A stretch of DNA of 52,856 nt from Bacteroidota bacterium (lineage in GTDB: Bacteria > Bacteroidota > Rhodothermia > Rhodothermales > Bin80). Under the pieces are notes generated by a model. That model did not search any database and was not told the origin of the DNA. It saw only the letters and a program-made list of their open reading frames with translations. Of the stretch, positions 1 through 52,856 are shown piece after piece (positions within the stretch are counted from its first letter, which is position 1; each line of letters begins with the position of its first letter). The stretch is taken from NCBI GenBank assembly GCA_028875125.1, contig JAPPGC010000012.1:1-52856 (forward strand), in the 5' to 3' direction. Both the position numbers and the translations under genes were made by a program.

Positions 1-45
1 CATACCCTAATTTTAATTGTCGTCATACCGTAATTTTAACTGTCG
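1..45. repeat. Two tandem imperfect 22-bp direct repeats at the window edge
   Basis: Copy 1 (1-22) and copy 2 (24-45) share the pattern CATACC-S-TAATTTTAA-Y-TGTCG, differ at only two positions, and are separated by a single T, giving a 23-bp period. No further copy was noticed elsewhere in the window. Repeated AT-rich blocks with a constant GC-rich edge are found at the ends of some insertion sequences (for example IS21-type elements), so this may be the end of a mobile element lying to the left. That is inference, because the element itself is outside the window. Confidence 0.6.
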
Positions 46-181
46 CTAGATAGCAAATTCATCTCAATACACACACCTGCATAGAAGGAGCCTCCCTATC
101 CTGAAAAAAGAACTCATTGATGATGTCTACGCTGTAATGAGCCGGCGGAAAATAGCTTTTCACTGAACAGTACCGAATTCC

Positions 182-1339
182 ATGAAAAACCAAGTACGAA
201 ACGGCTTTCTCACTACTCCCATAATTCTTTTGTGGACCATTCTTCTGGCTGGGTGTGGACGTGGTACGGCTCCAGCACAGGAAGAAGGCGAAGCCGCCTT
301 GATCGAGCTGGAAGAAGTCATGCGGCTCGGCGATGAATCCGCAGGCGACACGGTCCTGTTCGGACCGATTACCCAAATCGTGGTAAATCGAGATGGTGAA
401 TTACTTGTGTTAGAAAGCCCCAGATCCCCACTGGTTCACTTATTCGAGTCAGACGGTACCTATCTGAGTCAAGTCGGAGGTCGGGGGGAAGGACCGGGTG
501 AGTATCGGTACTTAAGTGGTGTCGTCATTGGTGCAGCAGATTCCGTGTATCTGTGGGAAATCGTAACGAATCGAATCCTAGTCTATGATCCTGATGACTT
601 CTCCTATGTGCGCAGCATTGAAGTGAAGAATGATGGTGAAAAACAATTCAACAGTATAATCGGTGCCGTTGGAGATGGGTGGATCATGACGAAGAGTTTA
701 TCTTCTTTCCTGGAATCCGATGATGGTTCGATGACGATCAACAACGATCGTCATTATGAACTGATCAAGGTCAACAGGGACGGAAGTTACGGGACAGACA
801 TTCTTGGCACCGTAGATGAATATGAGATGATCTACAATCTTCAGGAAGGCGGTGGCATGAACTTTATCTGGACTCCATTTGGCCGATCGCCGTCTTGGGC
901 AGTTGATCATGATGATATGCTCTACTACGGTTGGAGCGATGAAATCGAAATCATAACCGTATCCACTGACGGATCAACTCGTGATACAATCCGCCATGAG
1001 CATGAACCGGTGCCAATTACAGATGCGGAAATGGCTGAAGCAATGCCGGAGGAGTCCCTCTTCCGGGAATTAGTGGAGGCCCGTGAGCCTCACGAGATGA
1101 AGCCGGCATTTCAGACCTTTGTGGTGGACGAAATGAGCCGCATTTGGATCAAGCTGAGTAGCCCCGAAGATGCGGTTCAGGCGGAATGGTTGATTCTTAG
1201 CCAAGAATCTCACGCAGTTGGACGTACTTCGCTTCCAGCTACCGTGGATCTTGAGGTGATTCGAGGCGACTATGCCTATGGCACTCACCAAGGGGACGGC
1301 GCCGCTCCAATGGTTGTGGTTTATGAGATCCAAGAGTGA
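182..1339 (+). CDS. Six-bladed beta-propeller (NHL/DUF4934-like) lipoprotein
   Basis: A 385-residue predicted lipoprotein. The N-terminus has basic residues, a hydrophobic stretch and a lipobox (LLAGC, Cys about residue 25), so it should be lipid-anchored in the envelope. The rest reads as repeated beta-propeller blades. The most diagnostic piece is GGRGEGPGEY near residues 98-107, followed by a blade with VYLWE and a V-Y-D pair, as in the 6-bladed propeller lipoproteins common in Bacteroidota and Rhodothermota. These proteins are usually annotated without a known ligand, and I infer no enzymatic role. The gene stands alone. About 290 bp of non-coding sequence separates it from the convergent methyltransferase gene. 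Confidence 0.8.
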   Translation: MKNQVRNGFLTTPIILLWTILLAGCGRGTAPAQEEGEAALIELEEVMRLGDESAGDTVLFGPITQIVVNRDGELLVLESPRSPLVHLFESDGTYLSQVGGRGEGPGEYRYLSGVVIGAADSVYLWEIVTNRILVYDPDDFSYVRSIEVKNDGEKQFNSIIGAVGDGWIMTKSLSSFLESDDGSMTINNDRHYELIKVNRDGSYGTDILGTVDEYEMIYNLQEGGGMNFIWTPFGRSPSWAVDHDDMLYYGWSDEIEIITVSTDGSTRDTIRHEHEPVPITDAEMAEAMPEESLFRELVEAREPHEMKPAFQTFVVDEMSRIWIKLSSPEDAVQAEWLILSQESHAVGRTSLPATVDLEVIRGDYAYGTHQGDGAAPMVVVYEIQE

Positions 1340-1628
1340 CCCAAAAGTACAGAGTCCTAATTGCAGCACGAACTCCCCGAGGTCTATATTTCTGTGACAG
1401 GAGGCGGCAGCACGGAACTTCGATTCGGTGGAATGCCCTGGTTTAAGGAGTTATTTCTAACCGTGGATCTTGGATTGTCTGAAAATCATAAGGGGAACCT
1501 TGATCTTTTTTTGCTCGAGTAGTAGCACTGCAAATCTGTTTGTAACTCCCTTTCAGAAGGACGATCAGTCAACAGAGAATTTCCCCCACATTTCAGTTCG
1601 CCAGCAGGAAAGAGGCGGGGCTTGTAAC

Positions 1629-2642
1629 CTAAACACCCAACTCAGCCTTGACCAAGCGTGTGCCCTCAACCAAGGCATGCAGCTTTGCGCGTGCGGCCCA
1701 GCGTGCGGTTTCACTGAAACCACAATCAGGCGCGAGCACAAGCTGGTCTGGGGGGACATGCTTCAGCACTTGGCGAATCCGGTCTGCCACGATCTCCGGG
1801 GTTTCTACGAAATAATTCTTCACATCAATAACTCCGGCCGCAACGGTTCGTGAGGCCTCGGCAATCTGTTTCGTCAATTCCAGTTCAGCCATTTCCCGGT
1901 TGGCAAACTCCAAGTGGATCTCCTGTGCTGCAATGTCAAGGATGTGCGGAAAGAGTGGCGCATATGTTCGATGGGCCACAGGCCGTCCGATGTAATTGCC
2001 AAAGCATAAATGGAGGCCTATTTCCGCATCCACGCCATCAACGCAGCTGTTAAAAAGATCGACGAATGCACGGGGCGAGTGTTTGTGGACAGCATAAGAG
2101 GGCTCATCCAATTGGATGAAGGTCGCACCAGCCTGAACTACGGCTTTCAGTTCAGTATTGATTATTTGAGCGAATTGTTCAGATACGGCCATGCGATCCG
2201 GGTAAATGCCACCGGTTTGGATGCGGCCAGCCAGTGTATAGGGACCAGGGCAGGTTACCTTTAGCGGCCTTGAAGCGCGCGTGGATGCATAAAGAAATTC
2301 AGGTACCAGTCCGAGCCCATCAGGGGCAGCAAAGGGTTCCACAGCTTCGTAACGCTCACGTTGATCGTGACCACCTGGACCCAACCGACGAAGTGGTTCA
2401 AGGGCCGAGAGCCCGCTCAGGCACCCGTAGAACCCGGCGGTAAAGAACCCAAACCTGTGCATTTCCCCATCGGTCACAACATCTAGACCGGCCTCCTCTT
2501 GGTCACCGATCGCCATGTTAACCGCATCGTTGAGCGTTTCTTCAACATCTTTAGGGCCATATTCTCCACGCTCCATAGCGTTGATTGAGGTGATGAGCCA
2601 AGGAGGCAGGGCATAACTGCCGATCACACTTGTCTTGAGCAT
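1629..2642 (-). CDS. MetE C-terminal-like cobalamin-independent methyltransferase
   Basis: A 337-residue TIM-barrel protein resembling the C-terminal catalytic half of cobalamin-independent methionine synthase (MetE/UROD superfamily). The expected zinc ligands are all visible: His211 and Cys213 in HLCFGNY, Glu245 in HLEFA, and Cys307 in PDCGFSET. The substrate-side motif QLDEPSY lies near residues 177-183. The protein lacks the N-terminal half of full MetE (about 750 residues), so it belongs to the short stand-alone class, whose methyl donor may not be polyglutamyl methyl-THF. It probably transfers a methyl group to homocysteine or a related thiol in the cytoplasm. It is divergent from the secreted FG-GAP gene, with a 168-bp gap to that gene's preferred start. 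Confidence 0.85.
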   Translation of the reverse strand: MLKTSVIGSYALPPWLITSINAMERGEYGPKDVEETLNDAVNMAIGDQEEAGLDVVTDGEMHRFGFFTAGFYGCLSGLSALEPLRRLGPGGHDQRERYEAVEPFAAPDGLGLVPEFLYASTRASRPLKVTCPGPYTLAGRIQTGGIYPDRMAVSEQFAQIINTELKAVVQAGATFIQLDEPSYAVHKHSPRAFVDLFNSCVDGVDAEIGLHLCFGNYIGRPVAHRTYAPLFPHILDIAAQEIHLEFANREMAELELTKQIAEASRTVAAGVIDVKNYFVETPEIVADRIRQVLKHVPPDQLVLAPDCGFSETARWAARAKLHALVEGTRLVKAELGV

Positions 2643-2701
2643 TTTCTTTGGAAGAGAAACCGTATAGTTGGACAGCCGCAGGCCAATTTAGGGTGCCTCG
2701 G

Positions 2702-2732
2702 CTAAACTATTGATACGGTATTATTACATCAA
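2702..2732 (-). promoter_or_regulatory. Candidate Bacteroidota-type promoter for the MetE-like gene
   Basis: Read on the minus strand, TTG (2732-2730) is followed after 20 nt by TAGTTTAG (2709-2702). This resembles the Bacteroidota -33 TTG / -7 TAnnTTTG pattern and sits about 60 bp upstream of the ATG of the methyltransferase gene at 2642. The match is imperfect in the -7 box (TTAG for TTTG), and the surrounding sequence is AT-rich, so chance occurrence is possible. Confidence 0.3.
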
Positions 2733-2754
2733 ATTGATTAAATTAGGGGTTGTC

Positions 2755-2776
2755 AGCGCCGTTCTTAGTCGGTGCT
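2755..2776 (+). promoter_or_regulatory. Leader hairpin upstream of the FG-GAP protein gene
   Basis: AGCGCCG (2755-2761) pairs with CGGTGCT (2770-2776) around an 8-nt loop, giving a 7-bp stem with one G-U pair. It lies 35-56 nt upstream of the ATG at 2811. A start at 2772 would fall inside this hairpin, which supports the downstream start. I do not recognise a riboswitch class. Confidence 0.3.
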
Positions 2777-2810
2777 GCTTGTAATCATTTCAACCAAGCC
2801 TAAGTTTCAC

Positions 2811-4757
2811 ATGCGAAAAGCTACTTTTTTTAGCCTGTTGGTTGCACTTGTTGCCGCCGCTCCAGTGTTCGCCCAACAGGTAGACTTCCGGTGGGAGCCT
2901 AGCCAATCGGAGGGATTTCCTGATCTCACTAACTTAATTCATCAAATACCTTACATCCCGGCCTACGCACCAGGAATTCATTCTGGTGCCCGATCCATAG
3001 CTGGACCTGTGGATTTGGATGGTGATGGACAAATGGAGGTGGTGTTGTCCGACTACTCGGGAGGCGGGCGCATGCATGTCATAGAAAATGTCGGAACAGA
3101 TACATGGGAGTTGATCTTTTCCGCTATGTCCTTAGAACCAACCGCTGGAACAACCAATAATGCTCGCGGCATTGGAGCGGGAGACCTGGATGGAAATGGT
3201 TTCGGGGAGATGTATATTTTTTCTGGCCATGGTGTGAGTGAGGCTACTTTGGGGGTAATCAATCTCCTCGTCCCGGGCTTTGCTCCCTCACTTTTTGCAG
3301 TCGTAGCCTCGGGTGACAACGAGTTCGGACTACTTCCAGAGTTTTGGGACTTTGATGGGGATACCCCTGATCGGTTTCGGACTGAGCAAATGACCATTGC
3401 TGATGTAGATGGGGATGGTGCTAACGAATTGCTGTTTGGCAATAATGGCGCTGACAATGCTTATGACAGTTGGTACGTGCTTTCAGCAGCTGACTTAGGT
3501 TCAGGATTTGCTACATGGACGCAGGAAGCGCGTTGGAGCAGCAGGGCTGCGCAGGATTTTGATCCAGTTAACCGTGGTGGGGGAAGTGCTTATGGTATAG
3601 TTCCTGCGGACTTGGATGGGGACGGCACAATGGAAATCGTCCTAGGCTCATGGAACAACCTGAACTTCTCAAATGTGGATGTGACTGGTCCAGATACGTA
3701 TGCGGATCCAACAGGTGATCGTCCATACGCCAGGGCGGCTTCCAGTGATCATGTATCGTTTTTTGGGTGCACAGTTTTGGACATGGATATGAACGGCGAC
3801 GATGAGGTTTACTGCCCCGTGCTGCAAACCGGCGCCCTTGCGCTCATGAATTATGAGGCCGGTGAGGATCCTCTGCAAATTTACTACACCTCAGATGTGA
3901 CCGACGATGACTACAGCAAGAATAATTTGGTGAATCCGTTGGTTGAAGCGGCAGGTGGTGGGCTTGGAATAACCAATGGCGACATTGACAAGGATGGAGT
4001 TCCAGAACTGATTTTGACGGGATCGTCATACACTACTCAGCAGTATGAGGCGGGCAATCCTCCCCGTTGGGTGAATATCGTGGACTACAATGGGGGGGAT
4101 GTGGAAGATCCAGCTAACTACGAAGTACGTTCAGTAGATTTTCCAATGCCCGCGGAATCGGTCTTTGACACGGTCAATCGGGACAGCGCAGGGACGGTGA
4201 CAACTTACATGGAGAATGGTGCCCAAGGTCCCGAATTTGCGGGAAAAATGGTCTATCTGGGGGATGTAGATGGTGACGGCCATAATGAAGTCGCGATGTC
4301 ATTCCAAGGCGTGGATGACAGTGTCTATGTGTACAATGAGGTGTTCAATCCAAGCGATTCCACGTACACCAGAACGGTTGCCGAAGCTAAAGCACATCCT
4401 TATCGGGCGTTCATGCGCGTGCTCTCAGGAGATGGGATATCTACACGGATATCGCATGACAGGATCATTATTCCGTCGGATTTCGAATTGCATGGCAACT
4501 ATCCAAACCCATTCAATCCATCAACAACATTCTCCTTCACGCTTCCGTTGGATAAGCGTGTCAGCGTGAGAGTGTATGATATGACCGGGCGACTGGTCAG
4601 AACCTTGATCAATGACGAGTACTACGCCGAGGGCACACATTCAGTGGTTTGGAATGGGCTCAGCGACAGCGGGCACGCAGTTGCAAGCGGACAGTACATC
4701 TACACGCTGGAGTGGGGGCAATTCCGACATACGCGCCGTATGGTACTTGTGAAGTAG
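2811..4757 (+). CDS. Secreted FG-GAP/VCBS-repeat protein with T9SS sorting domain
   Basis: A 648-residue protein from the ATG at 2811. This start is preferred to the one at 2772 because the signal peptide (MRKATFFSLLVALVAAAPVFAQ) begins here and the upstream codons fall in a hairpin. The body carries at least seven calcium-binding FG-GAP/VCBS-type blades with D-x-D-x-D-G cores, such as DLDGDGQMEVV, DVDGDGANELL, DIDKDGVPELIL and DVDGDGHNEVAM, so a seven-bladed propeller is likely. The last 90 or so residues are a T9SS type A sorting domain: HGNYPNPFNPSTTF, then VRVYDMTGRLV, WNG and a final basic KLK-like end (RRMVLVK). The protein is therefore probably displayed on or released from the cell surface. 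Its binding partner is unknown. A hairpin follows the stop codon. Confidence 0.85.
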   Translation: MRKATFFSLLVALVAAAPVFAQQVDFRWEPSQSEGFPDLTNLIHQIPYIPAYAPGIHSGARSIAGPVDLDGDGQMEVVLSDYSGGGRMHVIENVGTDTWELIFSAMSLEPTAGTTNNARGIGAGDLDGNGFGEMYIFSGHGVSEATLGVINLLVPGFAPSLFAVVASGDNEFGLLPEFWDFDGDTPDRFRTEQMTIADVDGDGANELLFGNNGADNAYDSWYVLSAADLGSGFATWTQEARWSSRAAQDFDPVNRGGGSAYGIVPADLDGDGTMEIVLGSWNNLNFSNVDVTGPDTYADPTGDRPYARAASSDHVSFFGCTVLDMDMNGDDEVYCPVLQTGALALMNYEAGEDPLQIYYTSDVTDDDYSKNNLVNPLVEAAGGGLGITNGDIDKDGVPELILTGSSYTTQQYEAGNPPRWVNIVDYNGGDVEDPANYEVRSVDFPMPAESVFDTVNRDSAGTVTTYMENGAQGPEFAGKMVYLGDVDGDGHNEVAMSFQGVDDSVYVYNEVFNPSDSTYTRTVAEAKAHPYRAFMRVLSGDGISTRISHDRIIIPSDFELHGNYPNPFNPSTTFSFTLPLDKRVSVRVYDMTGRLVRTLINDEYYAEGTHSVVWNGLSDSGHAVASGQYIYTLEWGQFRHTRRMVLVK

Positions 4758-4768
4758 TGAAAAAACCT

Positions 4769-4801
4769 GGATGGGAGGAGGCATTCCGCCTCTTCCCATC
4801 C
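4769..4801 (+). terminator. Strong hairpin after the FG-GAP protein gene
   Basis: A 14-nt arm (4769-4782, GGATGGGAGGAGGC) pairs with 4788-4801 around a 5-nt loop. The pairing is complete apart from one G-U pair. It begins 11 nt after the stop codon. There is no T-tract downstream, so it is not a textbook intrinsic terminator, but it could stop transcription or protect the 3' end before the TonB-receptor operon. Confidence 0.5.
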
Positions 4802-4879
4802 CATAAGGTCTGAAAGCTGAAGCGTTTCACGGATAGGCAAGGCGCTCATGTGTTCTGCACTGGGAGATTTTCGGCCATA

Positions 4880-7633
4880 ATGCGCAGACTTCTTGGATTG
4901 ATATTTTTCGCTATTCTATGGTCCTTCCCCGCGCTGGGACAGGGCAAGATCGCCGGTCATATTGAAGATGCGGATGCCGGCGATGAACTCATCGGGGTGG
5001 CCATTCTTATTGATGATGGCACTGGGCGTGGAACGATCACGGATCTGGAGGGCAATTATGTGCTTCTCAATCTACGTCCAGGATTATACACTCTTGAGTT
5101 TTCGTATATCGGATACCAGACCCAATTAATTACTGATATTCGGGTAACCAGCGGGCAAACCACGCGTATTGACGTAAAGCTCCGTCAGAGCGTTATTGAA
5201 GGTGAAGAGCTAATCGTTCAGGCAGAGCGACCGCTAGTGCAAAAGGACCTGACAGCGTCAAAGAAAACAGTCGTTGCGGCAGAGATTGAGGCCTTGCCCG
5301 TTGAAAGTTTCTTCGGTGTCTTGGCCACGACCGCCGGCGTTACGACCGGCGCCCATGGCGAGTTGCACGTCCGCGGTGGACGCAGTAACGAAATCTCCTA
5401 TCTGGTTGATGGACTCGCCGTCAGCAATCCATTCAATACTAACGGAATAAACACGCGTGTAGCGATTGATGCAATTGAAGAACTAACGGTAATTTCCGGA
5501 GCTTTCAATGCTGAATATGGCAAGGCGATGTCGGCGGTCGTTAACCTGGTTACCAAGGAAGGGGGAGACCAGTATGAGGGCTCGGTGACTGCTTATGGAG
5601 GAGATTATCTTACACGCAATGACGAGTTGTTCCTCTTGCCGGAGGGGCTGAACCTGAATACGTTAACATTTGAGGGATCACTAAGTGGACCTATTCCGGT
5701 GGGGCCTCGAATGAGGTTCCTGGTATCGGGCAGGTACGATAATAACGATGGGCACTTGTATGGTATCCGCCAGCATCTGCCGAGCGACTCAGCTAATTTC
5801 AACAGCAATCCCTGGTACTACGAAATCCACGGCAAGCCATGGTGGGATTACGCGGATAGTACTGTAACGCTCCCGGACGGGACGGTCATTGAAGGTGGGG
5901 GACTGCCACTTCCCAGTGATCGCGTAGCCATGAATCCGAGTGAGCGCTTTAATGTACTTTCAAAGCTGACGACACGGCTGACACGCAATACACAACTGGA
6001 GTACTCGTACCTCATTGACAACAGTGAGGCCAAGGGCTTCAGTTTCGGTTATCGATACAACCCTGATGGTGTAGCTTCCAATCAACGGCGTAACCAGAAC
6101 CACAGTCTGCATTTTACGCATACGCTAAGTACACGCGCTTTCTATACGGTAAAGCTATCCTGGGCCAAGGCTTCGTACAAGTACTTTCTGTACGAAGACC
6201 CGCAGGATCCACGCTATGTCAAAGATATTGGGGCGATCGGTGCGGGGAACGTGATCGGGTTTCCCGGCAACAATTACCTTTTGGCCGGGAACCAGAAATC
6301 CCACATCTACGAAGATTCCCAGTCGTTGCGTGGCAAGGCAGATTTTACACGCCAGTTTGGTATCACGCACGAAGTGAAGGCAGGACTGGAGGTACAGCAG
6401 CATAGCCTGAGCCGCCAAAATTTTGTTGTACTCTATGACGGCAATCAGTACTTGGAGCCAACAGTTGAGCCGGTAGATAATCCGTCTCACGATCGTTACG
6501 ACGACCAGACCGTGCTGGAGCTGAGTGCATATGCCCAGGATAAGCTGGAATTTGACAACTTCATCATCAATGCCGGGCTCCGCTTTGAGCGCTTTGAGCC
6601 GAACGGCACATACATCCCGGATTTGTTTGACCCGCAGGGAGACCTTGCAGAGGCGTCAACCAAGAATTTGCTATTGCCCCGGTTGGGAGTTTCGTTCCCA
6701 ATTACAGAGCGTGGTATAATCCATTTTTCTTACGGGCACTTCGCTCAGATGCCCTCTCTGCGCAATCTGTATGTTAACCCGGAGTTTGAGTTTCCCAAAG
6801 GCAGTGCGCCTACGTTTGGCAATACCAACCTGCGCCCGGAGCGCACGGTTCAGTACGAATTTGGCCTTCAGCAGCAAATAGGTGACCTTTTGGCCGTACA
6901 TCTGACTGGTTACTTCAAGAACATACGGGATTACATGGCGCTGCAACTGGTGCGTCACTCTACAATTGCCGGTGAAGATCTGTACAATATCTACCTGAAC
7001 AAGGCATATGCCAACGTAACGGGGCTTACCGTCTCCTTTACCAAGCGCCGGGCACGCAATGGTTTTCTTTCCGCCACGCTGGATTATACATTCCAGATTG
7101 CCGAGGGTAGCGATGATGATGCGAACAGGTTCTTCTTCAACAGATTATCCGGTCGAGAGAATGAGCTAGAGGTTGTTCCACTTACATTTGATCAGCGCCA
7201 CGTGATTTCTTCAACGGTCACGTTGTCGCGTTCCAGAAGTTTGGGGCTGTCCTTCAATGGACAGTTCTCAACAGGATATCCGTATTCGCCTTTCATCCTG
7301 GACCAGAACGTGGACCTGCCTACGCGCAGCGGAAGAAAGCCATCCAAGTTGAGCTTGGATGTACACCTATTCAAGGAATTCACGGTGATGGATAATGTAC
7401 CGATCCGTGCTTTTGTCAAAGTGTTCAACCTGTTGGATCGCTTGAACGAGAACTTTGTGTTTAACGATACAGGTCGTGCTACCTACTCCCTGTCGGATCA
7501 GCGAAACCTCCATGCCACCTGGAAACCAAATTACGATCTTCCAGGCATCCACACGCTGGAAGAATATGACACGCGACCTCACTGGTATAGCTCGCCACGT
7601 CAGGTGAGAGTTGGCTTGACGGTGTCCTTCTGA
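4880..7633 (+). CDS. TonB-dependent outer-membrane receptor with carboxypeptidase-regulatory-like domain
   Basis: A 917-residue receptor from the ATG at 4880, where the signal peptide begins (MRRLLGLIFFAILW, cleavage near ALGQ). Residues about 20-110 form a CarboxypepD_reg-like beta-sandwich (IAGHIEDADAGDELIGV, TDLEGNYVLLNLRPG), typical of Bacteroidota receptors. A plug domain follows (LHVRGGRSNEISYLVDG, with EYGKAMSAVVNLVTK). The rest is a C-terminal beta-barrel ending in a terminal Phe (VGLTVSF), the usual barrel assembly signal. It should import or bind a ligand at the outer membrane using TonB energy. The ligand cannot be read from sequence. No SusD homologue is adjacent; instead the stop codon overlaps the start of a large secreted protein (TGATG at 7631-7635), implying translational coupling. 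Confidence 0.9.
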   Translation: MRRLLGLIFFAILWSFPALGQGKIAGHIEDADAGDELIGVAILIDDGTGRGTITDLEGNYVLLNLRPGLYTLEFSYIGYQTQLITDIRVTSGQTTRIDVKLRQSVIEGEELIVQAERPLVQKDLTASKKTVVAAEIEALPVESFFGVLATTAGVTTGAHGELHVRGGRSNEISYLVDGLAVSNPFNTNGINTRVAIDAIEELTVISGAFNAEYGKAMSAVVNLVTKEGGDQYEGSVTAYGGDYLTRNDELFLLPEGLNLNTLTFEGSLSGPIPVGPRMRFLVSGRYDNNDGHLYGIRQHLPSDSANFNSNPWYYEIHGKPWWDYADSTVTLPDGTVIEGGGLPLPSDRVAMNPSERFNVLSKLTTRLTRNTQLEYSYLIDNSEAKGFSFGYRYNPDGVASNQRRNQNHSLHFTHTLSTRAFYTVKLSWAKASYKYFLYEDPQDPRYVKDIGAIGAGNVIGFPGNNYLLAGNQKSHIYEDSQSLRGKADFTRQFGITHEVKAGLEVQQHSLSRQNFVVLYDGNQYLEPTVEPVDNPSHDRYDDQTVLELSAYAQDKLEFDNFIINAGLRFERFEPNGTYIPDLFDPQGDLAEASTKNLLLPRLGVSFPITERGIIHFSYGHFAQMPSLRNLYVNPEFEFPKGSAPTFGNTNLRPERTVQYEFGLQQQIGDLLAVHLTGYFKNIRDYMALQLVRHSTIAGEDLYNIYLNKAYANVTGLTVSFTKRRARNGFLSATLDYTFQIAEGSDDDANRFFFNRLSGRENELEVVPLTFDQRHVISSTVTLSRSRSLGLSFNGQFSTGYPYSPFILDQNVDLPTRSGRKPSKLSLDVHLFKEFTVMDNVPIRAFVKVFNLLDRLNENFVFNDTGRATYSLSDQRNLHATWKPNYDLPGIHTLEEYDTRPHWYSSPRQVRVGLTVSF

Positions 7634-10600
7634 TGAATTTTCGACTCAACAGCCTTCTGATCCTGGGTATATCGCTTTTAGTTGGGCAGGTGAACGCCCA
7701 GGAAATCGGCACGGATCGGTTGCGTGGATGGGATCAATTTGAAGTGAATGCTTGGCTGACGAATTTGGCGAAAATGCCGCTAATTCAAGGTGCTAATCAG
7801 GACTGCGAGCAGGGGCTTACTAATCGAAGGGACGCCATATTGAATGGTAATCGAATCACGACCCAGATTTTCAACTTCGGGTCGATTTCCGCACCTGGAA
7901 ATACGATCACAGATATTGTCTGGAATGGTCTCGGTTACGGATACGAGTTTGGACCGTTTGTAGCTGCGGAGGTAGTTGATACGTATCGTGAGGATGGGCG
8001 TGCGCGTGATCCCCAGAGTGTTGCCCTACGGGATGAAAACGGCAATCGTGTCCTTGACGCAAACGGTAATCAGGTCTACGTCATGCGGATTGTTTCCGAT
8101 GGGCTGGTCTCCAATGGCGGTGAAATCTCTCCGGATGGTTCTACTTACTGGGGCTGGCAACCGATACCATGTGCGGAGCCAGTCGGAAGCTTTGCAGGAA
8201 TTCAGGTGGTCAACCCCGTGTCGGACAAGATTCCAACGAATGACGATACCGACGACAACCTGGATGGGAAACCAGATTCATGGCCCGACGACTGGTACAA
8301 CGAAACCCTGGAACAGTACCTGTGGCCCGGTGCGCTTCGGCAGGGTGCCTCAAATGCAGATAAGGAGACACTCTACTTCATGAATGACTACAACAACAGT
8401 GAATTCAGTTATTGGCCATTTCCCAGCGACAGCACGAAGCGGGGGCTGGGCTTGGAGGTGGAGGTGCGGTTGTACCAGTGGGCCAATCCGCTCGCAGAGG
8501 ACGTCATCTTTTTGATCTATAAGATTACCAATAAGAGTGAAAAGGACCTTGATAAGGTAATCTTCGGGATGTGGGGAGACCCGCATGTGGGCGGACCAGG
8601 AGATTGGCCGGATGACTGGGCATTCTATGATGAAAATCTCAACATGGTTTTTGCATGGGATGATGACGGCCGCAGTGATATAGCGGGTCGTGTTCCTGGA
8701 TATTTTGGCTACAAATTTCTGGAAAGCCCGGGAGTGGATGATGATGGTATTGACAATGACGGAGATGGCCTGGTTGACGAGTCCTGGACGGACGGAATTG
8801 ATAATGATGGGGACTGGGATCCAGATCTGGATGATGTGGGGGTAGACGGGATTCCTGGGACCGGAGATATTGGTGAAGGCGATGGTATTCCCACCGCTGG
8901 TGATCAGTTTGATATTACCAAGCCCGGAGAGCCCAATTTTGAGTTTACGGATATTGATGAGAGCGATCAGTTTGGATTAACCTCCTTCGCGTCTCCTCCC
9001 TTTGCAGGGAATCGCGTTGATAATGATGAGCGCGTATGGAGTTTTATTCAGCCGGGGCGCTTTGATGTCGTACCCTCTACCCCGGGCGATTATGTGTTTC
9101 TGTACGGATCCGGGGATTTTCGACTGAAAGCTGGAGCCACCAAACGATTCTCCATAGCGCTGATTGTCGGTCAGAATCGTCAGGATCTAAGGCTCAACGC
9201 GAATATAGCCCAGCAGATCTATGATGTTGGATATGTTTTTGCTAAGCCCCCGCAGAAGCCTACATTGCGAGCGTCGACCGGAGATAAACGCGTCACACTG
9301 TACTGGGACGATGTTGCTGAGCAGTCTGTTGATCCGCTTACACGCGAGCAGGACTTTGAGGGCTATGTGATCTATCGTTCGACGGATCACGAATTCTCGG
9401 ACCAGCAAACCATTACCGATATCAATGGGAGCAAGTTTCTGTTTACGCCACTCAAGACAGCCTTGGGTGTAGATGCCCGTTTTGATTTAGATAATGGGCT
9501 GAAGGGACCGAGCCCGATTACGTTCCCAGGTCGTGGCGTATCGTATGATCTGGGTGATGATACTGGACTGTTCCACACGTTTGTTGACTCCAATAATGTT
9601 GTTAATGGTCAAACATATTACTACACGGTCGCTGCCTATGACCGTGGATTTGCGGGCGAAGAGGAAGAAGCTTTTGCTAATGGTATTCCCCCCAGTGAGA
9701 CAAGCAAGACCATCACCTATGATCCGACCACTGATCGGTATATATTTGACCTGAACACCATAGCTGTTGTACCTGGTCCAAAAGTGGCAGGTTATGTCCC
9801 TCCTTCTGCACTGGATCCATCAGGTCTCGCACATGCGAGTGGGCATGCTACGGGGGCCATAGTGATCAATGTGGTTGATGAACTGGCCGTACGTGATGGT
9901 CAGACCTATCGCATTGAATTCTATGAGACCGATGAGGGTATTGCTTATTCGGTTATCAACGAGGGGCCCGTCACGGTGAGTGTGCTTGCTTCCCCAGGCA
10001 AGAGTCAGCGCACAACATTTAAGAACATTATCGAAAGCTCGCTCGAAGTGCGAACAGCAGACGGACGCCTGTTGGTGCAGGGCACAGATTACAGTGTCAA
10101 TGGGGCTATCGGGGCCATTAATGTTTTCCCGAGTGCGGGTATTTCTCCGGGGCAAGAGTTATTCGCTTCATTTCAGTACGCACCGCTCTTCGAAAGTAGA
10201 TTGCTTCAGAGTGAAGAGGCGAATATCGTGTTTGATGGGTTGCACGTTTTTGTGCAGGATGATCCACTGGAGCCGAATATAGAGGCTTCCGGTTGGACAG
10301 ACAGCGATACGCAAATTCCGTACCGGCTCCTTCCTCCTAGCACTGGTCCAAGGCGTATGCTCTACCCCGCGGACTACGAGATCAGATTCTCGGACTCACC
10401 AATCGGCAATGGTTTTAATAACAATTTGCCTATTCCGTTTGAAGTGGTGAATGTTACCCGCGCCAATATGCCAATTGATGTGTTTGTACCGGATGTTAAT
10501 CGGAATGGAGTGTGGGATGTTAATGAGCGTATCGTATTTCTGGAACAGGTTGATGGATTACTGACTGCGACCTGGGAGGTGCGAATGGATAACGTAGGAT

Positions 10601-11034
10601 CCATGCCGGGAGAGGGAGATATTCTTTATCTGGCTACACACAAACCTTTTGCCAAGGGGGATATGTATTCTTTTCGGACCGTTGCAGCAGCAACTGAGTC
10701 GACCTTGGCAGCTCAGGAATTACGTGATATTTACGTAGTCCCCAATCCTTATGTGGCTACTTCTGTTTTTGAACCGCGCAATCCCATAGCCCGCACCGAG
10801 CGTGGAGAACGTAGACTCTATTTTGCGAATGTGCCCCAGCAATGCACGATTCGAATTTATACGCTGGCCGGTGAGTTGGTCGAAACGCTTTACCATGAGA
10901 GTACGCTGGATGACGGTAAAGTATTTTGGGACATGCGGACCAAGGATAATATGAATCTGGCGTACGGGCTTTACATCTTCCACGTAGACAGCCCAGACGG
11001 GTCCTACATTGGTAAGTTCGCAGTCATCAAATAA
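7633..11034 (+). CDS. Large secreted protein with Ca-binding-like Asp-rich repeats, FN3-like domain and T9SS-like tail
   Basis: An 1133-residue protein with a signal peptide (MNFRLNSLLILGISLLVG, cleavage near VNAQ). Around residues 365-430 it has Asp/Gly-rich repeats (DDDGIDNDGDGLVDE, DGIDNDGDWDPDLDD) that look like thrombospondin-type-3 or EF-like calcium loops. Around residues 535-690 it has a fibronectin-III-like segment (KRVTLYWDD, FEGYVIYRS, YYYTVAAYDRG). The end (IRIYTLAGELVETLY, GLYIFHVDS, KFAVIK) matches the shape of a T9SS C-terminal domain. Function is not known. Its position directly after a TonB receptor and before a PorV-like barrel suggests a surface partner of the receptor, filling the place SusD holds in other loci; this is inference. 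Its ATG overlaps the receptor stop codon. Confidence 0.75.
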   Translation: MNFRLNSLLILGISLLVGQVNAQEIGTDRLRGWDQFEVNAWLTNLAKMPLIQGANQDCEQGLTNRRDAILNGNRITTQIFNFGSISAPGNTITDIVWNGLGYGYEFGPFVAAEVVDTYREDGRARDPQSVALRDENGNRVLDANGNQVYVMRIVSDGLVSNGGEISPDGSTYWGWQPIPCAEPVGSFAGIQVVNPVSDKIPTNDDTDDNLDGKPDSWPDDWYNETLEQYLWPGALRQGASNADKETLYFMNDYNNSEFSYWPFPSDSTKRGLGLEVEVRLYQWANPLAEDVIFLIYKITNKSEKDLDKVIFGMWGDPHVGGPGDWPDDWAFYDENLNMVFAWDDDGRSDIAGRVPGYFGYKFLESPGVDDDGIDNDGDGLVDESWTDGIDNDGDWDPDLDDVGVDGIPGTGDIGEGDGIPTAGDQFDITKPGEPNFEFTDIDESDQFGLTSFASPPFAGNRVDNDERVWSFIQPGRFDVVPSTPGDYVFLYGSGDFRLKAGATKRFSIALIVGQNRQDLRLNANIAQQIYDVGYVFAKPPQKPTLRASTGDKRVTLYWDDVAEQSVDPLTREQDFEGYVIYRSTDHEFSDQQTITDINGSKFLFTPLKTALGVDARFDLDNGLKGPSPITFPGRGVSYDLGDDTGLFHTFVDSNNVVNGQTYYYTVAAYDRGFAGEEEEAFANGIPPSETSKTITYDPTTDRYIFDLNTIAVVPGPKVAGYVPPSALDPSGLAHASGHATGAIVINVVDELAVRDGQTYRIEFYETDEGIAYSVINEGPVTVSVLASPGKSQRTTFKNIIESSLEVRTADGRLLVQGTDYSVNGAIGAINVFPSAGISPGQELFASFQYAPLFESRLLQSEEANIVFDGLHVFVQDDPLEPNIEASGWTDSDTQIPYRLLPPSTGPRRMLYPADYEIRFSDSPIGNGFNNNLPIPFEVVNVTRANMPIDVFVPDVNRNGVWDVNERIVFLEQVDGLLTATWEVRMDNVGSMPGEGDILYLATHKPFAKGDMYSFRTVAAATESTLAAQELRDIYVVPNPYVATSVFEPRNPIARTERGERRLYFANVPQQCTIRIYTLAGELVETLYHESTLDDGKVFWDMRTKDNMNLAYGLYIFHVDSPDGSYIGKFAVIK

Positions 11035-11038
11035 GCCC

Positions 11039-12088
11039 ATGTATAAGTATCTTTCCATAGCGGTTCTGCTCTTGGGGGCATCCATGGGTGTCTCGGCAGT
11101 GGCACAGGATAACCCCGACAGCCCTGACAGTGGAACGATCACACGTGTTGGAACGACTGCGGCGCAGTTTCTGAAGCTTGGGGTTGGAGCTCGTGCAATT
11201 TCGCTCGGTGGGGCTTATGTAGCTGAAGCCAGCGACATGAGTGCGGTCTACTGGAATCCTGCAGGGTTTGCCCGTCTTCGTGGCAGCCATGTGCAACTCA
11301 GCAATACGCGTTATCTGGCGGACATCAACTACAATTTTGCTGCATTTGGTACTTCAATTGATCGCGTCGGCTCTATGGGGCTTGCATTGCTTATGGTGGA
11401 CAGTGGAGATATGCCCGTCCGAACAGAAATGCAGCCGGAGGGCACTGGTGAGCAGTTCAATGTGGTCAGTTTCGCGCTACAGGTCACCTATGCGCGTGAC
11501 CTGAGTGATCAATTTTCGATCGGGGGTTCACTCAAATTTATTCAAGAGCGTGTATGGCACAGTAAGGCCTCCTCGGTCGCGTTTGATGTTGGCACGCTTT
11601 TCACCACTCCTTTCAAGGGTCTGCGTCTTGGTGCAAGTATGTCCAATCTGGGCCCCAAATTGCGTATGGATGGACGGGATATACTTTTCAGTGAAGATCC
11701 CAGCCCAAATACGGAGGGTACCGCAGAGATCATTAATGCGCAGTATCGCATGGATTCATTTTCCATGCCGCTGATATTCAGGGTTGGTCTCGCTTGGGAT
11801 GCAGTGGATACCGGGACGCATCGTGTACTGATCACAACCGATGCAGCGCATCCCAATGATAATGCGGAATATGTGAATGCAGGTGTGGAGTATTCTTTCA
11901 GGGACCTTGTTGCATTCAGGGGGGGATATCGTAATCTGTTTGAGCCGGATACAGAGCAGGGGCTGACCGCCGGCGGCAGTTTAATCGTTCGCATCAACAG
12001 GGATCTGGCTGCACAATTCGACTATGCGTATGCTGACTTTGGTCGATTGACGCAGACGCACTGGTTCACCTTCAACCTTTCTTTCTAG
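11039..12088 (+). CDS. PorV/PorQ-like outer-membrane beta-barrel protein
   Basis: A 349-residue protein from the ATG at 11039, four nt after the preceding stop codon. A start at 11009 would overlap the upstream gene and place the signal peptide internally. The signal peptide (MYKYLSIAVLLLGASMG, cleavage near AVAQ) is followed by the PorV/PorQ (UPF0164-like) signature: AAQFLKLGVGARAISLGGAYVA, then a YWNPAG motif. Alternating beta-strands run to a terminal Phe (FNLSF). PorV is the shuttle protein of T9SS that carries cargo to the attachment complex; PorQ and FadL-like relatives also fall here. Which sub-role applies cannot be settled from this gene, but the next two neighbours carry T9SS-like tails. 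Confidence 0.8.
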   Translation: MYKYLSIAVLLLGASMGVSAVAQDNPDSPDSGTITRVGTTAAQFLKLGVGARAISLGGAYVAEASDMSAVYWNPAGFARLRGSHVQLSNTRYLADINYNFAAFGTSIDRVGSMGLALLMVDSGDMPVRTEMQPEGTGEQFNVVSFALQVTYARDLSDQFSIGGSLKFIQERVWHSKASSVAFDVGTLFTTPFKGLRLGASMSNLGPKLRMDGRDILFSEDPSPNTEGTAEIINAQYRMDSFSMPLIFRVGLAWDAVDTGTHRVLITTDAAHPNDNAEYVNAGVEYSFRDLVAFRGGYRNLFEPDTEQGLTAGGSLIVRINRDLAAQFDYAYADFGRLTQTHWFTFNLSF

Positions 12089-12094
12089 CACGGG

Positions 12095-13720
12095 ATGAGG
12101 CCGTTCTGGATCAGTGTTGCCATGCTGTTTGTTTGGGTGGCGTCTACGCAGGCTCAACTTGTGCATGATGTGATTCATGCAGAAATTGAATTGAATCCGC
12201 CCGAGGTTTCCGTAGCGGGAAAGATTGCTACGACAAGAATTGTTGGTGAGGAACTCTCAACCCAGTTCACCGGGATTGCCTTGCAGGGTTTCACAGCCAG
12301 CGATTCTTTGTCTGGTTCAGTCCGCTTCTATGAGAACAATGCCTGGGGACTGTGGCATCCGCTCTACATTGTTCGAAGCGGTACGGATGAAGCATTTCTT
12401 GCCGCGTACCGTGGGGAGGAAGTTCGTACGGCATCAAGCCTTGAGTTTCAGTTCCAGATAGATTCGGCCTACGAGTTACAGATTTTGAGTGCGGGCTCAT
12501 TTGATCAGCGTCTCGACGGGCAGGAACTGCCGACTCATCAACGACAGAAGACAGGGAAATCGAATGATTTTAGGATCACAGCCCCCCAGTTGCGACGCAG
12601 GGCAGAATGGGGCGCTCAGCCTTTTCGGGGTACACCGATTGCTCTGAACAGGCCCAGCTACAACTACAAGACGTTGCATCACACGGCGGGTTTTTCGGCG
12701 AAGACACTAGCGCAAGGTCTAGATCAGGTTCGGCGGATTCAGGATTTCCATCAAAATGGTCGCGGATGGAGCGATATCGGGTATCAGTTCCTTATGGATC
12801 AGGAGGGACGCCTATATCAGGGGCGCCCGTTTCTGAACGAGGCAGCTCCTTTTGATCAAGGTCCTCCCTTGGCGCATGGTGCCCATGCAGGAGGGGCGAA
12901 TACAGGTAACATTGGGATCTCACTTATGGGGTGTTACCATCCGCCAGAAGGATCAAACTGTCAGGATCAAATGACGGATTCGGCAGTGGATTCACTGATC
13001 GTAACCTTTGGATTCATGTCTGAGCGTTACGGGGTGTCCCCGAGAAATATGCGGGGGCATCGCGATTTTGGTAGTACTTCCTGTCCTGGCGACAACAACT
13101 ATCCGAGAATTCCAGACTTTATTCAGAGGATAGAGGGTTTGCTTGTAACCGGTAACAGCCTCCTTGGACGGGCGGCAATGGATGCTCGTGTGGATAACGA
13201 GGGTATAGTTACAGTCACCTGGGCGTTTCTTGCAGATTTTGGTATTGTTGAATTTATCGTTCGGCGACGTGTTGGAGACGACAGTGGAGTAAGGATTACT
13301 GGTGGGGCGGGAGCGGTTGATGGTAAGACTATTGACACCCCAGGTGTGGGTCGTCAAATCTATGAGCTCTGGGCACGAAGTGAGAGCGGGTTTGAACAGC
13401 GATTAGCGTTTGCTGACGTTGATGTGGGAGCAGCAGCCGGAGACTTTCTAACCCAGTCCTTCCCCAATCCAACATCAGGTCAGGCCACGATCAGGTACTT
13501 CCTTGCAAGGGAATCCGGTATAGTTTCAGCTGAGATATTTGACGTTACGGGCAAACTGGTGCTTACAGCGGAGGAACAGTATAGAGAGGCAGGTCAATGG
13601 TATGTAACCTTCTTCGATACGTCTGCATTGCCGAGTGGAGTTTACTTTTACAGGATCTCGGTGGATGGATTTGGGGGCACTGTATTCGAGGCCTCGCAGC
13701 CTCTTATTGTCATTCGGTAG
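12095..13720 (+). CDS. Secreted N-acetylmuramoyl-L-alanine amidase (PGRP/Amidase_2) with T9SS tail
   Basis: A 541-residue exported enzyme, signal peptide MRPFWISVAMLFVWVASTQA. The catalytic PGRP/T7-lysozyme fold spans about residues 165-350. Zinc ligands are readable: His195 or His196 in LHHTAG, His322 in RGHRDFG, and Cys330 in TSCPGD. The conserved Tyr lies in DIGYQFLMD, and IGISLMG forms the core strand. Retention of the Cys ligand argues for active amidase rather than a non-catalytic receptor. It should cleave the bond between MurNAc and the L-Ala of peptidoglycan stems. The C-terminus (FPNPTSGQATIRY, AEIFDVTGKLV, SGVYFYRIS) is a T9SS sorting domain, so it may act on foreign peptidoglycan outside the cell. 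The gene ends 11 bp inside the convergent SIS gene. Confidence 0.88.
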   Translation: MRPFWISVAMLFVWVASTQAQLVHDVIHAEIELNPPEVSVAGKIATTRIVGEELSTQFTGIALQGFTASDSLSGSVRFYENNAWGLWHPLYIVRSGTDEAFLAAYRGEEVRTASSLEFQFQIDSAYELQILSAGSFDQRLDGQELPTHQRQKTGKSNDFRITAPQLRRRAEWGAQPFRGTPIALNRPSYNYKTLHHTAGFSAKTLAQGLDQVRRIQDFHQNGRGWSDIGYQFLMDQEGRLYQGRPFLNEAAPFDQGPPLAHGAHAGGANTGNIGISLMGCYHPPEGSNCQDQMTDSAVDSLIVTFGFMSERYGVSPRNMRGHRDFGSTSCPGDNNYPRIPDFIQRIEGLLVTGNSLLGRAAMDARVDNEGIVTVTWAFLADFGIVEFIVRRRVGDDSGVRITGGAGAVDGKTIDTPGVGRQIYELWARSESGFEQRLAFADVDVGAAAGDFLTQSFPNPTSGQATIRYFLARESGIVSAEIFDVTGKLVLTAEEQYREAGQWYVTFFDTSALPSGVYFYRISVDGFGGTVFEASQPLIVIR

Positions 13721-14489
13721 CCCCGTACACTCGGCGTACTCGCGCGCGATAGTCATCAAAACACTCATCAAACCGCGCAGCCGATGCTTCGCTTCCTATG
13801 TGATAACTGCTCGTTAATACAATTGGTGGGTAACCTTGTTGGGTGAGTTTTTCAGCAACTAGGCATTTGAGGCTGTTTACGAGAAGGGCTACGCCGACCG
13901 TCGATCCGGGACCGATCAAATCAGGATGGCCTTCCACACGTACCATCGCATCGCCTGCCGGCACACAGTTATCAAGGACAACATCAGCAAGGTCAATCAG
14001 TCGTTTACCGCTGCTATGTCGAGCAGTGGAAGCACTGCAGTGTGCTTTTGAGACAACTGCAATCAAGGGCAAATTTCTTACTTTGGCTTCCAATGCAACT
14101 TCTACAACGACCTCGTTCACTCCACTGTTGGAGAACACCATGAAGCTGTCAGGGGGCTCAAGTACAAAATTGCGAAGAATAGTTTTGCCCAGTCCCTCAA
14201 CACGCTCAAGGAAGATGGCCTGTCGCTGACCGTTTGCTCCCACGACCTGGTTATGGTAGGTGAGAGACAGTTCTACAATCGGATGAAATCCCGGAAAGCT
14301 TCCATAGCGGGGAAAGACTTCTTCAACTCCCATTCGCGAATGGCCGGACCCAAAGAGGTGTACTAGGCCGTTCCCAGCAATGCTGTGAGCACAGATATCA
14401 GCGGCTTCTTGCAGTGCTTCTATTTGACTCTTGCGAATTTCTTCAAGCACACGCGAGGCTTCACTCAGATAATTTCGTGCAGAATCCAT
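13710..14489 (-). CDS. SIS-domain sugar-phosphate-binding protein
   Basis: A 259-residue cytoplasmic protein of the SIS (sugar isomerase) family, UPF0309-like. The phosphosugar-binding loop is GLVHLFGSGHSRMGVEE near residues 41-57, and the second SIS signature is FMVFSNSGVNEVVVEVALEA near residues 116-135. It probably binds or isomerises a phosphorylated amino or keto sugar; the substrate is unknown. It is divergent from a Gfo/Idh/MocA dehydrogenase across an 84-bp gap that must hold both promoters, which points to related sugar metabolism. Its 3' end overlaps the amidase 3' end by 11 bp, so the two transcripts are convergent and antisense at their tails. Confidence 0.85.
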   Translation of the reverse strand: MDSARNYLSEASRVLEEIRKSQIEALQEAADICAHSIAGNGLVHLFGSGHSRMGVEEVFPRYGSFPGFHPIVELSLTYHNQVVGANGQRQAIFLERVEGLGKTILRNFVLEPPDSFMVFSNSGVNEVVVEVALEAKVRNLPLIAVVSKAHCSASTARHSSGKRLIDLADVVLDNCVPAGDAMVRVEGHPDLIGPGSTVGVALLVNSLKCLVAEKLTQQGYPPIVLTSSYHIGSEASAARFDECFDDYRARVRRVYGATE

Positions 14490-14573
14490 GTATAGCGTAA
14501 TTTTTATTCGGGCTACGCCCCAAAAGTTTTATTATGGGAATCATAAGGCCACACAAACAAAATACTCAATCAA

Positions 14574-15779
14574 ATGGCGCAGAAACACAACATAACTATG
14601 CTGGGGACTGGTCTGATCGGACTGTTCTATACCATGACACTACACGGACAAAGAGGGCGTGATCGTGTCAGTTGCGTATACTCGCGAGACATTGATCGTG
14701 CCCAGGGATTTGCGAGGAAGTGGGGAATTGAACATGCAGTAACAGACATGGAGGAGGCTATTAAACACTCATCCAGCGATGTTGTTATCATTGGGTTGCC
14801 CAATCATTTGCATGAGGAGGCTGTGCAAATTTGTGCAGATGCAAACAAAGCCGTGCTTTGTACTAAACCACTGGCACGCTCGGCTGCAGAAGCAAGACGC
14901 ATCCTGGATATTGTCGAGTCAAGCGGCATATTTGGGGGTTACCTGGAAGATCTCGTCTACACTCCCAAGACACTCAAGGCGTTGGAATCGGTGCGTCGAG
15001 GCGCCTTGGGAGAAATACTCTGGACGCGTTCACGTGAGGCGCACAGTGGTCCACACAGCAGTTGGTTTTGGGACATAGAGCAGGCGGGCGGAGGCGCAAT
15101 TGTGGACCTAGGGTGCCACTGTATCGAGATCATTCGCAATTTTGTGGGCAAGGACATTCGACCAATAGAAGTAAGCTGTTGGGCCGATACGCTGGTGCAC
15201 CCCATAAAGGCGGAAGACAACAGTATAGCGTTGATTCGCTTTGAGAATGGCGCTGTGGGCCAGTTTGAGGTCAGCTGGACATTCCGGGGAGGTATGGACT
15301 TGCGTGACGAGGTTGCCGGGACCGAAGGGACAATCTGGCTAAACCATTTTCTGAGGACAGGTTTTGAGATGTTTTCGAGTGGCGCAGGAGGCTATGTCGC
15401 AGAAAAAGCTGAACAGGAGTCGGGGTGGCTGTTCCCGGTGGGTGATGAAGTACATGAGCTGGGCTACACGGATATGTTCACGGATATGTTCAATGCGATG
15501 GACGAAGGTCGCGAGCCAATGGAGACGATCTATGATGGATATGTAGTTAATGCGGTGATTGATGCGTGCTATCGTTCTGCAAAATCCCGCAAATGGGAGC
15601 CGGTAGAGTTGGAGGACTGGCGTGGACGCACAGGGGTAGCGCGAATGCAGGGTCTAAAAGAGAAGATTGACGGGCTTGAGCTGGTCAAGCGTGAACGTCT
15701 GCCAAATGGCGAAGTCAAACTCATCCTGAAGGATCCCGGTACGGGTGAGGTCACCCAACGAGTTGTTGAAAATGATTGA
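14574..15779 (+). CDS. Gfo/Idh/MocA-family NAD(P)-dependent oxidoreductase
   Basis: A 401-residue dehydrogenase. The Rossmann motif GTGLIG lies at about residues 11-16. The family signature usually written EKPxA reads CTKPLA near residue 100, with Thr in place of Glu; the catalytic Lys is kept. The second domain has [22 protein letters not shown], with the conserved Asp and His of the active site (DLGCH). These enzymes oxidise or reduce a sugar, inositol or sugar acid at a hydroxyl carbon using NAD(P). The 3' end overlaps the next gene by 8 bp (15772-15779), so the pair is very likely cotranscribed and coupled. With the divergent SIS gene it suggests a small catabolic cluster for an uncommon sugar derivative. 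Confidence 0.88.
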
Positions 15780-16623
15780 GCCCCTGCAGAAAGGAGCGGA
15801 GCTGCTTGCAGATATCCGGGACAGCGCAGTGCCATCTGGGCAATGGCGTATGTGGTGGCTTGGTCAAAGTGGATTTCTGATTAAATGGGAGGAGCGGTAC
15901 TGTCTGTTGGATCCATACCTCTCAGATTCGCTGACAAAAAAGTACGCCAGTACGGATAAGCCACATATACGAATGACCGAGCTCGTGTTGGCTCCGGAGA
16001 TGCTTGATTGCATAGATGTTGTCAGTTCAAGCCACAATCACACGGACCATCTGGATGCCGAAACACTTAAGCCCCTGCGGCGCGTAAATCCAGATTTGGC
16101 CATGGTAATTCCAGAGGCAAACAGATCATTTGTTGCTGAACGGTTACAATGCGATTTTGCGTGGCCCAATGGGCTTAGTGATGGGATGCAGCATGAGGTG
16201 CGGGGGTTTCGATTCGTGGGTATTCCGGCAGCGCATGAGGCTCTGGAAGTGGATGAATTTGGGCGGCATCGGTTTATGGGATACATTATCAGGTTCGGGG
16301 ACTGGACGTTTTATCACAGTGGAGATACGTTGCTTTATGAAGGCATGGTTGACCGGCTTAAACCTTGGAGTGTAGACGTTGCATTATTGCCCATCAATGG
16401 ACGTGATCCGGCACGCCGCGTTGCCGGTAATTTAAATGGCAGGCAGGCGGCCCGACTGGCAAAAGATATTGGAGCCAGGCTTGTAGTGCCCTGCCATTAT
16501 GATATGTTCACATTCAACACAGCTTCACCAGAGTCTTTTGTCGCTGACTGCAATAAGCTGAACCAGCCACACTGTGTAATGAAGAACGGTGAAGGGCTTG
16601 ACAGTATGTCGCTCCCCGCATAG
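15772..16623 (+). CDS. UlaG-like metallo-beta-lactamase-fold hydrolase
   Basis: A 283-residue protein from the ATG at 15772, which gives an 8-bp overlap with the dehydrogenase gene. The N-terminal block [13 protein letters not shown] and [10 protein letters not shown] is characteristic of the UlaG (L-ascorbate-6-phosphate lactonase) branch of metallo-beta-lactamase-fold enzymes. Metal ligands appear in [10 protein letters not shown] (HxHxDH), in a mid-protein AAHEA segment, in [10 protein letters not shown], and in the late motif PCHYDMF. It probably opens a lactone or hydrolyses a phosphorylated sugar acid in the cytoplasm. Its partner dehydrogenase could make the lactone. Substrate is inference. 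Confidence 0.82.
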
Positions 16624-16787
16624 TGAGGTGTACCGCATTGAAGTTTTGGGTAATTTCGACGGAGGGACATACTTTGAGCGCAATCACGAATCCATTGTAC
16701 GCCGTTTATTGTTCAACCCATCGTATTCAAGGAGGAAGCAACAGAATATGGTCGTGGGCTAGGGATATAAGTGCTGACATTCTTGTC

Positions 16788-16815
16788 TTGACCGGGAATC
16801 AATCGCCTCTGTATT
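16788..16815 (+). promoter_or_regulatory. Possible sigma70-like promoter before pyrC
   Basis: TTGACC (16788-16793) is followed after 16 nt by TGTATT (16810-16815), about 28 bp before the preferred pyrC ATG at 16844. It lies within the 220-nt non-coding stretch 16624-16843, which shows no other feature. The match is moderate and unverified; the organism may use the Bacteroidota consensus instead. Confidence 0.2.
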
Positions 16816-16843
16816 GCTATATTCAATGCAGGCTCTTGCGCAG

Positions 16844-18130
16844 ATGACACCGAATCTTCTGATTCAAGGCGGAACGCTTTTGCATCCTCTAACCGGGGAT
16901 GCTCATCATGCAGATATGCGTATTCGCGATGGCGTGATCACGGAAATCGGACGTGACTTGGTCAGTTCCGGGGAGCAGGTATTGGATATCAAAGGACGCA
17001 TGGTGTCACCGGGATGGATAGACATGCATGTCCACTTGCGTGAACCAGGCGAGGAGCACAAGGAGACTATCGAAACAGGTTGCCGCGCAGCTGCCTTTGG
17101 TGGCTTTACTGCGGTTGCCTGTATGCCCAATACTACGCCTCCCATAGACACGAGAGAATCGGTTCACTCGCTTATAAAGCGGGCGGAAGCACTACCGGTG
17201 GACGTACATCCAATTGCCTGTGTGTCACGCGGGCGTGCGGGCACAGAGCTTTCGGAAATGGCTGAACTCGCTGCAGCAGGGGCGGTTGCCTTCAGTGATG
17301 ATGGATCACCAGTGCAGGATGGAAGCTTAATGCGGCGAGCACTTGAATATACTCGGACTCTGAACAAGCCCATCATTAATCATATGGAGGCCATGGAGCT
17401 TGGTCCAAAAGGTCACATTAATGAGGGGCTGGTTTCCACCAGGCTTGGCTTAACTCCTATACCAACCTTTTCGGAGGAGTCAATGCTTGCACGTGATCTC
17501 ATGTTGGCTGAGTTGACAGGAGGACATTTACACGTTGCTCATGTATCAACGGCACGCTCAACCGACATGATCCGCGAAGCCAAGTCCCGCGGTATAAGGG
17601 TCACAGCAGAAGCATGTGCACACCATTTCTCATTGACCGACGAGATTGTTGAGAATTCCGGTTTTGATGCGCAAACCAAGATGCATCCGCCCTTGCGCAC
17701 GGCCGCAGATGTGGAGGCTATTCGAATGGGTTTCGTTGATGGAACACTGGATGCGATATGCACAGATCACGCACCGCATGCACCCTTCGAGAAGGAGGTT
17801 GATTTTGTAGCTGCACCATTTGGTATTATCGGCCTGGAAACTGCATGGGGGTTGACTGGTCGATACCTGATTGCTACGCAATGTCTCAGTGTCGCCCGTG
17901 CAGTGTACAGTATATGTGTGGCTCCTCGCGTGATTCTGGGACTTGATGTACCTGCGCTTGAGCCCGGAGCCGCCGCCAACTTGACGATCTTTGACGCGAC
18001 GACAAAGTGGACATTTGAGGCCCGGCACATCCATTCCAAGAGCCGAAACACACCGTTTGTGGGCACGTCCATGATTGGGCGTGCATGGGCAATCTACAAT
18101 AAAGGACAACTCGTCGAGCACGAACCGTGA
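16844..18130 (+). CDS. pyrC: Dihydroorotase (class I)
   Basis: From the ATG at 16844 the protein is 428 residues, the normal length for class I dihydroorotase, starting MTPNLLIQGGTLLHP. In-frame ATGs at 16814 and 16826 are possible but add atypical residues. The amidohydrolase metal site is clear: DMHVHLREPG near residue 50, FSDDGSPV (the Asp that replaces carboxylated Lys in class I enzymes), INHMEA, HVAHVST, and CTDHAPH. It catalyses ring closure of carbamoyl-aspartate to dihydroorotate in pyrimidine synthesis. The TGA overlaps the GTG of ddl (GTGA at 18127-18130), so the two are coupled in one operon. Confidence 0.92.
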   Translation: MTPNLLIQGGTLLHPLTGDAHHADMRIRDGVITEIGRDLVSSGEQVLDIKGRMVSPGWIDMHVHLREPGEEHKETIETGCRAAAFGGFTAVACMPNTTPPIDTRESVHSLIKRAEALPVDVHPIACVSRGRAGTELSEMAELAAAGAVAFSDDGSPVQDGSLMRRALEYTRTLNKPIINHMEAMELGPKGHINEGLVSTRLGLTPIPTFSEESMLARDLMLAELTGGHLHVAHVSTARSTDMIREAKSRGIRVTAEACAHHFSLTDEIVENSGFDAQTKMHPPLRTAADVEAIRMGFVDGTLDAICTDHAPHAPFEKEVDFVAAPFGIIGLETAWGLTGRYLIATQCLSVARAVYSICVAPRVILGLDVPALEPGAAANLTIFDATTKWTFEARHIHSKSRNTPFVGTSMIGRAWAIYNKGQLVEHEP

Positions 18131-19218
18131 AGAGATATTCAGTCCCTGCCGACCTGCATGTAGTTCTAGTCTATGGCGGACAGTCAGCCGAGCATGAAGT
18201 TTCTCTTGTGTCGGCGAGAAATATTCTTGATGCAATTGACCTGACCCGTTATAAGGTCACCCTAGTACGTATTGATCACGACGGCACATGGCGCCAGATA
18301 GCAACGGTCAATGACATCAATCGGCAACAATTAAACCTGAAGGCAGACGGCGAGCCAGTTTTGTTGGGACCTGGCAAGAAGCTTATCCCGGTCAAGACGC
18401 CGGATAGGGCAGTGACCGCGGATGTAGTGTTTCCTGTGTTACATGGTACCAATGGAGAAGATGGTACAATCCAGGGGTTACTCCAGATGTATGGTATTCC
18501 CTTTGTCGGCGCAGGTGTTTTGGGGTCAGCAATATGTATGGATAAGGAGGTCTCAAAACGCCTTTTGCGAGAAAACGGTATTCCGGTGCCTAGTTACAGG
18601 GTGTTGTACCGCGATACGGTTGATTTTCCCAGCTATGACTCTATAGCTCAGACACTTGGAAAGACATTCTTTGTGAAACCGGCCAATACTGGCTCGTCGG
18701 TGGGTATTTCCCGTGTTTCATCAGTAGTTTCGTGTGAAGCAGCCATAAAAAAGGCTTTTGAATTTGACGACAAAGTGTTGGTGGAAGAGGCCATTAAGGG
18801 GCGTGAGATTGAATGCGCTGTATTGGGATACGCTCCCGTGGAGGTTTCTAATTGTGGGGAAATAACCACAACCCATTCATTCTATTCGTACGAAGCCAAG
18901 TATGAGGATGAAGAGGCGACAAGCCTGATCATCCCGGCTCCAATGCCAGATGATGTGCTGGAATCTATTCAGAACATGGCCGGCAGAGTTTGCAGGGTTC
19001 TCGAGTGCGGTGGTATGGCCCGTGTAGATTTTTTTCTCGAAGACTCAGGCCGACTGTTGGTCAACGAGGTTAATACTATTCCTGGCTTTACTTCGGTAAG
19101 CATGTACCCCTTGCTTTGGGAGTATTCGGGAAGGTCGCGCTCGGAAGTGGTCAATATCCTGATCCGGGACGCACTAGATGCTCACCTACGGCGTCAGGAA
19201 TTGACACGCAGGCGTTAA
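18127..19218 (+). CDS. ddl: D-alanine-D-alanine ligase
   Basis: A 363-residue ATP-grasp ligase starting with GTG, overlapping the pyrC stop by 4 nt. Visible family motifs are VLVYGGQSAEHEVSLVSA at the N-terminus, FPVLHGTNGEDGTIQGLLQ, VKPANTGSSVGISRV in the ATP-grasp domain, the FYSYEAKYED loop, and RVDFFLEDSGRLLVNEVNTIPGF with the Mg-binding Glu and Asn. It joins two D-Ala molecules for the peptidoglycan stem peptide in the cytoplasm. The TAA overlaps the murF ATG (TAATG, 19216-19220). Ddl next to MurF is functionally sensible, because MurF adds the D-Ala-D-Ala that Ddl makes. Confidence 0.95.
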   Translation: MKRYSVPADLHVVLVYGGQSAEHEVSLVSARNILDAIDLTRYKVTLVRIDHDGTWRQIATVNDINRQQLNLKADGEPVLLGPGKKLIPVKTPDRAVTADVVFPVLHGTNGEDGTIQGLLQMYGIPFVGAGVLGSAICMDKEVSKRLLRENGIPVPSYRVLYRDTVDFPSYDSIAQTLGKTFFVKPANTGSSVGISRVSSVVSCEAAIKKAFEFDDKVLVEEAIKGREIECAVLGYAPVEVSNCGEITTTHSFYSYEAKYEDEEATSLIIPAPMPDDVLESIQNMAGRVCRVLECGGMARVDFFLEDSGRLLVNEVNTIPGFTSVSMYPLLWEYSGRSRSEVVNILIRDALDAHLRRQELTRRR

Positions 19219-20519
19219 TGCCTTTCTCAACAGATACGCGGACATTGCAACCCGGGGATACGTTTGTGGCGATTCGAGGGGAACGCCATGACGGGCATGA
19301 TTTTGTGCAGCAGGCTTTTGATAGAGGGGCATCGGATGCAGTGACCGAACGGAAAATCGCGGGGGTTCGTGAAGACCAGTTAACGATCGTTCCTAATACG
19401 GTAATTCATCTTGCAGAATTGGCTCATGAGAGGGTTGCGCGCGCGCGTGCGCGCGTGGTAGCAATAACCGGTTCAGTAGGAAAAACCACCACGCGCAACG
19501 CGGTCGCTCAGGTCTTGCAGGGTGCTGGCCCGGTGGTTGCTTCAGTTGGCAACCTGAACACCCTCCTGGGCTCATCACTAACTCTGGTGAACAGTGACCT
19601 CAGGTCGAATGCGTGCCTGGTGCTCGAAATGGGTGCCACAAAAAAGGGCGACCTATCGGAGATCACCACCTATTTCAAGCCAGATGTTTCCATTGTGACG
19701 AATGTGCGGGGTGTACACCTGGAAACCTTTGGCTCGCTGGATGGCGTTGAGGAGGCCAAGGGTGAGCTTGTGCGGGCGCTTGGACCTGACGGTATTGCTT
19801 GTTTAAACGCCGATGATCCTCGTACGCGCGCGATGGTCGCCTATTGCAGAGGGGAGCACCTGTTCTTTGGAATTGCTCCAGATGCCCAGATTACGCCTCT
19901 GGATATCACCGCGAACATTTCCCTGTTAGGTGACCATGTAATCTACGTGGCGCTAGCGGCATTTGCAGCAGGGAGAGCAATGGGCATGGAGCCCAAAGTG
20001 ATTAATGAGGCGTTATGCAGGATCAAACCCGAAAAAGGACGACTTAATCGGCTTCCAGGAAAGAGCCAATCCGTTCTCATTGATGACACCTACAACGCCA
20101 GTCCGGATGCGGTAAAGGCTGCTTTGAATGTATTGGATAAACATCCAGCCGAACGCCGTGTCGTATTCCTTGGGGATATGCTGGAGCTGGGGTCTGTTGA
20201 ACATGAGGAGCATTTGTCTGCATTGCGCGAGGCGGCCAGCATAGCCGATTATGTGTATGGGTGTGGGCCCAGAATGCAACTGGCGGTAAATGAGTTGCCT
20301 CCAGAGATAGCCCTAAACGTGCGTGGTTTTCAGAGTTCTAAGGAGATAGCCTCAGAGCTTGTTCGCGGGAGGATATATCGTCCGAAACGGGGGGACGTAA
20401 TCTTGGTGAAGGGTTCGCAAGGGGCACGTATGGAGCGCGTTAGCCGTGCGTTGCTTGCAGAGGATATATCTCCCGAATCTGTATTGCCTCGTCAAACCGC
20501 AGCATGGCTGGCCATTTGA
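19218..20519 (+). CDS. murF: UDP-MurNAc-tripeptide:D-Ala-D-Ala ligase
   Basis: A 433-residue Mur ligase from the ATG at 19218; a reading from 19116 would overlap ddl by 100 nt without conserved content. The N-terminal domain has STDTRTLQPGDTFVAIRGERHDGHDF. The ATP-binding loop is VVAITGSVGKTTTRN, followed by NLNTLLGSSLTL, EMGATKKGDLSEI, and DDTYNASPDAVKAAL in the C-terminal domain. NLNT after the P-loop and DTYNASPDS-like sequence are typical of MurF rather than MurE. It adds D-Ala-D-Ala to UDP-MurNAc-tripeptide. The codons before the P-loop contain an almost pure alternating GC run (about 19436-19457) encoding ARARAR. About 213 nt without a supported feature follow. Confidence 0.93.
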   Translation: MPFSTDTRTLQPGDTFVAIRGERHDGHDFVQQAFDRGASDAVTERKIAGVREDQLTIVPNTVIHLAELAHERVARARARVVAITGSVGKTTTRNAVAQVLQGAGPVVASVGNLNTLLGSSLTLVNSDLRSNACLVLEMGATKKGDLSEITTYFKPDVSIVTNVRGVHLETFGSLDGVEEAKGELVRALGPDGIACLNADDPRTRAMVAYCRGEHLFFGIAPDAQITPLDITANISLLGDHVIYVALAAFAAGRAMGMEPKVINEALCRIKPEKGRLNRLPGKSQSVLIDDTYNASPDAVKAALNVLDKHPAERRVVFLGDMLELGSVEHEEHLSALREAASIADYVYGCGPRMQLAVNELPPEIALNVRGFQSSKEIASELVRGRIYRPKRGDVILVKGSQGARMERVSRALLAEDISPESVLPRQTAAWLAI

Positions 20520-20732
20520 TCGAACAAGCATAGCAGATCTCCGTTTAAGCTACGCATTACGGAATGTGTCCGTGTTGGGGGTTCATTCGGCGCCGAAACC
20601 AGTCGTTTCCAGTGTTCTGATAGATTCAGGAGTTTGGTGGTTGCCGCGCTGTGCAAATCGAATCCCGCCTGCGGTGGTACCGGAAACGGATTTTTTGGGT
20701 CTTGTGATCGTCCTGATGCCTTTAGATTTGGC

Positions 20733-21788
20733 ATGTTAAAAGATATTCTCGGTGTACTGCTTGATCATCAGCGGTTCGTGATCACTACCCACCAGCGCCC
20801 TGACGGAGATGCAATTGGTTCACAGATAGCACTCGGCAGATTTCTGGAGAAATTGGGCAAGGAAGTGGTCATGTTCAATTCCGATCCGGTTCCTCCCAGG
20901 TTAGACTGGATGCCCGGTTCAGGGGCAATACGAACGGGCGATACCCAAGCCAACCGAAATGCGATAGTTGGCACTGATGTTGTTGTGGTTGTAGACACGA
21001 ACAGCCGTGATCGATTGGGGCGGACTGTTCGGAATGCCCTTCGCCATTACAACGGGCCCGTATTGTTGATTGATCATCATACAGGACCGGAGTCCTGGTT
21101 CACATGGATGTTGCGTGACGAACATGCGGCAGCCACTGGTGCACTTATTTATGATCTGATTTGCACGCACGACGCTGATTTGATTGATGTGGAGATTGCG
21201 ACCGCCCTGTACACAGCAATTATGACAGATTCGGGATCTTTTCGATTTGCTGCGGTGACTTCTGCTGTTCACGGCATGGCCGCAGATCTACTTGATCGCG
21301 GGAGCTATTCTCCTTCGGAAGTATACGCTGGCGTTTATGAAAACCACACGCCCTCCTGGCCTCCCTTTCTGGCGATGGTACTCCGGAGCTTCACCTTGTT
21401 GTATGACGGTGTGCTTGCCTATCTCACCGTTACACCACACATGCTCAAGGCTGCAGGCATTGATTACAGTGAAGTAGAGGGTCTATCCGAATTTGCAATG
21501 TCAGTCGCAGGTGTAAAGGCTACCCTGATCTTCACAGAAACGAAGCACGGGACTAAGGTCAGTTTTCGCTCTAAAGGTGACCTGTGTGTAGATGTGTGGG
21601 CGCAGGCCTACGGAGGTGGGGGACATCAGAATGCATCTGGAGCATTCCTGAAGGATCAATCAATCAGGACCGCCGTGACGAATGTCCTGGAATCTGCTCC
21701 GCGTTTTCTGGGGATTGAGGACATCAACGATATGGTTTTAGCCGAAGAAGACCAAGCCTATTTTAAAGCATTGTCCAGCTCGAACTAA
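20733..21788 (+). CDS. nrnA: DHH/DHHA1 phosphoesterase (NrnA-like oligoribonuclease/pAp phosphatase)
   Basis: A 351-residue protein from the ATG at 20733 (MLKDILGVLLDHQRF); upstream codons to 20634 lack conserved content. Motifs in order: THQRPDGDAIGSQIAL (DHH motif I, D-x-D), VVVVDTNSRDRLG, LLIDHHTGPE (the DHH motif), IMTDSGSFRF, and in the DHHA1 domain YGGGGHQNASGAF. NrnA-family enzymes degrade 2-5 nt RNA leftovers and dephosphorylate pAp; some relatives hydrolyse c-di-AMP or pApA. The sequence does not separate these. The stop overlaps the next ATG (TAATG), so it is coupled with the aminopeptidase. Confidence 0.88.
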   Translation: MLKDILGVLLDHQRFVITTHQRPDGDAIGSQIALGRFLEKLGKEVVMFNSDPVPPRLDWMPGSGAIRTGDTQANRNAIVGTDVVVVVDTNSRDRLGRTVRNALRHYNGPVLLIDHHTGPESWFTWMLRDEHAAATGALIYDLICTHDADLIDVEIATALYTAIMTDSGSFRFAAVTSAVHGMAADLLDRGSYSPSEVYAGVYENHTPSWPPFLAMVLRSFTLLYDGVLAYLTVTPHMLKAAGIDYSEVEGLSEFAMSVAGVKATLIFTETKHGTKVSFRSKGDLCVDVWAQAYGGGGHQNASGAFLKDQSIRTAVTNVLESAPRFLGIEDINDMVLAEEDQAYFKALSSSN

Positions 21789-23287
21789 TGAAAGTTTCAG
21801 TCACTACACTCAGCCTCCAGGATTTGGATGTAGATCTGCTCATCCTTCCGATTGGGCATATGATGGCGAAGGCGCGTGCCCTCCAGATCGGTGGGCCGAT
21901 AGGAGCTGCACTTTCGAGCGCGCTCATAGACTTCGAGGGCAAACCGGGAGAAACACTATTGTGTTATCCCACCGAAGGACGCGCTCGCAGGGTCGCCATG
22001 GTTGGCTTGGGAGATCCCTATGATATTGATCGTGAGGGACTACGGAAAGCTGCCGCTGATGGAAATCGCGTGGCAATGCAGACCAAGGCTTCCACTGTTG
22101 CATTGTGTCTGCCTGAATCAGGTATTGATGCAGAAGCAGCGGGACAGTCATTGGTGGAAGGCTATGTGTTGGCCGCTTATGAATTTGATCGATACAAGAC
22201 TGATTCAGGTGAACTAAGGTCCGGTACAGAGCGATTGGTACTGCATGCGTCAGGTGATGAAAAATCTGCCCGACGCGGTGCAGAGCGGGGACGGGTTGAG
22301 GCAGAATCAACCATCACTGCACGCGATTTGGTCAACCTGTCTCCACATGAAAAGACCCCCACACTTCTTGGCAAGATCGTTGAACGGTCAGGCCGTAAGT
22401 ACGGCTACGAGGTGTCGGTCTGGAATAAGTCAGACATCGAAAAAGAGAAGATGGGAGGGCTCCTGGGTGTCAATCGGGGTAGCGTTGAGCCGCCAGTCCT
22501 CATTGAAATGACCTGGAACCCCAGCAAAGCAAGTAACTCTCGACCAGTTGTGCTTGTGGGCAAGGGGATCGTTTTTGATACAGGAGGCTTGTCACTCAAG
22601 CCGACAAAAAACTCCATGGATCACATGAAGGCCGATATGGCAGGTGGAGCCGCAGTGATCGGCGCAATGGAGGCAATAGCCCGCTTGGATATTCCATTGT
22701 ATGTGATCGGTTTAGTCCCGGCAACAGATAACCGTCCGGGGGAGGACGCCTACGTCCCTGGGGATGTGCTGCGAATGCACTCGGGGATGACCGTCGAGGT
22801 ATTGAATACGGACGCGGAAGGGCGCCTGATTCTCGCAGATGTCCTGTCGTACGCGAAACTATACCGCCCCGAAATCGTGATTGATCTGGCCACACTTACA
22901 GGTGCACAGGTTGTAGCACTGGGGAGTCAGGTCGCAGCCGTTATGACACAGCAGGATGAGGACGCCGATGAGCGTTTAGACACCATGATGACAGTGGGTA
23001 ATCGAACTGGGGATCTGCTCCATCCAATGCCTATGCATGCCCACTACGCCAATGCACTCAAAAGCGAGGTCGCCGACATAAAAAATATCGGCGATCGTGA
23101 AGCAGGATCTATTACAGCTGCGAAGTTTCTTGAGCGCTTTGTGGACTACCCCTGGGTTCATGTTGACATAGCGGGACCAGCATTCCTCAAGAAGTCACTT
23201 CCCTATAAGCCGGCTGGAGGAACTGGTTTTGGTGTGCGGCTTCTGACGGAATTTGTCCGCGATTACGCCTACCCTAAGAAGCGTTAG
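21788..23287 (+). CDS. pepA: Leucyl aminopeptidase (M17)
   Basis: A 499-residue cytosolic aminopeptidase of the usual M17 length. The C-terminal catalytic half has VGKGIVFDTGGLSLKPT with the metal-binding Lys and Asp, MKADMAGGAAV, and the family signature NTDAEGRLILADVL with Asp and Glu ligands and the catalytic Arg. SITAAKFLERFV and HVDIAGPAF follow near the end. It removes N-terminal residues from peptides using two divalent metals. The first half is the less conserved macro-like domain. It overlaps the DHH gene by one nt and pdxA begins 4 nt after its stop, so it sits inside the same transcription unit. Confidence 0.94.
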   Translation: MKVSVTTLSLQDLDVDLLILPIGHMMAKARALQIGGPIGAALSSALIDFEGKPGETLLCYPTEGRARRVAMVGLGDPYDIDREGLRKAAADGNRVAMQTKASTVALCLPESGIDAEAAGQSLVEGYVLAAYEFDRYKTDSGELRSGTERLVLHASGDEKSARRGAERGRVEAESTITARDLVNLSPHEKTPTLLGKIVERSGRKYGYEVSVWNKSDIEKEKMGGLLGVNRGSVEPPVLIEMTWNPSKASNSRPVVLVGKGIVFDTGGLSLKPTKNSMDHMKADMAGGAAVIGAMEAIARLDIPLYVIGLVPATDNRPGEDAYVPGDVLRMHSGMTVEVLNTDAEGRLILADVLSYAKLYRPEIVIDLATLTGAQVVALGSQVAAVMTQQDEDADERLDTMMTVGNRTGDLLHPMPMHAHYANALKSEVADIKNIGDREAGSITAAKFLERFVDYPWVHVDIAGPAFLKKSLPYKPAGGTGFGVRLLTEFVRDYAYPKKR

Positions 23288-23291
23288 TCCC

Positions 23292-24308
23292 GTGCCAACG
23301 GAATCAACAAAACGCATACGCGTGGCTATTACTCTCGGGGATCCCAACGGAATTGGCCCGGAAGTAATACTCAAGTGTTTGGATGATCCCCTAGTCCAGA
23401 GCAGGACAGTGCCGATTGTTGTTGGACCGCCAGAAGTTCTTCGTATTCATGCGAAGAAGATGGGTAGGCGCCTGCCTCCCTTGGTTGAGAACCTGGAAGG
23501 GAAAGCACCTAAGGGTGCCATTCGGATATCTGATACAAGCCAAGAGGCCCAGACCGTCGTGGAAATGGGCAAATTGACGCCTCGGGGAGGTAACATGGCA
23601 ATGTTTGCAGTAGATGAGGGGCTCCGGCTTGTTCAGGAGGGTACTGCTAGCGCGTTAGTGACTGGACCGATTTCCAAGTTAGCGATTGTTCGTGCGGGCT
23701 ATAACTTTCCGGGTCATACAGAATATTTGGCCAAAAAGCTGAAGGCGAAGGAGCATGTCATGATGATGGTAGCAAAAAGTCTCCGCATCAGTCTGGCCAC
23801 AGGGCATATCCCCCTCAAGCAGGTATCGGAACGGGTGACTGTAAATGGGCTGATAGCAAAACTCAAACGTGTGAAAGCATCACTGGTACAGGATTTTGGC
23901 ATCATACATCCCAGGATTGCCATTCTCGGCCTCAATCCACACGCCGGTGAAGATGGTGTGCTTGGGACGGAGGAAACAGAAGTCATCATTGATGCTATCA
24001 AGGGGGCCGGCAGGCGCAGTATTGTAGCGCTCGGACCATTCCCCGCGGACGGGTTCTTTGGAAGCAGGCAGTATTGTGGCTATGATGGAATTATGGCTAT
24101 GTACCACGATCAGGGACTCATCCCGTTTAAGACGCTTTCTTTTGGAAGTGGTGTGAACTTTACGGCGGGGTTGCCAATTGTACGCACCTCGCCCGACCAT
24201 GGAACTGCGTTTGGGATCGCAGGTCAGGATCGGGCTGATGCAGGCAGCATGATTCAAGCTGTCCTCTTAGCCGCTTCGGTTGTCGAGCAGCGCGAGCGAC
24301 AGAATTAA
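23292..24308 (+). CDS. pdxA: 4-hydroxythreonine-4-phosphate dehydrogenase
   Basis: From the GTG at 23292 the protein is 338 residues, the usual PdxA length; a start at 23253 would overlap the aminopeptidase by 35 nt. Motifs: ITLGDPNGIGPEVILK at the N-terminus, GPISKLAI, FPGHTEYLAKK with a metal-binding His, LGLNPHAGEDG with a second His, and MYHDQGLIPFKTLSF with the third. It oxidises 4-phosphohydroxy-L-threonine in the DXP-independent part of pyridoxal phosphate synthesis, or acts in the PdxA2 branch on sugar acids. The full motif set fits the biosynthetic enzyme. No other pdx gene is in the window. A 50-bp gap separates it from the symporter gene. Confidence 0.92.
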   Translation: MPTESTKRIRVAITLGDPNGIGPEVILKCLDDPLVQSRTVPIVVGPPEVLRIHAKKMGRRLPPLVENLEGKAPKGAIRISDTSQEAQTVVEMGKLTPRGGNMAMFAVDEGLRLVQEGTASALVTGPISKLAIVRAGYNFPGHTEYLAKKLKAKEHVMMMVAKSLRISLATGHIPLKQVSERVTVNGLIAKLKRVKASLVQDFGIIHPRIAILGLNPHAGEDGVLGTEETEVIIDAIKGAGRRSIVALGPFPADGFFGSRQYCGYDGIMAMYHDQGLIPFKTLSFGSGVNFTAGLPIVRTSPDHGTAFGIAGQDRADAGSMIQAVLLAASVVEQRERQN

Positions 24309-24358
24309 ATTGAGTGGTGTGTATATTCAGAACCTAATTATCTAAAAGTCTTGTCGAC

Positions 24359-26086
24359 ATGGAAGTTTTTGTGAGTGTTCAGCAGTTCATTGACAACATA
24401 CTCGCCTACCCGCTGCTGATTATGCTGGTGGGGACGGGAATATTTTTGACCATCAGGCTTGGCTTTATTCAGTTTCGCCAGTTTGGACATGGGATTAAGG
24501 TTGCCACGGGCAAATACGATGATCCCGAAGATGCAGGGGATGTATCGCATTTTCAGGCCCTCACAACAGCTCTGTCAGCGACAGTGGGGATTGGTAATAT
24601 TGCAGGTGTAGCCCTGGCTATCCACTGGGGCGGTCCAGGTGCGATATTCTGGATGTGGATAACAGCTCTTCTGGGTATGTGTACCAAATATACTGAAGTA
24701 ACGCTGGCCCAACGTTACCGTGTCGTAGATAAGTCCGGGAGTAAACTGGTGGGTACGATATCAGGCGGTCCCATGTACTACATCGAGTATGGACTGGGCA
24801 AGGCTTTCAAGCCACTCGCGATGCTGGTTGCCGGGGCCATGATTCTGGTTGCATTCATGACTGGCAATGCGATCCAGGCCAACACTGTTTCGGATCTGAT
24901 GAACAGTGAGTTTGGCATCTCAACGTGGATAACGGGTAGTTTGACGGCTGCCGTAGTTGCGCTAGTGATCCTTGGCGGTATATCACGGATTGGACGTGTG
25001 ACCGGGATTCTCGCCCCAGTCATGGGCCTCCTGTATGTTTTGGGAGGCGTAGTTATTCTGGCAATCAACTATGACGGGGTATTTCCGGCGCTGGCAAGCA
25101 TATTCACTGAAGCATTCAACCCCACCGCTGGTGTTGCGGGTACTGGAATTGGTATCCTCATACAGACAATCCTCTGGGGAGTCAGACGTGGACTGTTCTC
25201 GAATGAAGCAGGGCAGGGGTCTGCACCGATAGCACACTCCGCGGCAAAGACGCAAGAGCCGGTTTCTGAGGGCGCGGTGGCACTTCTGGAGCCTTTCATT
25301 GATACCATTGTCATCTGTACAATCACGGCATTGGTTGTGCTCACCACTGGTGTGTGGAATAGTACAACCGAAACAGCTCTTACCCTTGGAGAAGGGGACC
25401 TATCCTATGTTGAAGAGGTTGGGGGCAGGAATCAGCCCGTTGCCAGTGAGGATATACCAGTTGAAATCATGATTGACCAGGGTGTTCCCATACCTGGCGC
25501 GAGTGATGGAATCATGTTCGCCTGGCATGAGGTTCCGGTGGAAGCATTCTTTATTGACCAGGAGCAGACGATACCCTTTACGGGCCTGATTGATACGCAA
25601 GCGGGTGTCGCCATCGCTGAAGGAGACGGAACAGAGTACTCCACACTCTATGGACCGGCCGTGGAAAATGGTGCGCCCATGACAGCCTTGGCGTTCCAGG
25701 AGGGACTCGGGGATATTGGAAAGTATCTGGTGATCCTTTGCGTTTTCTTATTTGCGATATCAACAGCCATCTCGTGGAGTTATTATGGAGATCGTTGTTC
25801 CATGTATCTCTTCGGTAAGTCGTCTATTCTTCCATATAAACTAGTGTTTGTGGTCATGCATTTCGTTGGCGCGGTGGCAGGCTTGAACACGATTTGGGGT
25901 ATCGGAGACACGGCTATTGCATTGCTGACGATCCCGAACGTGGTGGCATTGCTGTTATTGTCTGGAATTGCGAAGAAGTTGACGGATGACTATTTCAATG
26001 CTTTCAAACCCGGCATATCCAGGGAAGAGTACCTCACTGTTGCCCGGACGCGTGTCAATAAGCATGAATCTGGATCCGAGATTTAG
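24359..26086 (+). CDS. Sodium:alanine symporter (AGCS family) with a large loop insertion
   Basis: A 575-residue inner-membrane transporter of the alanine-or-glycine:cation symporter family. Family hallmarks are VGTGIFLTIRLGFIQ at the start, TALSATVGIGNIAGVA, GGPGAIFWMW, CTKYTEVTLAQRYR, GGPMYYIE, NEAGQGSAPIAHSAAK and ISWSYYGDRC. It probably imports alanine or glycine with Na+. The usual length is about 450-480 residues. The extra length sits between the conserved TGVWN (about residue 332) and TALAF (about residue 442): roughly 90-95 soluble, acidic residues replacing a short loop. The fold elsewhere looks intact. It lies 18 nt upstream of nhaC, and both are sodium-coupled. Confidence 0.9.
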   Translation: MEVFVSVQQFIDNILAYPLLIMLVGTGIFLTIRLGFIQFRQFGHGIKVATGKYDDPEDAGDVSHFQALTTALSATVGIGNIAGVALAIHWGGPGAIFWMWITALLGMCTKYTEVTLAQRYRVVDKSGSKLVGTISGGPMYYIEYGLGKAFKPLAMLVAGAMILVAFMTGNAIQANTVSDLMNSEFGISTWITGSLTAAVVALVILGGISRIGRVTGILAPVMGLLYVLGGVVILAINYDGVFPALASIFTEAFNPTAGVAGTGIGILIQTILWGVRRGLFSNEAGQGSAPIAHSAAKTQEPVSEGAVALLEPFIDTIVICTITALVVLTTGVWNSTTETALTLGEGDLSYVEEVGGRNQPVASEDIPVEIMIDQGVPIPGASDGIMFAWHEVPVEAFFIDQEQTIPFTGLIDTQAGVAIAEGDGTEYSTLYGPAVENGAPMTALAFQEGLGDIGKYLVILCVFLFAISTAISWSYYGDRCSMYLFGKSSILPYKLVFVVMHFVGAVAGLNTIWGIGDTAIALLTIPNVVALLLLSGIAKKLTDDYFNAFKPGISREEYLTVARTRVNKHESGSEI

Positions 26087-26104
26087 ATTAGCCTGAAGAA
26101 GAGG

Positions 26105-27562
26105 ATGGAACGGAAGCCCAGCATTTGGCAAGCGCTGCTACCTGTAGCGTTCCTCATCCTTTTGCTGATTGCTTCAGTAAACTTTTTCGGTTCGGACGCA
26201 TCATACGGTCCGAACCAGATTGCGCTCATACTTGCTGCTGTTGTAGCTTCGCTGGTTGGGCTGCGCCTCGGGTTCACATGGAAGCAGATGCAGGAAGCCA
26301 TGGTCAAGGGCGTGTCCTTGGCTATGGGAGCGATTTTCATCCTGTTGGTAGTAGGTTCTCTGATTGGCACCTGGATTATGGGGGGGATTGTTCCGACCAT
26401 GATGTATTATGGTCTGCAGATACTGAACCCCACGATCTTTTACACTGCCTGTTGTGTCATTTGCGCGATCGTAGCTGTAGTATCGGGAAGTTCCTGGACT
26501 ACGGTCAGTACAATAGGGATTGCCTTGGTCGGGATTGCAGCGGCATTTGACCTGCATTTGGGGGTTGCGGCGGGGGCGATCATTTCGGGGGCATACTTCG
26601 GGGACAAGCTGTCTCCGTTGTCTGATACGACCAACATGGCGCCTGCCATGGTGGGGACGGAGCTCTTCGTGCATATCCGGCATATGCTCTGGACGACTGT
26701 GCCAAGTATCACGATTGCCTTGATCCTCTTTACAGTGATCGGGTTTGTGCAGCAACCATCGGCGACGGAGGCCTCTGGTCTGTCCGAGATTTTGCTTGCT
26801 CTGGACAGCAGCTATAATCTGGGAGTGCACCTACTAATTCCTGTGGTAGTCGTACTGTTTCTGATTTACAAGAAGATGCCAGCTTTCCCCGCACTTCTTA
26901 TCGGCGCACTGATGGGAGGGATAACTGCAATGGTTTTTCAGCAAGAGGTCGTAATGACTTTTGTGAACGAACCTGATATGCCCCGGATACTGGTGCTGTT
27001 TAAGGGATTCTGGATGGTCATGTTTGGCGAGTTTACTGCAGATACGGGAAATGAGGCGCTCAATGATCTGTTGACCCGGGGTGGGATGGTGAGCATGTTG
27101 GATACAATCTGGCTAGTGGTTTCGGCGATGATGTTTGGTGCTGCGATGGAAAAGACGGGTATACTGGCGGCGATCACTAAAATGATCCTCGGTGCTGCGC
27201 GCAGTGCGGGTAGTCTAATTATGGCTACGCTTTGCACTGCATTAGGACTCAACATCATTGCCGGTGACCAGTACATCTCGATTGTGGTACCTGGCCGTAT
27301 GTATCGGGCGGAATTTGAGAAGCGGGGCTTGCACCCTAAGAATCTTTCCCGCGCCTTGGAGGATTCAGGCACACTTACCTCGGCGTTAATTCCCTGGAAT
27401 ACGTGTGGTGCGTTTATGGCGGCTACTCTCGGTGTGCCCACACTAATTTACTTGCCGTTCGCTTTCTTCAATTACACTAATCCGGTTATCAGTGCCATTT
27501 ACGGGTTCACCGGATTCACAATCATCCCGCTGGAGGACGGCGAAACAGGTGATAGCGACTGA
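26105..27562 (+). CDS. nhaC: NhaC-family Na+/H+ antiporter
   Basis: A 485-residue polytopic membrane protein with about 11-12 hydrophobic segments. The NhaC signature is ISGAYFGDKLSPLSDTTNMAPAMVGT near residues 155-180. SSWTTVSTIG and, later, GDQYISIVVPGRMYR and EDSGTLTSALIPWNTCGAFM are also conserved in the family. It exchanges Na+ for H+ (or acts as a malate/lactate-type antiporter in the same family) and would restore the Na+ gradient used by the adjacent AGCS symporter, fitting a marine lifestyle. It is the last housekeeping-type gene before the defence island; the next ATG is 38 bp downstream. Confidence 0.9.
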   Translation: MERKPSIWQALLPVAFLILLLIASVNFFGSDASYGPNQIALILAAVVASLVGLRLGFTWKQMQEAMVKGVSLAMGAIFILLVVGSLIGTWIMGGIVPTMMYYGLQILNPTIFYTACCVICAIVAVVSGSSWTTVSTIGIALVGIAAAFDLHLGVAAGAIISGAYFGDKLSPLSDTTNMAPAMVGTELFVHIRHMLWTTVPSITIALILFTVIGFVQQPSATEASGLSEILLALDSSYNLGVHLLIPVVVVLFLIYKKMPAFPALLIGALMGGITAMVFQQEVVMTFVNEPDMPRILVLFKGFWMVMFGEFTADTGNEALNDLLTRGGMVSMLDTIWLVVSAMMFGAAMEKTGILAAITKMILGAARSAGSLIMATLCTALGLNIIAGDQYISIVVPGRMYRAEFEKRGLHPKNLSRALEDSGTLTSALIPWNTCGAFMAATLGVPTLIYLPFAFFNYTNPVISAIYGFTGFTIIPLEDGETGDSD

Positions 27563-27600
27563 GTGTTTCCATCTGAATACACACTGGGGATCCCTGCAAA

Positions 27601-28701
27601 ATGATCGACACCCTTAAACTTGAAAACTACAGGGGCTTTGAGAAGTACAAGCTTCGCGAGCTGTCCATGGTGAACTTGCTCGTCGGTCCCAACAACTGCG
27701 GGAAGACCTCGGTTCTCGAAGCGGTCCATCTCCTCGTGTCTCAGGGCGATCCGGATGTGTTGGTTAAATCGTCACAACGACGTTCGGAGTCGTACGCGGT
27801 GGAGGAACAATCGCCAGATACTCCCCACGTGCTACACTATCGCTATCCTCTACACCACCATTTCCATGGGCACAGACTGGAGCCTGGTGTACGTCTTTCT
27901 GTATCCACGGGTGCCGAGCTTGGTCAAGTTCAAATTTACATTGTAGAAGATGAACCCGATGATGCCCCCGATCTCTTTCCAGACTTCTCCGAGGCTGCTC
28001 GACCACTGGCTCTGTTGGTTCAGACTGGAAGCAGCAAAGGTGAAATCCGATTCCCTCTGACCGAAGATGGTTCTCTTGATTGGCGGTTTCGAAGGGTGCG
28101 CCGCCGCTCGGCGAGTCGGCGTCCGAAGCCGCCACCGACTGAGTTCGTGACTGCAGAGTCGCTAAACTCGCGCGATATGGCCGAGTCTTGGAACCAGGTC
28201 AACCGCGAGGGTCGGGAAGCGGAAGTGGTCGAAGCCATGAGGATTCTCCAGAGGGACCTGAAATCAATTTACTTTCCTACCGGTGCTTCATCGAGAGGTG
28301 GTCTCGGTGGTGTCCTGCTGGGCTTTCGGGGCGGCAATCCCCGTGTTCCAATTGGGAGCTATGGTGATGGCATGCGTCGTCTCCTGGCGCTTTCGCTTTC
28401 GTTGGTGCGAGCCACAGATGGGTTTCTCTTGATTGACGAGATCGATACCGGACTTCATTGGACCGTCTTGGAGGAAATGTGGAAGCTCGTTATTGACGCG
28501 GCGATCTCATCGTCGATTCAGGTCTTTGCGACGACCCACAGCCTGGACTGTATCAATGGCCTTGCGACGGTGCTCAAAAAGCGGCAGGACTTGGAGAAAA
28601 AGGTGTCTGTTCAGAAGATCGAACGGCAGCTGGATCACAGCGTGAGCTTTGGTGCGGTAGATATCGTCAAGGCGGCGGACCTCAGTATCGAAATGCGTTG
28701 A
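27601..28701 (+). CDS. OLD/PARIS-type AAA (ABC-like) ATPase of a two-gene defence module
   Basis: A 366-residue ATPase of the AAA_15/AAA_21 (OLD, SMC/Rad50-like) class. It opens with IDTLKLENYRGFEKY and Walker A GPNNCGKTS (residues 29-37). A signature-like GSYGDGMRRLLALSLSL lies near residue 252, Walker B LLIDEID near 276-282, and the H-loop FATTHSLDC near 312. The middle (about 90-230) is variable and may be the sensing insert. Its stop overlaps the ATG of a TOPRIM-like gene by one base (TGATG). ATPase plus TOPRIM partner is the layout of class 4 OLD-like/PARIS systems (AriA-AriB), where the ATPase senses a phage protein and releases the nuclease. Here the partner is DUF3226-like, so PARIS itself is not claimed. 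Confidence 0.85.
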   Translation: MIDTLKLENYRGFEKYKLRELSMVNLLVGPNNCGKTSVLEAVHLLVSQGDPDVLVKSSQRRSESYAVEEQSPDTPHVLHYRYPLHHHFHGHRLEPGVRLSVSTGAELGQVQIYIVEDEPDDAPDLFPDFSEAARPLALLVQTGSSKGEIRFPLTEDGSLDWRFRRVRRRSASRRPKPPPTEFVTAESLNSRDMAESWNQVNREGREAEVVEAMRILQRDLKSIYFPTGASSRGGLGGVLLGFRGGNPRVPIGSYGDGMRRLLALSLSLVRATDGFLLIDEIDTGLHWTVLEEMWKLVIDAAISSSIQVFATTHSLDCINGLATVLKKRQDLEKKVSVQKIERQLDHSVSFGAVDIVKAADLSIEMR

Positions 28702-29348
28702 TGTTTCAACTCTCGAAAGACCGTCACCAGTTGTATGTTGAAGGTCAGGACGACAAGCACGCGATTCGCCATTTGCTGATCCGTCATGGATTCGATCACC
28801 AGGAAGTTCAGGGATTCGTGGAGGACGAGGGGGACAAGCAGGGGGTACTCGATGCTATACCTATCGCAGTTAGTGCTGGAACTGGAAAGTCGATCGGTTT
28901 TGTGATGGACGCCAACGACAGTCCTCAGGACACATGGAGGGCGGTCACTGCGCTGCTCAGAGAGGTCGGCGTTCAAACCCCGAACGAGATTCCCGAGGGA
29001 GGCTTTGCAGGGGAATCAAAGACCTTCAGAGCTCGAGTGGGAGTGTGGCTCATGCCGGACAATCGGAAGACCGGGGCCTTGGAGGACTTTCTTCGGGATC
29101 TGATCGACGAAGGTGATCCCTTACTTCCCCTGGCGGAGAATTCAGCGCGAAAGGCGAAACAGCTGGGCGCTCAATATTCCGATGGGGACCACCGGAAGGC
29201 GCTTCTCCATACCTGGCTGGCTTGGCAGAAGGAGCCAGGTCTCCGATACGGTACGGCAATCAGGGCTCGCTATTTCGGGGTCGACGGTGCTGCCGGGAGG
29301 CGGTTTATCAATTGGTTCCAACATGTGTTTGGAGTGAGGGTGTTGTAG
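28701..29348 (+). CDS. DUF3226-like TOPRIM-fold protein, partner of the ATPase
   Basis: A 215-residue protein from the ATG at 28701; a TTG three nt upstream would add one Met. It resembles DUF3226, a TOPRIM-like fold. The first TOPRIM acidic residue is Glu14 in LYVEGQDDKHA. The metal-binding DxD pair of this family corresponds to VMDAND (Asp70, Asn72, Asp73), so the second acidic position may be Asn72 or shifted to Asp73. The C-terminal half has the family segment VWLMPDNRKTGALEDFLRDL. By analogy with OLD and AriB it is probably the effector nuclease held by the ATPase; toxicity and substrate (DNA or tRNA) are not known. Translationally coupled to the ATPase. Confidence 0.75.
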   Translation: MFQLSKDRHQLYVEGQDDKHAIRHLLIRHGFDHQEVQGFVEDEGDKQGVLDAIPIAVSAGTGKSIGFVMDANDSPQDTWRAVTALLREVGVQTPNEIPEGGFAGESKTFRARVGVWLMPDNRKTGALEDFLRDLIDEGDPLLPLAENSARKAKQLGAQYSDGDHRKALLHTWLAWQKEPGLRYGTAIRARYFGVDGAAGRRFINWFQHVFGVRVL

Positions 29349-30441
29349 CTGAGCGGTCACAGATCCATTGCTCCCAAGTTTCAAACGGCAACAAACAAGC
29401 ACGTAGCCAACCCCTCCTGTCACTGGAAGTTGATTAAGTTGACGAGTTGGTGGATGCCACTATGGGTCCGCCAACAAGAACTCCCAATACTCCCCAATCG
29501 ACGCAAACAGGTGATCGGGCCTTGACGTTCTATACAGCTCGATATCGGCCGATCTCCATCCAGCCCCAATCGCCACGACCCCCGCTGGCCGGGAAGCTTC
29601 CGTATCATCGGTCTGGGGTAGGTGTGAATGTTTACTCCAGATTGGCGCCATCCTCCGCATGGTGAGAATCAGCTGAGCGGGTGATGCCCTGGTAGTCGGT
29701 GGTCGGCGGAGTTCACAGGCTGAATCGGATCAGCGGGCTGGTGCTCAAAATCGTCGTACTCCCAGAGCCAACCTGGGCAAATCCCAAGATTCCAGTCGAT
29801 AACAATTTGAATTGCGCTGATTGTGACGCTGCCTTCGCACCTCCGCCCCGAATCCGTCGGCTAGGGCCGCACAAAAAGACCTTGAGCGTGGAGTGTGGGT
29901 TGGCGCCTTGAGCTCGGGCGGAGAGCGTTTTTGCCGCACTAACAAGTCGTGATCCGGGGCGGGGTCTGATTTTTGGATTCGAGGTCGATGTCACCGGGAT
30001 TATCGGCTTAGCTGATAACCTTCGCAATCCCCGAGTGAGTGCGGTATTTAGTAGGTGATTGGCGTTCAGTGGATTGATGCCTTCATTTGATGCGAACAGC
30101 GTCCTAGATTCAGAAGTGCTTCTATATTGAAACACGGAATTTGAAGCTCCTGTGTTCTTTCCAGCAACACCACGACATTTGCTTCTGAGGAGACGGAATA
30201 AATTGTGGTTGCAGTAGAGCCCAAACACGTTGAGGCTATACTTGACAATGTCTTTGATTTCTGGAGGTGTGGCATCAAGTCGTCGCAAGCATATTTATGA
30301 AGTGATGGCCGCACGAAGGTCACCTGTGTCTCCGAATGACACCAAAAAAAATGCACGAAATCGCAGCAACGAAACCTTAAGTGATTTTCGTCGTATATTT
30401 AATGGTACAGAAAATTGTTTACAACCAATATGGTGTAATTC
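29349..30441. other. 1.1-kb stretch inside the defence island with no supported gene
   Basis: No reading frame here has recognisable motifs. The longest (minus strand, 29713-30288) is low in complexity (Ser/Arg/Pro-rich), starts in a poor context and is matched by equally long readings on the other strand, so I do not call it. Short stretches in several minus frames (for example IGEYWEFLLADP near 29470-29505 and NLGICPGWLWEYDDF near 29745-29790) look protein-like but are not joined in one frame. That pattern would fit a decayed gene with frameshifts. The last 150 bp are AT-rich and should hold the promoter of the large HTH-nuclease-NTPase gene. Confidence 0.5.
30419..30438. promoter_or_regulatory. 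Imperfect palindrome abutting the start of the HTH-STAND gene (candidate operator)
   Basis: TTACAACC and GGTGTAA form an inverted repeat around AATAT, with one unpaired A in the left arm. It ends 3 nt before the ATG at 30442, covering the place of a ribosome-binding site; no Shine-Dalgarno sequence is visible. The downstream protein starts with an MqsA-type HTH, and such antitoxins repress their own promoters by binding palindromes. The site is therefore a reasonable autorepressor operator, but this is inference. Confidence 0.35.
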
Positions 30442-33400
30442 ATGAGTAATCTTCAACCGTTCACGCCGAAGCGTGTTCGATCAATTCGCAAACACCTTGG
30501 TCTCAGTCAGGAGGAAGCTGGCAGGCTCTTGGGAGGCGGTCCACGCGCGTTCGCGAAGTATGAAACCGGTGCCCTGAAGCCAAGTGCCGCTGTGATCAAT
30601 CTGTTGCGAATACTGGAAATTGATCCTAGCGTTCTCTCAACTCTGAAGGATGAAGACTCTTCAGCGGCCCACACCAGTGTAGCCACCCCCTTTGAGGTAA
30701 CAGGGGCTGACATCGCTTGCCTGAGTCCAGAACCAATGTCACAACTGTTACGACGGCTCTTGATTGCGGAAGCAGCAAAGTTCAATCTTTCGATGGATGG
30801 AATCTCAGTCCCCAGCAATATCCATGCGCCCGATGGAGGGGAAGATGGACGAATTTCATGGGAGAACTACCCTGAGCGCACTCCATTCCTGCCATTCCGC
30901 CTTTGTCAATTTCAAATGAAGACTGGTAAAACATATCCAGGCCGGGCAGCCAAGGATGTTCTTACTACAGGAGGCGATGTTAAGCCGATGATTCATTCGG
31001 TTCTTGAGGATGGTGGATACTACATCGTGCTTAGCGCACAGCGTTGCAATCAACAGATGGTAGAAAGACGTCAACGGGCTATCTGCAAAGCTCTGAATCA
31101 GGGTGGATTAGTAGATGTGGATCAACGAGTAGAGTTTCGAGAAGCTGATCAAATAGCTACTTGGGTAAATTCACATCCATCGGTGGCTCTTTGGGTAGGG
31201 GAAAAGGCTGGACTCGGGGCGCAAGAGGGGTTTACCACTTGGGAGCACTGGAGCGGCCGAAGTGAGCATTTGGTTTCCTGGGTAGAAGACCCCCGTTTGG
31301 CCAAATTGATCGAGAAGCTTAAGGTTTCAGTGACCAAGCCCCAAGGAGTGCTCCAAGTGATCGGATTATCAGGAATCGGTAAGTCCCGGCTTTGTCTCGG
31401 AGCACTGAACAGGTTAGGCAAAGACGAAGATACTAGCCGTATGCTTCGGGATTTTGTGATGTACACAGTAAAATCTGAAGTAAATGTACAAGCCACCATT
31501 CGGACAGTCGAGAAATTGGCAATCTCTGGAGCACGTGCCATTGTGGTAGTAGACGATTGCGATCAGCTGACTCGTGCAAAACTGGACAGGATTGTATCCC
31601 GCGCCGACAGCTGTCTTTCACTGATAACCATTCACAACGAGATTCCAGAACGAATCAATGCGGACACCTATGAAATTGAAAATGCCCCGACGACTACAAT
31701 TGAATCTATCGTTGAAGATGTCGCTGAGACAATGTCGGACGTGGATCGGGATCGGCTTGCACGTCTGTCAGAGGGGTTCCCGGAAGTTGCGATCCGAATC
31801 GCTAGAGAATCTGAGATGGGGGAGTACCTTATTGATCCGGTTGATGGCGATTTCATAGATCAATTCGTCTGTGGTCGAAGATCAATGGAAAATGAACAGC
31901 TGCTTCAGTCAGCACAACTGCTTGCGGTGTTTGGAACAATTCGAATAGAGTCTGCAGAAAAAGGATCCTATGTTTTGGGACAGGAATCCTCATCGGGAGA
32001 TCATATCACGAAAATAGCGGAACTTAGCCATCAACTAAACTCTGAAGATCTGCAAATACAAATTGAAGGATACAAGGGACTCGTGGAACGAGGCATCGTA
32101 AAGCCTAGAGGGGGGCTCAGGACGATTGAGCCCCGTCCCATCGCGGTCAGGCTTGCGGAGCGGCAGTGGATGGACTGGGGTCGAGAGAAGTGGGACCGGG
32201 TGCTAACAGGCGACATCGGTGCTGACCTCAATGTCTCTGCCGCCAGACGTCTCGCTGAACTGAATGGCACAGAGATAGCCCAAAAGGTGGTGGCTCATGT
32301 GTTACGGCAAAACGGTCCCTTTGACCGGACAAATAGTATTCATCTTCCAGGTCGTGCAGAAGTGCTGTCGGCTCTCGCCGAGATCAATCCATATGCTACT
32401 GCGGAATGCACTAAACTACACTTAGACCGCTTGGGTGATCTATTTAAGCTTGGAGAAAATCTGCATAGTATTCTTGTTCGAATGTCGAGCAAGATTGCGT
32501 TCCACTCGGAAACCTTCAAGATCGGCGCTCGGCTTCTACTCCAATTAGAGGTCTCAAAACCATACTCATTAATTCCAGATGCTTCACGTCACTTCGCAAA
32601 ACTCTTTTCTCCAGTGCTTGGAGGTACCGAAGCAGATGGCAGGACTCGGCTCTTTTTTCTTGACGAGATTATTAATGAGTACGACAAAACGAACGATACA
32701 GAACAGCTAAAATATATCGTTGATGCTTTGCACGAAGGCAGCATGATGATGGATAAGTATTTCCGCATGCGAGGACCGGAGATTCAGGGTTCCCGAAAAG
32801 CATTGGATTCATGGTTTCCGACCTCGAGGCGGGAAAGGGACGACTATATCATGGGATGCGTGAAGCTTCTTGGAGAACTTGCGAAACGAAAGGACGAAGT
32901 GGGGGTGAAGGCTCGTTCAACTCTCGGCCTCTCAATTTCATTTCTGGTTCGTAGCGGATTCCTGAAGGAAGTTGAGAAAGTGATCTCCATGGTGATTCAT
33001 GAGGGCGAATCCTGGACCATGGCACTTCGACAACTGAAGGCTAGTCTTGTCAATAAATCCAGCCGAATGGATGACGAAACGTCCAAGCGGATTCGATCTC
33101 TGATCAAAGAACTTGAGCCGGACAACCTCCGGGAGCGTGTCCGCCTTCAAGTTACAGAACCTCCGATGCCTGAATCAAGGGACGAAGAATGGTCGGTAGA
33201 AGAGGACTTCAAGCGCCGTCGTGCCATTGCCCGAGCACTGGCCGGTGAGCTACTACAGGAGTCACCAACTCTAAAAGAAATCCTGCCCGAGATCAGCAGT
33301 GGTAGGCAATTCATAGCCTATGAACTCGGGGAGGCGCTTGCGGAGTGTGCGCCTACACCACTCACGTGGCTGGAACCAATTGTTCAAGCCGTAAAAGGTG

Positions 33401-34614
33401 TACCTGCATCCAATCGGAGTTATGATTTGCTTTCGGGATTCGTTGCACGCCTTCCGGAGAAATTCCAGGATGAGGTTGAAGAATTAAAGATGAGGGCGAT
33501 TGAATCGCCCGATCTTGTATCTGCCTTCCCCGTGATTTGCGAGCGGGTTGGTCTCAGACAGGAGGACATTGACCGAGCCATTGACGCTCTGTACCGGCGT
33601 GTATTGGCACCATGGGATCTGCGCCATTGGGCCTTCATCGGGGTGCTAAGGAAGGTCCCACCATTCAAGGTTGCGTTGTTGCTTGACGCAATGCTTGACC
33701 ATAGCGCCCCGTCCTTTGCGCTCGCGGTTACTATCCTGGGTCGGATTCTTGATGATGAGGGCGATGAAAATAAGAAGGTATGTTCTGGGTCGCATTTTTT
33801 CAAAATAGCAGATTTTCGGCCCCAACTTCTGAAAATGATTCAGAACGCCGGCCGTTGGAGTACGACGGATTTCAAGCCTCCCACACAGGGACAACAGTCA
33901 GGAATTCAACTTGACATGGTAGAATATCACTTTGAAGAGATTATGCATATGATGCTGGCTAAAGGTCGCGAGGATTCTGACGCTTGCAAAACGGTTTTGG
34001 AACTTGCCAGGACTCTTGTTCAGGGAGATAATCATGACTTGTTTTATCCGGCGAAAAACAAGCCAACGTCTGTGCTTGGTAGAATGTTAACAGGTTATCC
34101 GGATATTGTGTGGCCAATTGTCGGAGGAGCCATTATGGAGAATCCTCGGTTCGCGAACCACATGAGATATTTCTTGGGACAGCCGTATATCCTTAAACGT
34201 GACTTCAGTCCACCGATCCTAGATGTTCCCGAAGACATATTGTTCGCTTGGTGCCACGCCAATCCAGATGGCGCTCCTGCATTTATGGCTCAGTGTGCTC
34301 CATTTCTATCCAATGAGGACGGCGATATCGATAGTGCAAGCCTCCATCCTGTTATGTCTCGACTTCTGGACGAATTCGGTGAACGCAACGATGTACACGA
34401 GGCCTTGGAGGGCCACATTCAGCCCTACCATTGGGTTGATTCCTGTGCCGGCCATTATGCCCGCCTAGAGAAGATTTTCCAACAACTTGAGACTCACTCA
34501 AACCCTAGAGTGCGGCAATGGGCAGAAAAAATGCGTTTACGGGTAGCGCAATCTTTCAAGCGAGAGACAATCCTAGACGAAGAAAGAAAGGCGCAGCGGC
34601 GCTGGATTGGTTGA
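30442..34614 (+). CDS. MqsA-type HTH / PD-(D/E)XK-like nuclease / STAND NTPase fusion, putative anti-phage protein
   Basis: A 1390-residue protein I cannot assign to a named system. Residues about 7-66 are an HTH of the type found at the C-terminus of MqsA/YgiT antitoxins (VRSIRKHLGLSQEEAGRLLG, FAKYETGALKPS). Residues about 95-205 look like a PD-(D/E)XK-type nuclease: GGEDGR (Asp135), then a strand CQFQMKTGK with a Q158-x-K160 pair, and YYIVLSAQ. A P-loop follows, VIGLSGIGKSR (about 306-316), with Walker B AIVVVDDCD (about 366-374), as in STAND/NACHT-like ATPases. The remaining 850 or so residues are helical, rich in charged and Leu residues, and may be HEAT/TPR-like, the usual sensor end of STAND proteins. 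Nuclease-STAND-repeat order matches the logic of Avs proteins, but the N-terminal HTH is unusual. It has its own upstream region and sits between other defence genes. Confidence 0.72.
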   Translation: MSNLQPFTPKRVRSIRKHLGLSQEEAGRLLGGGPRAFAKYETGALKPSAAVINLLRILEIDPSVLSTLKDEDSSAAHTSVATPFEVTGADIACLSPEPMSQLLRRLLIAEAAKFNLSMDGISVPSNIHAPDGGEDGRISWENYPERTPFLPFRLCQFQMKTGKTYPGRAAKDVLTTGGDVKPMIHSVLEDGGYYIVLSAQRCNQQMVERRQRAICKALNQGGLVDVDQRVEFREADQIATWVNSHPSVALWVGEKAGLGAQEGFTTWEHWSGRSEHLVSWVEDPRLAKLIEKLKVSVTKPQGVLQVIGLSGIGKSRLCLGALNRLGKDEDTSRMLRDFVMYTVKSEVNVQATIRTVEKLAISGARAIVVVDDCDQLTRAKLDRIVSRADSCLSLITIHNEIPERINADTYEIENAPTTTIESIVEDVAETMSDVDRDRLARLSEGFPEVAIRIARESEMGEYLIDPVDGDFIDQFVCGRRSMENEQLLQSAQLLAVFGTIRIESAEKGSYVLGQESSSGDHITKIAELSHQLNSEDLQIQIEGYKGLVERGIVKPRGGLRTIEPRPIAVRLAERQWMDWGREKWDRVLTGDIGADLNVSAARRLAELNGTEIAQKVVAHVLRQNGPFDRTNSIHLPGRAEVLSALAEINPYATAECTKLHLDRLGDLFKLGENLHSILVRMSSKIAFHSETFKIGARLLLQLEVSKPYSLIPDASRHFAKLFSPVLGGTEADGRTRLFFLDEIINEYDKTNDTEQLKYIVDALHEGSMMMDKYFRMRGPEIQGSRKALDSWFPTSRRERDDYIMGCVKLLGELAKRKDEVGVKARSTLGLSISFLVRSGFLKEVEKVISMVIHEGESWTMALRQLKASLVNKSSRMDDETSKRIRSLIKELEPDNLRERVRLQVTEPPMPESRDEEWSVEEDFKRRRAIARALAGELLQESPTLKEILPEISSGRQFIAYELGEALAECAPTPLTWLEPIVQAVKGVPASNRSYDLLSGFVARLPEKFQDEVEELKMRAIESPDLVSAFPVICERVGLRQEDIDRAIDALYRRVLAPWDLRHWAFIGVLRKVPPFKVALLLDAMLDHSAPSFALAVTILGRILDDEGDENKKVCSGSHFFKIADFRPQLLKMIQNAGRWSTTDFKPPTQGQQSGIQLDMVEYHFEEIMHMMLAKGREDSDACKTVLELARTLVQGDNHDLFYPAKNKPTSVLGRMLTGYPDIVWPIVGGAIMENPRFANHMRYFLGQPYILKRDFSPPILDVPEDILFAWCHANPDGAPAFMAQCAPFLSNEDGDIDSASLHPVMSRLLDEFGERNDVHEALEGHIQPYHWVDSCAGHYARLEKIFQQLETHSNPRVRQWAEKMRLRVAQSFKRETILDEERKAQRRWIG

Positions 34615-34800
34615 TGTCTTGGTAAGTGATTATTGCGGCTACAAAAGTGTTTCGGGAAAGAGCGTTTCACTCGCAAGACTTGTGTTGTGTGCGGGAAGCT
34701 GCCGAAGGGGAGCCGCTTCCGTTGCCAACCTTACCTGTTGATCAATGGTTTTTCGCAACTAGAGAAGAGGCCACCAGTGCTTGGTTTTTCTTTGTTGCTT

Positions 34801-37665
34801 TCAATGAAGGTTTTTAGTGAGCAGTTCCTGGAGAGCCAATTCGTCCGTGATGTCGGCGGGCCAACCGTAGGCAGCAGCCACTGCGTTGTCGAGTTGGACA
34901 TGCGCATCAACAAGCCATTGTGGTCGGGCATTGTAGAGATTGGTCAGGGTTTTTTTCTTGAGCTTGATTTCGGCCTCTCTGTCGCGTGGCACCGGGCGCC
35001 TTGGATATCCACGTACTGGCTCGTCTATCCACTTCACCCATTCAGGCGGATTGAGCCAGCGGTCTCGAAGTTCGACGAGCCGCCGGGCCGCCGATGCAAT
35101 GGCTTGTGCATGCGGATTCGTGCAGAAGTTACTGGCTAGTATGTCGGGCGAGAGGCCGTCTGGGAAAGGGAAGGTTTCGAACGTCGTGGTGGGAGTGTAA
35201 CGGGGATCGTTGCCTTTGTCAAGCCAAGTCCCCATGCGTAGCGACCAGATCTCATGGAACCGGCTGTGCAAGACTCCAAATGTTGTGTCATCATCTCGTG
35301 CGAAGGCAATTAGAGCACTATCGGGGCAGATTTGGGCGTCGAACCAAACGAAGAGGCGATGTTTTGACACGCGTGGCGTAGCAATATAGCGCGACAGCCC
35401 CTCGAGAGCACTCCACATATTTGGTCTTGGTCTATGGTGCAACCACCATTCATGACGTCTTCCATCTACGCGCTGAGTTTCCCATACCGGTTGAACATGC
35501 TTCTGTGCGTGCTGGAATGGGGACTCGTACAGAGCAGCTTCCGCCTTCGTCATACTGAAGCCGAAGTCGATGATCCATTTGTCGGCTGGGCGCCGCGTAA
35601 TGGCCATACCGTTCATCCAAGGCTTAAGCACATCCGAGTTGGGTCTGCCATTAGGATTTGCGGGCTCCTGAAGCCACTTCCTTGCGAGGTCTCCAGGAAT
35701 ATCAAACCGGCCACCCTTGGTGTCTCCCATGAAGGCCACCCCTGTGTTCCGCACGAGACGCTGTGCCCTCGTCAGATCAACGCCAGTCTCGCCGCGACGT
35801 GCCGTCAGATCTGTATAGATCTCGTCCACCGCTTTGCCGTCAAGTCGATACTGCACTATGGGGTCACGGTAAAACTGGGAGAAACATACTAGTGAGACAC
35901 GCACGGCCGCGCCATCAACCACCCACGGTTCGTCGCACCATGCGTTAAAAATCGTCTTTTCCCCAGTCGCTTTCTACAATGCACGGCGATTCGCTCCGCC
36001 ACGAATGGAGTTGGTCGCAACCAGCCCCGCCCGCTCTGAAGACATTGTATCTACATGTTCTCCAGCCTTCACGAACCAATAACAGACCAGATCGCACTCA
36101 TGTGGTACCCGGTTCTTATAGATTTTATACAGAGTTGATACATAATCCTCGCCGAGGTTTGCGATGAGCCGTTTCCCACCCAAGAACGGGGGGTTACCGA
36201 TGATGACATCTGCGTCAGGCCATTCTGCTTCTCCACCTTCGGGGGTCAAAAGTGCATCTCGGCATTCTATCGTTTCCAGCGCATCAAGGATGGGCTCTTC
36301 GTGACCCGCAAAACCGTTTCTTCGCATCCACTGGATTTCTCCAATCCACACCGATACGCGCGCTAGTTCGGCAGCGTATGTGTTCAACTCGATCCCCTTC
36401 ACGTTGGCGGGGCCGACCGTAGGGAAGGCACGTGGGAGTCCTAGAGCTTCAGCTTCTACTTGTACTCGGTGCTCCAGATCGTGCATCGTGTGGAGCGCGA
36501 GGTAAAGAAAGTTGCCCGAGCCGCAGGCGGGGTCAAGGACAGTAAAATTCCTTAGTCGTTCGAGAAACGAGTTAAGCATACTCTTAGCCTGATTGCGGTG
36601 CCGAGTTTCCACTCCTGCTTCCGACACGCGGGCACGTTCAAGACTGTCGGCAATCCGAGCCTTCTCAGTCTTCCACTCGGCCAGCCACGGGTGAACGATC
36701 ACCGGATCGATAATCCGCATGATTTTATCCCGATCGGTATAGTGTGCCCCGAGTTGAGATCGCTTGTCTGGATCGAGGCCTCGCTCAAATAGCGTACCCA
36801 AAATGGAGGGGTCAATGTTTGACCAATCAAGCTTGGACGCATTCAGCGCTATCCTAATCTGATCGAGAGACATGGGGAGTGCGACATTGTTCTCGAAGAG
36901 CCCACCGTTAAACCATTTCACAGTCTCGAATCCGACGTTACCCCCGACAGACATAGCCTGAAAAAGGGTGCTCGCCAACACCGCGAATTCCTCTGGTCGG
37001 TCACGAGCATTTTCAAGCATACGGGTGAACATGTTGTTCGGGAGAATACCTACATCTTCGGCAAACATGCAGAAGACAAGGCGATTTACGAAGTGTGCTA
37101 CATCCTTGGGTGCGTGTCCCTGACCTCTAAGCGACTGCGCAAGTTGCGCAAAGGTCTCCGCAGCGCGTTCCGTGAGAGTCTGCCGGGTTTCGCTTGGGCG
37201 TAGGCGTTCCGGGTCCGACATCGCCCACTTGAGCTTGTCCCGTACGGCACTATCAACGAACTCGTCCAGCCCGAATTCGTGAGTCTTGCTCACTGAATTC
37301 GTCCAATTGGTCCGAATCCGGAACCGGTGCATGTCCGAGACGATTAGTAGCGGGGGGTTCTCCAAAGCCAACGCGTATTGCCTCAGTTGGTCGAAAGCAT
37401 TATCAAGATTCGCGTGTTTGCCCTTGTATTCCCAGGCAAAGAAGCCTCGCTTCCACACGTCTGCCCAGCCCTCCCCGCCTGAGTCCTTGCGTGCTCCGCG
37501 CTCGAAGCAGTAATGGTCTCCCTTGGGGTCAATTTCTGCCGGCGTAGGTTCGTCGAGCAGTCGGCACAAGTCAATGAAGTGCTCTTGCGCTGCGGAACGT
37601 TCCTTTAACTGCGAAGCACGCCATTTTGCGATAAATTCGTGAGGTGATAAAGTCGGGAATTTCAT
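34801..37665 (-). pseudogene. MmeI-like type IIL restriction-methylation gene interrupted by an in-frame amber codon
   Basis: Read through, this is a 955-codon gene (ATG at 37665-37663, final TAA/TAG-type stop at 34801), matching MmeI-family length. The N-terminal nuclease has Asp69, Glu79 and Lys81 (DVWKRGFFAWEYKGK), the same spacing as the D-E-K triad known in MmeI. The methyltransferase has DPACGSGNFLYLAL (SAM motif I, about residue 377) and NPPFLGGKR (motif IV, about 490). Codon 564 is TAG (35976-35974), between ANRRAL and KATGEKTIFNAW. The frame continues without change into WVVDGAAVRVSLVCF and on to the end, so one substitution explains the break. The first piece lacks the target-recognition part and the rest of the methylase core, so activity is doubtful unless the stop is read through or is a sequencing error. 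A TTG at 37707 could add 14 residues. The reading frame on both sides is otherwise intact, so any inactivation is recent. Confidence 0.82.
35974..35976 (-). other. Internal TAG codon splitting the MmeI-like gene
   Basis: The codon reads TAG on the minus strand with the same frame open on both sides. Homologues normally have Glu, Gln or another polar residue at this point, so CAG or GAG to TAG is a single-base change. The first in-frame GTG after it (35922) has no visible ribosome-binding site. TAG is used as a normal stop by other genes here, such as those ending at 4757, 12088 and 13720, so general amber recoding is unlikely. Confidence 0.85.
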
Positions 37666-38186
37666 GTGCCGAGAAGTTCTACCCGCTACCAACTCAATTT
37701 CTGCCAAGAGAGGAGTGCATCCAATGCTTTTCGTTTTTGCGGGGCCCTATACCACCTGCGAGATTCCAAGAGAGGAGGGTATCCGTGACAACCTGATATC
37801 TGTAGTAACATTAGACTTCAATGGTTCTATTGCAATTCGCTGATTACATGAATCGTTCATGAAGCATACATCCCTTTTGGGCGATGTCCGTAGAATTGCA
37901 AATTTCGAGGTAGCGTTGCAGACTCTTGTAGGTGAAAACTCCAAGTTAATGCAATTGTAGGATTCTACGGGACGCTGCCCAACAGAATCAGCACAACACA
38001 ACAGGTAACATTTTTAGATTGAGTCACAGATATTCCGGACATCGGACAACTTGCAATATTAAATGGTGAATGACTTGTCAAATGAGGCTGTGGAAAATTT
38101 GCCAACAGATGCTGGCATATGTCGTGAATCCCTGTACACTACGCCGGTCAGGCCTTCTGACGGAGCATCTTTCCTTTTTGGAGTGC
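37666..38186. other. Non-coding stretch closing the defence island
   Basis: About 520 bp between the start of the MmeI-like gene and the stop of the M16 peptidase gene. An 84-codon minus-strand reading (37747-38001) has no recognisable content and is Cys/Asn/Ser-rich, so it is not called. The region is AT-richer than its flanks and must hold the promoter of the MmeI-like gene. I see no tRNA, integrase or clear att-like repeat that would mark an island boundary. Confidence 0.5.
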
Positions 38187-38193
38187 TCACTCC
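38180..38193. repeat. Small palindrome across the M16 stop codon
   Basis: GGAGTGCTCACTCC is a perfect 14-nt palindrome overlapping the TGA of the M16 peptidase gene (38189-38187). On the minus strand it is followed by AAAAAGG rather than a T-tract, so it is not a standard terminator. A weaker hairpin (GTCAG-GCCTT-CTGAC, 38147-38161) lies just beyond it. Confidence 0.4.
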
Positions 38194-40973
38194 GGAAAGA
38201 GTGTTATCTTAACATATTGTTCGCCAAGCAGTGACCGTGCGGCATCACGTATGTCTTCAACTGACAGTTCGTCAACAAGCTTATCGTAGCGGTAAATGTC
38301 AAGATATTCCTCGTTCGTGTTATCGAAATAAAACCGAATTTGGTCAAGCCAGAATCCGTTTGTTTCCAGACTGGCCTCACGATTGCGGAGATGTTGGGCT
38401 TTGACGCGATCCAGGTAAGAGGTCAGGTCAAGGTCGTTCTTAATCTGGACGATGTCGTCGAACACGGCCTGAGTAAGCTCTTCTGCTCGGGCGGGATCGC
38501 ACCCAAAGAAGATGCTCAGCGTAAATTGCCCGTCAGGGAGACGGGTTGAACCCGACTGTACAGATGCGCTGTAGATTCCAGATCGTTTTTCGCGCAACTC
38601 CTCTCGCAGACGAATGTCCAACACATCAGAAAGCGCCCGGAGGATGTACCTGTTAGATCGTGTGTAGTCATAATCTCCATGAAAGATGATGGCTACCTGG
38701 GATTGAGGCTCCTGTCCCTTGTACACGCGACGTATAACACGGCCTTCCGGAAGATCCGGGGCTGTATCGCGCCAGGACTCTTCCCGGGGGGTTTGGGGTA
38801 ATGCTCCCAGATACTGAGCTGCCAGATCACGCACCAACGTGGAATCCAGGTTGCCTACCAGTATGAAGGTGAAGTCATCCATATCGGCAAGGCGATCCAG
38901 ATAGATATCCAATGCATCCTCAGCGATAAGGCCGTTGATTTGATCGGCGCTTAGCAGCATGTAACGAGAGTTGTCAGGATAGAAAGCGGTAAACAAGGTA
39001 TCCTGGAATGCCGCCCCAGGTGTGTTAATCCGCCCTTCCAGCTGTGCGAGTTGGCTATTCTTGAAAGATTGAAGTGAAGAGTTGTCAATGCGGGGAGAGG
39101 TAGCATACAGGTAGATCAACTGAAAAAGTGTTCCTATATCCTCGGGGGTAGAACGGCCTCTGAAGCCCTCGGAGTAATCGCCAATGAACGGAGATACCTG
39201 GACGAATTGGCCCGAAAGCTTTCGTACTAGTTCCGACTGATTGAATGTACCTACTCCACTTCGGCCGACCAGGGCCGGGGCTACACTTGCAGCAAAATAC
39301 TTGTCATCTTCTACAAGAGAACTCCCTCCGGGACTGAATGCAGAAAGCAGGATCTCGTTGTTTCTGAAGTCGGTTGGCTTCAGTATGACTCGTATTCCAT
39401 TATTGAGTGTGAGGATGTCGATCCCGAGTGTGTCAATTGCAGATTCATGTACGATGCGACCACCCCGAGGTAATTCGTCAATAAGTGGGCGGTCTGTATT
39501 CTGATCTGCAAGTGGGGCTGTTTTCTGGGACATAGCGTCGTCCAGAAGAATAGCCAGTTCATCCTCTGTGGGAGGCGTAAGATCTGCTACATCGGGCAGC
39601 GTGACAATTACTATTCGAGACTCAGGTGCGAGCTGCTCGCGAATTGATGTATGCAGATCCTCGAGAGTGATTCGGTCCATCAGGTCACGCACCAGACGTA
39701 GTTGAGCCTCTGCATGCATTGCCGGGCTGTTGTTCAAAAAATGGTTGACCAATCGGGCGGCATATGTGCTGCTTGGCGTGTTTTCCTGATCACTGGCGGC
39801 ACGCTCGTAGGCTCGCAGCAGGACACTCTTCTGTCTATCAAGTTCACCCGGCGTGAAACCATGCTGCAACATCCGTGCAGTTTCTACCAGGAAGCGCCGG
39901 AAGCCGGAATTTATGCTGTCTGGTGCTACCTGTGCGGCAAGGCTGTGTGTACGTAAAGGTCGGACAATGGAACCGGCAGTCAGTCGCCCCCACAGAAATG
40001 GTGAACGGGTGCCATCCCTGGCAATTTCAGCAAGGCGGCGGTTAAATATGCCACCGGTCAATCTTTCAATCAAGTATCTCCGGTAATCTGCCTGTGTATG
40101 GCGTGGTGCAGCTGGGCGCCGGTGCATGATTTCCAGTTGTACCGCGGAGATTTCGGGGTCAGTAATGATCTTGTACATAGTGTCTTTTGACAGTGGGACG
40201 TCAAAGGTTGGGCGATTATGCGCAGAGGCAGGCCGTTCCCAGTCCGCGAAATATTCTTGGACGAATTCTTCTGCGGCATCGGCCGACAAATCCCCCACGA
40301 CGACAATCGCCGTAAGGTCTGGGCGGTACCAGCGGTCATAATATCTTCGAATAGCATCTGGAAGTCCCTCCTGTATAGATAGTGTATCCCCAATTGGGAG
40401 GCGCACTTCGTATTGTGACCCTTGGAGTATTACGGGGATAACCTGATCGCGTGTACGACCCGCAGCTCCACGACCGCGACGCCATTCCTCCAGTATCACA
40501 CCGCGTTCGGCATTAATTTCTTCGTCGGACATGATCGCATGCTCAGCCCAGTCCCGAAGCACCGCAAATCCTGTTTCAACCGTGTGCATGCTGTCCGTTG
40601 GCGCTTCAAGCATGTAGACTGTTTCGTCGAAGGAGGTATAGGCATTGAGATCAGCCCCAAACCGCATGCCCACTTGTTCGAAGAACGAAACGAGCTCCTG
40701 ACGAGGAAACTGTGCAGTACCATTGAAGAGCATGTGCTCAACAAAGTGTGCAAATCCGCGTTGATCGTCCTCTTCAAGAATGCTGCCTGCATTGACCACC
40801 ATGCGTAACTCTACCCTGTTCTTGGGTTCGTTGTTTTCGAGAATGTAGTAGGTTAATCCGTTGGCGAGCGTGTCGATATGTACCCGTGGATCCATTTGGA
40901 GGTGTTGCCCGTGTACACGAAGAACACATACGGTAATGCTTAGATAAATTGATAGGTAACGAACCCGTATCAT
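38187..40973 (-). CDS. M16-family zinc metallopeptidase (two-lobed, exported)
   Basis: A 928-residue protein with a signal peptide (MIRVRYLSIYLSITVCVLRVHG), so it is likely periplasmic. The inverted zinc motif HxxEH is HFVEH (His76, Glu79, His80), and the distal Glu is about 75 residues later in the NAERGVILEEW segment, so the first M16 pair is catalytic. The C-terminal half (from about residue 510) repeats the M16 fold without the zinc motif, as in other two-lobed pitrilysin/PqqL-like proteases. These enzymes degrade unfolded or small peptides, including imported ones. The gene is divergent from a DUF6807 lipoprotein with only 35 bp between start codons, so the promoters must overlap. Confidence 0.92.
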   Translation of the reverse strand: MIRVRYLSIYLSITVCVLRVHGQHLQMDPRVHIDTLANGLTYYILENNEPKNRVELRMVVNAGSILEEDDQRGFAHFVEHMLFNGTAQFPRQELVSFFEQVGMRFGADLNAYTSFDETVYMLEAPTDSMHTVETGFAVLRDWAEHAIMSDEEINAERGVILEEWRRGRGAAGRTRDQVIPVILQGSQYEVRLPIGDTLSIQEGLPDAIRRYYDRWYRPDLTAIVVVGDLSADAAEEFVQEYFADWERPASAHNRPTFDVPLSKDTMYKIITDPEISAVQLEIMHRRPAAPRHTQADYRRYLIERLTGGIFNRRLAEIARDGTRSPFLWGRLTAGSIVRPLRTHSLAAQVAPDSINSGFRRFLVETARMLQHGFTPGELDRQKSVLLRAYERAASDQENTPSSTYAARLVNHFLNNSPAMHAEAQLRLVRDLMDRITLEDLHTSIREQLAPESRIVIVTLPDVADLTPPTEDELAILLDDAMSQKTAPLADQNTDRPLIDELPRGGRIVHESAIDTLGIDILTLNNGIRVILKPTDFRNNEILLSAFSPGGSSLVEDDKYFAASVAPALVGRSGVGTFNQSELVRKLSGQFVQVSPFIGDYSEGFRGRSTPEDIGTLFQLIYLYATSPRIDNSSLQSFKNSQLAQLEGRINTPGAAFQDTLFTAFYPDNSRYMLLSADQINGLIAEDALDIYLDRLADMDDFTFILVGNLDSTLVRDLAAQYLGALPQTPREESWRDTAPDLPEGRVIRRVYKGQEPQSQVAIIFHGDYDYTRSNRYILRALSDVLDIRLREELREKRSGIYSASVQSGSTRLPDGQFTLSIFFGCDPARAEELTQAVFDDIVQIKNDLDLTSYLDRVKAQHLRNREASLETNGFWLDQIRFYFDNTNEEYLDIYRYDKLVDELSVEDIRDAARSLLGEQYVKITLFPE

Positions 40974-41008
40974 TGCAAGGTGTGAATTGAACCTATCCCT
41001 CTAAGGTC

Positions 41009-42205
41009 ATGAAGACAAGACGGTTCCACTTTTTCGAGAGGTTGATTCTTCTGTCTATGCTATTTATTTCCGCTTGCGGCGGGGATGCACTGCTTACCTT
41101 TGAAACTACGGGTGCGGATCAAATGCGCCCACTGGCTATTGTCACTTTTGAGGCAAATTTGGAGAAGGGGACCTACACGGCGCGCGACCACACGGGTAAG
41201 CGAGCAGACTTACAGGTGGACGGGGACGGCAGGGCTACGTTCCTAATGTCACGAGCATTGCCTGGAGCCACTACTAGATGGACAATCAGATTGGACCAGG
41301 ATGCAACCTCAAAGGTTGAGGCAATAACCAGAGGTGATGCCGTTCTTGTTAGGGCAGATGGCCGGGATGTTGTAGCATACCGGACTGCAAAGGGGAAGGT
41401 GCCTCGCGAAGATATACCGGAAGTCTATAATCGGGATGGCTATCTGCACCCGGTATGGACTCCCAGTGGCCGCGTCATCACAGATGACTATCCGCCTGAT
41501 CACATTCACCACCACGGCATCTGGGCGGCCTGGACGAATACAATCTTCCAGGGGCGAACACCGGACTTCTGGAATATGGGGCGTGCTACCGGGCGCGTTG
41601 AGGTCGTATCAATGGACAGTATATGGAGTGGAGTCGTCTACGCGGGGTTGAATGCCCGCCATAGATATGTTGACATGATTGACGAGGAAGTCACAGCGCT
41701 GAATGAAGCTTGGCATCTGAAAGTGTACAGTACACCAACTGACATAAATATTCTGGATCTTTCACTGACCCAGATAGTGGCAACCGGCGACACCCTGGTA
41801 CTCCCAGAGTACAGGTATGGAGGTGTTGGTTTTCGCGGACATAGGGATTGGGTCGGAGAAGAGGGTGCGGAGTTCTTTACTTCTGAGGGGCTGACACGAG
41901 AAAATGGACACGCTACGCGCGCTCGCTGGTGTCATATTGGCGGTATTGTGGACGGAGAGCGGGTAGGCATTGCCGTGCTCAGCCACCCAGACAACCACGA
42001 ATCTCCCCAACCTATGCGAATTCATCCAACTGAACCATTTTTCAACTTCGCACCCACCCAGGCGGGTCAGTTTGAAATCACATCGGATGAGCATACAACC
42101 TGGAAGTATCGGTTTGTAACTTATGATGATGCGTATGATCAGGACCTTCTAGATGCCTTGTGGGAGGACTACGCCAATCCACTAACCGTACATATCGTTC
42201 GTTGA
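41009..42205 (+). CDS. DUF6807 (PmoA-like) lipoprotein
   Basis: A 398-residue predicted lipoprotein (signal peptide with lipobox ISACGG, Cys about residue 23). Diagnostic segments are GYLHPVWTPSGRVITDDYPPDHIHHHGIW near residues 144-172 and YRYGGVGFRGH near residues 270-280, both typical of DUF6807 proteins, often labelled PmoA although unrelated to methane oxidation in function. The His-rich DHIHHHG stretch may bind metal. These genes occur near sugar-degradation and GMC/Gfo oxidoreductase genes in Bacteroidota and Planctomycetes; function is unknown. The GMC gene starts 7 nt downstream. Confidence 0.82.
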   Translation: MKTRRFHFFERLILLSMLFISACGGDALLTFETTGADQMRPLAIVTFEANLEKGTYTARDHTGKRADLQVDGDGRATFLMSRALPGATTRWTIRLDQDATSKVEAITRGDAVLVRADGRDVVAYRTAKGKVPREDIPEVYNRDGYLHPVWTPSGRVITDDYPPDHIHHHGIWAAWTNTIFQGRTPDFWNMGRATGRVEVVSMDSIWSGVVYAGLNARHRYVDMIDEEVTALNEAWHLKVYSTPTDINILDLSLTQIVATGDTLVLPEYRYGGVGFRGHRDWVGEEGAEFFTSEGLTRENGHATRARWCHIGGIVDGERVGIAVLSHPDNHESPQPMRIHPTEPFFNFAPTQAGQFEITSDEHTTWKYRFVTYDDAYDQDLLDALWEDYANPLTVHIVR

Positions 42206-42212
42206 CAAGCCT

Positions 42213-43910
42213 ATGAATTACCATCGGCAGCAGCAGTATGATGCCATTGTAGTTGGTTCGGGAATGTCTGGCGGATGGGCTATGATGGAGCTCTGCCGAC
42301 TTGGCCTCAAGACGCTTGTTCTTGAGCGTGGACGAATGGTGCGTCACGTTCTGGACTACATTACTGAACATAAGGCACCATGGGAGCTGCCGCATCGGGG
42401 GCGTGTCCCCCCAGCCACGGCACGCGAAGACTACCCAGTACAAAGCAAGACGTATGCATTCTCCGAGGCCACCCGTCATTTCTTTATGCGTGACTCGGAG
42501 CATCCGTATGTTCAGGACGAACCCTATACGTGGATACAGGCTAATGTGGTTGGCGGGAGATCATTAATGTGGGCGCGCCAGAGCTATCGACTAAGCCCCA
42601 TGGATTTTGAGGCTAACCTGGAGGATGGTCATGGCGTAGATTGGCCAATTCGATACACTGATTTGGCCCCGTGGTATGATCATGTAGAAAGAACTATCGG
42701 TGTGAGTGGGCAGCCAGAAGGCTTACCACATCTACCGGATGGTATATTCCAGAAGCCCATGGCCATGAACATCGTGGAGCGCATGCTCAAAGAGCGTGTG
42801 GAGGCACGTTTTCCTGAGAGGACAGTCACAATAGGGCGGACTGCTACACTCACGGAGCCGCTGGGGGATCGCGCAGCATGTCATTATTGCGGGCCGTGTG
42901 AGCGAGGCTGCTCTACCAGTTCATATTACAGCACTCTTAGTGTTGCACTCCCAAGAGCAAGGGAAACGGGAAATCTTACACTGCGACCGAATAGTCTTGT
43001 GTGCGGTGTCAATTATGATGATGCCACTAACAGGGCAACGGGAGTAGATGTGATTGATACGGAGTCGGGGGAGCGAATGACATTCACTGGGAGGCTGGTT
43101 TTCTTGTGTGCTTCCTCAATGAACACTGCTCGCATAATGCTTCTTTCGGTCAGTCGAAGCTTCCCGGACGGTATTGCAAATACCAGTGGAGCGCTTGGCC
43201 ATTACCTCATGGATCATCACTACCATGTAGGGGCAAATGCTTCGGTTGATGGATACACTGATCGGTATTATCAGGGGAATCGCCCGAACGGGATATATAT
43301 TCCCAGATTTCGCAATCTGGGCCCGGAAACACAACATCCTTCATTTGTGCGGGGGTATGGGTTTCAGGGATCAGCTAGTCGACAGAGTTGGTCCCGTGGC
43401 AATAGTATGACGGGATTCGGGAGCGAGTTTAAGCACAGCCTGCGCGAACCAGGCCGCTGGAGGATGGGCTTGGGAGGCTTTGGTGAAACGTTGCCACGGT
43501 ACGACAACTACTGCCTACTGGATCCCTCGGTACAGGATCAGTGGGGGTTACCTGTACTGAAATTCCATGTAACCCGGGATGATAATGATCGAGCCATGCG
43601 TAAGGACATGATGGAGACTGCTGCAGAAATGCTGGAAGCAGGTGGAGGAAAGAATGTCTCGACCTACGATACATGGCAGGATGCTCCCGGTTTAGGTAAT
43701 CACGAAATGGGAGCCGCCCGAATGGGGCGTGATCCTACTACCAGCGTACTGAATGCGTATAATCAGTGCCACGACGTAAGTAATTTGTTTGTGACCGACG
43801 GTGCATGCATGACTTCGTCCGCATGGCAGAATCCCTCTCTCACCTACATGGCACTAACTGCTCGCGCATGTGATCATGCCGTTCGGCAATTGTCGGCGGG
43901 CTCGCTATAA
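42213..43910 (+). CDS. GMC-family FAD-dependent oxidoreductase with a Cys-rich insert
   Basis: A 565-residue flavoprotein. The FAD-binding loop VVGSGMSGGWAMMELC lies near residues 12-27, followed by VLERGR. The GMC mid-motif VVGGRSLMWARQSYR is near residues 112-126. The C-terminal signature with the catalytic His is GNHEMGAARMG near residues 495-505, then NLFVTDGACMTSSAWQNPSLTYMAL. A CHYCGPCERGC segment near residue 225 carries four Cys with iron-sulphur-like spacing, seen in gluconate-2-dehydrogenase-type GMC proteins. It probably oxidises a sugar or polyol. No signal peptide or small partner subunit is evident nearby, so how electrons leave is unclear. Confidence 0.88.
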   Translation: MNYHRQQQYDAIVVGSGMSGGWAMMELCRLGLKTLVLERGRMVRHVLDYITEHKAPWELPHRGRVPPATAREDYPVQSKTYAFSEATRHFFMRDSEHPYVQDEPYTWIQANVVGGRSLMWARQSYRLSPMDFEANLEDGHGVDWPIRYTDLAPWYDHVERTIGVSGQPEGLPHLPDGIFQKPMAMNIVERMLKERVEARFPERTVTIGRTATLTEPLGDRAACHYCGPCERGCSTSSYYSTLSVALPRARETGNLTLRPNSLVCGVNYDDATNRATGVDVIDTESGERMTFTGRLVFLCASSMNTARIMLLSVSRSFPDGIANTSGALGHYLMDHHYHVGANASVDGYTDRYYQGNRPNGIYIPRFRNLGPETQHPSFVRGYGFQGSASRQSWSRGNSMTGFGSEFKHSLREPGRWRMGLGGFGETLPRYDNYCLLDPSVQDQWGLPVLKFHVTRDDNDRAMRKDMMETAAEMLEAGGGKNVSTYDTWQDAPGLGNHEMGAARMGRDPTTSVLNAYNQCHDVSNLFVTDGACMTSSAWQNPSLTYMALTARACDHAVRQLSAGSL

Positions 43911-43922
43911 AAGCAATTGCAG

Positions 43923-44852
43923 ATGCAACATCCAACAGTAATTGCATGCATGTTGACGGAGCATGATCTGGCAAGGCTCCGGGAGAAATGTACGGTCCAT
44001 GTAAGACCGATGGGATGTCCGGTTGTTGATGGGCATATCGACACCGTGGTAGCCGTAGTCACTACACCATATGATCAAATTACCCCTGAATTTCTTCGCA
44101 GAGCCCAGAATCTCAAACTTGTCGCGCAGTTTGGAGCAGGAACCGACAATATTGACCTCGAGGCCGCCAAGGCACACGGTGTTATAGTCACCCACACGCC
44201 AGGGATAACGGCAATATCCACCGCTGAGTTGACCATGGCCCTGATTCTTTCGCTGACACGCCGCTTACCCGAAGCAAGACATGTGCTAGGTGAAAGACCA
44301 GATGTAATGCCACTTGGAATGGGGCTTACCGGCAAGAAACTTGGCATAGTAGGCCTGGGACGTATAGGATCTGCAGTAGCGCGTCGGGCACATGCGTTTG
44401 GGATGAAGATCTTTTATCACAACCGAAAGCAAGCAAATCCGACTATTGAACGCGAAACCATTGCGACACGCTGCAGTCTGGAAGAACTGTTCACAATAAG
44501 TGATGTTGTAACACTACACTGTGATCTTAACCCGGACAGTCATAAACTGGTGGATGCGAAGGTTTTGTCTCTTATGAAGAGCACCGCAATTCTCATCAAC
44601 ACAGCGCGTGCGGGGGTTGTGGACGAAGCGGCTTTGATACGGGCAATTGCCTCGGGGCATATAGGAGGTGCGGGCTTGGATGTGTTTGGTCCAATAGTAT
44701 TAGACGCGCTTCGTAATCATCCGAGAGTTGTGCTGACTCCACACGCTGGAACAGCAACCACGGAAACACGCGCCGCGATGTCTAACTCAGTGGTTGAGTC
44801 TATTCTGAGTTTCCTCGACGAAGATGCTACGGTTACAAATCGCAAGATTTGA
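43923..44852 (+). CDS. D-isomer-specific 2-hydroxyacid dehydrogenase lacking the usual catalytic Glu
   Basis: A 309-residue protein from the ATG at 43923; a TTG two codons upstream is an alternative. The NAD-binding loop GIVGLGRIGSAVARRA and the catalytic Arg segment INTARAGVVDEAAL are normal, and the catalytic His is in LTPHAGTAT. The segment that usually reads DVFEPEP (Glu five residues after the Asp) is DVFGPIVLDAL here, shorter by about two residues, with no Glu in place. The third member of the Arg-Glu-His set is thus missing. The enzyme would reduce glyoxylate, hydroxypyruvate or a related keto acid, possibly with low or altered activity. It follows the GMC gene by 12 nt, and its last 29 nt overlap the next gene. 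Confidence 0.85.
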   Translation: MQHPTVIACMLTEHDLARLREKCTVHVRPMGCPVVDGHIDTVVAVVTTPYDQITPEFLRRAQNLKLVAQFGAGTDNIDLEAAKAHGVIVTHTPGITAISTAELTMALILSLTRRLPEARHVLGERPDVMPLGMGLTGKKLGIVGLGRIGSAVARRAHAFGMKIFYHNRKQANPTIERETIATRCSLEELFTISDVVTLHCDLNPDSHKLVDAKVLSLMKSTAILINTARAGVVDEAALIRAIASGHIGGAGLDVFGPIVLDALRNHPRVVLTPHAGTATTETRAAMSNSVVESILSFLDEDATVTNRKI

Positions 44853-45270
44853 GGCATGTTTCCTGACAAGGTTGTGTGTTGCAGTTCCGATGGTTTTGTT
44901 GCTTGGTGCAAAACCGGAGGTAGTCTGGGGGCAGACAGATACCCTTAATTTGGTCGTTGTGCTGAATGGCCTCTCAGAAGGCAATGCAGACGTTTTGGTT
45001 GCCCATGCGGAGGATTACCTGGAGCTCGCCTTACTGGAGCAACCTCGCCGGTACACGCGATCACAGGCACTATATGTTCTCCGTAAATTCTTCGGAGATT
45101 ATGCCCCCGCGGGATTTAACCTTGATCGCAGCATGACACAAGGACAAGAGTGGTGGCTCATAGGACGCTATATTGTTCTTGGAGGAAGGCAGCCCCTTCG
45201 TTTCTATTTGCGGTTTGGAGGCTCTTACCCAGCGTATAGGCTCATGGCAATACAGGTGATTCGTTCTTGA
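44824..45270 (+). CDS. DUF4783-like small exported protein
   Basis: A 148-residue protein with a hydrophobic N-terminal signal (cleavage near VVWGQ). Its body (ALYVLRKFFGDYAPAGF, QGQEWWLIGRY, LRFYLRFGG) resembles DUF4783, an NTF2-like fold family of Bacteroidota with unknown function. It overlaps the dehydrogenase gene by 29 nt and is followed after 7 nt by the sensor kinase gene. An accessory role for that kinase is possible, but only the gene order suggests it. Confidence 0.65.
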   Translation: MLRLQIARFEACFLTRLCVAVPMVLLLGAKPEVVWGQTDTLNLVVVLNGLSEGNADVLVAHAEDYLELALLEQPRRYTRSQALYVLRKFFGDYAPAGFNLDRSMTQGQEWWLIGRYIVLGGRQPLRFYLRFGGSYPAYRLMAIQVIRS

Positions 45271-45277
45271 TCCGGAC

Positions 45278-48200
45278 ATGTTGCAGCAAAGGACGTTTGT
45301 CGTGATAGCCGGATTCCTCCTGCTGACCGTTGGGTTATCTTGGATTGGGCAACAGATACATGTTCGATCTGTTGGTCAGGGAGTGGACGTGCGACAACGG
45401 GAAGCCGTAGCAGTAGCTGAAGAGTTGCTACTGTCCGAATTCGCTGCCACTCAAGAGGAAATGCAGGTCCTTGCAGCCGAAGTGGCAAGAGTAGTAGACA
45501 GGCTGAATGTCTCATTCAGACGCGTTCCAGATCCTCTGCTGACCGAGGAATTGGCCCGCATCATCATACCGGAGCAGGGGGCGCTGTCGATCTATGATAC
45601 TGGCATGCGATTGGTCGCATGGAGAGGGGAGAGTACTCCATTAGCCGAGGAAGACATATTCGATCATCCCCGGTGGAACATCATACGGGATGCTGATTGG
45701 CGTACTACGCTGGTTCTTTGGGAGCCTCTTCATGTGGGAGATGCTGAAATTGGCAGCATCCGCGTGACACAGAACCTGTTTGTGAGAGCGCCTGTGCGTA
45801 ATTCCGTATTAGACAATTATGACATTACAAACATTTGGACGCGCCAGACAGGATTAGAGGTTCAGGTCGATTATGGAGGGAATCTCGGTGAAAACACGCT
45901 TCGATCTATAAACGGGAGCGTACTGGGGACATATACCGTAACTCCACCGACCGAGGCTACATTGATTGCCAAAACTGCTGCGTTTTACGACAACCTGATG
46001 TCGGCGGGGATGGCATTACTGGTTCTTTGGCTCGTCTGGGGTACCTGGCGATGGTACAGGAATGCTCCGAAGTTGTACAGTCTTGTGACCTTTGCAGGTG
46101 TTCTGGGTTTGGGGCGTATTGCTTGGCTTTCCCTGGAAGTGCCGGCGAGGTATCAGACGGGTAAAGCCCCGTTCAGTCCTTTATTTGATCCTGTACACCT
46201 GGCCTCTACGGTGGGAGGTGGATTGATGCGCACGACAGGCGATTTGTTTATTGGGGCATTGTGTGTTCTGGTTCTGGGGTTTGCAGTGCTACGCTACACT
46301 AACGCACACGCAAACCCGTCTAAACAGCAAAGAAGCATTGCCTGGGTTCGTCTTGGAGGTGGTATTCTCCTAACGCTTGTGCTGGCATTGATGCTAGCGG
46401 TGGTTATACAGGCAAGTGTTTTGGATTCTACACTCAGTTATACAGGGCGCGATGCGCTTCTGCCAAGTCCTTTGGAGTTGGTCGTTTATATCTCTCTTGT
46501 GCTCCTGACACTGGGGTCAGCACTGATTGCGATCAGGATGCTTCGTATAGGACTGGAAATGCGTCCCAGTCGTGCCTGTCTAGTTTCTCTATTTGCAGGT
46601 GCTGCGTTGATCATTGTAGCATTGGAGTGGCTGCAGTGGGGTTCCTCGGCGGTCAGTATGGGTTTCTTGCTTGTCTGTCTGTACTTTGCGGCCAGAGCAG
46701 GAAGTGGAAACATCTATGAATGGCTGTCTTTACGGCGGGCTGTGCCGGTGGTCCTGGGTATCTGTCTATTGCTTTATCCTGCCTACTACGAAAATTTGGA
46801 TAAGCGCAAGCGGGATCGGGTTGAATATGCTGTCGAGACTTTTGATCAAGGCAGTGACCATGGAGTATCCCTGGCGGTACGCGAAGCTGTCGAAAAGGCA
46901 TTCCAAAGACCGGAGTTGTACGGTGCATTGGCTTCTGACGAAGATATTTCCAGCGAATTAGAGCAATTGCTTGAAGGCACACTTCTTTCTTCACTGGGAG
47001 CATATGACGCCAGTCTGACTATTCTCTCAACAGGTGGTGACGAGCTCTACAGAATTGGCAGTGTCTCTGCCACAGCGTCTCCTGAAGCCACGAGAGCACT
47101 TTGGGCAGAGTTAAGAGCAGGGATAGAACTGAATTCGAGCAATTATGGAGTTGTTGAGCCACAATCGACAGGAACTGTTCGGTATCAGTATGCAGGGTTG
47201 GCCCCACTGGGCGATGGATGGGTTCTTGTGCGGGCGCAGCCTCATATTGTGTCTGAGGAGGCCAACACTCCACTCCTGCGGGTGCTTTTGTCGTCCGGTC
47301 ACCTGGACCTCTATGAGGACTTATCGCTGGCTTCCTACCGTGATGGGCAATTAAACCGTACTTTCGGCCGCCGATTTGCAAAGTACAGACTGGATCCTGA
47401 GATTGCAGCAGGACTGGCCCGACAATCATCGCAGTGGAGGCAGGAGTCAGTGGGAGGTGGTAGTACATACCTGACTTACTATCTCCGCAGGAACGGTCAA
47501 GTCGTGGCTGCCAGAATGACAACAGATGGTCCATTTGACCATCTCTACTACTTGCTTCGTCTAGTGGCCGGGGGATTACTCTTATGTATTCCGTTTTCTA
47601 CAGTTGGATACATCATGCAGTGGCGGGCCGGCCTCTTTCCGCGTACGCGTTTGCGGTACCAGGATAAAGTGATGAATGCATTCTTCCTGGTTGGCGTTAT
47701 CGCAGTAATTCCCGTCGGAATTGCCGGATACAATGTTGTAACCGAGGAGAACGAAAAAGCGGTTCAAAGTTGGCTTCGACAACATCTGGAGCGTGTTGAG
47801 TCGACGCTGGTACCGGAAAGAAGGTTGGGAGAGAACAATGTTGATGCGTTGGCGCACATCAACATTGACTCTCTAGCTGCCCGCGTTGGACTGGATCTGA
47901 ATCTGTATCGTGGTACGGAGCTTATAGCTGCGAGCAGGCGCCAACTGGTGGACGATCGAATAGTAGATACGCGACTCCCAGCGGAAGTATATAGTGCCAT
48001 TTATGGTAGGGCTCAGCATTTTACGTTTGTGGATCACAGGCTTGGGGATTTTGAGTACACAGCGGGCTATCGAGCCATTTTGAACAACAGCGGCAATCCG
48101 GCTTTTATCCTTTCTGTGCCCACGCTGCCGGAAGCTGAGCGCATTGAGGAGGAACGGGCACGGACATTGGCCTATCTGTTTGGAGCAATGCTGGGGTTAG

Positions 48201-49105
48201 GTGTTTTGGTAATGTTTACCGGTTCAGTCCTTTCCCGGGCGTTGGCACGACCAATTGCCAGACTACAGGAGGGTTTGCAGGAAGCAGCTCAAGGAAAATT
48301 TGAACATGTGTTACCGGTTGAGTCGCGCGATGAAGTGGGCGCGCTGGTCACAACCTTCAATACGATGCAGCGTCAACTCTCGGAAAACAGAGAGAAGCTG
48401 GCCAGGCAGGAGCGACAATTGGCTTGGCGCGAAATGGCTCGTCAGATCGCACATGAGATCAAAAACCCGCTCACGCCAATGAAGCTGTCCATTCAGCATC
48501 TCCAGCGCTCACACGACAATGCGAAGACGGATACTTCCCGGTTTAGACGACAATTTGCTCGAACTACAGCAACCATTGTCGCACAGATTGATTCGCTGGC
48601 GCATATCGCCAACGAGTTTTCAACATTTGCCCGGCTTCCCGCCCGCAGAGTTGTTCGCGTTGACTTGCGCGAGGTGATTAGTGAAGCACATGGCCTTATG
48701 CGGGCAGAGGCGTCAGATAACGTTACGTTGAAGCTGGAGCTTTCCAAAGAACCTTTGCCTGTTCGGGGGGATCCAAGTGAGCTTCTTCGCACATATATCA
48801 ATGTGGTGAAGAATGCATTGGAGGCTGTGCAGGACATTGACGCGGGGACGATCACATTTACTGGCAGGCAGGAAGAGAATCAAGCGATTACCGAAGTGAT
48901 TGACAATGGTCCAGGAATCCCGCTGGAGGTTCAAGACCGAATCTATGAGCCCAGTTTTTCCACAAAGACCAGCGGGGCAGGGCTAGGATTAGCAATTGCC
49001 CGTCAGGCAGTTGAGCTATCCGGTGGATCCATAAGTTTTAGCACGGAATTGGGGCAGGGCACTACAATGCGGATTGATCTTCCGCTGGATCCTGGAGATG
49101 ATTAG
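45278..49105 (+). CDS. Very large NtrY-like membrane sensor histidine kinase
   Basis: A 1275-residue sensor kinase. It starts with a signal-anchor helix (residues about 5-25), then a periplasmic domain to about 230, a block of several membrane helices (about 230-510), a second extracytoplasmic region, further helices near 765-820, and a last helix near 960. HAMP-like sequence follows (LARPIARLQEGL, SRDEVGALVTTFNTM). The phosphoacceptor is His1059 in AHEIKNPLTPMKLS, typical of NtrY-like kinases. The N-box is NVVKNALEA, with DNGPGIP and GAGLGLAIA. It should autophosphorylate and pass the phosphate to an NtrC-like regulator, but none is next to it. Such doubled sensor regions are unusual, and the ligand is unknown. 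Confidence 0.85.
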   Translation: MLQQRTFVVIAGFLLLTVGLSWIGQQIHVRSVGQGVDVRQREAVAVAEELLLSEFAATQEEMQVLAAEVARVVDRLNVSFRRVPDPLLTEELARIIIPEQGALSIYDTGMRLVAWRGESTPLAEEDIFDHPRWNIIRDADWRTTLVLWEPLHVGDAEIGSIRVTQNLFVRAPVRNSVLDNYDITNIWTRQTGLEVQVDYGGNLGENTLRSINGSVLGTYTVTPPTEATLIAKTAAFYDNLMSAGMALLVLWLVWGTWRWYRNAPKLYSLVTFAGVLGLGRIAWLSLEVPARYQTGKAPFSPLFDPVHLASTVGGGLMRTTGDLFIGALCVLVLGFAVLRYTNAHANPSKQQRSIAWVRLGGGILLTLVLALMLAVVIQASVLDSTLSYTGRDALLPSPLELVVYISLVLLTLGSALIAIRMLRIGLEMRPSRACLVSLFAGAALIIVALEWLQWGSSAVSMGFLLVCLYFAARAGSGNIYEWLSLRRAVPVVLGICLLLYPAYYENLDKRKRDRVEYAVETFDQGSDHGVSLAVREAVEKAFQRPELYGALASDEDISSELEQLLEGTLLSSLGAYDASLTILSTGGDELYRIGSVSATASPEATRALWAELRAGIELNSSNYGVVEPQSTGTVRYQYAGLAPLGDGWVLVRAQPHIVSEEANTPLLRVLLSSGHLDLYEDLSLASYRDGQLNRTFGRRFAKYRLDPEIAAGLARQSSQWRQESVGGGSTYLTYYLRRNGQVVAARMTTDGPFDHLYYLLRLVAGGLLLCIPFSTVGYIMQWRAGLFPRTRLRYQDKVMNAFFLVGVIAVIPVGIAGYNVVTEENEKAVQSWLRQHLERVESTLVPERRLGENNVDALAHINIDSLAARVGLDLNLYRGTELIAASRRQLVDDRIVDTRLPAEVYSAIYGRAQHFTFVDHRLGDFEYTAGYRAILNNSGNPAFILSVPTLPEAERIEEERARTLAYLFGAMLGLGVLVMFTGSVLSRALARPIARLQEGLQEAAQGKFEHVLPVESRDEVGALVTTFNTMQRQLSENREKLARQERQLAWREMARQIAHEIKNPLTPMKLSIQHLQRSHDNAKTDTSRFRRQFARTTATIVAQIDSLAHIANEFSTFARLPARRVVRVDLREVISEAHGLMRAEASDNVTLKLELSKEPLPVRGDPSELLRTYINVVKNALEAVQDIDAGTITFTGRQEENQAITEVIDNGPGIPLEVQDRIYEPSFSTKTSGAGLGLAIARQAVELSGGSISFSTELGQGTTMRIDLPLDPGDD

Positions 49106-49593
49106 TCATATCTGCTGCTAAGAGGGTAACTTCTTAGCGAGGGGCATCAGGGGAGTCGCTCTCAGAGCAAAATCGAATTTTGTTGCGAGCACGTATATCC
49201 GTCGACAGAGGCTACCTCCGCGGCACATTTCAGGATCAAATCCATAATCGGGCGACATAGGGGTTCTTCGTTACACTATTGCGGGTCACCACAGAAGAAG
49301 TGTCTAACGATTTGGACAAAATCAAGGCGGATTGCTTTGACGTAGTAACACGTCTCAGGCTTGCAACGTCAGGATTGTCACAGATCTCAACACTACAAAC
49401 CCTAACCACCTATATAGAAGTAGGCTCGAGACAATGCTGGTACCGAAGCAATAAGCCCAGCCATTCTCATCTCTACGAAACGGAAAATCCTGATCCTAAT
49501 CGTCACACTTTGTCGCCAGCCAAGAAATATGGATAGAATTCATAGCAAAACCAGTTTGTCCCCTTCTTGCATAAACACCAGAGGGTCTCTTGC
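49106..49593. other. Non-coding stretch between the kinase and the subtilase genes
   Basis: About 490 bp with no convincing gene. An 85-codon plus-strand reading (49279-49536) starts with TTG, has no motif and is rich in polar residues, so it is not called. CAAAATCGAATTTTG near 49168-49182 is a small hairpin with a 3-nt loop, without a clear T-tract. The stretch must contain the promoter of the subtilase gene. Confidence 0.45.
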
Positions 49594-52581
49594 ATGATTA
49601 CACGACTTCTTACATGGGGCCTGCAGGCCCGCCTATTTTTCTGGTTCTTGCTTTGGGTTTTTATCGTTCTTTGGGCTGTGCCATCTGGCCTGGCCCAAGA
49701 ACAACCGATCTACGAGCCCCAGGTCGTAATTGTGCAGGTTGAGCCGGGTTTAGCCATCGTAGAAGGAGCTGGGAAGACGGGGCTTGAGGTCTTCGACCGT
49801 ACAGCTGCCGAATACAGTGTGCACACGATAGAGCGTGTGTTTCCGTTTCTGGATCATGTTCAACCCACCCCCAAGACCAAGCAGAATCTCGTGGCGCTCC
49901 GTTATACCTATTATGTCCGGTACAGCGCGGGCGATGATCCCGAGCGGGTGGCGAAGGTGCTGGCCTTGTCACCAGGCGTGATCTACGCCGAACCCGTGAT
50001 CGTCAATCGCCTTTTGGAGTCGGAAATCCGTGTAGAGCCCAATGATTCATTGTTCAGCGATCAGACGTACCTGCGTCACATGCGCCTCCCTGAAGCCTGG
50101 GACATCGTCAAGGGAGAAGACATGAGCCCGCCGGTGGTAATCGCAATCGTGGATTTTGGCAGCAATTGGCGGCACGAGGACCTTTTGGCTAACGTGTGGA
50201 CCAATGCGAATGAGATTCCAGACAACGGCATTGATGACGATAACAACGGCTTTATTGATGATGTGCACGGCGTGAATTTCTGCAACAGAGATGAAACCAA
50301 TAACGATCCATTCGAGTCGAGGCTAAGTGAGCATGGCACGGCCGTGGCGGGCACGGCTGGTGGCGTGACCAATAACGGTGTTGGGGTAGCTGGTGCAGCC
50401 TGGAATGCCCAGTTCATGTATACTTGTGGTTCAGGGTACGCGGGCATTCTCTATGCTGCCGCCAACGGCGCCGATATCATAAATGCAAGCTGGGGCGGTG
50501 GAGGTCTCGAGGTGAGTACTTTCACCGCTCAATCTTTGGATCTAGCCGCCGATATGGGTGCGCTGGTGGTAGCGGCGGCGGGAAATGACAATCTCAATAA
50601 CGATCTGTACCCATTTTACCCAAGCAGCTACCCTCGCGTACTATCTGTCGGCGCGACGGCCAAGGATTCGCGGAGACGGGCGAGCTTTTCGAACTATGGC
50701 AAGACGGTGAATGTCTTTGTTCCTGGTGTCGGCATAGTAACTACCGACGTCGATGGTGAATACATCTCTTCGGCAAGCGGAACATCATTGTCGAGTCCTC
50801 TGGTCAGTGGTGTGGCGGCCTTGGTCAAGACCCAGTATCCCGACATTTCACCCGACGCATTGCGAGAACAAATCCGGCTCGCGAGCGAGCACATAGACGC
50901 AGAGAATCCTGGTCATGCGGGACAGCTGGGACGTGGGTACGTCAATGCGGAGGCATCTTTGGAAATGCCTGTTTTTCCGGCTGTGCGCCTAGTGCGCTGG
51001 ACATGGGATGACTCCGACAGCGACCTCATGATTATGTCTGGGGAAGAGGTAACGATCAAGGCCGTATTCGTCAACCATCTGGCGGACGCTCAGGAACTGA
51101 GCATAGGACTGACGGGGGCTGAATCGTATCCGTACCTTGATCTATCGAATGCGGAGCAAACGGTAGGCCGTTTAGCACGCGGCGATTCCACGGAGGTGAC
51201 ATTGCGGTTCGCGGTGGCCAGCGATGCACACTCCTCTCGCTTGATACGGCTCTATACACGAATTCGCGACGGTGCGTTCGTCGATGAGCCGGACCAGTTA
51301 TCCTTTGGAATAAACTCGAGGATCGAGTTGGATCACGCCGCACTCAGCGCGCTGTTTACGTCTACAGGTGGAGCCAGTTGGCGCAATAATAGAAACTGGG
51401 ATATCACCACAATTCCCACTCCGAGCGAGTTATCTAGGTGGCATGGCGTCGCAATCCGTCACGGTATTCTGAGCAGACTCAATCTGTATCGTAACCATTT
51501 GACGGGGACTTTGCCAAGTGAGTTGGGCGACTTGCAAGGGTTAGAAGATCTGCGGCTATACGAGAACTCGATTACCGGGGAGATTCCCCCTGAACTGGGC
51601 AACCTTACGCAGTTGCGATGGCTGGAGCTGGATCGCAATTCGCTTACTGGGGAAATACCTAGCGAGTTGGGTAACCTGACGCAGTTGCAAAGGCTGGGGC
51701 TGCATACCAATTCGCTTACTGGGGAAATCCCCAGCGAATTAGGCAATCTCGTGCAGTTACAAGTATTGCAGTTGGATGCTAATTCACTCTCCGGGGAAAT
51801 CCCCAGTGAACTGGGCAATCTCTCGCAATTGACGCAGCTGTACCTTCACGATAACGCCTTTACGGGCAAATTACCGAGGAGTCTCATGCAGTTGACGAAT
51901 CTGGAGGCCCTACACTTTAGCGGCCAGGACCTATGCGCGCCGGGAGATTTTGCGTTTCAGATTTGGCTCCGTAGTATCCCAGATGTAAGTGGTCCGACCT
52001 GCTCTGGAGTCCATTTTGTAGATCGCGTGGCGGATCAATCATTTCCGCGTGCGCATCCCATTGACCCAGTTGTCTTGCCCGAAGCTGTAGGGGCGTCACC
52101 GATTATCTATAGGTTGACACCCACATTGCCGACAGGATTAGTCTTTGACCAAGCCAATCGCACTCTTAGTGGGTTGCCGACAGTAGTCACGCTGGCCACG
52201 CCCTATACGTACAAGGCCACTGATGCTAACGGATCCACGGACAGCCTGTCCTTTAGCATAGAGGTGTATTCTCCGGTCAGTGTCGAGCATGAATCGTTAC
52301 CGGAAGCATTCGCCTTGCACGGCAACTTTCCTAATCCATTCCGGCATACCACGCAGTTGCAGATGGATCTCCCGTGGCCGGCTCGTGTGACGGTTGAGGT
52401 GATAGACGTGATAGGGCGCCGCGTGCTGACGACGCCTCCAACTGATCTGACCGCAGGATGGCAACGCAGTATAAAATTGAGTACGGCCGCATTGCCCTCG
52501 GGTCTGTACCTGTACACGGTGCATGCGTCATCGCCGGGTGGCCGCGTTGTGCACGCAGGGCGCTTTGTGCATGTCCGGTAA
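49594..52581 (+). CDS. Secreted subtilisin-like protease with plant-type LRRs, Ig-like domain and T9SS tail
   Basis: A 995-residue protein from the ATG at 49594, preceded by AGAGGG 11-16 nt upstream; a TTG at 49567 is less likely. After a signal peptide (hydrophobic to about residue 35, cleavage near GLAQE) and a propeptide-like segment, the S8 catalytic domain has Asp187 in AIVDFGSNW, His247 in SEHGTAVAGT, and Ser398 in SGTSLSSPLVSG, so it should be active. Around residues 585-780 there are leucine-rich repeats of the 24-residue plant type (NSLTGEIPSELGNLTQLQ). An Ig-like (He_PIG) domain follows (GLVFDQANRTLSGLP). The end is a T9SS sorting domain (HGNFPNPFRHTTQLQ, SGLYLYTVHAS). It is probably a surface-bound or released protease; the LRRs may mediate substrate or host binding. 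Confidence 0.9.
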   Translation: MITRLLTWGLQARLFFWFLLWVFIVLWAVPSGLAQEQPIYEPQVVIVQVEPGLAIVEGAGKTGLEVFDRTAAEYSVHTIERVFPFLDHVQPTPKTKQNLVALRYTYYVRYSAGDDPERVAKVLALSPGVIYAEPVIVNRLLESEIRVEPNDSLFSDQTYLRHMRLPEAWDIVKGEDMSPPVVIAIVDFGSNWRHEDLLANVWTNANEIPDNGIDDDNNGFIDDVHGVNFCNRDETNNDPFESRLSEHGTAVAGTAGGVTNNGVGVAGAAWNAQFMYTCGSGYAGILYAAANGADIINASWGGGGLEVSTFTAQSLDLAADMGALVVAAAGNDNLNNDLYPFYPSSYPRVLSVGATAKDSRRRASFSNYGKTVNVFVPGVGIVTTDVDGEYISSASGTSLSSPLVSGVAALVKTQYPDISPDALREQIRLASEHIDAENPGHAGQLGRGYVNAEASLEMPVFPAVRLVRWTWDDSDSDLMIMSGEEVTIKAVFVNHLADAQELSIGLTGAESYPYLDLSNAEQTVGRLARGDSTEVTLRFAVASDAHSSRLIRLYTRIRDGAFVDEPDQLSFGINSRIELDHAALSALFTSTGGASWRNNRNWDITTIPTPSELSRWHGVAIRHGILSRLNLYRNHLTGTLPSELGDLQGLEDLRLYENSITGEIPPELGNLTQLRWLELDRNSLTGEIPSELGNLTQLQRLGLHTNSLTGEIPSELGNLVQLQVLQLDANSLSGEIPSELGNLSQLTQLYLHDNAFTGKLPRSLMQLTNLEALHFSGQDLCAPGDFAFQIWLRSIPDVSGPTCSGVHFVDRVADQSFPRAHPIDPVVLPEAVGASPIIYRLTPTLPTGLVFDQANRTLSGLPTVVTLATPYTYKATDANGSTDSLSFSIEVYSPVSVEHESLPEAFALHGNFPNPFRHTTQLQMDLPWPARVTVEVIDVIGRRVLTTPPTDLTAGWQRSIKLSTAALPSGLYLYTVHASSPGGRVVHAGRFVHVR
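51493..51924 (+). repeat. Six 72-bp units encoding the LRRs
   Basis: The codon for the repeat's leading Asn recurs at 51493, 51565, 51637, 51709, 51781 and 51853, exactly 72 bp apart, so every unit is 24 codons. Units 3 to 5 are very similar at the DNA level (for example TTCGCTTACTGGGGAAAT in two of them), which suggests recent duplication and possible expansion or contraction by slippage or recombination. Confidence 0.85.
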
Positions 52582-52856
52582 TAGATCTCGTTTGATAAAC
52601 AAAGCTTCACACGCAACTCCCCCAATCTGCAAACTGTGCGAAATTTTGCAAGGGGTGTCCGACTCGCCACTTAGGTCTGATTCCGGGCTCCTAAGTTTTT
52701 CGATAACGGAAAATAATGACCCTGCTTTTTGGCACAGCGAACACGCTCTCGATAGAACTTTCTCTCTTAAAGTTTATACCAGGACGTTCCCATGGGCTCC
52801 TACTCCTGACTTCGACAGGTACGGGTTGACTCGGGGGCACAAATGGCCATTTTGGG
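52582..52856. other. Right-edge non-coding sequence
   Basis: After the subtilase stop codon about 275 bp remain with no gene I can support. The sequence near 52790-52830 contains CTTCGACAGG within a small hairpin (CCTG-ACTTCGA-CAGG); a comparison with tmRNA was considered and not adopted. An upstream or promoter role for a gene beyond the window is possible. Confidence 0.4.

Follow-up and report, generated by a model that had tools for sequence, protein, structure and literature searches.

A PD-λ-4_A-type nuclease-STAND protein that probably carries its own repressor domain in a Bacteroidota bacterium

In the window, that is, the whole stretch of 52,856 nucleotides of Bacteroidota DNA analysed here, one gene on the plus strand (30442-34614) appears to encode a one-gene immune protein that belongs to the PD-λ-4_A family and has a transcriptional repressor domain of its own. 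We put the probability of this model as a whole at about two in three. The open reading frame is intact, starts with ATG and encodes 1390 amino acids; a start upstream of 30442 is impossible because an in-frame TAA stands two codons before the ATG. Neither the frame nor the motifs and the helical C-terminal part described below are a product of chance. The order of the domains is the one claimed in the first-pass annotation, namely a helix-turn-helix (HTH), a PD-(D/E)XK nuclease, a STAND NTPase with a P-loop, and a helical solenoid. Profile matches and modelled helices place an MqsA-type HTH, the DNA-binding half of MqsA only, at residues 8-68 (30463-30645), followed by an unconserved linker of low model confidence (residues 69-83, 30646-30690). 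An Mrr-like nuclease domain with E110, D131/D135, Q158 and K160 spans residues 84-285 (30691-31296), and a STAND/NB-ARC-like NTPase, with its P-loop at 308-314 and Walker B at 368-371, spans residues 286-520 (31297-32001). The remaining 870 or so residues (521-1390, 32002-34611) form a putative sensor of alpha-helical repeats (HEAT/importin-like). Before the ATG lies a palindrome, AACCAATATGGTG (30423-30435, plus strand), a candidate operator whose ACC-N5-GGT core occupies 30424-30434.

From the nuclease through the STAND module to the solenoid, the protein is a member of a known defence family, since residues 84-1383 match the PADLOC model PD-Lambda-4_A (PDLC03991) end to end (positions 4-1279 of 1283, E=6e-71), at an identity of only about 20-25%. 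PD-λ-4 came out of a functional selection in E. coli for resistance to phage, and its prototype confers protection on that host (Vassallo et al. 2022, PMC9519451). Of 5426 complete E. coli genomes, 151 gave a match to the prototype A gene. The two proteins align over their whole length and share the invariant motifs, but in E. coli a further gene, B, follows 49 bp downstream and the HTH is missing, whereas the window gene has an HTH plus operator and no B partner. By tblastn, PD-Lambda-4_B was absent from the window and from all other distinct loci examined except L042, which is in essence that prototype (2530 bits against PD-Lambda-4_A) and where B lies 49 bp downstream; L072 is the same contig and was counted with L042 as one locus. 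PD-Lambda-4_B was also absent from the genome from which the window comes. The initial proposal of an undescribed system therefore has to be divided. PD-λ-4 already has a name and, apart from the HTH, shows this order of domains, and the nuclease-STAND-solenoid part is a distant homologue of it; the HTH, judged by these comparisons, is a new addition to an otherwise known family, and a literature search of open-licence papers gave no description of such a fusion, which is weak evidence for its being new.

The HTH itself was well supported by profile and structure matches. Residues 8-68 matched Pfam MqsA_antitoxin (PF15731) at 1.2e-13, NCBIfam TIGR03830 at 6.8e-18 and the PDB structure of MqsA, 3fmy, at 2e-9, as the first reading of the sequence had suggested. 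However, the Pfam match begins at protein residue 8 and covers profile positions 70-130 of 131, so that the N-terminal, zinc-binding and MqsR-neutralising half of MqsA is absent and the label "antitoxin" used at first is misleading. A search for the MqsR toxin gave no match, but control genomes were equally silent. In comparison with MqsA of the MqsRA system, the window protein shares the C-terminal HTH and the operator core ACC-N5-GGT; it differs in that this HTH is fused to a 1320-residue immune protein and lacks the zinc-binding half. The recognition helix differs as well (GGGPRAF.KYE here, GGGVNAFSRYE in MqsA). In the AlphaFold2 model the HTH consists of five helices.

Most relatives begin at about residue 84 and have no HTH; they occur in bacteria of the same phylum, on proteobacterial, cyanobacterial and haloarchaeal plasmids, and on prophage-like contigs. 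A scan of genome contigs gave one relative, and a scan of viral sequences with the L019 protein as query gave none. Six members carry the HTH, three of them from one genus: the window gene, G007 and G009 (same genus, about 70% identical to it), G012 (about 50% identical), G014 (same family, the gene broken by an IS66 element) and L019 (an alphaproteobacterial MAG, 38% identical). A quick maximum-likelihood tree, built on the part that the proteins have in common, places them in one clade with an SH-aLRT of 100. From the same-genus relatives to L019, no other domain surpasses the HTH in identity, and between the window gene and L019, the most distant member, HTH identity reaches 56% against 32-48% elsewhere. 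The 15-residue linker, by contrast, is unconstrained across the relatives. The HTH is not a passenger; the pattern of identities indicates that it is under purifying selection. No MqsA-type HTH was found as a separate partner gene beside any HTH-less member. At one of the loci (L023) a small upstream ORF looks HTH-like, with no Pfam or PADLOC match.

We then considered the DNA before the start codons. MqsA binds AACCT-N3-AGGTT, which equals AACC-N5-GGTT, and represses from it (PMC4894380). The window gene has the cognate palindrome at its own start, with AACCAATATGGTG lying 19 bp before the ATG, and the MqsA operator core ACC-N5-GGT occurs no more than 45 bp from the start codon in five of the six HTH-bearing members. 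The other four sites are TACCACTATGGTG (G007), CACCATTAAGGTG (G009), AACCAAAATGGTA (G012) and CACCATAAAGGTG (L019). The five stand at varying distances from the ATG (-18, -17, -22, -43 and -39), in leaders that otherwise align poorly. The sixth member, G014, whose gene is the one interrupted by IS66, has no intact site. None of the 29 other family members has ACC-N5-GGT within 60 bp upstream, where its chance occurrence is about 1% per 60-bp region. When all 768 gapped 3+3 palindromes (64 x 12) were tested on the six HTH-bearing upstream regions, ACC-N5-GGT was the only one common to at least four of the six. A perfect AACCTGTCAGGTT at -117 of L028 was set aside, as it lies inside an upstream methyltransferase-like gene. 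The fused HTH is the sole PF15731 match in this 98%-complete genome, and the obvious reader of the operator is therefore the protein itself. A sigma-70 promoter scan gave nothing above chance; with no promoter recognised, to assume repression and not activation is guesswork. A search of the window against Rfam gave no match.

A separate branch of the family seems to have gained, independently and at the same place, an unrelated LexA-type winged HTH. The homologue L051, on a prophage-like contig, has a LexA_DNA_bind domain (4.6e-13) where the MqsA-type HTH stands elsewhere, and 37 bp before its own ATG it has the LexA-box-like palindrome GAACATTTGTTC. The Bacillus LexA operator is GAAC-N4-GTTC (PMC4234289), and a box of this type within 150 bp was absent from all other family members examined. 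On a Xanthomonas campestris plasmid, a homologue with 47% identity to L051 also bears a LexA-type domain, and there GTACATATGTTC, one mismatch from GAAC-N4-GTTC, ends 3 bp before the ATG. Both LexA-type members are without the LexA protease domain, and the host LexA could also use their boxes. In the tree, L051 and the MqsA-type HTH clade lie in different parts, which separates the two fusions. Two unrelated repressor-type domains, each with matching palindromes at its own gene start, make autoregulation the best explanation, and the N-terminal domain probably serves this nuclease-STAND immune protein as a fused autorepressor. The first-pass annotation had offered that the HTH could silence the gene; the operator and the LexA parallel now lend this independent support, while repression itself is something we infer.

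Two other explanations of the HTH bear on the same data. If the gene had arisen by neutral read-through fusion, the HTH would be without function, as the unconserved linker might suggest. Yet across relatives as close as the same genus and as far as 38% overall identity, the HTH is conserved as much as or more than the catalytic parts; its operator persists as well, and at that position the family gained another, unrelated repressor domain, so we consider this explanation extremely improbable. Alternatively, the HTH may tether the nuclease and aim it at phage or host sites, the palindrome at the gene start being a by-product or a self-marking. The DNA-binding domain does stand directly ahead of the nuclease, and different families of such domains could aim at different sites. 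On the other hand, the one site found in common lies at the start of the gene itself, in both of the unrelated variants, and the majority of members do without any such domain. Moreover, ACC-N5-GGT, a 6-bp-specified site, occurs 12 times in 52.9 kb, or about once every 4.4 kb, which is too common in host DNA for safe targeting. Tethering is thus unlikely, and we return to autorepression as the preferred reading.

For the nuclease, both family alignments and a structure model were available. D131, G133, D135, Q158 and K160 are invariant in alignments of 16 and 19 members, and remain so in one of 29, and E110 is nearly invariant; the motifs D131-x-G-x-D135 and Q158-x-K160, picked out at first from the letters alone, are therefore real, and K160, like the P-loop named with it, is upheld by the family. 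The AlphaFold2 model of residues 1-520 has a pLDDT of 82.3, with low confidence in the linker at 72-79. It shows a helix at 96-113 with E110, strands at 136-139 and 154-160 that carry the D and QxK motifs, and then a helix and a strand at 193-198. This modelled order is that expected of the alpha-beta-beta-beta-alpha-beta core of PD-(D/E)XK enzymes. In hhalign, the nuclease alignment matched Mrr_cat with 84-91% probability (E 1e-5 to 1e-6), compared with no more than 0.9% in any of 20 controls that were reversed or had their columns shuffled. The match of the HTH-bearing clade alone to Mrr was weak (8%). A Cap4-type nuclease was set aside after hhalign gave 0.4%, which is weak evidence, the Cap4_nuclease alignment used being small and made of few divergent sequences. 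The likeness to stand-alone Mrr restriction nucleases is a profile match through D-G-G-x-D and Q-x-K; unlike the window protein, these have neither a STAND NTPase nor a solenoid. The Mrr-like domain is predicted to cleave DNA.

The NTPase motifs are equally constant. G308, S310, G311, G313 and K314 of the P-loop are invariant in the alignments of 16 and 19 members, as are C373 and D371, the latter in line with the Walker B assignment made at the outset. The NTPase fold matched clamp-loader/AAA proteins, plant NB-ARC proteins (NRC1, WRR4A), CED-4 and Avs3, while a profile-based sequence search of solved structures gave weak P-loop matches only. The C-terminal part, thought to be helical from the beginning, is all-helical and solenoid-like in the AlphaFold2 model (pLDDT 78.8), with fold matches of low TM to importins, exportins, NLRP9 and SAMD9. 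Avs (AVAST) proteins share an N-terminal nuclease, a STAND NTPase and a long helical C-terminal sensor, and Avs3 (8dgc) was a Foldseek match over about 525 columns. They differ in their sensor, and the nuclease profile of the window protein is Mrr-like, not Cap4-like, and the protein also has the HTH; no Avs model was among the PADLOC matches at E<=0.1. Could the HTH itself be the sensor, with a phage repressor, an antirepressor or operator competition acting on it as on a decoy, and loss of repression as the trigger? Prophages often carry repressor-type domains, and the family itself occurs on prophages and plasmids. However, the analysis yielded no phage site or partner, and the STAND module with its large solenoid already supplies a sensor, which makes this decidedly unlikely.

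The surroundings of the gene fit a defence role, although they do not prove it. On one side lies a pair of genes for an AAA ATPase and a DUF3226 protein, the PADLOC candidate PDC-M38 (27601-29348), and on the other an MmeI-type IIG restriction gene on the minus strand (34801-37707), broken by one in-frame stop; housekeeping genes flank the group. A survey of homologue neighbourhoods, suggested earlier as a check, found PD-T4-4/PD-λ-5/GmrSD-like genes next to L058, an E1/E2/JAB gene and a patatin next to L060, a PsyrT-like helicase next to L061, and Old next to L051. HTH-STAND regulators exist, and the protein might instead be a transcription regulator of host genes, for example of the NB-ARC/TPR type, with no part in defence. 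Given the invariant nuclease motif, the PD-λ-4_A homology, the restriction and AAA-TOPRIM-type neighbours in the window and the defence genes beside homologues, we regard such a role as very unlikely. The protein content, with type IX secretion sorting tails and TonB receptors, would point to the Bacteroidota-related FCB group.

Under the autorepression model, dimers of the protein would at rest hold the ACC-N5-GGT operator in the leader of the gene through the MqsA-type HTH, and this occupancy would keep a dangerous nuclease at a low level. Upon detection of a phage component by the C-terminal solenoid, ATP-driven oligomerisation of the STAND module would switch on the Mrr-like nuclease, which would then cleave DNA; that the activated nuclease would serve defence follows from membership of the PD-λ-4 family. 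Oligomerisation may also take the protein off the operator, with a rise in expression. Such relief of repression on activation would be an attractive extension of autorepression. The receptor would then be its own repressor, derepressed by phage-triggered oligomerisation, and thus a self-amplifying switch in a single protein, invented at least twice; we hold this fuller version as a tentative and rather doubtful possibility.

How auto-toxic STAND nucleases are silenced until they are needed is largely an open question in bacteria. In this case the receptor's own gene apparently has both a repressor domain and an operator built in, by way of two unrelated kinds of DNA-binding domain within a single family, and the regulation of such an immune protein becomes directly testable. 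If true, sensing would be linked to expression within one polypeptide.

Downstream of the window gene, an MmeI-like type IIG restriction-methyltransferase gene (34801-37707, -) is split into two ORFs by a single in-frame stop at codon 578 of 969, and may be a pseudogene or reflect recoding or a sequence error. Upstream, a gene pair encoding an AAA ATPase and a DUF3226 protein (27601-29348) matched the PADLOC candidate system PDC-M38.

Among the HTH-bearing homologues, that of genome G014 (locus L061, C1:444414-451600) has an IS66-family element inserted at about residue 734, and its candidate operator is likewise not intact. The G012 homologue adjoins metallo-beta-lactamase-like, E2/E1/JAB fusion and patatin genes (locus L060, 5702-11314), a set resembling ubiquitin-like/CBASS-type defence sets.

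In locus L023, an HTH-less PD-λ-4_A relative is preceded by 67 bp by a small ORF (647-1024), which appeared HTH-like by eye, matched no family, and is possibly a separate regulator. In locus L083 (3764-9468), a PD-λ-4_A relative directly overlaps the end of a gene that resembles a DNA methyltransferase, on visual inspection of the type III mod kind; the two possibly form one operon.

The LexA-type homologue on a Xanthomonas plasmid differs between two assemblies of that plasmid, NZ_CP101179.1 and NZ_CP081999.1, being whole in one, and frame-disrupted and annotated short in the other.

Two PD-λ-4_A relatives, on the prophage-like contig L051 (5836-9855) and in locus L115 (from 2986), carry an N-terminal LexA-type wHTH, each with a LexA-box-like palindrome at its own start (L051 upstream box, 5799-5810). 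This wHTH is an independent, second fusion of a repressor domain in the family.
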